A program made the position numbers and the translations under genes. Shown here piece after piece: positions 1-49,641 of a DNA stretch of 49,641 nucleotides (its first letter is position 1; the number at the start of each line of letters is the position of its first letter). A model generated the notes under the pieces. The model was not told the DNA's origin. It did not search any database and saw nothing but the letters and a program-made list of their open reading frames with translations. This DNA comes from Oerskovia enterophila (lineage in GTDB: Bacteria > Actinomycetota > Actinomycetes > Actinomycetales > Cellulomonadaceae): positions 1 through 49,641 of the forward strand of contig NZ_MAQA01000037.1 of the NCBI RefSeq assembly GCF_001692445.1. Direction: 5' to 3'.

Positions 1-193
1 GTGCTGTCGGGGGCGTGACCGGCGGTGCGGTCGGCGGCGTGGGCTGTGCGGGCGGGGTCACCGGAGGCGTGACGGGCTGCACGGGCTCGGAGGGAGGCGG
101 CGCGGCGTCCGGGTCGGGCGTGCTCGCGTACGGGTTCTGCGGCGTGGGCTCGTTCTCTTCCGGCGGCGGCCCGCCTGCGGTGTTGTCGCTCAT
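1..193 (-). CDS. N-terminus of an unidentified Pro/Thr-rich protein (cut by window edge)
   Basis: Only the first 64 codons are present; the rest lies beyond the left edge. The ATG at 193 follows GAGGGA five bases upstream, a good Shine-Dalgarno. The visible part is almost wholly Pro, Thr, Ala, Glu and Ser, with PVTPP occurring three times, and has no signal peptide or domain. Disordered Pro-rich starts of this kind often precede the membrane part of small actinobacterial membrane proteins (for example DUF4190 or RDD types), but nothing visible here decides the function. Codon use and GC match the neighbours. Confidence 0.7.
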   Translation of the reverse strand, partial: MSDNTAGGPPPEENEPTPQNPYASTPDPDAAPPPSEPVQPVTPPVTPPAQPTPPTAPPVTPPTA

Positions 194-228
194 CGGGATC
201 CCTCGGTCGTCGGGGTGCGGCAAGCCAC

Positions 229-264
229 ACTGTGAACAGACTGTGACGATCGAACATTTCACAG
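229..264. promoter_or_regulatory. Repeat-rich upstream region of the partial gene
   Basis: ACTGTGA occurs at 229-235 and again at 240-246, an 11-bp (one helical turn) direct repeat. CTGTGAA at 230-236 is also matched by the inverted TTCACAG at 258-264. The stretch is AT-rich compared with its surroundings and lies 36-71 bp upstream of the ATG at 193. It may be a regulator site. The spacing does not fit the TGTGA-N6-TCACA of CRP/GlxR, so no regulator is named. Confidence 0.35.
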
Positions 265-428
265 ATCGCTATCAACGATGACGCTTCGGGACGTTTCCCG
301 CCACAGGAGCGCCGGGTGACGTCGAGGGCCAGGGGCGCCGGCACCTGTATGGCCGGGGGGTCCCGAACGCCCACCGCAGGTGACCGGTCCGGACAGCGCG
401 GACCAGGGCCTCGCAGAGCGGAGGACGG

Positions 429-2531
429 TCAGCCGCGGAGCGCGACCGCCTGCGCGAGGCCGGCCGCGACCACGCTCGCGTAGAGCGCGGTCCCCTCCCC
501 GGCCGGGTGCACGCCGTCGGGCCCCAGGAGCGTGGGCTGGGCCGCGATCGCCGCGCTCCAGTCCGCGACGACGACGTTGCCGAACCGCTGGGAGGCCCCG
601 ATCATCTCGGCGTTGGCGACAGGCACCCAGGACCTGTCGGCGTACCCCGTCACGAGCACCACGGTGTGGTCCGGTCCGATCGTCGCGAGGACCCGGTCCA
701 TCATCGCGGCGTCGACCGTGCTGTTCGTGCCCAGCGAGACCACGACGTAGGGCCGCAGGTTCCCGGCCGCCCGGACCGCGTCCACGAGCCCACCGGCGTC
801 CTTCATCTGCCGGGAGACCGCGCCGTCGATGAGCACCCCGGGCAGTGCAGCCGCGAGCGCCGGTGCGCTCGCGAGGGTGACCGAGTCGCCGATGATCGTG
901 ACCTGGTCGCCCGGTGGGGGTCCTGGGACCGCGGCTGGCGCCGCGGGTTCCTGGACCGCCGGGTCCGGAGGCGCGGGCTCCGGGGCCGCTTCGGGGACCG
1001 GCGCCTCCTCGACCGCCGCTCCACCCGGCTGCTGCGTCCCCGCCGCCACCTCCTGCCCTGCGAGGATCTGCGACTCGACCGAGGAGACGGCCGGGGCCCG
1101 CACGAACCCCGCGACGGCCAGCCCCACGACGAGCACCGACGCCGCGAGCGTGACCCACCCGTGCACGGGCAGCGGGTTCCGCCCCGCGGCACCCCGCCGG
1201 GCCCACGCGACGACCGTGCGGACGTAGCCGCCGAGCCCTCGTCCCATGACCGGCCGTTCGACGAAGCGGTAGGACAGGGCCGCTGCGACTACGGTCACGG
1301 CCGTCGCGGTCAGAGCGACCCACGGACCGGGGGTCGCGTACAGGCCACCGCCGCCCGCGATCGCGGCGACCAGGACGAGCACGGGCCAGTGCCACAGGTA
1401 GAGCCCGTAGGAGCGGGCGCCGATCCAGCCTGCGGGGCCCTTGTCGAGCACCTGGCCCAGCCGAGGGGCGTGCAGGACGAGGTTGACGACCCCGGCGGTG
1501 GCCAGCGACACGACGAAGAGCCCGCCTCGGTAGGTCACCGCTGCGTCCCACGGCATCCGGAGCATCGCGAGCACCAGCACGACCGCGCCCACGATCCCCG
1601 CACCGAGCACGAACGCCGCGCCGCGCGTGGTCGACGTCCGCGGGGACTCGCGCACGAGCGTCGGGCGCCCGGTCCGCAGGTGCCAGAAGGCCAGGAACGC
1701 ACCGATCATGAGCCCGAACAGGTGCGTGTCGGTGCCGAAGTAGACCCGGGTGGGGTCCGTACCCGGCACGTACAGCAGCGACATCGCGACGGCGGAGACC
1801 ACCGCGAGAGCCCCTGCCAGGACCAGGGCCCGGCGCCGGGTGATCCGCAGCGCGAGCACCCCGAGGACCGCGAGCGGCCAGAGCAGGTAGAACTGCTCCT
1901 CGACCGCGAGCGACCACAAGTTGGCGAAGAGCTGCGGCGCGAGACCGCCCGAGTACGTGCTGCCCTGCGCGACGTAGACCCAGTTGCTCGTGAAGGTGGC
2001 CGCCCCGGCGACCTGCGCGCCGATCCCGACCAGGACATCGCCGCCCACGAGCCCCGCGACCGCCGTGCACGTGAGCACGACGAGCGCGAGCGCGGGGAGC
2101 AGTCGACGCGCCCTGCGGACCCAGAACCGGCTCAGCGAGAGCGTGCGCCGCTCCCGGAACTCGCGGACCAGGAGCGTCGTGATGAGGAAGCCCGAGAGCA
2201 CGAAGAAGACGTCGACCCCGACGTACCCGCCCGGCAGCAGCTGCGGCGCGAAGTGGAAGAGCATGACCGAGACGACGGCCAGAGCCCTCAACCCGTCCAG
2301 GCCGGCGATCCGCCGGTAGCGGACCGTGGGACGGGCGGGGCGGGAGGGGCGCTCGGGCCTGCGCCCGGCAGGTACTTCACGGCCCGACGGCGGAGCGACG
2401 GCCCCGGTGGTCGGGTCCGCGAGCGATCCTGGACCCAGCAGCTCGGTCGGCTGCAGTCGTTGCCACACGTCGACGTGCTCGGTCGACGTCCTGGCCACCC
2501 CGGTCTGCACCGAGGCCGACTGTCCGACCAT
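429..2531 (-). CDS. Membrane acyltransferase_3 / SGNH O-acetyltransferase (OafA-like)
   Basis: 700 residues. Predicted to transfer acetyl groups across the membrane onto a cell-surface glycan (peptidoglycan, teichoic acid or polysaccharide). Residues ~1-72 are a cytoplasmic Pro/Arg-rich tail. Residues ~73-430 form the multi-TM acyltransferase_3 domain, with GLDGLRA and the catalytic His93 in LFHF, then GVDVFFVLSG and the Arg-rich RFWVRRARRLLP. After a Pro/Glu linker comes a C-terminal SGNH domain (541-700) with GDSVT (Ser550), GTN, and DGVHP (Asp672, His675). The chosen ATG at 2531 lies two bases after the hemW stop, indicating translational coupling; an open frame extends further upstream but overlaps hemW. 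The natural substrate cannot be read from the sequence. Confidence 0.85.
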   Translation of the reverse strand: MVGQSASVQTGVARTSTEHVDVWQRLQPTELLGPGSLADPTTGAVAPPSGREVPAGRRPERPSRPARPTVRYRRIAGLDGLRALAVVSVMLFHFAPQLLPGGYVGVDVFFVLSGFLITTLLVREFRERRTLSLSRFWVRRARRLLPALALVVLTCTAVAGLVGGDVLVGIGAQVAGAATFTSNWVYVAQGSTYSGGLAPQLFANLWSLAVEEQFYLLWPLAVLGVLALRITRRRALVLAGALAVVSAVAMSLLYVPGTDPTRVYFGTDTHLFGLMIGAFLAFWHLRTGRPTLVRESPRTSTTRGAAFVLGAGIVGAVVLVLAMLRMPWDAAVTYRGGLFVVSLATAGVVNLVLHAPRLGQVLDKGPAGWIGARSYGLYLWHWPVLVLVAAIAGGGGLYATPGPWVALTATAVTVVAAALSYRFVERPVMGRGLGGYVRTVVAWARRGAAGRNPLPVHGWVTLAASVLVVGLAVAGFVRAPAVSSVESQILAGQEVAAGTQQPGGAAVEEAPVPEAAPEPAPPDPAVQEPAAPAAVPGPPPGDQVTIIGDSVTLASAPALAAALPGVLIDGAVSRQMKDAGGLVDAVRAAGNLRPYVVVSLGTNSTVDAAMMDRVLATIGPDHTVVLVTGYADRSWVPVANAEMIGASQRFGNVVVADWSAAIAAQPTLLGPDGVHPAGEGTALYASVVAAGLAQAVALRG

Positions 2532-2533
2532 CG

Positions 2534-3943
2534 TCACCCGTCCGTCAGCTCCCGCACGACCGTGTCTGCCAGCAACCTCCCGCGCAGGGTCAGGACCCCG
2601 CGGCCGTGGATCGCCGCCCTGCCGTCGAGGAGGCCTGCCGCGACCATCCCGGCCACGTTGCGCCGGCCCACCTCGGTAAGGACGCTCAGGTCCAGTCCCT
2701 CTCGCAGCCGCACCCCCAGCATGACGCGTTCGAGGTGCGCCTCCTCGAGCGTCAGGAGCTCGCGTCCGGCGGCCGGGCTCTTGCCCGCCTCGAGCAGCGC
2801 CGCGTACCGCCGCGGGTGCTTCACGTTCCACCATCGCACGCCCTCACGGCCGCCCTGGACAGGCTCGCCCGACGCGTCCGACGAGTCGGTCGTCGACTCC
2901 GACGACGTGGTCAGCGTGCCGCTGACGTCCGTACGGTTCGCCGCGCCTCCGATGTACGAGTGGGCCCCTGGGCCGATGCCCCACCAGTCCTCACCACGCC
3001 AGTAGGCCAGGTTGTGCCGGCACGCGAAGGCGGGATCCGGGCCGACCGCCGCGCCGACCGCCGCGGCACCGGCGGCACCGGTGGACCGCCGCGCCCAGTT
3101 GCTCACCTCGTACCACTCGAGCCCGGCAGCGGTCAGCAGCTCGTCCGCGAGCTCGTACTTCTCGGCCTGGTCGTCCTCGCTCGGCAACGAGATCTCGCCA
3201 CGGCGGACCTGGGCCGCCATCTTGGTCCCCTGCTCCACGACGAGCGCGTACGCCGAGACGTGGTCGACCCCGGTGGCCAGGGCCGCCTCGAGGCTCGTGC
3301 GCCAGTCGTCGAGCGTCTCGCCCGGCGTCCCGTAGATGAGGTCGAGCGACACCGCGAGCCCCGCCTCGCGGGCCCAGCGCACCACGTCGGGGATGCGCCG
3401 GGGGTCGTGGGTCCGTTCGAGCGTCGCGAGCACGCGCGGCACCGCCGACTGCATCCCGAACGACACCCGTGTGAACCCCGACTCGGCGAGCTGCGCGAGC
3501 GACTCGGGGGTCACCGAGTCCGGGTTGGCCTCGGTCGTGACCTCGGCGCCCGGAGCCAGGCCCCACGCGTCGCGCACGCCCGCGAGCATCCGACCGAGGT
3601 CGCCGGCGGGGAGCAGCGTCGGCGTGCCACCGCCCACGAACACGGTCGAGACCGGACGCGACGCCAGGCCCGCCTGCTCCATGACGCGCGCCGCGAGCTC
3701 GATCTCCCGCAGGGCCGTGTCCGCGTACGAGGCCTGGCTCGCACCGCCGCCCAGCTCGGAGGCCGTGTAGGTGTTGAAGTCGCAGTACCCGCAGCGCACC
3801 GTGCAGAACGGCACGTGCAGGTACACCCCGAACGCGCGACCCGCGTGGTCGTCCGACCCGGCCCCGCCGGGACCGGGCCCCACCCACGCAGGGAGAGCGC
3901 CGTCGTCGGGCACGGGGATCCCGTCCGGGAGCGCCGGGCTCAT
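2534..3943 (-). CDS. hemW: HemW-type radical SAM protein (heme chaperone, coproporphyrinogen oxidase-like)
   Basis: 469 residues. The radical SAM cluster motif CxxxCxxC is present as CTVRCGYC (Cys47, Cys51, Cys54), followed by FVGGGTPT and the HemN/HemW-type C-terminal domain. HemW family proteins bind heme and are thought to deliver it to respiratory enzymes rather than oxidise coproporphyrinogen. The CxxxCxxC is followed by Asp-Phe-Asn, as in HemW, and the protein lacks the long N-terminal region of true HemN. There is a ~35-residue Pro/Gly-rich N-terminal extension. The gene lies 76 bp downstream of lepA, a common pairing in actinobacteria, and its stop is two bases from the acyltransferase start. 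No strong Shine-Dalgarno precedes the ATG. Confidence 0.9.
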   Translation of the reverse strand: MSPALPDGIPVPDDGALPAWVGPGPGGAGSDDHAGRAFGVYLHVPFCTVRCGYCDFNTYTASELGGGASQASYADTALREIELAARVMEQAGLASRPVSTVFVGGGTPTLLPAGDLGRMLAGVRDAWGLAPGAEVTTEANPDSVTPESLAQLAESGFTRVSFGMQSAVPRVLATLERTHDPRRIPDVVRWAREAGLAVSLDLIYGTPGETLDDWRTSLEAALATGVDHVSAYALVVEQGTKMAAQVRRGEISLPSEDDQAEKYELADELLTAAGLEWYEVSNWARRSTGAAGAAAVGAAVGPDPAFACRHNLAYWRGEDWWGIGPGAHSYIGGAANRTDVSGTLTTSSESTTDSSDASGEPVQGGREGVRWWNVKHPRRYAALLEAGKSPAAGRELLTLEEAHLERVMLGVRLREGLDLSVLTEVGRRNVAGMVAAGLLDGRAAIHGRGVLTLRGRLLADTVVRELTDG

Positions 3944-4019
3944 GCCCGCACCCCGGACGCCGCAGAGCGCGCGGTCCCCGCGACAGCGAGGACCACGCGC
4001 TCACCAGGAGAGCAGCACA

Positions 4020-5942
<1,923 letters not shown>

Positions 5943-6245
5943 CGGGGGTGCGCTCCTGTGGTGGGTCAAGACGGGGCGGCGGACGGCGCCCGGACCTGCG
6001 GCTCGGTGCTCGACGACGGAGCGTGAGCCGCCGGAGTTCTGCTCGGCAGGTCGCTGGTCGCCGCGCGCAGGGTCGGACAGCAACCACCATTGTCCCACGA
6101 GCACGCACCCGGCCCGCACCCGGTGGCCGGCGGCGGGCCGGGCGGGCCGGAGCCCGCCCGTGCGCAGGTCGGGCCCCCGGTGCGCGCCCGGGGGCCCGCG
6201 CCGCGTCCCGGCCCGGCTCCCCCCGGCGGCCCGCGCCGCCAGGTG
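5943..6245. other. 303-bp intergenic region: lepA promoter side and hairpins
   Basis: No gene is supported here. The lepA Shine-Dalgarno is at the left end. The right half (6121-6245) is extremely GC-rich and holds two perfect hairpins (6139-6160 and 6171-6197). These sit 49-107 bp downstream of the transglutaminase stop and would end the ATP-grasp/alpha-E/transglutaminase transcript. Confidence 0.6.
6139..6197 (-). terminator. Two tandem GC hairpins downstream of the transglutaminase gene
   Basis: The first has perfect 9-bp arms, CGGGCGGGC (6139-6147) and GCCCGCCCG (6152-6160), with a 4-nt loop. The second has perfect 10-bp arms, GGGCCCCCGG (6171-6180) and CCGGGGGCCC (6188-6197), with a 7-nt loop. 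Neither has a U-tract, as is usual for actinobacterial terminators. Confidence 0.5.
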
Positions 6246-7115
6246 TCAGGCCGTGCGCGTGATCTCGACCGTGACCTCCAGGTCGCTCGCGGCCGCGCCG
6301 GCGTACACGCCCTTGAGCGGTGCCACGTCCTCGTACTCGCGTCCTCGCCCGAGCACCACGTGGTCGAGCCCCGCTCGGCGGCGGTTGGTCGGGTCGTAGC
6401 CGCGCCACGCGCCCGTCCACCACTCGATCCAGGCGTGCGACTCCCCCGTGACGGTCTCCCCGACCACCCCGTCCGTGACCGGGTACAGGTAGCCCGAGAC
6501 GTAGCGGGCCGGGATGCCGACGCTCCGCAGCGCCCCTGCGCACAGGTGCGCCATGTCCTGGCACACGCCCTTGCGCGCCAGCCACGCCTCGGCTGCGGGC
6601 GTGTGCGCCGTGGTCACCCCCGGGACGTAGTCGAGCCGGTCGCGCAGCGCGAGGCAGATCGCCTCGGCCGCCGACTCGGGGTCGAGCCCCGCGGCGACGT
6701 CGAGCGCGAGCGCCGCGACGTCGCCGGGCACCGCGGTGGTCGCACTGTCCGTGAGGTACGCCGCCTGGGCGTCCACGACGTCCTCCCCGCCGAGCTCCTC
6801 CCACGTGGCCTGCCCCCCGCCGCCCGGGGGCGGGGCGACCTCGACCGTCGCGGTCGCGACGATCGTCAGTCGGCGGTGGGGCTCGAGGACCTCGAACGCG
6901 GTCACCCTCGTGCCCCAGTAGTCGACGTACTCGTGCGACCACGTGGTCGGCTGGACCGCGACGGAGGCGTCGAGCACGTCCTGCGCCGGGCCCGCCGCGG
7001 GCGTCATGCGCGCCTCGTTGTACGACGCCGTCACGGGCGCCTCGTAGTCGAACGTCGTCGTGTGGACCACACGCAGGGTGCGCCTGCCGGCGTCCTCGAT
7101 CGTCTCGGTGCTCAC
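6246..7115 (-). CDS. Transglutaminase-like cysteine protease-fold protein
   Basis: 289 residues, probably cytoplasmic. The catalytic triad of the transglutaminase/protease superfamily is intact: Cys185 in KGVCQDMAH, His227 in GESHAWIEW and Asp241 in YDPTN. An N-terminal β-sandwich region (bacterial transglutaminase N-terminal type) with HTTTFDYEAPV precedes it. The GTG start overlaps the stop of the alpha-E gene (GTGA) and has AGGAG just upstream. It is the last gene of a three-gene set with the alpha-E and circularly permuted ATP-grasp proteins. Such sets are widely conserved and predicted to make and cut an unknown peptide or amide conjugate. Whether it hydrolyses or cross-links is unknown. 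Confidence 0.88.
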   Translation of the reverse strand: MSTETIEDAGRRTLRVVHTTTFDYEAPVTASYNEARMTPAAGPAQDVLDASVAVQPTTWSHEYVDYWGTRVTAFEVLEPHRRLTIVATATVEVAPPPGGGGQATWEELGGEDVVDAQAAYLTDSATTAVPGDVAALALDVAAGLDPESAAEAICLALRDRLDYVPGVTTAHTPAAEAWLARKGVCQDMAHLCAGALRSVGIPARYVSGYLYPVTDGVVGETVTGESHAWIEWWTGAWRGYDPTNRRRAGLDHVVLGRGREYEDVAPLKGVYAGAAASDLEVTVEITRTA

Positions 7116-8041
7116 AGCGCCTCTCCTACCCATGTCGTGGCGGCAGCGGACGGGAAGTACCGCTGCTTGATCGCGTCGCTCGCGCGCGAGCAGGCGCGCT
7201 GGACGCGCTCCATCGCGGCGGGCAGGTCCTCGAGGACCTCCTCGAGCGGCGCGAACTCGAGGCTCGCCCGGACGCTGCCGAGCTCGCGCCGCGCGTCGTC
7301 GCTGACCCCGTGCCGCCCCTCTGGCTCGAGCTCGCGCAGGCACGCCTCCGCGCTCTCGAGCGCGCACACGATCGAGCGCGGGAACAGGCGGTCGAGCAGC
7401 AGGAATCCCGCGGCCCGCTCGTCCGAGGCGATGCCGCGGTAGACCCGCAGGTACGACTCGTAGGCGCCGCACGAGCGCAGCAGGGTGGTCCACCCCGGCC
7501 CCGCGTGCCCCAGACGGGTCTGGGTCGTCACGAGCCGAGCCGTCATGTCCGCCCTCTCGATCGACCGGCCCAGGAGCATGAAGTGCCACGTCGCGTCCCG
7601 GCTCGTGGCCGAGTCCATGAGCCCCGCGACGATCGCCGCCCGCTCGCGCACCCACGAGAAGTAGTCGTGCGGACGGGCCAGGCGGATGCTGCCCGAGACC
7701 TGGTTGCGGGTCGTGTTGAGGCACTCCCAGAGCTCGGTCGAGATGATCTCGCGCGCACGCCGGGCGTTCTCGCGCGACGCGACGAGCGACCCCGCGATCG
7801 ACGACGGGTTGAGCTGGTCGTGCGCCAGCACGCGCAGGACGTGGGCCCGGTCCACGAGCCCGGTGCCCGGCTCGACCGGGTGGTCCATGACCGTCAGGAG
7901 CGACCGGCAGGCCAGGTCCTCCGCGGCCCACGGGTCCTCGCTGAGCATCTGGACGTGCACGTCGAGGATGCGGGCCGTGTCGTCCGCGCGCTCGACGTAC
8001 CGACCGATCCAGAAGAGGGACTCCGCGATCCGGCTCAGCAT
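7112..8041 (-). CDS. Alpha-E domain protein (DUF403)
   Basis: 309 residues, all predicted helical, with the family start LSRIAESLFWIGRYVERAD and later RSIERADMTARL. No catalytic residues are known for alpha-E proteins. They occur almost only beside a circularly permuted ATP-grasp protein and a transglutaminase, as here, and probably form a scaffold or complex with them. The ATG lies inside the end of the upstream ATP-grasp gene (7-nt overlap), and the stop overlaps the transglutaminase GTG, so all three are translationally coupled. No membrane segment or signal peptide. Confidence 0.88.
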   Translation of the reverse strand: MLSRIAESLFWIGRYVERADDTARILDVHVQMLSEDPWAAEDLACRSLLTVMDHPVEPGTGLVDRAHVLRVLAHDQLNPSSIAGSLVASRENARRAREIISTELWECLNTTRNQVSGSIRLARPHDYFSWVRERAAIVAGLMDSATSRDATWHFMLLGRSIERADMTARLVTTQTRLGHAGPGWTTLLRSCGAYESYLRVYRGIASDERAAGFLLLDRLFPRSIVCALESAEACLRELEPEGRHGVSDDARRELGSVRASLEFAPLEEVLEDLPAAMERVQRACSRASDAIKQRYFPSAAATTWVGEAL

Positions 8042-9696
8042 GGTCGTTCCCCGTCCGTCGCCACGTGGCCCGGGGCCGGTGCGGCCTCGGGCTCGGGAGG
8101 GACCGCGCCCGGGCGGTCGCTCGCCTGCTGCTGCTGTTGCTGCTGGTGCCGGCTCCCCGCGCCCAGGGCCGCGTCCGCGGGGTTGGTCGCGATCGGGACG
8201 CCGACCGACGACGCCCCGGACGCCGCGAGCGCCACGGGCGCGACGTCGTCGACCACCTGCCGGGCTCCCTCGCCCAGGACCCACGTGTCCTTGGACCCTC
8301 CACCCTGGGAGCTGTTGACGACGAGCTGCCCCTCGGGCAGGGCGACGCGCGTGAGCCCGCCCGGCAGGACCCAGACGTCCGTGCCGTCGTTGACCGCGAA
8401 CGGGCGCAGGTCCACGTGCCTGGGGCGGAAGCGCCCGTCGACGAAGGTCGGCGCGGTCGAGAGCTGCACCACCGGCTGCGCGACCCACCCGCGAGGGTCT
8501 GCCTGGAGCCGCCGACGCATGGCGTCGAGCTCGGCACGAGAAGCCGCCGGACCCACGAGGATCCCCTTGCCCCCCGAGCCGTCGACGGGCTTGACGACCA
8601 GCTCGTCGAGGCGGTCGAGCACCTCCGCGAGCGCCTCGGGCTCCTGCAGGCGCCACGTGTCGACGTTCGGCAGCAACGGCTCCTCGGCCAGGTAGTAGCG
8701 GATGAGGTCCGGGACGTAGGTGTAGACCAGCTTGTCGTCCGCGACCCCGTTGCCCACGGCGTTGGCGAGCGTCACGGTGCCGAGCCGCGCGCACCCGAGC
8801 AGCCCCGGGACGCCCAGGATCGAGTCGGCACGGAACTGCACCGGGTCGAGGAAGGCGTCGTCGACCCGTCGGTAGATGACGTCGACGCGGCGGCGGCCCT
8901 TGGTGGTGCGCATGTAGACGCGCCCGCCCGCGCAGAACAGGTCGCGCCCCTCGACGAGCTCGACGCCCATGAGCCGGGCGAGCAGTGAGTGCTCGTAGTA
9001 GGCCGAGTTGAAGACGCCGGGGGTCAGGACGACGACCGTCGGGTCCGGGACGCCGTCGGGGGCCGCGGCGAGCAGCGCGGCCAGGAGCCGGCGCGGGTAG
9101 TCGATCACGCGACGGATGCGCAGGCTCGAGAACAGCTCGGGGAAGGTCTGCACCATGGCCTGCCGGTTGGAGATCACGTAGCTGACCCCGCTCGGGACCC
9201 GCACGTTGTCCTCGAGCACCCGGAAGTCGCCCGCCTCGTCGCGGATCAGGTCGATCCCCGAGACGTGCGCGCGCACCCCGTTGGGCGGCTCGATCCCGTA
9301 CGCGGCCCGGTGGAAGTCGGCCGAGGACAGGATGAGCCGTTGCGGGACCACCCCGTCCCGGACGCAGCGCTGCGGGCCGTAGACGTCCGCGAGGAACGCC
9401 TCGAGCGCCCGGACCCGTTGGGCCACCCCCGCGGAGATCCGGTCCCACTCGTCGGCCTCGATGACCCGCGGGACCACGTCGAGCGGGAAGGGGCGCTCCT
9501 CGCCCGCGACGTCGAACGTCACGCCCTGCGCGAGGTAGGAGCGGGCCAGGGCCTCCGCCCGCGAGGAGACCTCGGCCGCGGTGAGGCGGGTCATGGTCGT
9601 GTGCACACGCTCGAACCGGGGACGCAGCCCGCCGTCCTCGTCGAGCATCTCGTCCCAGGCCCGTGAGCGGGGATAGTCGTCGAAGAGGTCTGCCAT
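8035..9696 (-). CDS. Circularly permuted ATP-grasp protein (CP_ATPgrasp, DUF404/407 type)
   Basis: 553 residues. Family features in order: FDDYPRSRAWDEML near the N-terminus, VIYRRVDDAFLDP, LANAVGNGVADDKL, VVKPVDGSGGKG (the nucleotide/metal-binding region) and VNSSQGGGSKDTWVL. ATP-grasp enzymes ligate a carboxylate to an amine or thiol; this clade is predicted to make peptide- or amide-type bonds on an unknown substrate. The last ~40 residues are an odd tail with seven consecutive Gln followed by Pro/Ala/Glu. A -10 box TACGGT (9704-9709) ends 7 nt before the ATG, so the message is probably leaderless. It heads the three-gene unit. Confidence 0.88.
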   Translation of the reverse strand: MADLFDDYPRSRAWDEMLDEDGGLRPRFERVHTTMTRLTAAEVSSRAEALARSYLAQGVTFDVAGEERPFPLDVVPRVIEADEWDRISAGVAQRVRALEAFLADVYGPQRCVRDGVVPQRLILSSADFHRAAYGIEPPNGVRAHVSGIDLIRDEAGDFRVLEDNVRVPSGVSYVISNRQAMVQTFPELFSSLRIRRVIDYPRRLLAALLAAAPDGVPDPTVVVLTPGVFNSAYYEHSLLARLMGVELVEGRDLFCAGGRVYMRTTKGRRRVDVIYRRVDDAFLDPVQFRADSILGVPGLLGCARLGTVTLANAVGNGVADDKLVYTYVPDLIRYYLAEEPLLPNVDTWRLQEPEALAEVLDRLDELVVKPVDGSGGKGILVGPAASRAELDAMRRRLQADPRGWVAQPVVQLSTAPTFVDGRFRPRHVDLRPFAVNDGTDVWVLPGGLTRVALPEGQLVVNSSQGGGSKDTWVLGEGARQVVDDVAPVALAASGASSVGVPIATNPADAALGAGSRHQQQQQQQASDRPGAVPPEPEAAPAPGHVATDGERPC

Positions 9697-9703
9697 GACC
9701 GGG

Positions 9704-9709
9704 ACCGTA
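9704..9709 (-). promoter_or_regulatory. Candidate -10 box (TACGGT) of the ATP-grasp operon
   Basis: TACGGT fits TANNNT and stands 7 nt before the ATG at 9696, with no Shine-Dalgarno between. This is the arrangement of a leaderless promoter. Confidence 0.45.
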
Positions 9710-9888
9710 GTCACGCGGTGTTCCCGTGGCGTGTCCCGCGTGTTACCGGTCGCGTCCGGGTGTGACGGGCGGTCGACGCAGGGCTGGTCCCCGGCGGTTC
9801 GGCCACAGGTGCGGTGGCCGGTGCGTGCCGGGCGGCGGCTTGCCGACGGCCCGTGCAGGGCCGCTCGGGGCGCCGTGCCGGATACGGG

Positions 9889-9894
9889 TAGATT
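9889..9894 (+). promoter_or_regulatory. Candidate -10 box (TAGATT) of the PemK-like gene
   Basis: TAGATT stands 6 nt before the GTG at 9901, with no Shine-Dalgarno, so transcription would start at the start codon. No -35 hexamer is recognisable. The 204-bp gap (9697-9900) is shared with the divergent ATP-grasp promoter. Confidence 0.5.
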
Positions 9895-9900
9895 GCGGGC

Positions 9901-10602
9901 GTGGCTCAGAACAAGTGGATCTCCCTGCTCACGGACGCGGCCCGCGCGATCCTCGGCGCGCTCGGCGGCTCGTCGCGGTCGGGTGGCTCGGGCACGGGTC
10001 GTACGACCTCCGGCCCGACGACGTCGGGCACCCCGCGCGGTGTCGCTCCCCGACCCGGGTCCGGTGCGCCGTCGTCGGGCACCGCCCGCCCCACGCCGGG
10101 ACCGCGCACCACGGCGGGAGCCTCGCGAGGGGCCGCGAGCACGCGGCCTGCGGGCCGCAAGCCCGCCCCCGCCCAGACGCGCGGGCCCCAGCCCGGCGCG
10201 GGCACCTACCCCGGCGACTACACCGGCCGGGTGCGCGCCGAGTACGCGCCGCAGCTCGACGGCGACCCGGACCCCGGCGAGATCGTGTGGACCTGGGTCC
10301 CCTACGAGGAGGACTTCACCCAGGGCAAGGACCGTCCCGTGCTGCTCGTGGGGCGTGACGGCGGCTGGCTGCTCGCGATCATGCTCACGAGCAAGGACCA
10401 CTCGCGCGACGCCGCGGACGAGGCCCGCTGGGGCAGGCGCTGGCTCGACATCGGCTCCGGTCCCTGGGACGCTCAGGGGCGCGACTCCGAGGTGCGCCTC
10501 GACCGTGTGATCCGCGTCGACCCCGGCGCCGTGCGCCGCGAGGGGGCGGTCATGGGCCGCTCGACGTTCGACACGATCATCCGCGAGATGGGCAAGGTCT
10601 GA
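9901..10602 (+). CDS. Orphan PemK/MazF-like protein with disordered N-terminus
   Basis: 233 residues from GTG. The first ~110 residues are low-complexity (Gly/Ser/Thr, then Pro/Arg/Ala). The C-terminal ~120 form a PemK/MazF-type domain: PGEIVWTWVPYEEDFTQG, KDRPVLLVG (the conserved Arg-Pro) and the LTSKDH strand (Thr/Ser of the active site). MazF/PemK proteins are single-strand mRNA endoribonucleases, usually paired with a small antitoxin. No antitoxin gene adjoins: the left neighbour is the divergent ATP-grasp gene and the right is rpsT 305 bp away. The probable active-site residues remain, but without a partner it may be a regulatory RNA-binding or RNase protein rather than a toxin. Confidence 0.75.
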   Translation: MAQNKWISLLTDAARAILGALGGSSRSGGSGTGRTTSGPTTSGTPRGVAPRPGSGAPSSGTARPTPGPRTTAGASRGAASTRPAGRKPAPAQTRGPQPGAGTYPGDYTGRVRAEYAPQLDGDPDPGEIVWTWVPYEEDFTQGKDRPVLLVGRDGGWLLAIMLTSKDHSRDAADEARWGRRWLDIGSGPWDAQGRDSEVRLDRVIRVDPGAVRREGAVMGRSTFDTIIREMGKV

Positions 10603-10684
10603 GGCTCCGTCCGGGCCTGCGTCCCGGCACGAGACCGTGGGGTCGGGGTCTGCTGGCCCCCGCGCAGGGCGCCGCACGGGGCGC

Positions 10685-10726
10685 GCGCGGGCCGCACGAA
10701 GGGCGGCGCGGGCCGCACGAAGGGCG
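10685..10726. repeat. Two perfect tandem copies of a 21-bp unit
   Basis: The unit begins GCGCGGGCCGCACG; copies at 10685-10705 and 10706-10726 are identical and abut. They lie between the PemK-like stop and the rpsT promoter region. Function unknown; possibly slippage-generated. Confidence 0.8.
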
Positions 10727-10805
10727 GCGTTCCAGCGTTCTGGCCGATCCTGCGGTCGGCTGGTAGTCTTGGTGGTCGCGTGTCCGCCCAGGTCGGCGGG
10801 CACAG

Positions 10806-10853
10806 TTCCAGCTCCTCTCCAAGGGTTCCCCACCCCCAGTCCCGGAGCTGGAA
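10806..10853 (+). promoter_or_regulatory. Long-range hairpin in the rpsT 5' leader
   Basis: TTCCAGCTCC (10806-10815) is the perfect complement of GGAGCTGGAA (10844-10853). A flanking G-T pair would extend the stem to 11 bp around a 28-nt loop. It lies 54 nt before the GTG of rpsT and downstream of the presumed promoter. S20 is autogenously regulated in E. coli, so an analogous control is possible, but this structure is not a recognised leader family to me. Confidence 0.4.
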
Positions 10854-10907
10854 TCGCCCTCTACGACCTATTCGATCGCTTCGGCGAACACACCAGAAAG
10901 TCCACAC

Positions 10908-11168
10908 GTGGCTAACATCAAGTCTCAGATCAAGCGCATCAAGACGAACGAGAAGGCTCGTCTGCGCAACAAGGCTGTCAAGTCGGAGCTCCGGACGAAC
11001 GTTCGCCGCGTTCGCGAGGCCGTCGCCGCCGGTGACAAGGAGGCCGCAACCAGCGCCCTCGTCGTCGCGTCGAAGAAGCTCGACAAGGCAGTCTCCAAGG
11101 GTGTCATTCACGAGAACCAGGCTGCTAACCGCAAGTCGGCACTCGCGAAGGCCGTCAACGCTCTCTGA
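10908..11168 (+). CDS. rpsT: 30S ribosomal protein S20
   Basis: 86 residues, the normal length, from GTG with AGAAAG 7 nt upstream. The Lys/Arg-rich helical sequence begins [20 protein letters not shown] and ends LAKAVNAL, the S20 pattern. It binds 16S rRNA early in 30S assembly. Transcribed toward the convergent GNAT gene, with a strong shared terminator downstream. The GC content is lower than its neighbours' because of Lys, Asn and Ile codons, as expected for a highly expressed basic protein. Confidence 0.98.
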
Positions 11169-11236
11169 GCCTGACACTCCCTTCCACGCGTGACCTTGTG
11201 CGCCCCTGATCCACCTCGGGCAGCACGGTGAACGTC

Positions 11237-11272
11237 GAGAGGCGCTGCTCCCTCCACGGAGCAGCGCCTCTC
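11237..11272. terminator. Bidirectional terminator between rpsT and GNAT
   Basis: Perfect 15-bp stem, GAGAGGCGCTGCTCC (11237-11251) and its complement (11258-11272), with a 6-nt loop. It sits 68 bp after the rpsT stop and 19 bp beyond the GNAT stop on the other strand. Confidence 0.8.
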
Positions 11273-11291
11273 GTGCGTCCGGGGTTGGCTC

Positions 11292-11819
11292 TCAGGCTTC
11301 CTGAGGCATCCCGTCCAGCCCGGCCCGCAGCAGCACGCCGCTGCCTCCCGTGAACTGGATCGTGTGGAACGACGTGGCGCGCGCCACCTCGTGGAACCCC
11401 CACCGGCGGTGGAGCGCGATCGACGCGGCGTTCGTCGCGTTCACGACGTAGCAGACGAACGAGGCGCGCCCCGAGACCCAGTCCATGCGCGCCTGGGTCA
11501 ACGCGGCCCCGACGCCCCGACGGCGGGCCTCCGGGTCGACCGTGATCCCGCCGAGGTAGTGGCCGACCGGAGCGGGGCCGTCGGAGTACGGCCACCAGTG
11601 CGTCTTCGCCCACCCCGCGACGGCGTCGTCGATCGTCGCGACGACCACGAACCGTCCCGGGTCGGCGATGGCGAGGCGCACCTGGTCGAGGTTCGCACCA
11701 CGCGCCGCGCGGCGTTCGATTCCCGCGATGCTCGCGAGGTCGTCCTCCCCGGCCGGCCTGACCCGGATCGAGCTGCGGCCCGGGGTATCGCCGCCGGCGA
11801 TGCTCCGGGACCGGGTCAT
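11292..11819 (-). CDS. GNAT-family N-acetyltransferase
   Basis: 175 residues with a single Gcn5-type fold. Motif A reads GGITVDPEARRRGVGAALT, with the RRGVG acetyl-CoA pyrophosphate-binding loop. A later Asn-rich strand and ALHRRWGFHEV (motif B) complete the fold. The substrate cannot be told from the sequence. Its ATG overlaps the holA stop (ATGA), so it is co-translated with holA. It is not RimI-like by sequence and lacks that gene's usual neighbours. Confidence 0.85.
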   Translation of the reverse strand: MTRSRSIAGGDTPGRSSIRVRPAGEDDLASIAGIERRAARGANLDQVRLAIADPGRFVVVATIDDAVAGWAKTHWWPYSDGPAPVGHYLGGITVDPEARRRGVGAALTQARMDWVSGRASFVCYVVNATNAASIALHRRWGFHEVARATSFHTIQFTGGSGVLLRAGLDGMPQEA

Positions 11820-12832
11820 CGACCGGTGCCGTGCGCTCCCGCGATCACCAGGACCGCGCGCTCGACCGCGAACACCGGGTCGCGTCCGCCACCCTTGACC
11901 TCGGCGTCGGCCTGGGCGACCGCCGTGATCGCCGCCGCGAGGCCTTCAGGGGTCCAGCTCGAGAGGTCCTTGCGGGCCCGGTCGATCTGCCACGGCGCCA
12001 GGCCCAGGTCCTTGGCCGACGCCCCTCCCCGCCCGCGCATGGCCGCGACCTTGGCGAGCGTGCGCAGCTTCATCGCGAGCACCGCGACGAGCGGCACCGG
12101 GTCCGCGCCGGTCGCCAGCGCGTGGCGCAGCAGGGACACGGCCTCACCAGCCTTGCCCGCCACGGCCGCGTCGGCCACGCGGAAACCGCTCGCCTCGACG
12201 CGACCGCCGTAGTACTTGTCGACCGTCGCGGCGCCGATGGTGCCGGTCGTGTCCGCCACGAGCTGGGCGCACGCGCTCGCGAGCTCGCGCAGGTCGTTCC
12301 CGAGCGCCTCGACGAGGGCCTTGACGGCCGCTGCGTCGGCACGGCGACCCGCCGCCTTGAACTCGGCTGCGACGAACGAGAGCTTGTCGGCGTCCTTCTT
12401 GATGGCCTCGCACGCCACGACCGGCGCGCCGCTCGCCCGGATCGCGTCGAGCATCTTCTTGCCCCGGACGCCGCCGCCGTGCACGATCACGACGGTCGTC
12501 TCCGGGTCCGGCGAGGCGACGTAGTCCACCACGTCAGGGATGAGCGCGTCGGCCGCGGCCTCGGCGCCCCGCACGACCACAAACTTGGGCTCACCGAAGA
12601 GGGACGGGCTCGCGGCGACCGTCAGCATGCCCGACTGATACGTCACCGCCTCGATCTCTGTCTTCTCCGCCTCCGCGTCCCGGGCCCGTGCGAGCTCGAG
12701 CAACGAGTCGACGGCGCGCTCCGCGAGCAGCCCCTCCGGCCCCTGCACCAGCACCACGGGGGCGAGCTCGACCGCGTTCCAGGAGAGCGTCGCGGACGGG
12801 CGGGCAGAGGTGCGGGAGGGAGCTGGAGCCAT
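11816..12832 (-). CDS. holA: DNA polymerase III subunit delta
   Basis: 338 residues. Delta is the wrench of the clamp loader that opens the β sliding clamp. Features: N-terminal PVVLVQGPEGLLAERAV, AASPSLFGEPKFVVVRG, VIVHGGGVRGKKMLD, then the helical C-terminal collar with LPRL-type substitutions. It lacks a Walker ATP site, as delta should. I chose the ATG at 12832, which gives the family's length; the frame extends 20 codons upstream without similarity. It lies 126 bp downstream of comEC, the usual actinobacterial comEA-comEC-holA order. Confidence 0.9.
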   Translation of the reverse strand: MAPAPSRTSARPSATLSWNAVELAPVVLVQGPEGLLAERAVDSLLELARARDAEAEKTEIEAVTYQSGMLTVAASPSLFGEPKFVVVRGAEAAADALIPDVVDYVASPDPETTVVIVHGGGVRGKKMLDAIRASGAPVVACEAIKKDADKLSFVAAEFKAAGRRADAAAVKALVEALGNDLRELASACAQLVADTTGTIGAATVDKYYGGRVEASGFRVADAAVAGKAGEAVSLLRHALATGADPVPLVAVLAMKLRTLAKVAAMRGRGGASAKDLGLAPWQIDRARKDLSSWTPEGLAAAITAVAQADAEVKGGGRDPVFAVERAVLVIAGAHGTGR

Positions 12833-12958
12833 GAGCACAACGATCCCACGGGCCACCCACCGAGGGCACATCGCTGACTCCTGGCGGGGCACGACTCACC
12901 AGCGCGCGGCACCTGGGGCGGGGCCCTCAGCAGCCGACGGCCGGCTCGTCCGTCCCCG

Positions 12959-15562
12959 TCACCCGTCCTCGCACCCCGCGACCGCGAGAGCCCCGTCCCG
13001 CACGACGAGCGCGAAGGTCCCGCATCGGTCCGTGCGGAGGACTGCGGCTCCCACGCCCGCGTAGAGGTCGAGGGCCTCCTGAGTAGGGTGCCCGTACGTG
13101 TTCTCGCCCGAGCTGACGATCGCGACCGCCGGGCTCAGCGTCGCGGCAAGGCGTGCGGACTGGACGCGCGAGCCGTGGTGCGCAACCTTGACGACGTCGA
13201 CCGACGGGACGCCCGCGCGGGCTCGCAGCGTCCGGTCGAGCGTCTCCTGTCCCCCAGCCTCCAGGTCGCCGAGCGCCACGAGCGTGAGCCGCGGGGTCAC
13301 GACACGCAGCGCGATGCTCGCGTCGTTGGCTCCCCCGTCGGCCTCGGCGAGACGGGGACGTCCGTCTCCGGAGGCGCCGGGACCGGGCGTGGAGCCCGCC
13401 TGCAGCACCTCCCACGACACGTCGCCGAGCGTGCCGCCCGCACCGGGTTCGGCCACCTCCACGGGAACACCTCGGTCGGCGAGGTCGTCGAGCACCCACT
13501 CAGCCTGCTCTGCGGGGTCACCGAGCCCGGTCACGAGCGCTCGTCCCACCTGGCGCCCGTCGAGCACCGCACCGAGCCCCCCGACGTGGTCGGCATGGAA
13601 GTGGGTCAGGACGAGCAGGTCGAGGCGCTCGATCCCCAGGTCGTCGAGGCACCGCCCTGCGGCGTCTCCCGCCGGACCGACGTCGATCATGAGTCCGCGC
13701 CCGTCGCCGGTCCGGACCACGAGCCCGTCCCCCTGGCCGACGTCGCACGCGGCCACGGCCCAGTCCGCCGGGACGTCCCGGCCGGCCGGTGCGATCCAGC
13801 GGGGCCACGCGATCACCACGCACCCGACCGCTGCCACGGCGACCACGGCCCACGCCGCGACGAGGCGCAGGGTCGCGCGCCGCCGTCGGGCAGCCAACGC
13901 CTCCCGGACGCCCGCGCGCACCGCCGTGCGCCACGTGTGCGGCCAGCCGCTCCCCCGGCTCCACGGGACCCGCACGCCCAGCAGGCCCGCCACATGCCGC
14001 CAGCGCCACACCAGGACCAGCGCCGCGAGGGTCAGCAGGGCGAGCGCCACCGCTCCCAGCGCACCACCCGGCCACGGCACGCGCGCCCCGGGCAGCCCGG
14101 TGAAGAACCGGGCGACCGCCGCGATCCACCAGGACGCGAGGCCCGCGGGCCACGCGAGCACGACCCCTCCGAGCGGGAACCAGGGGGCCACGAGCGTGGC
14201 GAGCACCCCGAGCACCGTCGCGGGCACGAGTGCGGGCGCCGCGACCAGGTTCGCCGGTACGGCGTACGTCGCGATCGACGGGTCGAGCAGGACCAGGACC
14301 GGCGCGCACGCGAGCTGGGCCGTGAGCGGGACCGCGAGCGCGAACGCGGGCCCCTTGCCGATCCACGGCGCGAGACGTCGTGCCACGGGCTGGGTGCCCA
14401 GCACGAGGGCGGCGGTCGCGACGCTCGACAGCACGAACCCGTACGAGCGCGCGAGCGACGGGTCGAGCACGAGCAGCACGACGACGACGGCCGCGAGCGC
14501 GGGCACAGCGCGCGAGGGACGCCCCAGCCCGATCCCGACCAGCCCGACCACCCCCATGGCCGCGGCACGCAGCACGCTCGGGTCGGGATGGACGAGCAGC
14601 ACGAACCCCGCCATGACCGCGCCAGTGACCCCGATGCGCACACCGCGCGGCGCCCGGGCCAGCGCGCACAGCGCCGTCACGGTCGCCACGACGATCGCGA
14701 AGTGGCCGCCCGAGACCGCGGTGACGTGCGTCAGGCCGGTCGTCCTGAGGGCCGCGTCGAGCTCGTCGTCGATGCGCGAGGTGTCGCCGACCGCGACGCC
14801 CGGGAGCAGCGCACGGGCGTCGGCGGGCAGACCGTCCGAGGCCGTCAGCAGGTCCGCGCGGAGCACGCCCACGACGCCCAGCGCCCGGGAGGGCGGCGCG
14901 GTCACGACCGGCGGCCCGCTCGCGACGAGGGTGGCCACCGTCCGGTCGCCGGGGCCGGCAGGCAGGAGCCGGCCCGACGCGCGGACCTCGGCCCCGTAGT
15001 CGGCCTCGCCCCAGGCGAGATCGCCCAGCACGCCGATCCGGCCCCCGCCCGGCGCGACGACACCTCTCCCCTCGACCGTGGTCAGGTCCAGGGCCGTGCG
15101 GACGCTGTCCGACGCGCCCGACCACGGGTTCACGACCACGACGGGCTCCTGGACGACCCGTCCCACGACCTCGACCGTCGCCCCCTGGCCCGCGAGGTCC
15201 GCGGCTCCCCCACGCTCCCGCGCGACGAGGTCGGCCGTCCCGCCCAGCAGGACCGCGAGCGCGCACGCCGCGACGAGGACGCACTGACCGAGCCCACGGG
15301 GTGGGCGGGCCCGCCGCACGAGCAGCAGCATGCCCATCAGCGCGAGCAGTCCGGCAGCGGCCGCCGCTCCCACGAGGGCCGTCCTGGCCCCTGCCGAGGT
15401 GAGCCACCACGCGACTCCCCAGGCCACGAGCGCACCCGGGACCAGCCGCAGGTCGGTCGCCGAGACCTGGCGCGGCGTGGGCACCGGGGCCACGCCCGGA
15501 GCGGGGATCGTCGGGGCGCTGGCGGGCACAGGGGCGCCTCTGGTTGTGGATCGGTTCCCCAC
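12959..15562 (-). CDS. comEC: ComEC/Rec2 DNA uptake channel
   Basis: 867 residues. ComEC is the inner-membrane channel that takes single-stranded DNA into the cell. Order: a short cytoplasmic Pro-rich start, 2-3 TM helices, the DUF4131 OB-fold region, the multi-TM competence domain (with HVTAVSGGHFAIV), then a C-terminal metallo-β-lactamase domain from ~residue 600 with ACDVGQGDG, THFHADHVGG, GDLEAGGQ and VAHHGS. All metal-ligand motifs are present, so the nuclease-like domain looks intact. The GTG start follows the comEA stop by one base. Many actinobacteria keep this gene without known competence. Confidence 0.93.
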   Translation of the reverse strand: MGNRSTTRGAPVPASAPTIPAPGVAPVPTPRQVSATDLRLVPGALVAWGVAWWLTSAGARTALVGAAAAAGLLALMGMLLLVRRARPPRGLGQCVLVAACALAVLLGGTADLVARERGGAADLAGQGATVEVVGRVVQEPVVVVNPWSGASDSVRTALDLTTVEGRGVVAPGGGRIGVLGDLAWGEADYGAEVRASGRLLPAGPGDRTVATLVASGPPVVTAPPSRALGVVGVLRADLLTASDGLPADARALLPGVAVGDTSRIDDELDAALRTTGLTHVTAVSGGHFAIVVATVTALCALARAPRGVRIGVTGAVMAGFVLLVHPDPSVLRAAAMGVVGLVGIGLGRPSRAVPALAAVVVVLLVLDPSLARSYGFVLSSVATAALVLGTQPVARRLAPWIGKGPAFALAVPLTAQLACAPVLVLLDPSIATYAVPANLVAAPALVPATVLGVLATLVAPWFPLGGVVLAWPAGLASWWIAAVARFFTGLPGARVPWPGGALGAVALALLTLAALVLVWRWRHVAGLLGVRVPWSRGSGWPHTWRTAVRAGVREALAARRRRATLRLVAAWAVVAVAAVGCVVIAWPRWIAPAGRDVPADWAVAACDVGQGDGLVVRTGDGRGLMIDVGPAGDAAGRCLDDLGIERLDLLVLTHFHADHVGGLGAVLDGRQVGRALVTGLGDPAEQAEWVLDDLADRGVPVEVAEPGAGGTLGDVSWEVLQAGSTPGPGASGDGRPRLAEADGGANDASIALRVVTPRLTLVALGDLEAGGQETLDRTLRARAGVPSVDVVKVAHHGSRVQSARLAATLSPAVAIVSSGENTYGHPTQEALDLYAGVGAAVLRTDRCGTFALVVRDGALAVAGCEDG

Positions 15563-15563
15563 C

Positions 15564-16765
15564 TCAGACCCGCACCTGGTCGCGCAGCCTCGCGAGCAGC
15601 GCGTCGCCGATCCCGCTCACCTCCCCGAGCTCCTCGACGCTCGTGAACCTCCCGTTGGCCTCGCGCCACTCGACGATCCGGGCCGCGAGCACGGGCCCGA
15701 TCCCCGACAGGGCGTCGAGCGCGGTCTGGTCCGCCGAGTTGAGGTCGACGGGTCCGGCCTCGCTGCCCGGCACGGTCGCGGGACCGGGCGCCGCGGCGAC
15801 GACCTCCCCCGGGCGGGGCACGACGATCTGCTCGCCGTCGACGACCTCGCGCGCCAGGTTGACGCCCGCGAGGTCCGCCTCAGCCGTGGCGTCCCCTGCG
15901 GCGGCGAGCGCGTCGGCACGCGTGACCCCTCGGGCACGGTCACGAGCCCGGGAGCACCCACCGCGCCGACCACGTGCACGACGACGTCGCTCGCCTCGGT
16001 CGCACCGGTCGCCCCGACGTCGCTCGCCTCGGTCGCACCCGGCGCGGTCGAAGACCCGTCGTCCGAGGCCCTGGTCTCGCTCGACGCCTGCCCGCCCGGC
16101 CCGGCGCCGCCCTCGGAGGCGGTCGCCGGGTCGGCGAGCGTCGCCACAGGGCGCAGGTCGCCATCTCCCCGAAGGGTCCACGCGCCGACACCGACCGCGA
16201 GCAGCAGGACCGCGACCGCCGCCACCACGGCCGTCCGCGCGGCCACGGACCAGCGGCGGGGACCGCCGTCGGGTACGTGCTCGAATCCCGCGTGCGACGT
16301 CGGGTGGCCGTTCGCCGCGGTGTACGCGGCGGCGACCGCGTCGAGCGCGCCGCGCGTCCCGGCGGGGCCGTCCTGCACGCTCGACGGCCGTGGGCCCCCG
16401 TCGTCCAACCCTCGACGTGAGGTCGAGCGTAAGGGGCCGCGTCCCTCCTCACCGGGCCCTCGACCGTCGGTCGAGGGTTCGGTCGCCACGCCCGCCGAGA
16501 CGCTCCACCACGCCGGTTCCGGCCCGGGGTCCTGCCGCTCCTCCGGCCTCAGGTCCGGGTCGAGAGTCACGGACGAGAAGCCGTCCGCAGGCTCGGCCCC
16601 CCGCACCGACGGGGCCGAGGCACCCCCGACGGCCGCGGGCCCGGGGGCCGCACCCGGGACGCTCCGCAGCCTTCGCAGCCGGGCCGCGCCGTCCTCGCCC
16701 GGCGGCTCGGCGAGCGGGTCAGCAGGCGTCGGGTCGTGCGGGCGGCGCACGCGGGAGAAGGTCAC
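15564..16765 (-). pseudogene. comEA: ComEA-type DNA-binding protein, frameshifted
   Basis: Read from GTG 16765, the frame encodes a ~165-residue disordered tail, one TM helix (WSVAARTAVVAAVAVLLLAV region), an acidic/Ser linker and the start of an SLBB domain (VVVHVVGAVGAPGLVTVPEG), then shifts. The rest of the SLBB (ADALAAAGDATAEADLAGVN) and the helix-hairpin-helix domain (DLNSADQTALDALSGIGPVL, then VSGIGDALLARL) lie in another frame ending at 15564. Restoring one C/G in the two-base run near 15917 rejoins them as a 400-residue ComEA of normal layout. ComEA binds incoming double-stranded DNA outside the membrane. Either a true mutation or a base-calling error; the downstream half shows no further decay. 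Confidence 0.85.
15982..16039. repeat. 25-bp direct repeat within comEA (33-bp period)
   Basis: Identical 25-bp copies occur at 15982-16006 and 16015-16039, starting CGACGTCGCTCG. They encode the repeated GATEASDV in the periplasm-side linker just before the SLBB domain. The period is 11 codons, so copy-number change would keep frame. Confidence 0.75.
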
Positions 16766-16872
16766 CCCGGCACGCTAGGCGCGTCCGCTCACGCCTCGCG
16801 GGGCATCAGGGATCACCTGTGGAGGAGGTACCTTCGAACCCGCCTGTGCACGGCCAGACACCGCCCAGAGCC

Positions 16873-17727
16873 TCAGGTCGCGCGGTCGGCCACGACGATC
16901 GCCAGGACTCCCGGTCCCGCGTGCACGCCCACGACCGCGCTCACAGGAGTCACCGCAGCCCGCACCCCGGTTGCGTCGAGCAGCCGCTCGGCGACCTCGG
17001 TCGCCGCGGCGTCGTCCCCCAGGAAGTGGACCGCGAGCTCGGGCTCGGTGCGCCGCTCGACCGACTCGACGGCGACGTGCACGAGCCGCTCGACCGCCGC
17101 GGCCCGGGTCCGGACCTTCTGGATCACCTCGATCCGACCGTCGCGCACCGCGAGGAGCGGGCGCACGCCCAGCACCGTGCCGAGCGCAGCCGCCGCGGCC
17201 CCCAGGCGTCCGCCGCGCCGCAGGTGCTCGAGCGAGTCGACCATGAAGATCGCGCGGCTCGAGTCGGCGACCCCGATCGCCCGCCGGGCCACCTCGTCGA
17301 TCGTCGCACCGGCCGCCGCGGAGTCGGCCGCGGCCAGCGCCGCGAACCCCAGGCCCATGGCCACGGTCCGGGAGTCCACGACGCGCACCGGGATCGGCGA
17401 CCGCGTCGCCGCGAGGGCCGCCGCGTGCACGGTGCCCGACAGGTCTCCCGAGAGGTGGATCGAGACGACCGAGCGCGCCCCCGCACGGGCCGCCGCCTCG
17501 TAGGCCTGCACCAGGGCGTGCGGCGTCGGCTGGGAGGTCGTGACGCGCTGGCCCGAGCCGATCCTGGCGGCGACGTCGTCGGGTGACACGTCGACGCCCT
17601 CGAGGAACGTCTCGTCACCGACCAGCACCTGCAGCGGCACCACGGACAGGGACGGGCGGTCACCCGGGGGAAGGGAGGCGGTCGAGTCCGTGACGACGTG
17701 GACGGCCGGAGGCTTGGCAGGACTCAT
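16873..17727 (-). CDS. DegV family fatty-acid-binding protein
   Basis: 284 residues, the usual length. DegV/FakB-type proteins bind a fatty acid; in Firmicutes FakB presents it to the kinase FakA. Motifs: VTDSTASLP at the N-terminus, TSQPTPHALVQAY, SIHLSGDLSGTVHAA and VDSRTVAMGLGFAAL, all lining the lipid site in the family. No FakA (DAK-type kinase) is nearby, so its partner is unknown. A -10 box TAGGAT (17737-17742) lies 9 nt before the ATG, giving an almost leaderless message, and is divergent to the HerA-like gene. Confidence 0.88.
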   Translation of the reverse strand: MSPAKPPAVHVVTDSTASLPPGDRPSLSVVPLQVLVGDETFLEGVDVSPDDVAARIGSGQRVTTSQPTPHALVQAYEAAARAGARSVVSIHLSGDLSGTVHAAALAATRSPIPVRVVDSRTVAMGLGFAALAAADSAAAGATIDEVARRAIGVADSSRAIFMVDSLEHLRRGGRLGAAAAALGTVLGVRPLLAVRDGRIEVIQKVRTRAAAVERLVHVAVESVERRTEPELAVHFLGDDAAATEVAERLLDATGVRAAVTPVSAVVGVHAGPGVLAIVVADRAT

Positions 17728-17736
17728 CTTCGGGAG

Positions 17737-17742
17737 ATCCTA
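17737..17742 (-). promoter_or_regulatory. Candidate -10 box (TAGGAT) of degV
   Basis: TAGGAT on the minus strand lies 9 nt before the ATG at 17727; the leader would be about 3 nt long. The same hexamer serves the divergent gene. Confidence 0.4.
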
Positions 17743-17819
17743 CGTGGCGTGCCCCTGCGGTCGCACGCGGTCGGCCCGCGAGGGCGTGCGTGCGCCGCGC
17801 GCTCACCCCGGCGCCGCCC

Positions 17820-17825
17820 TAGGAT
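17820..17825 (+). promoter_or_regulatory. Candidate -10 box (TAGGAT) of the HerA-like gene
   Basis: TAGGAT ends 7 nt before the ATG at 17833. There is no Shine-Dalgarno at the right distance, so a leaderless transcript is likely. Confidence 0.45.
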
Positions 17826-17832
17826 CCGAGAC

Positions 17833-19746
17833 ATGCCCGACGACGCAGCCCCCTCCCCCGCAGAGCTCGCCGCACTGAAGGCCGCCGCCGCACAGGCAGC
17901 CGCCGAGGCGGCCGAGGCGAAGGCAGCCGCGGCCCAGGCCGCGCTCGAGGCGGCGCAGGCCGCTGCAGCCTCGTCGGCCCCGGAGGCGTCAGCCGCTGGC
18001 GCACCGTCGGGACCCGCCGACCCGACCAGGTCCGAGGCAACCGCCGAAGCGAGCGCCGCACCCGCGGACGCTCCGCCGTCGGGCACCTCCCCCGGGCCGC
18101 TCGAGGGGTACCCCGCCGAGGTCGCCGCGGGCTACGCCACCAAGGGCGGGACGCTCGCGCTCGGCGCGCTGCTCGAAGCGCCCGACCGGACGCCCGGCGA
18201 CCCCGTCCCACGCGCCGACGTCCAGGTCGGGTTCGCGCTCGCGATGCTCAACCGGCACGGGCTCGTCGCCGGGGCCACCGGCACGGGCAAGACCAAGACG
18301 CTGCAGGGCATGACCGAGGGACTCTCCGACGCCGGGGTGCCGACGTTCGTCGCCGACATCAAGGGCGACCTGTCCGGGCTCGCGGTGCCCGGCGCGAGCG
18401 GCGAGAAGATCCTCGAGCGGACCGCGAGCATCGGGCAGGACTGGAAGCCGACCACCTATCCGGTCGAGTTCTACTCGCTCGGCGGGCTCGGCAAGGGCAT
18501 CCCGATCCGGACGACCGTGAGCGACTTCGGGCCCCTGCTGCTGTCCAAGGTGCTCGGGCTCAACGACACGCAGGAGTCGAGCCTGGGCCTGATCTTCCAC
18601 TGGGCCGACACGCAGGGCCTCGCGCTGCTCGACCTCAAGGACCTGCAGTCGACCATCGCGTACCTCACCTCGGACGACGGCAAGGCCGAGCTCAAGGGCA
18701 TCGGCGGGCTGTCCGCGGCCACGGCCGGGGTCATCCTGCGCGAGATCGTGACGCTGCAGGCACAGGGGGCGGACGTGTTCTTCGGCGAGCCCGCGTTCGA
18801 CACGACCGAGCTCCTGCGCGTCGCGTCCGACGGCCGCGGCACCGTCTCGGCGCTCGAGCTGCCCGCCGTCCAGGACCGGCCCGCGCTCTTCTCGACGTTC
18901 CTCATGTGGCTGCTCGCGGACCTGTACCAGGACCTGCCCGAGGTCGGCGACCTCGACAAGCCCAAGCTCGTGTTCTTCTTCGACGAGGCGCACCTGCTCT
19001 TCACGGGCGCGTCCAAGGAGTTCCTCCAGCAGGTCGTGCAGACCGTGCGCCTCATCCGTTCCAAGGGCGTGGGCGTGTTCTTCGTGACGCAGAGCCCCAA
19101 GGACGTGCCCGCCGACGTCCTGGCTCAGCTCGGCAACCGGGTCCAGCACGCGCTGCGCGCCTTCACGCCCGACGACGCCGCGGCCCTGCGGGCGGCCGTG
19201 CGGACGTTCCCCACGTCGCCGTACGACCTGGAACAGCTGCTCCAGTCGCTCGGGACCGGCGAGGCCGTGGTCACGGTGCTGACCGAGAAGGGCGCCCCCA
19301 CGCCGGTCGCCTGGACCCGGGTCCGGGCGCCCCAGTCGTCCATGGAGCCGGCGCCCGAGACCGTGATCGACGGGATCGTGGCGGGGTCGCCGCTCGCCGC
19401 GCGGTACGCCGAGGCGGTCGACAACGAGTCGGCGTACGAGCTGCTCACCGCGCGCATTGCCGCGCAGCACGCCGCGGCCGAGCAGGCGGAGCTCGCCGAG
19501 CAGCTAGCCAAGGAGCAGGAGGCCGCCCAGAAGGAGGCCGACAAGGCGGCCAAGAAGCAGGCCGACGAGCTCGAGAAGATGCGCGCCAAGCTCGAACGGG
19601 ACGCGGCGCGCGCCGGGAGCGGGACGCGGACGAGCACGGCCCGGAAGTCGACCGCGTCGTCGGGGCTCGACAAGTTCCTGGGGTCGATGGCGACGCAGCT
19701 CGGCCGGGAGATCACGCGGACGGTGTTCGGGACGCGGCGGCGGTGA
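17833..19746 (+). CDS. HerA-like ATPase (DUF853, YjgR family)
   Basis: 637 residues. The ATPase core carries Walker A GATGTGKTKT, Walker B LVFFFDEAHLLF and FFVTQSPKDVP, the pattern of the DUF853/HerA-like FtsK-superfamily motor. Residues ~1-95 are an Ala/Glu-rich coiled coil followed by a Pro/Ser linker. A second Ala/Glu/Lys coiled coil lies near 555-605, before a basic C-terminus. Cellular role unproven; relatives are thought to be hexameric DNA translocases, but no NurA nuclease is adjacent. I took the ATG at 17833 because the frame upstream overlaps the divergent degV promoter. Confidence 0.88.
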   Translation: MPDDAAPSPAELAALKAAAAQAAAEAAEAKAAAAQAALEAAQAAAASSAPEASAAGAPSGPADPTRSEATAEASAAPADAPPSGTSPGPLEGYPAEVAAGYATKGGTLALGALLEAPDRTPGDPVPRADVQVGFALAMLNRHGLVAGATGTGKTKTLQGMTEGLSDAGVPTFVADIKGDLSGLAVPGASGEKILERTASIGQDWKPTTYPVEFYSLGGLGKGIPIRTTVSDFGPLLLSKVLGLNDTQESSLGLIFHWADTQGLALLDLKDLQSTIAYLTSDDGKAELKGIGGLSAATAGVILREIVTLQAQGADVFFGEPAFDTTELLRVASDGRGTVSALELPAVQDRPALFSTFLMWLLADLYQDLPEVGDLDKPKLVFFFDEAHLLFTGASKEFLQQVVQTVRLIRSKGVGVFFVTQSPKDVPADVLAQLGNRVQHALRAFTPDDAAALRAAVRTFPTSPYDLEQLLQSLGTGEAVVTVLTEKGAPTPVAWTRVRAPQSSMEPAPETVIDGIVAGSPLAARYAEAVDNESAYELLTARIAAQHAAAEQAELAEQLAKEQEAAQKEADKAAKKQADELEKMRAKLERDAARAGSGTRTSTARKSTASSGLDKFLGSMATQLGREITRTVFGTRRR

Positions 19747-19766
19747 GCCCAGGGCTCCCCGGCCCG

Positions 19767-19828
19767 CCGTCGAGTGCGTGATTCGGCTGCGACACGCCCG
19801 GCGAGTCGCAGCCGAATCATGCACTCAA
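19767..19828. repeat. Palindromic repeat copy A (bracketing the DUF559 gene)
   Basis: 62 bp that match copy B (20801-20862) at 60 positions, in the same orientation. The core is an inverted repeat with 22-nt arms, 19772-19793 (starts GAGTGCGTGATT, ends GGCTGCGAC) and 19805-19826, around an 11-nt centre ACGCCCGGCGA; one G-T pair breaks perfection. It lies between the convergent HerA-like and DUF559 genes, contains most of the DUF559 stop codon (19825-19827), and could also act as a bidirectional terminator. Confidence 0.9.
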
Positions 19829-20736
19829 CGGGCCAAGGCCGCCCGCACCCGCCGGATGAACCTCTCGGGGTGTCGCATCACGTCGTCGGCCGTGACCGTG
19901 ATGATCAACCAGCCCGCCTCCTCGAGCCGCTGTCGACGCTCGACGTCACGTCGCCACGTCCCGGGGTCGGTGCGGTGGACGTCCCCGTCGTACTCGATCG
20001 CGATCCGGAGCGCCGGGTAGGACATGTCCGGGAGGGCGAGGAAAGATCCCGCCCGGTCCAGGGCGGGCACGTTGACCTCCGGGCACGGCAGCCCTGCGTC
20101 GACCAGGATCATCCGGGTCCGCGACTCCATCGACGAGTCGGTTCCGCCGACGACGTGCTCGATCGCCACCCGCGACGCCGCAAGTCCCCGCATCCTGTGG
20201 CTGCTCCCGAGGAGCCTGCGCATCTCGACGACCGAGGTCGCAGGGTCCTTCCGGCGTGTCATGGCGTCTCCGAGGACGACCAGCTCGTTCACGCTCAGCC
20301 CGTGCGAGAGGTGCAGCCACGTCTGCGCCGGAGTGGTGACCGGGATCCCGTGCCACGTCGTGACGGCGAGAGCCGGTTGGGTGCAGGTGTGAGCCACCAG
20401 GTCGTCGCGCTGCGGTCGCAGGTCCCTGCGTGGCACGACGACGTGCAGCCGCTCCCCCGGCCCACCACCCGCCTCGGCCGACGACCGGTCCAGCCGCCAG
20501 GGCACCTCGATCCCGAGGAGCCGTAGTGCCGTGACGTGGCTGAACGCCGCAGCGGACGGCAGGATCTCGAGCGCAGCCCGGCACCGAGCGGCGATGCCGT
20601 CGATGCTGCCCGCCGGTACGCGGACGCCGCGGGTCGGGGCCTCCCACCAGGGCCGACCGAGCTCGTGGCGTGTCAGTCCGTGGCTCGCGGCGTCCCGCGA
20701 CCGGAGCACGACGGACGGCACCTGAGGGTTCGACAT
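19825..20736 (-). CDS. DUF559 (Vsr-like, PD-(D/E)XK) endonuclease-domain protein
   Basis: 303 residues. The N-terminal ~45 residues resemble the winged-helix start of AbiEi-type proteins (GLTRHELGRPWWEAPTRGVRVP). The C-terminal ~90 are DUF559: LRIAIEYDGDVHRTD, then DVERRQRLEEAGWLIITVTADDV, with Glu and Asp-Gly-x-x-His as likely catalytic residues of the Vsr/PD-(D/E)XK fold. Such proteins are numerous in actinobacteria and their job is unproven. The ATG at 20736 is preferred over an in-frame upstream extension that runs into the palindrome. The gene is bracketed by repeat copies A and B, and its stop lies in copy A. Confidence 0.8.
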   Translation of the reverse strand: MSNPQVPSVVLRSRDAASHGLTRHELGRPWWEAPTRGVRVPAGSIDGIAARCRAALEILPSAAAFSHVTALRLLGIEVPWRLDRSSAEAGGGPGERLHVVVPRRDLRPQRDDLVAHTCTQPALAVTTWHGIPVTTPAQTWLHLSHGLSVNELVVLGDAMTRRKDPATSVVEMRRLLGSSHRMRGLAASRVAIEHVVGGTDSSMESRTRMILVDAGLPCPEVNVPALDRAGSFLALPDMSYPALRIAIEYDGDVHRTDPGTWRRDVERRQRLEEAGWLIITVTADDVMRHPERFIRRVRAALAR

Positions 20737-20800
20737 GCCGCCACGATGCCGCCTTTCGCACGCCCAGGGGTGGGTCATGCGGTCATCTGTGGACAACCTG

Positions 20801-20862
20801 CCGTCGAGTGCGTGATCCGGCTGCGACACGCCCGGCGAGTCGCAGCCGAATCACGCACTCAA
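20801..20862. repeat. Palindromic repeat copy B (bracketing the DUF559 gene)
   Basis: Direct copy of 19767-19828 with two differences in 62 bp (T/C changes in each arm). Arms 20806-20827 and 20839-20860, centre 20828-20838. It lies 64 bp upstream of the DUF559 start and 10 bp beyond the leuS stop, where it could terminate leuS transcription. The distance between copies A and B is 1,034 bp. Confidence 0.9.
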
Positions 20863-20872
20863 GCGACGAACG

Positions 20873-23833
20873 TCAGGCCGGGACCACGTTCACGAGCTTG
20901 GGCGCCCGCACGATCACCGTGCGGATCCCGCGCCCGTCGAGCGTGCGCTGCACGTTCGCGTCCGCCAGGGCCAGCTCACGCAGCTCGTCGTCCCCGATCG
21001 AGGGCGAGACCTCGAGCCGGCTGCGGACCTTGCCCTGGACCTGCACGACGCACGTCACGGTGTCCTCGACCAGGTACTCGTCGAGCGCGACCGGGAAGGG
21101 CTCGTGCGCGAGCGACTGCGGGTGACCGAGCCGGGACCACAGCTCCTCCGCGATGTGCGGCGCGATGGGCGCGACCATGAGGATCAGCGGCTCGATCGCC
21201 TCGCGGGGCACCCGGTCCAGGCCCGTGAGGTGGTTGTTGAGCGCGATGAGCTTGGCGATCGCCGTGTTGGAGCGCATGTGCTCCATCTCGACGCGCACGT
21301 CGGCGATGGTGCGGTGGACCAGGCGCAGGGTCGCGACCTCCGCGGGCTCCTCCGAGACCGTCGTCTCGCCCGAGTCCTCGGACACGACGTTGCGCCACAG
21401 CCGCTGCAGGAAGCGCTGCGAGCCGACGACCGCGCGCGTGTCCCAGGGGCGCGACAGGTCGAGCGGTCCCATGGACATCTCGTACACGCGGAACGTGTCG
21501 GCGCCGTAGGCCTCGTACATGTCGTCGGGCGTCACGACGTTCTTGAGCGACTTGCCCATCTTCCCGTACTCACGGTTGACGGGCTCGCCCTTCCACAGGT
21601 ACCGGACCTCATCGCCGCTGCTCTCCTCGACGACCTCTTCCGCGGGCACGTACGCGCCACGCGAGTCGGTGTACGCATAGGCCTGCACATAGCCCTGGTT
21701 GAAGAGCTTGTGGAACGGCTCGGTGCTGGTCACGTGCCCCAGGTCCAGGAGCACCTTGTGCCAGAAGCGCGCGTAGAGCAGGTGCAGCACGGCGTGCTCG
21801 ACGCCGCCCACGTACAGGTCGACACCGCCCGCGGGCCCGGCCGTGGCGTTGTGCCCGGGGCCGGTCCAGTACTTCTCGAGCTCGGGCGAGGCCATGTGCT
21901 CGGTATCCGCCGGGTCGAGGTAGCGCAGGTAGTACCAGCACGACCCTGCCCAGTTGGGCATGGTGTTGGTGTCGCGGCGGTAGGTCTTGGGGCCGTCGCC
22001 CAGGTCGAGCGTGACGTTGACCCAGTCCTCGTTGCGGCCCAGCGGCGGCTCGGGCGAGGAGTCGGCGTCGTCCGGCTCGTAGGTGCGCGGCGAGTAGTCC
22101 GGGACCTCGGGGAGGTTGACGGGCAGCAGCGAGTCCGGCAGCGCGATGGGCTGGTCGTTCTCGTCGTAGACGATGGGGAACGGCTCGCCCCAGTAGCGCT
22201 GACGGCTGAAGAGCCAGTCGCGCAGGCGGTAGGTCACGGTGCCGCTGCCGATGCCCTTGGCCTCGAGCCACTCGATCATGGCGCGCTTGGCGTCGGGCAC
22301 GCTCAGGCCGTCGAGCGAGATCTCGTCGTTGGACGAGTTGACGATCTCGCCGTCGCCGGTCCAGGCGCCCTCGTGGTCCTCGGGGGCCGCGACCGTGCGG
22401 ACCACGGGCAGCTCGAAGGCCTCGGCGAACGCGTGGTCGCGCTCGTCGCCGCCGGGGACCGCCATGATGGCGCCCGTGCCGTAGCCCATGAGGACGTAGT
22501 CCGCGGTGAACACGGGGATGAGCACACCGTTGACGGGGTTCACGGCGAGGTGGCCCGTGAACACGCCGGTCTTCTTGCCCGCGTCGGCCTGGCGCTCGAC
22601 CGCGGTCTTGGCGGCGGCCTCCTTGCGGTAGGCCGCGACGGCGTCGATCGGGGTCGCGTGCCCGCCGGTCCAGACGTCGTGCGTGCCGTCGGGCCACTCG
22701 GCCGGGACCTCGTCGAGCAGCGGGTGCTCGGGCGAGACGACCATGAACGTCGCGCCGAACAGGGTGTCGGGGCGCGTCGTGAAGACCTCGACGTCGCCGA
22801 CGGGGCTGCTCCCGCCGATCGCACCGTCGATCGCGAAGCGCACGGTGGCGCCCTCGCTGCGACCGATCCAGTTGCGCTGCATCGACTTGACCTTCTCCGG
22901 CCAGTCGATGAGGTCCAGGTCGTCGGCCAGGCGGTCCGCGTACGCCGTGATGCGCATGTTCCACTGGCGCAGGCTGCGCTGGAAGACGGGGAAGTTGCCG
23001 CGCTCGGAGCGACCGTCGGACGTGACCTCCTCGTTCGCGAGCACGGTGCCCAGGCCCGGCGCCCAGTTCACGGGCGACTCGGACACGTAGGCCAGGCGCT
23101 GCGGGTCGATCACGGCGCGCTGCGCGACGCGGTCGAGGTCATCCCAGCGGGTGCCCTCGGGGTGGCCGGGGACGGCACGCGTACCCGCGGCGTACTCGGC
23201 CACGAGCTCGGTGATGGGGCGCGCACGGCCCGTGCCGCCGTCGGGACGCTCGGCGTCCTCGTCGTACCAGGCCTCGAAGATCTGCAGGAAGATCCACTGG
23301 GTCCAGCGGATGTACTCGGGGTCGATCGTCGCGAACGAGCGGCGCGAGTCGTGCCCCAGGCCGAGGCGGCGCAGCTGGCGCTTCATGTTGGCCATGTTGG
23401 CCTCGGTCGTGACGCGCGGGTGCTGACCGGTCTGCACCGCGAACTGCTCGGCGGGCAGGCCGAACGCGTCGTAGCCCAGCGCGTGCAGCACGTTGTCGCC
23501 ACACATGCGTCGGAAGCGTCCGACGACGTCGGTCGCGATGTACCCGAGCGGGTGGCCCACGTGCAGGCCCGCGCCCGAAGGGTACGGGAACATGTCCATG
23601 ATGAAGTACGGCGAGCGGCCGTCGGCGTGCCTGCCCTCGCCGTCGGTGAGGTGCCCCGAGGGGTTGGCCGCGAAGAACGTGCCGCGCTCCTCCCACGCGT
23701 CCTGCCACCGGAGCTCGATGTCCTGCGCGAGGGCGGGCGTGTAGCGGTGGGAGGTCGTCTCGAGCGAGGCCGCGGGGGCGGTGTGCGCGGACTCGGCGGG
23801 GTTCTCGGGGGCGGGGTTCTCTGGCGTGCTCAC
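20873..23833 (-). CDS. leuS: Leucyl-tRNA synthetase
   Basis: 986 residues, class I synthetase that charges tRNA-Leu. The HIGH motif is HVGH (91-94) within the PYPSGAGL context; the KMSKS motif is KMGKS (758-762). Between them lies the CP1 editing domain with [16 protein letters not shown]. The C-terminal anticodon-binding and C-terminal domains end in [11 protein letters not shown]. The Ser-to-Gly change in KMSKS is common in actinobacterial LeuRS. The N-terminus has a ~27-residue Pro/Ala/Glu extension. A -10 box TAAACT ends 6 nt before the GTG, so the message seems leaderless; I see no T-box. Confidence 0.97.
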
Positions 23834-23839
23834 CCCGCG

Positions 23840-23845
23840 AGTTTA
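23840..23845 (-). promoter_or_regulatory. Candidate -10 box (TAAACT) of leuS
   Basis: TAAACT on the minus strand is separated by six bases (CGCGGG) from the GTG at 23833, the spacing of a leaderless promoter. No Shine-Dalgarno is present. Confidence 0.5.
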
Positions 23846-23999
23846 CCGTTCGGCACGGGGGCGCCCGGCAGCGTCTTCGCTGCTGGGCACGGGGTGCTCC
23901 GGTCGCCGCCCGCCGGGGTGTGACCGGCCCGACGGCGCAGCGCACCCCGCGCTACCCGGTCGCCGTCCGTTCGGGTCTCCCGGGCGAGCGGGGGCGGGT

Positions 24000-24033
24000 C
24001 ACCGGGCCGGTGGTGCCGGCCACCGGCCCGGTG
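24000..24033 (-). terminator. Hairpin downstream of the VKOR gene
   Basis: Perfect 14-bp stem: CACCGGGCCGGTGG (24000-24013) and its complement (24020-24033), loop TGCCGG. It sits 55 bp past the VKOR stop. It cannot serve leuS, which starts to its left and runs away from it. Confidence 0.7.
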
Positions 24034-24087
24034 GGTTCTGGACCTGTCAGGTGCTGCCGAGGGCCGTCCGGCCCCTCCGGCCGCCGA

Positions 24088-24777
24088 TCAGGTGCTCTGG
24101 AGGTAGGTGACGATCGTGGGGCCCATCTCCAGGAAGACCCAGGCCACGAGGAGGACGTACATCACGGCGAGCAGGATCCCGCGGTTGTCGACGACCAGCC
24201 GCTTCGCGCCCTCGCCGACCGGGAGGTACCCCTCCTGCACGGCGTGCACGACCTGGTACCAGAACAGCGGGATCATCGCGGCCCACACGACCATGCAGAA
24301 GGGGCAGAGCACGACGAGCACGTAGAGGCTCGTCCACACGAGGAAGACGATGAGCCCTATCGCGACCGTCGTGACGGCGAGCATCGTGAGCCAGAACCAG
24401 CGCGGCAGACGCGCACCGGTCAGCACCACGACGCCGATCGTCATGACCACGGGGAACGCCGCGACCCCGAGGTAGGGGTTGGGGAACCCGAGCAGGGTGC
24501 CCTGCCACGACGCCATCGCGGGACCACAGTCGAGGAACGGGTTGAGCGAGCACGACGCGACGTGGTTCGGGTCGACGAGCTTGAGGTACTTCTCGATCGC
24601 GAGCCAGGCGGCGCCGACCAGGCCGACCGCGCCCGCCACCACGAGGACCCACCCGAAGGCTCGGGTCGAGAGGTTCTTGGCGTCGACGTCGGGCAGCCCT
24701 GCGGCTGCGTCCGGGCGCTGCGCGCGGGGCGCCGGGGTGCGCCCGGCACGGGAAGGACGGGTGGGGCTCTCGCTCAC
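24088..24777 (-). CDS. Vitamin K epoxide reductase (VKOR) family membrane protein
   Basis: 229 residues with a ~40-residue cytoplasmic tail and 5 TM helices. VKOR proteins re-oxidise a DsbA-like partner and pass electrons to menaquinone, driving disulfide formation outside the cell. The shuttle pair is Cys76 and Cys84 (CSLNPFLDC) and the active-site pair is Cys158-Pro-Phe-Cys161, so all four key cysteines are present. There is no fused thioredoxin domain; the partner DsbA-like protein must be elsewhere. The GTG start has AGGAG seven bases upstream. Own terminator downstream; 102 bp from the MFS gene. Confidence 0.92.
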   Translation of the reverse strand: MSESPTRPSRAGRTPAPRAQRPDAAAGLPDVDAKNLSTRAFGWVLVVAGAVGLVGAAWLAIEKYLKLVDPNHVASCSLNPFLDCGPAMASWQGTLLGFPNPYLGVAAFPVVMTIGVVVLTGARLPRWFWLTMLAVTTVAIGLIVFLVWTSLYVLVVLCPFCMVVWAAMIPLFWYQVVHAVQEGYLPVGEGAKRLVVDNRGILLAVMYVLLVAWVFLEMGPTIVTYLQST

Positions 24778-24879
24778 GAACCGCTCCTGGAGGTCTGCGT
24801 GTGCACTTCCGGCACACAGGTGGGCCCAAGGTACCGGCGAACTCTGAGGTTTGACTGGAGGTCTCGCCGGTCCGTCACC

Positions 24880-26190
24880 TCAGGACGCGGCGACCGTCTC
24901 CTCGACGGGCGCGTCTGCCGGGACCACGTCCTCGCGGACGTGCTGGCGACCGAAGGCCACGATGATCGCGAGCCCCACGAGCGTCAGCGCGAGCCCTGTC
25001 CAGGCCGGGGCGAGGTAGCCCCAGCCCGCGGCGATCACGAGACCGCCGAGGAACGCCCCGTTGGCGTTGCCCACGTTGAGCGCCGAGTGGCACAGCGCGG
25101 CGCCGAGCGAGGGGGCGTCCGGTGAGAGGTCCATGAGGCGGGTCTGGAGCGCGAGCCCCAGGATCTGGGAGGTCACGCCCAGCAGGAACAGGGCCGCGAC
25201 CGCGGGCACGGGGCTCTGGCCCGTGAGCGCGAACGCGACGAGGGCCGTGGCCGTGGACCCGAACCCGATCCAGACCGTGCGCATGACGTCCTTGTCCGCG
25301 AGCCTGCCCCCGACGACCGTCCCGAGCGTCATGCCCAGGCCGAAGATCGCGAGCACCACCGGGACCACGCCGAGCGAGAGCCCGGTGACCTCGGTCATGG
25401 TCGGGGCGACGTAGGAGTAGACCGCGAACATGCCGCCGAACCCGATCGCCCCACCCACGAAGCTGATCCAGAGCGCGCCGTTCTTGAGCGCCGCGAGCTC
25501 CTGGCCCACGCTCGACCCGGTGTCGCCGGACCCGGCCGGGACCCAGCGCCACAGGGCAAGGAGCGTGATCCCGCCCAGGACGCCGATGAGCACGAACGCC
25601 GCGCGCCACCCGAGCACCTGCCCGGCGTAGGTCGAGAGCGGCACGCCCACGACGTTCGCGACGGTCAGCCCCGTCATCATCATGGCGACGGCGTGGCCGC
25701 GGCGTCCGGGGCCCGCCACGGCGGCCCCGACGGCCGCCCCGACGCCGAAGAACGCACCGTGCGGCAGTCCGGCGAAGAACCGGCCCGCGATGAGCCACTC
25801 GAGGCTGGGGGCCGCGGCGGACAGCACGTTGCCGAGCGTGTAGGCGAGCATGAGGCCCACGAGGAGCTTCTTGCGCGAGACGCGCGCGGCGAGCACGGTC
25901 AGGAGCGGCGCGCCGACCACGACGCCCACGGCGTAGGCCGTGATCGCGTGCCCGGTCAGGGGGATGGAGGCGTCGAACGCGGTCGCGATGTCGGGCAGCA
26001 GGCCCATGGTCGCGAACTCGGTGGTGCCGATCGTGAAGCCGCCCACGGCGAGCGCGAGCAGCGCGAGGCCCGCGGTCCGGGTGCCGCGGGGTGCACCGCC
26101 GGTGCGTGCCCGACGGCGGGGCGCGCCCGGGACGGGCGCGTCGGAGCGGGTGTCGGTCGTCCCGGGCAGGCCGGTGCTGTCGACGGTCAA
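24880..26190 (-). CDS. MFS transporter, AraJ/DHA1-type exporter
   Basis: 436 residues with 12 predicted TM helices. Family marks: TIGTTEFATMGLLPDIA in TM1, the motif-A region ARVSRKKLL, and GRFFAGLPHGAFFGVGA in TM4. These belong to the AraJ/YdhP group of proton-driven exporters for small molecules such as sugars or drugs; the substrate is unknown. I chose a TTG start at 26190 because GAAGGGGG lies just upstream and the frame before it is short and arginine-rich; an in-frame upstream extension of 21 codons is the alternative. Confidence 0.8.
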   Translation of the reverse strand: MTVDSTGLPGTTDTRSDAPVPGAPRRRARTGGAPRGTRTAGLALLALAVGGFTIGTTEFATMGLLPDIATAFDASIPLTGHAITAYAVGVVVGAPLLTVLAARVSRKKLLVGLMLAYTLGNVLSAAAPSLEWLIAGRFFAGLPHGAFFGVGAAVGAAVAGPGRRGHAVAMMMTGLTVANVVGVPLSTYAGQVLGWRAAFVLIGVLGGITLLALWRWVPAGSGDTGSSVGQELAALKNGALWISFVGGAIGFGGMFAVYSYVAPTMTEVTGLSLGVVPVVLAIFGLGMTLGTVVGGRLADKDVMRTVWIGFGSTATALVAFALTGQSPVPAVAALFLLGVTSQILGLALQTRLMDLSPDAPSLGAALCHSALNVGNANGAFLGGLVIAAGWGYLAPAWTGLALTLVGLAIIVAFGRQHVREDVVPADAPVEETVAAS

Positions 26191-26221
26191 GGCGCCCCCT
26201 TCAAGGGTGTCGTTGCAAGGA

Positions 26222-26235
26222 TCGAATCGTTTCGA
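26222..26235. promoter_or_regulatory. Short inverted repeat upstream of the MFS gene
   Basis: TCGAA (26222-26226), four bases, then TTCGA (26231-26235), about 32 bp before the TTG start and in an AT-richer patch. It could be an operator; no regulator is identified. Confidence 0.25.
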
Positions 26236-26282
26236 ACGCAGCGCCGGCGCCATCGGCAGCGTGATGCGGGAAGACCGTCAGT

Positions 26283-26987
26283 CTAGACCGGGGCGGAGTC
26301 CGTGGCGAGAGGCGCGGGCACGACCCACACACGCGACGCCGCCGGCAGTCCCAGGTGGACCGGGCTCGCGTCGCTCCCCCACGTGATCGCCATGGTGCCC
26401 GCGTACTCGCGCCGCTCGTGCACGCGGACCTCGGCGTCGAGGCCCAGGCCCAGCTCGGCCAGGTAGCGCAACACGTCCGGGTCCGAGTCCGAGATCCGCG
26501 CCACGACCGCGCACGCCCCCGCGTCGAGCTCCGAGAGCCGGATCGCCGCCGGACGCGGGACGAACCCGGACGCCGTGGGGATCGGGTCGCCGTGCGGGTC
26601 GCGCGTGGGATGGCCGAGCAGGGCGTCGATGCGGTCGAGCATCAGGTCCGAGACCGCGTGCTCGAGCACCTCGGCCTCGTCGTGGACCTCGTCCCACGAG
26701 TAGCCCAGCTCCGAGACCAGGTACGTCTCGAGGATCCGGTGCCGACGGACCATCGCGACCGCGTGCGATCGCCCGAGGTCCGTGAGCTCGATCGCACCGT
26801 AGCGCGCGTGCACCAGGAGCCCCTGCGACGACAGGCGGCGCACGGTCTCCGAGACGGTCGAGGCCCCGACGCCGAGCCGGTCCGCGAGGAGCTTGGTGGT
26901 CACCGGCTCGTCGGACCACTCCTGCGCGGACCACACCACCTTGAGGTAGTCCTGGGCGACGGAGGTCAGGTCGAGGGGATGGTCCAC
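26283..26987 (-). CDS. mntR: DtxR/MntR-family metal-responsive repressor, manganese type
   Basis: About 234 residues: winged helix (TTKLLADRLGVGASTVSETVRRL), dimerisation/metal domain (HRILETYLVSELGYSWDEVHDEAEVLEHAV) and a C-terminal FeoA/SH3-like domain. At the position of DtxR Met10 there is Asp (AQDYL), and at DtxR Cys102 there is Glu (HDEAEVLEH), as in Mn-sensing MntR (Asp8, Glu99). This points to manganese. It follows the metal ABC transporter by ~100 bp and probably represses it. Two GTGs are possible (26996, 26987); I prefer 26987, which stands 7 nt after a TAGAGT -10 box. Confidence 0.85.
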   Translation of the reverse strand: MDHPLDLTSVAQDYLKVVWSAQEWSDEPVTTKLLADRLGVGASTVSETVRRLSSQGLLVHARYGAIELTDLGRSHAVAMVRRHRILETYLVSELGYSWDEVHDEAEVLEHAVSDLMLDRIDALLGHPTRDPHGDPIPTASGFVPRPAAIRLSELDAGACAVVARISDSDPDVLRYLAELGLGLDAEVRVHERREYAGTMAITWGSDASPVHLGLPAASRVWVVPAPLATDSAPV

Positions 26988-26994
26988 GGCGCCC

Positions 26995-27000
26995 ACTCTA
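26995..27000 (-). promoter_or_regulatory. Candidate -10 box (TAGAGT) of mntR
   Basis: TAGAGT on the minus strand ends 7 nt before the GTG at 26987. It suggests that mntR has its own leaderless promoter as well as read-through from the transporter. Confidence 0.4.
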
Positions 27001-27089
27001 TTTCACGGCCCTCCCCCGGGGCCGGGAGGACCGAGGTCCGGACGCCGGCGCGCACCCGGCGCCCGCCCCCTCGCCACACCCCGGTCACC

Positions 27090-27992
27090 TCACCCCGCGA
27101 CCAGCTCCGCGCGCTCGCGCTCCGCCGTCGGGCCGGAGGACGGCACGACGCGCGGGCGGCGCGCCAGGTGCACCACGTACGCGACCGCGAACACGATGCC
27201 CTGCGCCACCACGATCGTCGCGGCGCTCGCGGTGTCGAGGTAGTAGCTCGCGTAGATCCCCACGACGGCGCACCCGACCGCGACGAGCGGCGCGACCACG
27301 AGCATGCGCGACATCCGGTCGACCAGGAGGTAGGCCGTCGCGCCCGGCGTGATGACCAGGGCCACCACGAGCACGACCCCGACCGCCTGGAGCGCGACCA
27401 CCACGGTCAGCGCGAGCGACCCCAGGAGCAGCGCTGACAGCCGCCGCGGCGAGATCCCGACGGCGTGCGCGTGCACGGGGTCGAACGCGAACAGCGTCAG
27501 GTCGCGCCGCTTGAGCACGAGCACCACGGTCGTCAGCGCGCCCAGGACCACGACCTGCCACAGGTCCGTGTCGGTGATGCCCAGCATGTTGCCGAACAGG
27601 ATGTGCCCCAGGTCGATCTGGCTCGGGGTCACCGAGATGAGCACGATCCCGATCGCGAAGAGCGTCGTGAAGACCACGCCGATCGCCGCGTCCTCCTTGA
27701 GCCGGCTCGTGTCGCGCACGGTCCCGATCAGCGCGACCGCACCGACCCCGAACACGAGCGCCCCGATCGCGAACGGCACCCCCACCACGTACGACAGGAC
27801 CACGCCCGGCAGCACCGCGTGCGACACCGCGTCGCCCAGCAGCGACCAGCCGATCATGATGAGCCAGCAGCTCAGGAGCGCGCACACGATGCTCGCGACG
27901 ACCGCGACGAGCAACGCGCGCTGGACGAACTCGTACCCGAGCGGCGCGGCGAGCCAGTCCCCCGCGCTCGCGAGAAGGTCGACGGGGTTCAA
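27090..27992 (-). CDS. Metal ABC transporter permease (ABC-3 / ZnuB-MntB type)
   Basis: 300 residues with 8-9 TM helices, from FVQRALLVAVVASIVCALLS onward. The family segments WSLLGDAVSHAVLPGV and FGNMLGITDTDLW are clear. It forms the membrane channel for Mn or a similar metal. The TTG start at 27992 overlaps the ATPase stop (TTGA) and has AAGGAG seven bases upstream, so it is translationally coupled; the longer open frame upstream lies inside the ATPase gene and is spurious. Partner proteins are encoded just upstream. Confidence 0.9.
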   Translation of the reverse strand: MNPVDLLASAGDWLAAPLGYEFVQRALLVAVVASIVCALLSCWLIMIGWSLLGDAVSHAVLPGVVLSYVVGVPFAIGALVFGVGAVALIGTVRDTSRLKEDAAIGVVFTTLFAIGIVLISVTPSQIDLGHILFGNMLGITDTDLWQVVVLGALTTVVLVLKRRDLTLFAFDPVHAHAVGISPRRLSALLLGSLALTVVVALQAVGVVLVVALVITPGATAYLLVDRMSRMLVVAPLVAVGCAVVGIYASYYLDTASAATIVVAQGIVFAVAYVVHLARRPRVVPSSGPTAERERAELVAG

Positions 27993-28945
27993 CGGGCTGC
28001 TCCTTCGGACGGGGCGTCGGACGGGTCGGCGACGGCCGAGCCGTCGTCGGCGACACCAGAGGTGGTGGTCGAGGCACCCGAGCTGTCGCTCGCACCTTCG
28101 CGGCGCGCCGACGCGAGCGGGTCGATCCCGAACGTGCGCGCGAGGTTCTCGGGGCGCAGCACCACGTCGGGCGGCCCGGTCATGATGATGCGTCGCTGGA
28201 GGAGGATCGCGTCGTCCACGAGGTCGGGCAGCGACGCGAGGTCGTGCGTCGAGACGAGCACGGCGCACCCCGCGGCGGCGAGGCTCCGGAGCACCGAGGT
28301 GATCTGCGCCTCCGAGACCTTGTCGACCCCGGCGAAGGGCTCGTCGAGCAGCAGCAGCCGCGCGCCCTGCGCGATCGCGCGCGCCACGAAGACGCGCTTG
28401 CGCTGCCCGCCCGACAACCTCCCGATCTGCCGGTGCGCGAGGTCGGCGAGCCCCACGCGTTCCAGGGCGTCGGCCACGGCCCGCCGGTCCTCGGCGCGTG
28501 CGCGGCGCGTGGGTCCGAGCCCCCCGTAGCGCCCCATGGTCACGACGTCGCGCACGTCGACCGGGAAGGACCAGTCGACGTCCTCGGACTGCGGGACGTA
28601 TCCCACGAACCCGTCCTTGCGCGCCGCGTCGGCGTCCCGGCCGTAGATCCGGACGTCGCCCACCTGGGTGACGCCGCTGCCGCGCGTCATGCCCATGACG
28701 GACCGGAAGAGCGTCGACTTGCCCGAGCCGTTGGCCCCGATGAGCCCTGTCACGGTGCCCGGGGCGAGCGAGAGGGCGACGTCCTCGAGGGCCAGCGTCT
28801 CGCGGTAGCGGACAGTGAGCCCGCGGACCGCCAGGGCGGCAGGTGCAGCGGGCTCAGCAGGCTCGACCGGTGCAGCGCTCCGGGCCAGAGCCGACCCCGC
28901 GTCCGTCCCTGGTGCCGCCGCACCGCTCCCGACGCCCGCGCTCAC
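27989..28945 (-). CDS. Metal ABC transporter ATPase
   Basis: 318 residues. Walker A GANGSGKST (70-78), Q-loop YVPQSEDVDW, signature LSGGQRKR, Walker B LLLLDEPF and H-loop STHDL are all present. The YVPQ...DWSFPV-DVV pattern is typical of Mn/Zn/Fe-chelate (MntB/ZnuC-type) ATPases. A ~37-residue Ala/Pro/Glu N-terminal tail and a ~45-residue Ser/Ala/Asp C-terminal tail are unusual additions. The GTG start overlaps the stop of the lipoprotein gene (GTGA), and its own stop overlaps the permease TTG. Confidence 0.9.
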   Translation of the reverse strand: MSAGVGSGAAAPGTDAGSALARSAAPVEPAEPAAPAALAVRGLTVRYRETLALEDVALSLAPGTVTGLIGANGSGKSTLFRSVMGMTRGSGVTQVGDVRIYGRDADAARKDGFVGYVPQSEDVDWSFPVDVRDVVTMGRYGGLGPTRRARAEDRRAVADALERVGLADLAHRQIGRLSGGQRKRVFVARAIAQGARLLLLDEPFAGVDKVSEAQITSVLRSLAAAGCAVLVSTHDLASLPDLVDDAILLQRRIIMTGPPDVVLRPENLARTFGIDPLASARREGASDSSGASTTTSGVADDGSAVADPSDAPSEGAAR

Positions 28946-29910
28946 GACTCGCCCCGCAGACCCTCGCTGATCACGCGCGCGTCGTAGGCGAGGAGGTCGA
29001 GGTAGGTGGGGACGGCGCCGTCGGGCCGGGAGAGCGAGTCGACGTAGAGCGTGCCCGCGTAGGTCGCGCCCGTCTCCGCGGCGACCTGGCGCTGCGCGGA
29101 GTCCGAGACGGTCGTCTCGCAGAACACCGCGCGCACGCCGTTGTCACGCACGTGGTCGATCACGCCCGCGACCTGCTGGGGCGTGCCCTGCTGGTCGGCG
29201 TTGACCGGCCACAGGAACTTCTCGTCGAGCCCGACGTCACGCGCCAGGTAGGAGAACGCCCCCTCGCACGTCACCAGGACGCGCGACCCCGCGGGCACCT
29301 GCTCGACCTCGGCCGCGAGCTCGCGCCCCACGGCCTCGATGCGCTCGGCGTAGTCGGTCGCGTTCGCCCGGTAGTCCGCAGCGTGCGCAGGGTCCGCGAC
29401 GGCGAACGCCTCGCCGATGTTGCGCGCATAGATCGCGCCGTTGACGGGCGACATCCAGGCGTGCGGGTTGGGCCGCCCGTCGTACGCACCCGAGGCGATC
29501 GAGAGGACCTCGACGCCGTCGGAGACCGTGACGTGGGGCGCGTCGAGGCGTGCGACGAAGGGTTCGAACCACTTCTCGAGCCCGAGCCCGTTGTCGAGGA
29601 CCAGGTCCGCGCTCGCAGCTCGCCGCAGGTCCGCGGGCGTGGGTTCGTAGCCGTGGATCTCCGCGCCGACCTTGGTGAGCGAGGAGACCTCGACATGCTC
29701 CCCCCCGACCTCGCGGGCCATGTCGGCCAGGACGGTGAAGGTCGTCAGGACCTCGAGGCGCCCGACGGCCTCACCCTGGCCCGGTCGGTCGGCGGAGGCT
29801 CCGGCGGGCTCGCCCTGGGCGGCGTCGACAGTGCACGCCGCGGCGAGGAGCAGGGCTGCCAGGCCTCCGAGGAGGCCTTTCACCCCTGTGCGAAGTTGAA
29901 AGTTCGGCAT
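28942..29910 (-). CDS. Metal-binding lipoprotein of an ABC importer (cluster A-I, manganese type)
   Basis: 322 residues. A lipoprotein signal ends LLLAAAC, with Cys26 as the lipidation site. Four probable metal ligands match the PsaA/MntC pattern: His86 (IHGYEP), His150 (NPHAWMSP), Glu216 (CEGAFSY) and Asp291 (YVDSLSR). Two His plus Glu plus Asp favour Mn(II) or Fe(II) over Zn(II), whose binders usually have a third His. It heads the operon. The ATG lies at the centre of a perfect palindrome (29899-29920), and no Shine-Dalgarno is present; TAAAGT five bases upstream suggests a leaderless message under repressor control. Confidence 0.9.
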   Translation of the reverse strand: MPNFQLRTGVKGLLGGLAALLLAAACTVDAAQGEPAGASADRPGQGEAVGRLEVLTTFTVLADMAREVGGEHVEVSSLTKVGAEIHGYEPTPADLRRAASADLVLDNGLGLEKWFEPFVARLDAPHVTVSDGVEVLSIASGAYDGRPNPHAWMSPVNGAIYARNIGEAFAVADPAHAADYRANATDYAERIEAVGRELAAEVEQVPAGSRVLVTCEGAFSYLARDVGLDEKFLWPVNADQQGTPQQVAGVIDHVRDNGVRAVFCETTVSDSAQRQVAAETGATYAGTLYVDSLSRPDGAVPTYLDLLAYDARVISEGLRGES

Positions 29911-29920
29911 ACCGAACTTT
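29899..29920 (-). promoter_or_regulatory. Predicted MntR operator over the metal transporter start codon
   Basis: AAAGTTCGG (29899-29907) and CCGAACTTT (29912-29920) are perfect inverted repeats separated by CATA. The start codon (29908-29910) is at the centre and the -10 box overlaps the upstream arm. DtxR-family repressors bind 18-22-bp palindromes over promoters. The encoded MntR lies in the same cluster. Confidence 0.65.
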
Positions 29921-29921
29921 A
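29916..29921 (-). promoter_or_regulatory. Candidate -10 box (TAAAGT) of the metal transporter operon
   Basis: TAAAGT ends five bases before the ATG at 29910 and overlaps the palindrome arm. CTCGAC about 18 bp upstream is a weak -35 candidate. Confidence 0.45.
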
Positions 29922-29981
29922 ACCACGGAGGAGGTCCCGCGTCGAGTCCCCGGGACGGGCCGAACGGGTTCGTCGTACGTG

Positions 29982-30011
29982 CTCAGGGGGAGGAACGCTC
30001 TCAGGGGGAGG
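29982..30011. repeat. 12-bp direct repeat at the yceI 3' end
   Basis: CTCAGGGGGAGG occurs at 29982-29993 and 30000-30011 with an 18-bp period. The second copy covers the stop codon of the YceI-like gene; the first repeats the same stop sequence just beyond. Confidence 0.7.
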
Positions 30012-30804
30012 TTGGCGCCGGAGACGGCGCCCCTGGGACGCGCTCGAGCTCGAGCAGCATCTCGACCGTCCCCGAGGGCTCGACCGTCACGAACGGCAGC
30101 TCGGGCAGGTGCACGCCGTAGTCGACGAAGGTCACGGGGATCGCGCCGCTGACCTGGACCCCGTCGCCCGAGCGCCGCGCCTCGAGCGTCACGGTCACGG
30201 GCTCGGTCACGTCGCGGATCGTCAGCGTCCCGCGCGCCTGGACCGTGAGGGGCTCTTCGCGCTCCTCGACCCCCTCGAGGTCGACGGGCTCGGTGAGGAT
30301 GAACACCGCGTCGGGGAAGACGTCGGTCTCGAGCAGGCGCCGGAACGCGTCGTCGCGCACCACGCTGCTGCTCGCGATCGACCCGGTCTTGACCGTGATC
30401 TCGGCCCGGACGAGCTCGCCGTCCGTCACGACGAGCGTCCCTCCGACCTCGTCCGTCCGACCGACGACCGTGCCCTTCTCACCGCTGAGCACCTCGTCCA
30501 CCCGATAGCCCGCCTGCGACCCGGCGCCCACGACCCAGGTGCCGTCGGGGTTGAACGGGCCAGGGTCGGGTGTGGCCGTCGGGGAGATCGTCTCCCCCGG
30601 TGTCTGGAGCCCGAGCGGCGGCGGGGCCGTGCCGGCCGAGAGCCGAGCGACCACGTAGGGGCCCGCGAGCACGATCACCAGCGCCGCGACGATCGCGACG
30701 AGGATCCATCGGGCACCTCTGCTCATACCGCGTATTCTGCCGCGTCCGGGGACGGGGTCGGGACCGGCACCGGTCGATTCACCCGCTCCGTCGGAGTCGC
30801 GCAC
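30001..30804 (-). CDS. YceI-like family protein, membrane-anchored
   Basis: 267 residues from GTG. One N-terminal TM anchor (ARWILVAIVAALVIVLAGPYVV) is followed by a Pro/Thr linker and a YceI-type lipocalin-like β-barrel: DGTWVVGAGSQAGYRVDE, VKTGSIASSS, TDVFPDAVFILTEP, LTVQARGTLTIRDVTEPV. YceI proteins bind isoprenoid-like lipids; this one would act outside the membrane. The GTG at 30804 lies eight bases after the metallophosphoesterase stop behind GAGGGG, suggesting coupling. An alternative ATG at 30726 has CAGAAT seven bases upstream (leaderless pattern) and would drop 26 residues. I cannot decide between them. Confidence 0.82.
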   Translation of the reverse strand: MRDSDGAGESTGAGPDPVPGRGRIRGMSRGARWILVAIVAALVIVLAGPYVVARLSAGTAPPPLGLQTPGETISPTATPDPGPFNPDGTWVVGAGSQAGYRVDEVLSGEKGTVVGRTDEVGGTLVVTDGELVRAEITVKTGSIASSSVVRDDAFRRLLETDVFPDAVFILTEPVDLEGVEEREEPLTVQARGTLTIRDVTEPVTVTLEARRSGDGVQVSGAIPVTFVDYGVHLPELPFVTVEPSGTVEMLLELERVPGAPSPAPTSP

Positions 30805-30811
30805 GAGCCCC

Positions 30812-32770
30812 TCACTCCTCCTTCGCGGAGTCGTCCGTGATGGTCGCGGCGGGCGCCCCGTCGGTCACGCCCGAGCCGTCCTGACCGTCGACGGCCCCGG
30901 TCCCGTCGGTGCCGTCACCGGTCCCCGTCCCGTCCGGCGCCTCGGTGCCCTCGCCGGTCCCGTCGAGGACCTCCTCCGGCACCGGCACCGGGAACGCCTC
31001 GCGGGGGCCGACCTGCGCGGAGCCGTCGGGGAAGACCTGCACGAGCTGCCAGTCGACGAACTCGCGCAGCACGGGGTCGAAGCGCAGGACGGTCATCTCC
31101 GCGACCCCCTTGAGCGGCCCGACGGTCGGCTCCCCCGACTCGGCCCCCGCGGTGCTCGCGTTGACGTACCGGATGCCCAGACCGAACTGCTCGGGCCCGC
31201 TGCGGCGGTGCGTGTGCCCCGAGACCTGCAGCGGGACGCAGCCCGTCTCGAGGGCCTCGTTCCCGGCGCGCGGCGAGTGCACGAGCAGGAGGTCGATCCC
31301 GTCCTTGGCGTCGCACGCGGCCTGCGCGAGCCGCTCGGCCTGCTCGGCGGGCGTCTCGGGACGGGCAGCCTTGGACCCGGCACCGATCCTCGTCTCGAGC
31401 GCGTCACGGTCTCCGAGGATGCGGACCCCGTCGACCTCGATCACGTCGCCGTCGAGGATCTTGACGCCTCGCTTGCGCTCCTGCGTCGAGGTCTCGACGC
31501 TGTCGTGGTTCCCGTCCGCGACGACCATCGTGGCACCGTCCGGGACAGCGGACGTGAACGAGTTCACGCAGAACTGCTCGACGCTCGTGCCGTTCATGGT
31601 CGTGTCGCCCGCGTTGAGCACGATGCTCGCCCCGGAGCGCTCGGCCGCGGTGCGGATCAGCGGGGTCATCCCGATGTTGCAGTGCAGGTCGCTCACCACG
31701 AGCATCGAGACGAGCTCGTCCTCGGGCGTCGCGGACGGCGACTCGGTCGAACCGGCCGAGGGGGTCGCGCCACGACGCGCGGCGGAGCCCTCCGCGCCCT
31801 CGGCGGCCCGGTCGCCCTCGCTGCCCGACGGCGCCTCGCCGGCCGGGTCCTCGGCCGCGCCGTCTGCGCCGGTCGGGTCGGCAGGGCCCGCCGGGACGCC
31901 CGCGACGCCGCCGTCGACCCCCTGCTGCCCTTCGGCGGGCGGTTCGGTGGCTGCGTCCCGCGCGGCCTGCTCGTCGGCCTCCCGCCGGGCGGCGACCTCC
32001 TCCTCGAGCACGTCGCGCTCGTCCCACGCGACGCCCAGCGCCGTGTTCGCGCGGGCATAGAAGGCCTCGTTGTCCTTGTAGGCGTTCATGAGCATGCCGC
32101 CGTAGGTGTCGACGACGCCCGCGAGGCGGCCCGTGATCCGGGCTCCCTCGAGCGGGGTGCCCGCGAAGACCGCCGATGCGGGGCGCGAGTCGGTCGTCGA
32201 GGGCTCCTCGGCCGAGGCGGACAGCGCACCGAAGACGAGCGAGACCACGACGACGCCCGCGGTGATCTCCCAGGTCCTCGGCGCGACCGCCTCGCCGATC
32301 TCACGCCGTCGGGCCGCTCCGAGGAGCAGGTAGAACCCCGCGCCCGCGCCCGCGACCACGAGGATCGCGAGGCCCGTCCGGCGCGCGGCGTCGGCCACGA
32401 GGCTGCGCGTGACCTGCTCGATCGTGTCCTGCGGTCCGCCGAAGAACTGCAGGTAGCCCTGGAGGTCCTGCGTGAGGGCGGCGATGGTCGTCGCCTGGTC
32501 GAACGCCGTGAGGTCCGCGGGGATCTCCTCGACCGTGATCCGTGCGCCGAGACCCGCCGGGAGCGGCGAGTCGATCTCGAGCGTGCCGAGCGGGCCGAGG
32601 TCGACCACGACGAGGCTGTCGGTCGTCACCTCGTACCGGGCCTCGTGCGGGCCCAGGCTGAGGTCCGCGGTCGCGGTGGTGACGCCGAACACGACGCACG
32701 GGACGAGCAGGGCGACGACGGACAGCGTGTAACGGACCCAGCGGGGCGGGGTGCGGCGGGGACGATTCAT
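30812..32770 (-). CDS. Membrane-anchored metallophosphoesterase
   Basis: 652 residues. The N-terminus has a TM segment (SVVALLVPCVVFGVTTA), an extracytoplasmic β-rich region, then two further TM helices (TGLAILVVAGAGAGFYLLLG and a segment near 165-185). A long Ala/Glu/Pro/Gly linker precedes the calcineurin-like phosphoesterase domain with VSDLHCN, NAGDT, GNHDS, LLVHSPR and GHTHR, so all metal-binding motifs are intact. The tail repeats DGTG-type motifs. With three TM helices and a TM-first start the catalytic domain should lie outside the cell. The substrate is unknown. I start at the ATG at 32770, one codon after a GTG. Confidence 0.82.
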   Translation of the reverse strand: MNRPRRTPPRWVRYTLSVVALLVPCVVFGVTTATADLSLGPHEARYEVTTDSLVVVDLGPLGTLEIDSPLPAGLGARITVEEIPADLTAFDQATTIAALTQDLQGYLQFFGGPQDTIEQVTRSLVADAARRTGLAILVVAGAGAGFYLLLGAARRREIGEAVAPRTWEITAGVVVVSLVFGALSASAEEPSTTDSRPASAVFAGTPLEGARITGRLAGVVDTYGGMLMNAYKDNEAFYARANTALGVAWDERDVLEEEVAARREADEQAARDAATEPPAEGQQGVDGGVAGVPAGPADPTGADGAAEDPAGEAPSGSEGDRAAEGAEGSAARRGATPSAGSTESPSATPEDELVSMLVVSDLHCNIGMTPLIRTAAERSGASIVLNAGDTTMNGTSVEQFCVNSFTSAVPDGATMVVADGNHDSVETSTQERKRGVKILDGDVIEVDGVRILGDRDALETRIGAGSKAARPETPAEQAERLAQAACDAKDGIDLLLVHSPRAGNEALETGCVPLQVSGHTHRRSGPEQFGLGIRYVNASTAGAESGEPTVGPLKGVAEMTVLRFDPVLREFVDWQLVQVFPDGSAQVGPREAFPVPVPEEVLDGTGEGTEAPDGTGTGDGTDGTGAVDGQDGSGVTDGAPAATITDDSAKEE

Positions 32771-32838
32771 CACCTCTCACCCTTGCGGATCGGACGCCCG
32801 GATGCCAGCGGGCACGCTCGCCGGCATCCGGGTGAATC

Positions 32839-34419
32839 TCACGCCCGGGCGGGGCGCAGGGCCACCAGCGCGATGACCGACGCCACGAGCATGAGCCCGA
32901 AACCGATCCAGGACGTCGTCCCGACCCCGCTGCCGAACGCCTCGTGCGCCGAGGCGAGCAACGCCTGCGCCTGCTCGGTCGGCAACGTCTGCGCCACCTG
33001 CGTGGCGCCGCCGAGCGTCTCGGCGGCCGCCGCCGCGTCCGCGGCGGGCACCCCGTCGGGCACGACGACGTTGCGGTGGTAGGAGGCCGTGAGGATGCTG
33101 CCCAGCACCGCCGTGCCGAGCACGGCCCCGACCTCGTACGCGGTCTCGGAGATCGCCGAGGCGGCGCCCGCCTTGTCGGCGGGGACCGCCGAGACGATCA
33201 GGTCGTTCGACACGGTCTCCGCGGCGCCGATCCCGATCGCGAGGACCACGAACGCGACCACGAGCCCGGTCAGGGTGCTCGCCCCCGCGGTCAGGGCGAC
33301 CATCGCGTACCCCGCGGCGGCGAACAGGATCGCGACCGCCACGACGTGGGACGGGCGCACCCTGCGCACGACCCGGACCACCAGGAGGCCCGCGACCACC
33401 ATCGCGACCAGGCCCGGCAGGAGGGCGTAGCCCGCCTTCATGGGGCTCAGCCCCAGCACGAGCTGCACGTCCTGGGACACGAAGAACAGGAAGCCCACGA
33501 GCGAGAAGACCGAGAGCAGGTTGATGACCACGGCCCCCGAGAACTCGCCCTTGCGGAACAGCCGGACGTCGATCATGGGGTCCGGGCGCCCGAGCTGACG
33601 GCGCACGAAGATCCAGCCCGCCACGAGGCCGAGCACGAGCGCCCCGAACGCCAGCGCGCTGGGCCCGGACTTCGCGAGGGTCTTGATCCCGAGCACGATC
33701 GGCGCCATGGTCGCCATGGAGAGCACGATCGAGACCACGTCGACGCGGCCGGGGTTCGAGTCCTTGGACTCGGGCACGAAGACAGGCGCGAGCACGAGCA
33801 GCAGCACGAGGACGGGCACCGCCAGCAGGAAGACCGAGCCCCACCAGGCGTGCTCGAGCAGGAACCCGCCGGCGATGGGCCCGATCGCGTTGCCCGCGGC
33901 GAAGCCCGCTGCCCAGATCGCGATCGCGAGCCGCCGCTCCTCACGGTCGGTGAAGATGTTGCGCAGCAGCGAGAGCGTGGGCGGCATGATCATGGCGCCG
34001 AAGAACCCGAGCCCCGCGCGCGAGGCGATGAGCGCCTCGGCGCTCGGAGCGTAGGCCGCGACGACGGAGAGCAGAGCGAACCCGACCGCGCCGACGAGCA
34101 GGAGCCTGCGCCGGCCGATCCTGTCCGCGAACGAGCCCATCGAGACGAGCAGGCCCGCGAGCACGAGCGGGTAGATGTCGATCATCCACAGCAGCTGGGT
34201 CCCCGTGGGGCGCAGCACCTCGGAGATCTGCGGCAGCGCGAACGTCAGCACCGTGTTGTCGATCGAGACGAGCAGCACGGGGAGCATGAGCACGGCGAGC
34301 GCGACCCACCGGCGCCTGCGGGTCAGGGGCGTGCCACCGGTAGGGGTCGTGGGGTCCTGCGGTGCGCCGACGGGGCCGTTCGGGTCCCGGGGCGTCCGGT
34401 TGTCCTGGACGAGAGTCAC
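32839..34419 (-). CDS. MFS multidrug exporter, DHA2 family (14 TM, EmrB/QacA-like)
   Basis: 526 residues with 14 predicted TM helices. SIDNTVLTFALPQIS (Asp in TM1 of DHA2 proteins), the motif-A region GSFADRIGRRRLL, and AGNAIGPIAGGFLLEHAWWGSVF (motif C, antiporter signature) are present. It probably expels cationic drugs or dyes by proton exchange. The GTG at 34419 has AAAGGA eight bases upstream. It is divergent from a TetR regulator, with two operator-like palindromes between them, so it is most likely induced by the drug it exports. The first ~35 residues are Pro/Thr-rich and cytoplasmic. Confidence 0.9.
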   Translation of the reverse strand: MTLVQDNRTPRDPNGPVGAPQDPTTPTGGTPLTRRRRWVALAVLMLPVLLVSIDNTVLTFALPQISEVLRPTGTQLLWMIDIYPLVLAGLLVSMGSFADRIGRRRLLLVGAVGFALLSVVAAYAPSAEALIASRAGLGFFGAMIMPPTLSLLRNIFTDREERRLAIAIWAAGFAAGNAIGPIAGGFLLEHAWWGSVFLLAVPVLVLLLVLAPVFVPESKDSNPGRVDVVSIVLSMATMAPIVLGIKTLAKSGPSALAFGALVLGLVAGWIFVRRQLGRPDPMIDVRLFRKGEFSGAVVINLLSVFSLVGFLFFVSQDVQLVLGLSPMKAGYALLPGLVAMVVAGLLVVRVVRRVRPSHVVAVAILFAAAGYAMVALTAGASTLTGLVVAFVVLAIGIGAAETVSNDLIVSAVPADKAGAASAISETAYEVGAVLGTAVLGSILTASYHRNVVVPDGVPAADAAAAAETLGGATQVAQTLPTEQAQALLASAHEAFGSGVGTTSWIGFGLMLVASVIALVALRPARA

Positions 34420-34477
34420 GGGAGCGTCCTTTCACGTACGAGGACGGCTGGGGCGGCGCTGTGGCGCCGGACTGCCA

Positions 34478-34491
34478 ACCGTCCAGACGGT
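34478..34491. promoter_or_regulatory. TetR operator candidate 1
   Basis: ACCGTC-CA-GACGGT, a perfect 6-2-6 inverted repeat. It lies over the start point predicted for the exporter promoter. Centre-to-centre distance to site 2 is 20 bp, two helical turns. Confidence 0.65.
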
Positions 34492-34497
34492 ATAGTA
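34492..34497 (-). promoter_or_regulatory. Candidate -10 box (TACTAT) of the exporter gene
   Basis: TACTAT on the minus strand is flanked by the two operator palindromes. The transcript would have a ~65-nt leader with a Shine-Dalgarno. Confidence 0.45.
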
Positions 34498-34511
34498 ACC
34501 GTCCGGTCGGT
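34498..34511. promoter_or_regulatory. TetR operator candidate 2
   Basis: ACCGTCCGGTCGGT is a near-perfect inverted repeat sharing ACCGTC with site 1. It abuts the TACACT -10 box of the tetR gene, so it could give autoregulation. Confidence 0.6.
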
Positions 34512-34516
34512 ACACT
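34511..34516 (+). promoter_or_regulatory. Candidate -10 box (TACACT) of the tetR gene
   Basis: TACACT ends six bases before the ATG at 34523 and there is no Shine-Dalgarno, so the message would be leaderless. Operator 2 overlaps its first base. Confidence 0.5.
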
Positions 34517-34522
34517 TTCAAG

Positions 34523-35095
34523 ATGCCGCCGCCCCCCGCCGCTCGCGCCAAGGTCCTCGAGGCCTTCGCCACCCTGCTCGTGACCCAGGGAGAGCGCGCG
34601 ACCACGCTCGACGCGGTCGCCGCCGAGGCCGGCGTGTCCAAGGGCGGCCTGCTCTACCACTTCGGGTCCAAGGTCGCGCTGGCCGAGGGGCTCATGGAGC
34701 ACCTGCGAGACCTCACGGCCGCCGACGTCGACGCCATGCGCACAGCTCCCGCGGGCCCCGTGGACTACTTCATCCGCACGTCGGCCGACTCGGACAGCGA
34801 CTTCGAGCTCGTCTACGTCGCGGTCTCGCGGCTCGCTCAGGGCAGCTACCCGCAGGCACGCGCCGCGCTCGACGACGCGCACGACGCCTGGGCCGGGGCC
34901 GTGCTCGAGGTCGTCGGCGACCCTGTGCTGACCCGCGCGATCATGCTCATCGGCGACGGCCTCTACGCCCAGGCGAGCGAGCACTTCGCGAGCGGCGCCT
35001 CGCCCGCGAACGCGGCGACGCCCCAGGGCGGGTCGATCGACGACCTGCTCGCCCTGATCGACCAGATGATCGCGCTGCGCGCACAGCGCGCCTGA
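34523..35095 (+). CDS. TetR/AcrR-family repressor of the divergent exporter
   Basis: 190 residues. The TetR-type DNA-binding domain covers ~6-55 (TTLDAVAAEAGVSKGGLLYHFGSKVALAEGL). The C-terminal ligand domain is helical and shows no clear ligand marks. Its position opposite a DHA2 exporter, with paired palindromes between, is the classic LfrR/QacR layout. The ATG at 34523 is leaderless with TACACT upstream. The C-terminus contains an Ala/Pro/Gln loop. Two hairpins lie in the 402-bp gap that follows, one of which would end its transcript. Confidence 0.9.
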   Translation: MPPPPAARAKVLEAFATLLVTQGERATTLDAVAAEAGVSKGGLLYHFGSKVALAEGLMEHLRDLTAADVDAMRTAPAGPVDYFIRTSADSDSDFELVYVAVSRLAQGSYPQARAALDDAHDAWAGAVLEVVGDPVLTRAIMLIGDGLYAQASEHFASGASPANAATPQGGSIDDLLALIDQMIALRAQRA

Positions 35096-35171
35096 GGCCG
35101 CCGGGCCCGCCCGCCACGGGCCTGGCGGCGCGTCGCCGTCGGGCAGGGCGCTCCTTCGTCGCCGGACATGC

Positions 35172-35211
35172 GAGAGGCGCCGTTCGCCCCCAGTGGCAAC
35201 CGGCGCCTCTC
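35172..35211 (+). terminator. Hairpin downstream of tetR
   Basis: Perfect 11-bp stem, GAGAGGCGCCG (35172-35182) and CGGCGCCTCTC (35201-35211), with an 18-nt loop, 77 bp after the tetR stop. Followed by a pyrimidine-rich stretch CCTCCC. Confidence 0.6.
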
Positions 35212-35394
35212 CCTCCCGCACACCTCTATGCGGTACCCCCGCCCTGCGAGCAGCGCGGGGGATTCCCTCGTGCCTCGCCCGGGGCTCCCACGGTCCGTAG
35301 CGTGGTGCGTCCGGTACGACGACGGTCAGGGGGCCCGAGGGCCCACGAGCCAGTCTCCACTGTCTCGGCCCTGACCGCCAGGGTGACACGAGGC

Positions 35395-35420
35395 CGGAGG
35401 TCGGTTCGCACCGACCTCCG
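35395..35420 (-). terminator. Hairpin downstream of the GH31 gene
   Basis: Perfect 11-bp stem, CGGAGGTCGGT (35395-35405) and ACCGACCTCCG (35410-35420), with tetraloop TCGC, 78 bp beyond the GH31 stop. Confidence 0.65.
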
Positions 35421-35497
35421 AGCAGCGGCAAGGCGTCCGGGGACGCCGTCGGTCGAGCCTCGGCCCGCCCGACGGCACCCCCGTCCCCCTCGTCAGG

Positions 35498-38400
35498 TCA
35501 GCCGACCCCGCCGTACGCGACGGTCCGGTCGACGCTCACCTTCTTCCCGTCCACGGTCCTGGTCACGGTGACCGTGACCTCACTCGCGGGGATCGTCGCG
35601 GCCCGAGCGTTGAAGCTCTGGCTCGCACTCTTGCCCGGCAGCACGCCGACGAACGTCTTGGTGCCGAAGGGCGTCGTGACGGCGACGTCGACCGGGACGT
35701 CCTCCTCGTTGACGGCGCGCACCGACAGGAGCACCGAGGCGCCGCTGCGCTTGGCCGAGGCCTCGGCCGAGAAGGCGATCTCCGGGGCAGGCTCGGCGCA
35801 CGTGAACCTCGCGTCGCCCCACACGCCGTGCGCGCCGTTGATGGCGCCCGGGCTCGTGGGGTCGACGACCAGGTCGATGTACTGGGCCCCCGTGACGTCG
35901 ACCGAGACCTGCTCGGTCGGGAAGCCCGCCTGGAACGTGGTGCCCTGGTACCGGTTGGCGCCGTCGACGTCCACCTTGAAGATCACCGACCCCTTGAAGG
36001 GGTCCTCGAGCCCGACGTCCGCGGTGAACGCCGTGCACTGCCCGCCGAGGTAGTACGTGATCTTCGACGCCGCGTGAACGCCCAGCCCCTTGGTGTAGGT
36101 CTTCTTGAGGTCGGGCGTCGTGTTGATGACGAGCGGCTTGTCCGGAGAGGAGGCCGAGTCCTTGTTGGCGACGTCCTTGCCGATCACGCCGTAGCCGTTG
36201 GTCGCCGACGTCCACGTGAGGTCGGAGGCCCAGACCGTGCCCTGCGGGGCCTCCGGCAGCCCGAGCGTGGCGACCTTCATCGCGAACAGCTTGGCGTTGG
36301 TCTGCACCGGGAACGTGACGGACCGCAGCTCCTTGGCCGGGTTGAGGATCACGGTGTCGGAGTAGACCTGGTACTTGTACGTCGGGTACTCGTACCCCGC
36401 CGGGTTGTTCTTGTTGTTGCGGCCCTGGCTCGCGACCGCGACGCTCGACCCGTTCAGCCCGCCCTGGAGCAGCCAGTTCGGGAAGAAGAACGACTGCTTG
36501 GACGTGGTGCCGTCCGCGTAGGTGATGGTCACCTCGGGAGTGACGCCCGCTCCGGCGGACGCCGAGCCGAGGAACGCGAGGTGCGTCCCCTTGCCCGAGA
36601 GCGCGACCGTCTGACCGTCGAGGGCCATCGAGTTCGCGACGCCCGGCGCTGCCGCGGGCCACGTGTACTCGATGGTGTCGTCGCCGCTCGTCACGGTCAG
36701 GGGTTCGCCCCACGTGGCCCCGGCGGCCGCGAGCGCGTCCTCCGAGAAGGAGGCTCCCCCGCCGTCGAAGTTGCCGGCGTCCTTGGTCGCGAGCGACGTG
36801 ACGGACACGTGGTTGAAGGCTGCCGCCAGGGTGCCGTAGGCGACGTAGAGCTGGTTGGCCCCCGCCACCGTGCGCTCGTCGCCCGCCGCGTCGCGGTAGG
36901 TCGCACGCGCACCCACGGTCTGCTGCCCGGCCGCGGACCCCGCGGCCGGCGAGACCACCACGCGGGCCGTCACGCTCGCCCCCGGCGCGACCGAGGCCGC
37001 CGTCGTCCCGGTGCTGCTCACGAGCGTCCACCCCTGCGGGAGGACGGGTTCGATGACCAGGTCGGTCTTGGCCTTGGTCCCGGTGTTGGTGAAGGTGAGC
37101 TCCGCCGTCGTCTCCTGCCCCTGGAAGACCTGGGCCGCGAGGCCCACGGTCACCGAGGCACGGCCCGCGTCGGAGTCCTTGCCGCCGACCGCGCTGGTCC
37201 CGGCCAGGACGACGGTCGCCGAGGCGTCGGACGAGATCGCGCCGAGCTTGACGCGGACCACACCACCCGGTGCCGACGCGTCGTAGAACCATCCCGTCGT
37301 GGCGGACTCGAGGGCCGCCGCGTCGGCGACCTGCGTGAGCGCCGCTCCCCCGACCGTGACACCCGAGGGCGCCGAGCCGGTGTGGACGTCGAGCAGGTAC
37401 GGGCGCGCCGCAGCCTTGCCCGCGTAGTCCCCGACCCGCTCGCCGACCGTGACCGTCACGTCACCACCGTCCTGCTCGGGGGCCGAGACCGTGAGCTCCT
37501 GGGACGACGTCGCGTCGTCCTTGTAGGCACGCGTGAGCTTGTCGTCCTCGTACAGCGTGAAGCTCTCGTCGCCCTGGGGGTAGACGTCGAGCGTGATCGC
37601 CGAGTCCTCGGGCACGAGCGACGCGTTGCGCGCCACCAGGCCCTGCGGGACGACCGCACCCGCCCGCACGAACACGGGCAGCGTGTCGAGCGGGGCGCTG
37701 TACCCGTTGAGCACGCGACCGCCGTCGAGCACGTCGCCCGTCCAGTAGTCGACCCAACGCCCCTCGGGCAGGTAGATCCCGTTGCGGATCTCCGAGTCGG
37801 AGAACACGGGCGCGACGAGGAAGTCCTCGCCGAGCAGGAACTCGTTGTTCGCCTCGGCCCCGTAGGACATGGGGTCCTGCGGGTACTCGAGCGCGAGCGA
37901 GCGCATCATGGGCGTGCCCGTCTCGTGGGACCCGGCCGCGAGCGTGTAGATGTACGGCATGATCCTCTGCCGCAGCTGGAGGTACTTGCGGTTGATCTCG
38001 GTGGCCTCGTCGCCGTAGAGCCATGGGCGCTTGTCGACCGACGCCCAGCCGCTCATCGAGTACAGGGCCGGCGCGAAGGCCTTCCACTGCAGGTCGCGCA
38101 CGTAGGACTTCGTCGACCCACCGAAGATCCCGTCGACGTCACCCGTGCTGAACGCGAGCCCCGAGTTCCCGGCCCCCGTGAGCGCCGAGATCTGCCAGCG
38201 CACCGCGTCGAGGTTGCCCGAGTGGTCACCCGTCCACTGCATGCCGCACCGCTGCGACCCCGCCCATCCCTCGACCATGAGGGACGTGCCGCGCGCGTCC
38301 GAGTAGTCCTCGAAACCCTTGTAGGCGGACTCGCAGCCCGTCAGCGCCATGCGGTAGCCGTTGCCGACCCACGCGACGTCGAGCTTGCGCATGCGCACGC

Positions 38401-39619
38401 CCGCCTCGCCGACCTCGTACTCCTGGTTCGTGAGCGACCGCTGGGTCCACAGGCCCGTGACCAGGTCCGAGTCCTCGGCGATCTGGGCGACCGTCTCCGG
38501 CAGGTCCTGGTACTCGCAGCCGTAGCCGTCGTTGACGAGCATCCAGCCCGCCGGCATGTCGTTCTCCTTGAAGCGCGCGGCCGTGATCGCCGCCTGCGGC
38601 GTCTTCTGCTTGATCCCCTCCGGGTCGCCGAAGCCCGACGACGAGTACGTGGGGTTGGAGCGGTTGTAGCAGTCGGCGTCCCCGTACTCGAGGGCGTAGA
38701 CGGGCGGCATGAGGGGGCGGCCCGTGAGCTGGGTGTACCCGTCGAGCGCGCCCTTGTAGTCGCCGACGAAGTAGTAGGCGTCGAAGCGCCGCTCCTCGTG
38801 GGTCGTCGTGGCCTCTTCCGTGAAGGCGTAGGTCCCTCGGGCGAACGTGTTGCGCAGCGCTCCGTAGCCGTTCGACGTCATGTAGTACGGCACCGCGTTG
38901 GGGTAGCCGTCGTCGTCCCAGTCGAAGTTCCGCGCGATGTTGATGGTCGCGCCCGTGTGGATCGAGCGGCCGTTCTGCATGCCGCCGCCGAGGAACTGCT
39001 CGTCCGACGCCGTGCGCAGGTGCTGGGTCGCGGACGAGGCACCGAACGAGAGGGGCGCGGACTCGTCCCAGACCACCGAGCCGTCGGCCCGCACGAGCGT
39101 CATGCGGCCCGTGGCCTTGTCGATCTTCAGGGTGACCTTCGCGGTCGCGAGCGTGATGGTCGCGCCGTCGGTCACGGTCGGCGTGGTGCCTGCGAACTCG
39201 TCGAGCCCGACGACGATGTTCGCCGTGCGCGTCGCGTCGCCCTGGGGCGTGTTCGCCGGGTCGGAGAACGTCCCCGAGGGGTCGGCCTCGACGCGCAGCG
39301 TCTCGTCGTCGAGGAACGTCACACGGTAGGCGCCGGTGCCCGCCGTGAGAGTCACCTTGTTGCCGACGGCCGTGACCTGGGTGATCGCCCCGAGCGGCTT
39401 GCCCGCCGCATCCACGGGGACCTCGGGGGTCACGGGCTTGGGGGCGGCGGCTGCCGCGAGCGAGGTCGCTGCCGGCGCGGCGGGTGCCGCGCCGGCAGGG
39501 ACGGAGACGAGGCCTGTGCCCACGAGCGCCAGTGCGGCGATCGAGGCAGCGAGGACTCGGGATGAAGGCGGTGCGCCGCGACGGGGGGTCGCGGGGCGGC
39601 GCTGTACGACCGGTTTCAT
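35498..39619 (-). CDS. Secreted multidomain GH31 glycosidase with NEW3 and NPCBM modules
   Basis: 1373 residues. A Sec-type signal peptide (Arg-rich start, hydrophobic 21-40, cleavage near AGAAPA) precedes a GH31 N-terminal β-domain and a barrel (~300-650). Asp414 in KLDVAWVGNGY is the likely nucleophile; Asp465 in WTGDHSGN is the likely acid/base. The LDVAWVG context differs from α-glucosidases (WxDMNE) and resembles the GH31 branch that includes α-N-acetylgalactosaminidases; this is my inference. Then come a NEW3 domain (~822-912), a β-sandwich (~935-1120), an NPCBM module (~1126-1274) and a final β-domain. No sorting signal. ATG 39619 follows AAGGGAG. It lies downstream of the GntR and SGNH genes on the same strand, so it probably serves the sialoglycan pathway. 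Confidence 0.85.
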   Translation of the reverse strand: MKPVVQRRPATPRRGAPPSSRVLAASIAALALVGTGLVSVPAGAAPAAPAATSLAAAAAPKPVTPEVPVDAAGKPLGAITQVTAVGNKVTLTAGTGAYRVTFLDDETLRVEADPSGTFSDPANTPQGDATRTANIVVGLDEFAGTTPTVTDGATITLATAKVTLKIDKATGRMTLVRADGSVVWDESAPLSFGASSATQHLRTASDEQFLGGGMQNGRSIHTGATINIARNFDWDDDGYPNAVPYYMTSNGYGALRNTFARGTYAFTEEATTTHEERRFDAYYFVGDYKGALDGYTQLTGRPLMPPVYALEYGDADCYNRSNPTYSSSGFGDPEGIKQKTPQAAITAARFKENDMPAGWMLVNDGYGCEYQDLPETVAQIAEDSDLVTGLWTQRSLTNQEYEVGEAGVRMRKLDVAWVGNGYRMALTGCESAYKGFEDYSDARGTSLMVEGWAGSQRCGMQWTGDHSGNLDAVRWQISALTGAGNSGLAFSTGDVDGIFGGSTKSYVRDLQWKAFAPALYSMSGWASVDKRPWLYGDEATEINRKYLQLRQRIMPYIYTLAAGSHETGTPMMRSLALEYPQDPMSYGAEANNEFLLGEDFLVAPVFSDSEIRNGIYLPEGRWVDYWTGDVLDGGRVLNGYSAPLDTLPVFVRAGAVVPQGLVARNASLVPEDSAITLDVYPQGDESFTLYEDDKLTRAYKDDATSSQELTVSAPEQDGGDVTVTVGERVGDYAGKAAARPYLLDVHTGSAPSGVTVGGAALTQVADAAALESATTGWFYDASAPGGVVRVKLGAISSDASATVVLAGTSAVGGKDSDAGRASVTVGLAAQVFQGQETTAELTFTNTGTKAKTDLVIEPVLPQGWTLVSSTGTTAASVAPGASVTARVVVSPAAGSAAGQQTVGARATYRDAAGDERTVAGANQLYVAYGTLAAAFNHVSVTSLATKDAGNFDGGGASFSEDALAAAGATWGEPLTVTSGDDTIEYTWPAAAPGVANSMALDGQTVALSGKGTHLAFLGSASAGAGVTPEVTITYADGTTSKQSFFFPNWLLQGGLNGSSVAVASQGRNNKNNPAGYEYPTYKYQVYSDTVILNPAKELRSVTFPVQTNAKLFAMKVATLGLPEAPQGTVWASDLTWTSATNGYGVIGKDVANKDSASSPDKPLVINTTPDLKKTYTKGLGVHAASKITYYLGGQCTAFTADVGLEDPFKGSVIFKVDVDGANRYQGTTFQAGFPTEQVSVDVTGAQYIDLVVDPTSPGAINGAHGVWGDARFTCAEPAPEIAFSAEASAKRSGASVLLSVRAVNEEDVPVDVAVTTPFGTKTFVGVLPGKSASQSFNARAATIPASEVTVTVTRTVDGKKVSVDRTVAYGGVG

Positions 39620-39636
39620 TGAGCTCCCTTGCCTAA

Positions 39637-39686
39637 TGACTGGTTGTGCGTGTTTTAGCCTTGAACCACGCACTAAGAATCAGTCA
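39637..39686 (-). promoter_or_regulatory. Nested inverted repeats upstream of the GH31 gene
   Basis: Outer arms TGACTG (39637-39642) and CAGTCA (39681-39686); inner arms GTGCGTG (39646-39652) and CACGCAC (39667-39673). The segment is AT-rich for this genome. It lies between the SGNH stop (39719) and the GH31 start (39619). It may be an operator, a processing/attenuation hairpin or both. Confidence 0.4.
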
Positions 39687-39718
39687 CCTCGACGTCGGAG
39701 GCAAGAGATACGGAAGTA

Positions 39719-40351
39719 CTAGCGCAGATGTACAACTTTCAACCAGGCCTCGGCGAGGAGGTCGTGGCCCGCGGGCGTGGGGTGGACTCCGTCGTACGCC
39801 CACGCCTGCGGACCCAGCCCGCTCGTCGTGACGGCCTGGGCGAAGGGCCCGTCGGTCGCCACGAGCGGCAGGCCGTAGGACCCGGCGAGTCGGCGCACGA
39901 CCTGGATCTTCGGGTCGAGGTCCTCGCGCCAGCCCCACTGCTCCGGGCGCACGGGCACCAGGAACGGCTCGACGAGGACGAGCGCCGCCTGCGGAGCACC
40001 GGCGAGCGTGCGGTCGAGCAGGTCGCGATACCCGGCCTCGAAGTCCTCGGCACTCGTCTCGTCGCCCGCGTCGTAGCGGCGCCACGTGTCGTTGATGCCG
40101 ATCTTGATCGAGACGAGGTCGGGCTCCAGCGCGAGGACGTCCTGGTCCCAGCGCGCCTGGAGGTCGACCACCCGGTGGCCACCCACCCCCCGGTTCAGGA
40201 CAGTGACGCCGCGACGCCCGCACACGCCCGCGACACGGGCCGCATAGCCGTGCCCCAGGCCGAACTCCCCCTCGGCGAGGCGACCCGCGTCGGTGATCGA
40301 GTCACCGATCAGCACGACCCGCGAGCCCGGGCCGAGCGACGGGCCGCTCAC
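39719..40351 (-). CDS. Cytoplasmic SGNH-family esterase, candidate sialate O-acetylesterase
   Basis: 210 residues, no signal peptide. All SGNH blocks are present: IGDSIT (Ser18), GVGGHR (Gly58), GINDTW (Asn87) and DGVHPTPAGH (Asp187, His190). SGNH esterases remove acyl groups from sugars. Its GTG overlaps the GntR stop (GTGA), and it lies in the divergon with the sialic acid genes. The simplest role is removing O-acetyl groups from imported sialic acids before the NanA step, by analogy with NanS. The assignment to sialate is inferred from context, not from a distinctive motif. Confidence 0.8.
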   Translation of the reverse strand: MSGPSLGPGSRVVLIGDSITDAGRLAEGEFGLGHGYAARVAGVCGRRGVTVLNRGVGGHRVVDLQARWDQDVLALEPDLVSIKIGINDTWRRYDAGDETSAEDFEAGYRDLLDRTLAGAPQAALVLVEPFLVPVRPEQWGWREDLDPKIQVVRRLAGSYGLPLVATDGPFAQAVTTSGLGPQAWAYDGVHPTPAGHDLLAEAWLKVVHLR

Positions 40352-41157
40352 GCGACACCGCCCCGCACACCCTGGGACTCCTGGGCACCGGCGGCCGTGG
40401 CCGCGGCGACACGTCCCTCCTCGACCGTCGAGGCCATCTGCGTGAGCGCGTCCCGGAGGGGCGCGTAGTGCGCGACGACGGCGTCGCGGTAGGCCTCGGC
40501 GTCCCCGGCCTCGGCCGCGCGGAGCATGGCCCCGTGCGCCTTGGCCGTGAGGTCGATCTGGTCGGGGGCCGGCAGGCCGAGCTTGGGCGACACGACCTGG
40601 TGCACGTCCCAGAAGGCGGTGCCCAGCTGGGCCACCAGGAAGTTGTCGAGGTGGGCGAGCAGGTGCGAGTGGAACGCGCGGTCCTCCTCGAAGAAGTCCT
40701 CGCCCGCGCGCGCCTTGCGCTCCATCTCCGCGACGAGCCGCTCGAGCTCGGGGTTCCTGCTCCCGGCCATCTCCGTGACGATCTGCTCGGCCATCGAGAT
40801 GTCGAGCGCCTGGCGGACCTCGACGACCTCGCGCAGCGCCGAGAAGTCGTCGCCCGGGATCAGGACCCCGCGGAAGACGAGCCCCTCGACCAGCGGCTTG
40901 AGCGAGAGCTGCCCCACGTACGTGCCGTACCCGTGCCGCACCTCGACGATGTCGAGCGCCGCGAGCGTCCTGATCGCCTCCCGGACGTTCGACCGGCTGA
41001 CGCCGAGCAGCGAGCACAGCTCGGCCTCGGTGGGCAGCAGGTCTCCGGGCCGCAGGTGGGCCCGCAGGATGTACTCCTTGATCTGCTCCGTCGTCGTCGG
41101 GGGACGAACCCCCTGTCGAGCGAATCCCCCATGATCCACGGGATCGGTAGCTGTCAT
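40348..41157 (-). CDS. GntR-family (FadR/FCD subfamily) regulator of the sialic acid divergon
   Basis: 269 residues. The winged helix (~20-85) has LPTEAELCSLLGVSRSNVREAIRTL; the FCD ligand domain follows with VRQALDISMAEQIV, EEDRAFHSHLLAHL and LTAKAHGAML, whose Asp/His residues form the usual metal site. NanR proteins that sense sialic acid or its catabolites belong to this subfamily. It is divergent from the ABC/nan operon. A tandem TCAGACA-TCAGACG repeat in the promoter gap (41207-41220) is a candidate site. The ATG at 41157 follows AGGAGG. Ligand identity (Neu5Ac, ManNAc-6-P or GlcNAc-6-P) is open. Confidence 0.88.
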   Translation of the reverse strand: MTATDPVDHGGFARQGVRPPTTTEQIKEYILRAHLRPGDLLPTEAELCSLLGVSRSNVREAIRTLAALDIVEVRHGYGTYVGQLSLKPLVEGLVFRGVLIPGDDFSALREVVEVRQALDISMAEQIVTEMAGSRNPELERLVAEMERKARAGEDFFEEDRAFHSHLLAHLDNFLVAQLGTAFWDVHQVVSPKLGLPAPDQIDLTAKAHGAMLRAAEAGDAEAYRDAVVAHYAPLRDALTQMASTVEEGRVAAATAAGAQESQGVRGGVA

Positions 41158-41162
41158 GCGCC

Positions 41163-41191
41163 TTGACCTCCTCAGGAATTGCCTCTACCGT
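41163..41191 (+). promoter_or_regulatory. Candidate promoter of the ABC/nan operon
   Basis: -35 TTGACC (41163-41168), a 17-bp spacer, then -10 TACCGT (41186-41191). Transcription would begin near 41198, about 42 nt before the ATG at 41240, and the tandem TCAGAC repeat would lie just downstream of the start. Confidence 0.45.
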
Positions 41192-41206
41192 TCAACCCTA
41201 CCAGCG

Positions 41207-41220
41207 TCAGACATCAGACG
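41207..41220 (+). promoter_or_regulatory. Tandem direct repeat, candidate GntR/NanR site
   Basis: TCAGACA (41207-41213) followed directly by TCAGACG (41214-41220). E. coli NanR also binds direct hexamer repeats, though of different sequence. The position just downstream of the promoter would allow repression. Confidence 0.4.
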
Positions 41221-41239
41221 TCCTATATCTGGAGAGTTC

Positions 41240-42877
41240 ATGGCTACCTCGATGGCGAATAGCACGAACGCGACCGACACCTCTCGCCGCAGCTTCCTCA
41301 AGCTCGCCGGAGTGATCGGCGCCGGAGCAGTCCTGGCGAGCGCGGTCGCCGCCTGCGGCGGACCTGCGTCCACCTCGGCCGACCCGCAGACCACCCCCGC
41401 CGGCAGCGGGGCCAAGCCCAACCTCGACGGCACGATCGAGGCCGGCATCTCGTACGCCCTGTCCACGGGCTTCGACCCCATGACGACGTCGGGCGCCGTG
41501 ACCATGGCCGCCAACTGGCACGTCCTCGAGGGGCTCGTCGAGCTCGACCCCGCAGCCCGCACGCCCTACGCCGCGCTCGGCAAGGAGCTGCCCAAGAAGA
41601 TCGACGAGACCACCTGGGAGGTCACGCTCCGCGACGGGGCCACCTTCCACGACGGCTCCCCCGTCACGACCGACGACGTCGTCTTCAGCTTCAACCGCGT
41701 CCTCGACCCGGCGAACGCCTCGCTCTACTCCCAGTTCCTGCCGTTCCTCGCCTCGGTCACGGCAAAGGACGACAAGACGGTCACGTTCACGCTCAACTAC
41801 CCGTTCGGGCTGTTCGTCGACCGCGTCTCGGTCGTCAAGATCGTCCCGAAGGCCATCGTCGAGGCCGACCCCAAGGCGTACGACTCGCTGCCCGTCGGCA
41901 CCGGCCCGTACAAGCTCACGAGCGCCACGGTCGACGACAAGATCACGTTCGAGCGCTTCGACGCGTACAACGGTTCGCGCCCGGCGCTCGCCAAGGCCAT
42001 GACCTGGAACCTGCTCTCCGACGCGGCCGCCCGCGTGACCGCGGTCGAGTCGGGTCGCGTCCAGTCGATCGAGGACGTGCCCTACCTCGACGTCGAGCGC
42101 CTCTCCAACGCCGTCACGGTCGAGTCGGTCCAGTCGTTCGGCCTGCTCTTCATGATGTTCGACTGCACCAAGGCGCCGTTCACGGACAAGCGCGTGCGCC
42201 AGGCGTTCTTCCACGCGCTCGACATGGACAAGATCATCAGCACGGGCCTGCTGGGCAACGCGACCGCGGCCACGAGCTTCCTGCACAAGGAGCACCCGTC
42301 CTACGTCGAGGCCGGCACGGTCTACACGTACGACCCGGCCAAGGCCAAGAAGCTCCTGACCGACGCGGGCGTGAGCGACCTGTCGATCACCCTCCTGACG
42401 ACCGACACGAGCTGGGTCAAGGACGTCGCCCCGCTCATCAAGGAGGACCTCGACGCGGTCGGGATCTCCACGACGCTCGACATCGGCCAGTCCGGCGGCC
42501 AGTACAAGAAGGTCGACGACGGCCAGCTCGAGGTCATGGTCGCCCCGGGCGACCCGTCGGTCTTCGGCAACGACCCCGACCTCCTCCTGCGCTGGTGGTA
42601 CTCGGGCTCGGTGTGGCCGGTCAAGCGCTACCGCTGGGCCAGCACGCCCGAGTTCGCCGAGGTCACGCGCCTGCTCGACGCGGGCGCTGCCGAGCAGGAC
42701 GCGACCGAGCAGAAGAAGACCTGGGGCGAGATCTACGACATCCTCTCGGACGAGGTCCCGCTCTACCCGCTGCTGCACCGCAAGCTCCCCACGGCCTGGG
42801 AGGACTCCGCGCTCACCGGGTTCAAGCCCATCCCCGTCACGGGCCTGTCCTTCCTGGACGTCTCCCGCACCGCCTGA
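41240..42877 (+). CDS. ABC importer substrate-binding protein, family 5 (SatA/SiaE-like), Tat lipoprotein
   Basis: 545 residues. The N-terminus carries a twin-arginine motif SRRSFLK (15-21), a hydrophobic segment and a lipobox ending AVAAC (Cys39), so it is exported folded by Tat and then lipidated. The rest is an SBP_bac_5 fold: WEVTLRDGATFHDGSPVTTDDV, VGTGPYKL, KRVRQAFFHALD. Family 5 members mostly bind peptides or nickel, but SatA of Haemophilus ducreyi is one that binds sialic acid, and a comparable importer occurs in Corynebacterium. Together with the following nan genes this favours sialic acid. ATG with GGAGAG four bases upstream. Confidence 0.85.
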   Translation: MATSMANSTNATDTSRRSFLKLAGVIGAGAVLASAVAACGGPASTSADPQTTPAGSGAKPNLDGTIEAGISYALSTGFDPMTTSGAVTMAANWHVLEGLVELDPAARTPYAALGKELPKKIDETTWEVTLRDGATFHDGSPVTTDDVVFSFNRVLDPANASLYSQFLPFLASVTAKDDKTVTFTLNYPFGLFVDRVSVVKIVPKAIVEADPKAYDSLPVGTGPYKLTSATVDDKITFERFDAYNGSRPALAKAMTWNLLSDAAARVTAVESGRVQSIEDVPYLDVERLSNAVTVESVQSFGLLFMMFDCTKAPFTDKRVRQAFFHALDMDKIISTGLLGNATAATSFLHKEHPSYVEAGTVYTYDPAKAKKLLTDAGVSDLSITLLTTDTSWVKDVAPLIKEDLDAVGISTTLDIGQSGGQYKKVDDGQLEVMVAPGDPSVFGNDPDLLLRWWYSGSVWPVKRYRWASTPEFAEVTRLLDAGAAEQDATEQKKTWGEIYDILSDEVPLYPLLHRKLPTAWEDSALTGFKPIPVTGLSFLDVSRTA

Positions 42878-42891
42878 CGTCCCCGTGTTCC

Positions 42892-42929
42892 GGGTGGCGG
42901 CGGCGCCCCTCCCTGCGCCGCCGCCACCC
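42892..42929 (+). terminator. Intercistronic hairpin between binding protein and permease
   Basis: Perfect 14-bp stem, GGGTGGCGGCGGCG (42892-42905) and its complement (42916-42929), with a 10-nt loop. It follows the binding-protein stop by 14 nt. In ABC operons such hairpins raise the ratio of binding protein to permease by partial termination or mRNA protection. Confidence 0.7.
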
Positions 42930-42952
42930 ACCCCGACCCCGAGGAGTACCGC

Positions 42953-43906
42953 GTGACCGCGCTCCTACGACTGACCGGACGACGTCTGCTCGCCCTGCCC
43001 GTCATGATCCTGGGCATCACCCTGCTCGTCTTCGTCGTCATGCAGTTCGCGCCCAGCGACCAGGCGACCAACGCCCTCGGCGAGTCCGCCACGGACGCGG
43101 CCAAGGAGGCCTACCGCGCGGCGAACGGTCTGAACGACCCGATGCTCGTGCAGTACGGCAACTTCCTGGCCGGCCTCGTGCGCGGCGACATGGGCATGAC
43201 CGTGCCGCCCTCCCAGCCCGTGAGCGAGCTCATCTCGAACGCGTTCCCGCTCACCCTCCAGCTGACCTTCATGGGGCTGGCGATCGCCGTCGTGCTGGCC
43301 CTGGTGCTCGGCGTGAGCGCCGCGCTCTACCGCGACCGGTGGCCCGACCAGGTCATCCGCGTCCTGTCGATCGCGGGCGTCGCGACGCCGTCCTTCTGGC
43401 TCGCGATCCTCCTCATCCAGCAGTTCTCGCTGCGCCTCGACTGGTTCCCCTCGGGCGGCTACACGAACCCCGCCGACGACTTCGGGATGTTCCTCGCCTC
43501 GATGTTCCTGCCCGCGCTCTCCCTCGCGATCCCCGTCGCGGCGTCGCTGACCCGCGTGGTCCGCACCGCCATGGTCGAGGAGCTCGACCGCGACTACGTG
43601 CGCACCGCGATCGGCTCGGGCCTGCCCCGCGGCGTCGTCGTGGGACGCAACGTCCTGCGCAACGCGCTCATCACGCCCATCACGGTGCTGGGCCTGCGCG
43701 TCGGCTACCTCATGGGTGGCGCGGTGATCATCGAGGTCATCTTCGACCTGCCCGGGATGGGCAAGCTCATCCTCAACGGCGTGACCGCGAGCGACACGGC
43801 CCTGGTGCAGGGAGTGACGCTGACCGTCGCCCTGACCTTCGTGGTCGTCAACATCCTGGTCGACCTCCTCTATCTCGTCGTCAACCCTCGAATCCGGACG
43901 GTGTGA
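42953..43906 (+). CDS. ABC importer permease (DppB-like)
   Basis: 317 residues with six TM helices. The EAA loop near the C-terminus (DYVRTAIGSGLPRGVVVGRNVLRNAL, positions ~215-240) is the contact for the ATPase. It begins TALLRLTGRRLLALPVMILG, a typical DppB/OppB TM1. GTG start with GAGGAG six bases upstream. It is followed after one base by the permease-ATPase fusion gene. With its partners it forms the membrane channel of the presumed sialic acid importer. Confidence 0.92.
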   Translation: MTALLRLTGRRLLALPVMILGITLLVFVVMQFAPSDQATNALGESATDAAKEAYRAANGLNDPMLVQYGNFLAGLVRGDMGMTVPPSQPVSELISNAFPLTLQLTFMGLAIAVVLALVLGVSAALYRDRWPDQVIRVLSIAGVATPSFWLAILLIQQFSLRLDWFPSGGYTNPADDFGMFLASMFLPALSLAIPVAASLTRVVRTAMVEELDRDYVRTAIGSGLPRGVVVGRNVLRNALITPITVLGLRVGYLMGGAVIIEVIFDLPGMGKLILNGVTASDTALVQGVTLTVALTFVVVNILVDLLYLVVNPRIRTV

Positions 43907-43907
43907 C

Positions 43908-46012
<2,105 letters not shown>

Positions 46013-46016
<4 letters not shown>

Positions 46017-46807
46017 GCGACGACACGCCCGTGCTCGAGCTGAAGGACGTGCACGTGGTGCACAAGGCCCGCACCGGCAAGCTCTTCCGCCCGGACCGCG
46101 TCCACGCGGTCGCCGGGGTGGACATGGCCGTGCGGCGCGGCGAGACCATCGGGATCGTGGGTGAGTCGGGCTGCGGAAAGTCGACGCTCGCGAAGGTCAT
46201 GGTGGGCCTCCAGGCCCCCACGAGCGGCGACGTGGTGTTCAACGGCCGCAGCGTGCTCAAGCGCAACGCCCGCACCCGCAAGGAGTTCGGGCGCGCGATC
46301 TCGATCGTGTTCCAGGACCCGTCGACGGCCCTCAACGGCCGCATGCTGGTGCGCGACATCCTGCGCGACCCGCTCGACGTGCACGGGATCGGCTCGCCGC
46401 GCGACCGCGAGAAGCGCGTGTCCGAGCTGCTCGATCTCGTGGGTCTTCCCCAGTCGGCCCTCGACGTGCTGCCGAGCCAGGTCTCGGGCGGCCAGCGCCA
46501 GCGCGTGGCGATCGCCCGCGCCCTGGCGCTCGACCCGGACGTGATCGTCGCGGACGAGCCCACGTCGGCGCTCGACGTCTCGGTGCGGGCCCAGGTGCTC
46601 AACCTGCTGACCGACCTCAAGGCGCGCCTGAACCTCGGGCTCGTGTTCATCTCGCACGACATCCAGACCGTCCGGTACGTCTCGGACCGCATCGCGGTCA
46701 TGTACTTCGGGAAGGTCGTCGAGGAGGGCATGGCCGAGGAGGTCTTCGACCACCCGACGAACGACTACACCCGGACCCTGCTCGGCGCCGCGCCGACGCT
46801 GCTCTGA
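46013..46807 (+). CDS. ABC importer ATPase (DppF-like)
   Basis: 264 residues. Walker A GESGCGKST, signature VSGGQRQR, Walker B VIVADEPTSALD and H-loop SHDI. FRPDRVHAVAGVD near the start is typical of DppF/OppF. The ATG overlaps the stop of the fusion gene (ATGA), with AGGAAGG upstream. It pairs with the ATPase half of the fusion to make the two-subunit motor. It lacks the iron-sulfur C-terminal Cys pattern of some DppF proteins. A hairpin follows before nanA. Confidence 0.92.
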
Positions 46808-46827
46808 CGGTCCCCCCTCATCCACCC

Positions 46828-46856
46828 GGTGCCGGGCGGTCGTCCCGCCCGGCACC
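46828..46856 (+). terminator. Hairpin between the ABC genes and nanA
   Basis: Perfect 12-bp stem, GGTGCCGGGCGG (46828-46839) and its complement (46845-46856), with loop TCGTC. It lies in the 73-bp gap before nanA, so it may partly reduce nan expression relative to transport or protect the upstream mRNA. Confidence 0.6.
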
Positions 46857-46880
46857 ACCGCACCATCCTTGGAGTCCGCT

Positions 46881-47810
46881 GTGCCCACCCCGACCACGCC
46901 CACCTTCTCCGGCGTCATCCCTCCCGTCGTCACGCCTCTCACGGCGGACGGCGAGCTCGACCGCGCATCGTTCGAGCGCGTCATCACCAGCCAGCTCGAC
47001 GCGGGCGTGCACGGCCTGTTCGTGCTCGGCTCGTCCGGTGAGGTCGCCTATCTCGACGACGCCCGTCGCACCCAGGTCATGGAGGCCGCCGTCGAGATCA
47101 CGGCCGGCCGCGTCCCCGTCATGGCGGGCGTGATCGACCTGACGACGCACCGCGTCGCGGGCCAGGTCCGGCGCGCGGTCGACGCGGGCGTCGACGCGGT
47201 CGTCGCGACCGCCCCGCTGTACATCCGCACGAACGACGAGGAGATCGAGCGTCACTTCCGCGGCGTGGCCGCGGCGAGCGACCTGCCGTTGTTCGCGTAC
47301 GACGTCCCGGTGTGCGTGCACTCGAAGCTCGACCTGGACATGCTGGTGCGACTGGGCACCGAGGGCGTCATCGCGGGCGTCAAGGACTCGAGCGGCGACG
47401 ACGTCGGCTTCCGCCGCCTGGTCGCGGCGAACCGTGCCGCCGGCAGCCCGCTGCGCCTGTTCACGGGTCACGAGGTCGTGGTCGACGGCATGCTGCTGCT
47501 CGGCGCCGACGGCGTGGTCCCCGGCCTCGGCAACGTCGACCCGGCGGGCTACGTGCGCCTGTGGGACGCGGCGCAGGCCGGCGACTGGACCGCGGCGCGC
47601 GACGAGCAGGACCGGCTCGCGGCCCTCTTCGAGATCGTCTTCCAGCCTCGCGGCTACAGCGGCGGCGCGAGCGGCCTCGGCGCGTTCAAGACCTCGCTCC
47701 AGCTCCTCGGCCTGATCGAGTCCAACGTCATGACGACGCCGGCCCCCGCCCTGGAGGGCGAGGTCGTCGACCAGATCAAGGTGATCCTCGCGGAGGCCGG
47801 GCTGCTGTGA
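46881..47810 (+). CDS. nanA: N-acetylneuraminate lyase (DHDPS/NAL family)
   Basis: 309 residues. Cleaves N-acetylneuraminate to N-acetylmannosamine and pyruvate. The carboxylate-binding motif GSSGE (50-54), Tyr140 in AYDVP and the Schiff-base Lys168 in AGVKDSSGD are all present. The fold alone does not separate it from dihydrodipicolinate synthase; the neighbours nanK and nanE do. The GTG at 46881 has GGAG six bases upstream; a TTG four codons earlier would place this site inside the gene. Its stop overlaps the kinase GTG. Confidence 0.9.
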   Translation: MPTPTTPTFSGVIPPVVTPLTADGELDRASFERVITSQLDAGVHGLFVLGSSGEVAYLDDARRTQVMEAAVEITAGRVPVMAGVIDLTTHRVAGQVRRAVDAGVDAVVATAPLYIRTNDEEIERHFRGVAAASDLPLFAYDVPVCVHSKLDLDMLVRLGTEGVIAGVKDSSGDDVGFRRLVAANRAAGSPLRLFTGHEVVVDGMLLLGADGVVPGLGNVDPAGYVRLWDAAQAGDWTAARDEQDRLAALFEIVFQPRGYSGGASGLGAFKTSLQLLGLIESNVMTTPAPALEGEVVDQIKVILAEAGLL

Positions 47811-48895
47811 CGAGCTCCCCGATCAGCCACCGCACCGCCGTCGGGATCGACCTGGGCGGCACCAAGATCGCCGCCGGGCTCGTGCGCGACGACGGCACGG
47901 TCCTCGCCCGGGCCGGGGTCCCCACCCCTGCCCGGGAGGGGGCGGCCGCGATCCTCGACGCGGTCGCGCGCCTGGTCGAGCTCGTCCTGCCCGACGGCGC
48001 CGACGCGCCCGGGTCATCCGGCTCGCCCGACCTCCTGGTCGGGGTGGGCATCGGCTCGGCCGGGGTGATCGACTCGGGCCGCGGGACAGTGGTCTCGGCG
48101 ACCGACGCCCTCACGGGCTGGGCCGGGACCGACCTCGCGGGCGGGGTCGCGGCGCGGCTCGCGGCCTCCGGCAGCCTCGCGGCACGCCTGCCCGTGCTCG
48201 CCGAGAACGACGTGCACGCCCACGCGCTGGGCGAGCACTGGCTCGGCGCGTGCGCGGGGACGCGCACCGCGCTCGTGGTCGCCGCGGGCACGGGGGTCGG
48301 TGCGACGCTCCTGCTCGACGGCTCGCCCCAGCACGGCGCCCGGCACGTCGCGGGCCACCTGGGGCACCTTCCCGCCGCCGAGGCCGCCGGGCTCGCGTGC
48401 ACGTGCTCACGCACGGGCCACCTCGAGGCCGTCGGGTCAGGTCCCGCGCTGCACGCGCTCTACCTGCGGCTCGGCGGCGACCCTGCGCACACGACGGCAC
48501 GGGCCGTGTGCGAGGTCGCCGACGTCGACACGATCGCGCGGCACGCGGTCGTCGTCGCGGCGACCGCGCTCGGTCGCACGGTCGGCGGCGTCGCGAACAT
48601 GCTCGACCCGGAGGTCGTCGTGGTCAGCGGCGGGCTCGCCGGGGCCGGGGCGCTCTGGTGGGACACCATGAGCGCCGCGCTCGCCTCCGAGCTCATGCCT
48701 CCGCTCGTAGGTCTGCCCGTGGTCCCGGCCGTGCTCGGCGGGGACGCCGCGGTCCTCGGTGCCGCCCGGCTCGCGCTCGCCGCGCACGACCGGACCCCTG
48801 GCGGCGCCACCGCCCTCCCGCACGACCCCGAGGTCGGCCTCGACCTCGTCACCGCTGTCCCGTCCGCCCCCTCGGCCCCCCGGAGGAACTCGTGA
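47807..48895 (+). CDS. nanK: ROK-family kinase, N-acetylmannosamine kinase
   Basis: 362 residues. ATP motif GIDLGGTKIA at the N-terminus, GIGSAG, ENDVHAHALGE (Asp135 as catalytic base), and GTGVGATLLLDG. The zinc motif is GH (His184) ... CTCSRTGHLE with Cys198, Cys200 and His205; a third Cys is replaced by His. There is no DNA-binding domain, so it is a kinase and not a ROK repressor. Position between nanA and nanE identifies ManNAc as the substrate. GTG overlaps the nanA stop (GTGA), and its own stop overlaps nanE. The last ~40 residues are a Pro/Ala-rich tail. Confidence 0.9.
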   Translation: MTSSPISHRTAVGIDLGGTKIAAGLVRDDGTVLARAGVPTPAREGAAAILDAVARLVELVLPDGADAPGSSGSPDLLVGVGIGSAGVIDSGRGTVVSATDALTGWAGTDLAGGVAARLAASGSLAARLPVLAENDVHAHALGEHWLGACAGTRTALVVAAGTGVGATLLLDGSPQHGARHVAGHLGHLPAAEAAGLACTCSRTGHLEAVGSGPALHALYLRLGGDPAHTTARAVCEVADVDTIARHAVVVAATALGRTVGGVANMLDPEVVVVSGGLAGAGALWWDTMSAALASELMPPLVGLPVVPAVLGGDAAVLGAARLALAAHDRTPGGATALPHDPEVGLDLVTAVPSAPSAPRRNS

Positions 48896-49617
48896 CCGAC
48901 CGCTCGTCGACACCGCCCGGCACCCCCGCCCAGGACCCCTTGATCGCCCTGCGCGGCGGGCTGGTCGTCTCGTGCCAGGCCTACCCGGGCGAGGCCATGC
49001 GCGACCCGCGCACCATGACCCAGGTCGCGCTCGCCGCTGTCGAGGGTGGTGCGGCGGGCATCCGCGTCCAGGGCATCGCCGACATCGAGCACGTCACGCG
49101 TGCGTTCGCGGAGCGCAGGATCACGGTGCCCGTCACGGGGCTGTGGAAGGACGGGTCCGACGGCGTCTTCATCACCCCGACCCTGCGCCACGCGGTCGCG
49201 GTCGCCGAGGCCGGCGCGACGATCGTCGCGATCGACGGGACCCGCCGCCCGCGTCCCGACCGCCTGAGCCTCGCGGGCACGGTCGCCGGGCTGCGCGAGC
49301 ACACGTCCGCCCTCGTCATGGCCGACTGCGGGAGCCTCGACGACGCGCTCGCGGCCCTCGACGCCGGGGTCGACGTGGTCGGCACCACGTTGTCGGGGTA
49401 CACGGGCGAACGTCCCCGCACCGACGGGCCCGACCTCGAGCTGCTCGCCGAGCTCGTCGACCGCCTCGACCTGCCCGTGATCGCCGAGGGCCGCGTCCAC
49501 TTGCCCGCCCAGGCCCGGTCCGCTCTCGACGCGGGCGCGTGGGCGGTCGTCGTGGGGACCGCGATCACGCACCCCACGAGCATCACGGGATGGTTCGTCG
49601 ACGCGCTGACGCGCTGA
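48892..49617 (+). CDS. nanE: N-acetylmannosamine-6-phosphate 2-epimerase
   Basis: 241 residues, a full-length NanE barrel: LRGGLVVSCQAYPGEAM, GGAAGIRVQG, TGLWKDGSDGVFITPT, IVAIDGT, VMADCGSLDDAL and VIAEGRVHLPAQA. Converts ManNAc-6-P to GlcNAc-6-P, the last step before the shared nagA/nagB route. GTG at 48892 overlaps the kinase stop (GTGA) and has GGAGG seven bases upstream. No further gene begins before the right edge, 24 bp away, so nagA/nagB or a sialidase might follow outside the window. Confidence 0.95.
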   Translation: MTDRSSTPPGTPAQDPLIALRGGLVVSCQAYPGEAMRDPRTMTQVALAAVEGGAAGIRVQGIADIEHVTRAFAERRITVPVTGLWKDGSDGVFITPTLRHAVAVAEAGATIVAIDGTRRPRPDRLSLAGTVAGLREHTSALVMADCGSLDDALAALDAGVDVVGTTLSGYTGERPRTDGPDLELLAELVDRLDLPVIAEGRVHLPAQARSALDAGAWAVVVGTAITHPTSITGWFVDALTR

Positions 49618-49641
49618 CGCCCCCGCTCCTCCCGCCCGAAC

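Follow-up and report, generated by a model that had tools for sequence, protein, structure and literature searches.

REPtrons, as portrayed in excerpts of two accounts (PMC2817692, PMC3733652), consist of an enzyme gene flanked by palindromes, with palindrome copies lying near 3' ends of genes, an element edge that provides stop codons, and enzymes and palindromes that co-vary. Among homing endonucleases, I-Bth0305I binds its target, almost 60 bp long, as a dimer, according to the passages of a review that deal with it (PMC3943268). In addition, the protein family MTES_1575 was named after a large multidomain protein, which the pertinent section of PMC3710099 treats among conflict systems. A search of PMC, with subscription journals and preprints outside its scope, found no paper linking small MTES_1575/DUF559 genes to palindromes. 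The locus described here would seem to operate as a hybrid of a REPtron and a homing gene, and by the tests made it belongs to neither.

The window, i.e. the whole 49.6-kb stretch analysed from Oerskovia enterophila (NZ_MAQA01000037.1), harbored two 62-mers (19767-19828 and 20801-20862) in direct orientation at an offset of 1034 nt, with 97% identity (two mismatches), each containing inverted arms of 22 nt around a centre of 11 nt. A previous sequence-only reading had reported near-identical direct 62-bp repeats of this architecture 1,034 bp apart, enclosing a lone gene with an AbiEi-like wing and a Vsr-type domain and containing its stop codon in one repeat; these points were borne out, the domains by profile matches and the stop by the TGA at 19825-19827, which overlaps the end of the copy-1 palindrome at 19826. 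Both palindromes topped the ranking of short-range inverted repeats in the window and showed folding z-scores of -9.4 to -9.9 as single-stranded DNA. The only gene between them lies on the minus strand, and the HerA-like gene and leuS on either side are convergent (Table 1). Translation from the ATG at 20736 yields 303 aa, and an alternative GTG at 20829, within the palindrome, would yield 334 aa.

Table 1. Coordinates of the palindrome-nuclease cassette and its flanking genes in the window
Feature	Position	Strand	Remarks
Class-A palindrome copy 1, HerA side	19772..19826	.	55 nt; two stop-codon bases of the nuclease come from its edge
Class-A palindrome copy 2, leuS side	20806..20860	.	55 nt
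Nuclease gene, 303 aa	19825..20736	-	AbiEi-like winged-helix half plus Vsr-like MTES_1575/DUF559 domain
DnaA-box-like TTGTCCACAG	20787..20796	-	between palindrome copy 2 and start codon
HerA-like ATPase gene	17827..19746	+	flanking context
leuS	20873..23833	-	flanking context; name from the sequence-only reading; relatives aligned

Pfam analysis revealed that the window protein passed the cut-off of MTES_1575 (PF18741; 39.9 bits, cut-off 38.2) and scored 20.7 bits for DUF559 (cut-off 20.6), and MTES_1575 fits better than DUF559 as its family name. Its N-terminal half matched AbiEi profiles (best E 2e-7). Among 12 aligned homologues, MTES_1575 was detected in 11, DUF559 in eight and AbiEi models in some, no HUH/Y1 transposase (Transposase_17) was present among their Pfam matches, and the residues E204, D237, E248 and D250 were invariant in all 12. 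A profile built from these homologues matched PDB 3r3p, described as 'mobile intron protein', over about 60 residues (E 9e-4) and reached Vsr at E 0.8-0.9 only, whereas a search with the single sequence gave no hit. The 3r3p entry is taken here to be I-Bth0305I. A weak match to the candidate defence model PDC-S37 was also obtained (E 4e-4), NCBIfam gave nothing near cut-off for the nuclease, and the five Rfam matches all fell far under their gathering scores. The AlphaFold model of the nuclease (mean pLDDT 39.6) was set aside. Homologue searches via the Pfam family alone were dominated by large helicases. Six plasmid records matched at 28-31% identity, phages contributed one partial match, and the 34 stretches fitting the pattern in viral contigs included no relatives. 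MTES_1575/DUF559 proteins resemble the window protein in a Pfam score above the cut-off; the name-giving MTES_1575 protein, as the relevant portion of PMC3710099 presents it, is a large HEPN-transglutaminase fusion, unlike the small gene in the window.

The sequence-only reading had further proposed that the cassette entered or duplicated a palindrome between the HerA-like gene and leuS, and that this junction be checked in relatives. Among seven species (G000, the window's own genome, and G001-G006, six other genomes of the genus; the palindrome class names A, B, C and G are ours), one relative, G001, had exactly one palindrome and no gene, which supports the proposal. The nuclease gene with class-A palindromes was present as open cassettes in G000, G006, G002 and G005, with dN/dS of 0.14-0.21 among the four open orthologues. 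The single class-A-like palindrome of G001 is flanked on its left like one G006 copy and on its right like the other, and occupied and empty alleles with continuous flanks are thereby represented by G001 versus G006 and G000, at one junction and with one empty site. In G004 a homologue was inverted, lay between class-C palindromes and had lost conserved residues through an internal deletion that kept the frame, and G003 carried neither the cassette nor a class-A palindrome, with a different gene and an unrelated hairpin. HerA identity separated G000, G001 and G006 from the rest, whereas leuS identity did not; because the two group the species differently, G001 may have lost a cassette by deletion and need not be a never-occupied site.

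The junction nuclease has a history unlike that of its flanking genes. Its dS between G000/G006 and G002/G005 was 0.73-0.83, compared with 0.15-0.24 for leuS and HerA, and the order was reversed between G002 and G005 (0.051 for the nuclease versus 0.127 for leuS and 0.187 for HerA). Between G000 and G002, identity was 0.62 in the 5' region, 0.79 in the coding sequence, 0.93-0.95 in the palindromes and 0.92-0.94 at the ends of the flanking genes. The spacers outside the palindromes, 10-25 nt long at this junction, were also diverged in this pair just beyond the palindromes (0.44 over 16 nt and 0.60 over 10 nt).

The association of palindromes with this nuclease recurs at other loci, is real, and is undescribed in the literature searched (PMC). 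Examination of 29 homologue loci (28 genes) in the genus showed hairpins that matched across the two flanks in 13, a hairpin on a single flank in 10 and none in four, and one was mis-scored. The four homologues without flanking hairpins (L096, L012, L109 and L095) are possibly domesticated or decayed. Palindrome class tracked protein subfamily in the 21 of 28 genes that were classed, by eye; same-class proteins were at least 77% identical (28 pairs) and different-class proteins at most 61% (182 pairs). At the level of the order, homologues with E values of at most 1e-30 were present in 113 of 149 genomes, and 89 loci from this homologue list were compared with 160 control genes. Similar hairpins occurred on both flanks of 24/89 nuclease loci and 0/160 controls (Fisher p 2e-12; 17 loci at a strict cut), and a repeat common to both flanks, with no hairpin required (score >=35), at 63/89 and 0/160, respectively, leaving 26/89 loci below the threshold. 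The pattern was weaker outside the order, with flank repeats at 8/19 loci and a similar hairpin pair at 0/22. The order-wide correlation of enzyme and palindrome was weak (Mantel r 0.113, p 0.020) because the palindromes are no longer alike once protein identity drops under about 50%. An inner motif GACACGCC common to all families was ruled out (14/89 versus 9/160). Chance was likewise ruled out as the source of the repeats by their copies in the own genome, the zero count of the reversed control and the 24/89 versus 0/160 hairpin pairs.

The own genome harbored a second cassette of the same design (L027, G000:C4:133940-135043), with a 49% identical protein and class-G palindromes starting GAGAAGTGAG, which adjoins an enolase-like gene cluster and occupies the same place in five relatives. 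Further homologues or remnants, each with palindromes of yet other classes, were observed at G000:C8:47819-51712 (L191), G000:C93:749-4660 (L190) and G000:C5:5212-8532 (L011). Moreover, TCCACAG was located within 180 nt upstream of 65/89 nuclease genes and downstream of 2/89, compared with 2/160 upstream of controls (1/85 of the controls with an upstream gap). It occurred mostly as the DnaA-box-like T(T/C)(A/G)TCCACAG, presumably the DnaA box consensus, and in both orientations.

Palindrome copies were also dispersed in the genomes. The 62-mer had 37 matches in the own genome, both strands counted, and class A had 18 copies there at up to two mismatches and 5-13 in the other six genomes, with 0 for the reversed control pattern in all seven. 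Genomes with a class-A nuclease held 18, 5, 11 and 12 copies, and those where it is absent held 13 (G001), 6 (G003) and 6 (G004). A single scan of the genome collection, possibly omitting near relatives of the window, detected the exact 27-nt class-A arms in 10 stretches from four named Oerskovia species. Copies of classes A, B and C start with GAGTGC. The own genome holds the GAGTGCGGAG palindromes of classes B and C, and no cognate nuclease was found there; these copies are orphans of lost or absent cassettes. Class G, in which every listed copy is 56 nt, amounted to 75 copies across six genomes of the genus that encode the cognate nuclease (14, 17, 17, 18, 3 and 6), and the remaining genome, which lacks this nuclease, had 0 (control 0). 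The sequence-only reading had asked whether further palindrome copies adjoin DUF559 paralogues; the other class-A copies do not, and sit at 3' ends of ordinary genes, many of them convergent. Own-genome palindrome pairs on C5, C9, C12, C27 and C36 were considered as further nuclease cassettes and rejected, the enclosed genes not being nuclease matches.

The cassette resembles RAYT/REPIN systems in that a single enzyme gene lies between palindromes of which further copies are scattered over the genome, and in that enzyme and palindrome phylogenies agree, palindrome classes matching protein subfamilies within the genus. It differs in having a winged helix-turn-helix and Vsr-like nuclease in place of the Y1/HUH transposase of RAYT, and in lacking the GT(A/G)G head of REPs, with GAGTGC or the class-G start instead. 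Compared with REPtrons, the palindromes are single, 55-66 nt long, nearly symmetric and present in tens and not hundreds of copies per genome, with the flanking pair in direct register. Thus, the earlier description as a REPIN-like cassette stands for the layout, with a nuclease replacing RAYT, but fails for strict REPIN membership, which would require a RAYT enzyme.

The favoured interpretation is a homing-endonuclease-like element whose target would be its own palindrome, in a RAYT/REP-like layout with an unrelated enzyme, and we regard the chances of its being right or wrong as about balanced. Homing is favoured because the homologue profile matches 3r3p and the I-Bth0305I target approximates the palindrome length. 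Similar to EDxHD homing endonucleases of the I-Bth0305I type, the element shows a nuclease domain that may be related, judging by the profile match over about 60 residues, empty and occupied alleles, and a pattern of decay and re-invasion, and the dimer-bound target of nearly 60 bp given in that part of the review (PMC3943268) compares with the palindromes here. In contrast to this type, the gene is free-standing with its own palindromes as bounds and not in an intron or intein, the predicted target is symmetric and present in many genomic copies, and an AbiEi-like winged helix is added; each occupied locus still holds two palindromes. Subfamily-matched palindromes, the flank repeats at 63/89 loci, dispersed single copies, the restriction of class-G copies to the six genomes with that nuclease, occupied, empty and decayed states, and the separate nuclease history speak for homing. 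Against it stand the class-A palindromes remaining in G001, G003 and G004, the age of most comparable lone palindromes, the 26/89 loci below threshold and the 0/22 outside the order, the short structural match for which a profile was needed, the divergence of the spacers outside the palindromes, and the G001 site that may be a deletion. At comparable orthologous junctions, most lone palindromes were common to several species and are therefore old. At a helicase junction, class A was found in G000 (C36:2613-2667) and G001, and class C or a C-like palindrome in G006 and G005 (compared with L060 and L063), which fits replacement and equally independent origin; G006 and G005 have there, besides the palindrome, an extra transglutaminase-like gene, named by reading its translation.

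Binding, cutting, copying and replication timing are activities that we infer for the nuclease, as follows. The enzyme, probably dimeric, would bind the palindrome, a symmetric site about 55-66 bp long, and cut it near the centre, and repair off a cassette-bearing copy would convert one palindrome into palindrome-gene-palindrome. Since the target is symmetric, the gene could enter in either orientation. If the direct palindromes recombined with each other, or if the gene decayed, a lone palindrome would be left and could be targeted anew. Such copies would last mainly at gene 3' ends, where a hairpin does no harm or is of use and where they may act as terminators. The DnaA-box-like site may couple expression to the replication cycle, which would be the least secure of these steps.

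A RAYT-like dispersal, in which the nuclease mobilises the palindromes in double-stranded, cruciform or single-stranded form and the flanking pair represents the ends of the parent element, appears unlikely. The layout, the subfamily-specific palindromes and the 3'-end copies match REPtrons as outlined in the excerpts of PMC2817692 and PMC3733652, and a dispersed family also exists in a second genus of the family, in which GTGGGCGYGA palindromes numbered 21, 21, 2, 10, 20, 27, 1, 0, 0 and 1 in 10 genomes (control 0) and flanked nuclease loci in two of them. Such dispersal is also consistent with symmetric changes in both arms: among 41 class-G copies, whose positions 1-10 were fixed by the search pattern, the sequence at positions 11-15 varied with pairing kept, and 88 both-arm changes were counted, compared with 32 on average and at most 47 after shuffling. 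However, the absence of HUH/Y1 domains among the Pfam matches and the low copy number (class A, 5-18 per genome) argue against it, and none of the lone palindromes could be proved to be a clean new insertion: in one case the missing copy points to a deletion, and in the other, a G002 copy absent in G000, further length changes surround the site.

A family of passive bidirectional terminators, spread by ordinary recombination and with the nuclease gene merely lying between two of them, is considered improbable, although the placement of copies agrees with it. Of 46 dispersed copies of all classes compared with called genes in two genomes (25 + 21), none lay inside a gene, and 26 were between convergent, 18 between tandem and two between divergent genes, against a background of 43 convergent and 57 divergent among 205 gaps of at least 60 nt; 34 of the 44 copies with a 3' neighbour were within 20 nt of the stop codon or overlapped it. 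Like intrinsic terminators, the palindromes are GC-rich hairpins at gene 3' ends, but they lack a T run, form sequence-specific families and are tied to nuclease subfamilies. A terminator scan picked up neither window palindrome, no T run following the hairpin, and passive spread leaves the subfamily specificity and the 63/89 versus 0/160 flank repeats unexplained. The sequence-only reading had set scattered copies, unlinked to the nuclease and always at convergent ends, against its own proposal; the location at 3' ends, often convergent, was indeed found, whereas the subfamily-specific palindromes provide the nuclease link. Very improbable, finally, is a defence or toxin-antitoxin-like module, in which an AbiEi-like regulator is fused to the nuclease and the palindromes serve as operators or self marks. 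The AbiEi and PDC-S37 matches point in this direction, as does the discussion of the MTES_1575 name-giver among conflict systems in the cited section of PMC3710099, but operators would not be expected to lie scattered at the ends of unrelated genes as these palindromes do, and the window pair encloses one gene with no partner toxin.

Returning to homing, the cassettes could tentatively be seen as a new class of selfish elements in Actinomycetota, although this broader claim is rather doubtful: a winged helix-turn-helix plus Vsr-like nuclease would home, in either orientation, on dispersed copies of its own palindrome, enzyme and palindrome co-diverging into many specificities per genome, with cutting or expression tied to replication via the DnaA box. 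If the nuclease acts on the palindrome, a lifestyle of enzyme plus dispersed palindromes would have arisen outside HUH transposases, a widespread gene family of unknown role would gain one, and a set of naturally matched enzymes and targets would become available for long symmetric DNA sites. How palindromic repeats arose in these actinobacteria also becomes directly testable. In addition, ORF translations at 12959-16181 of the window resemble, by eye, the competence proteins ComEC and ComEA, and DNA uptake could aid the spread of such cassettes.
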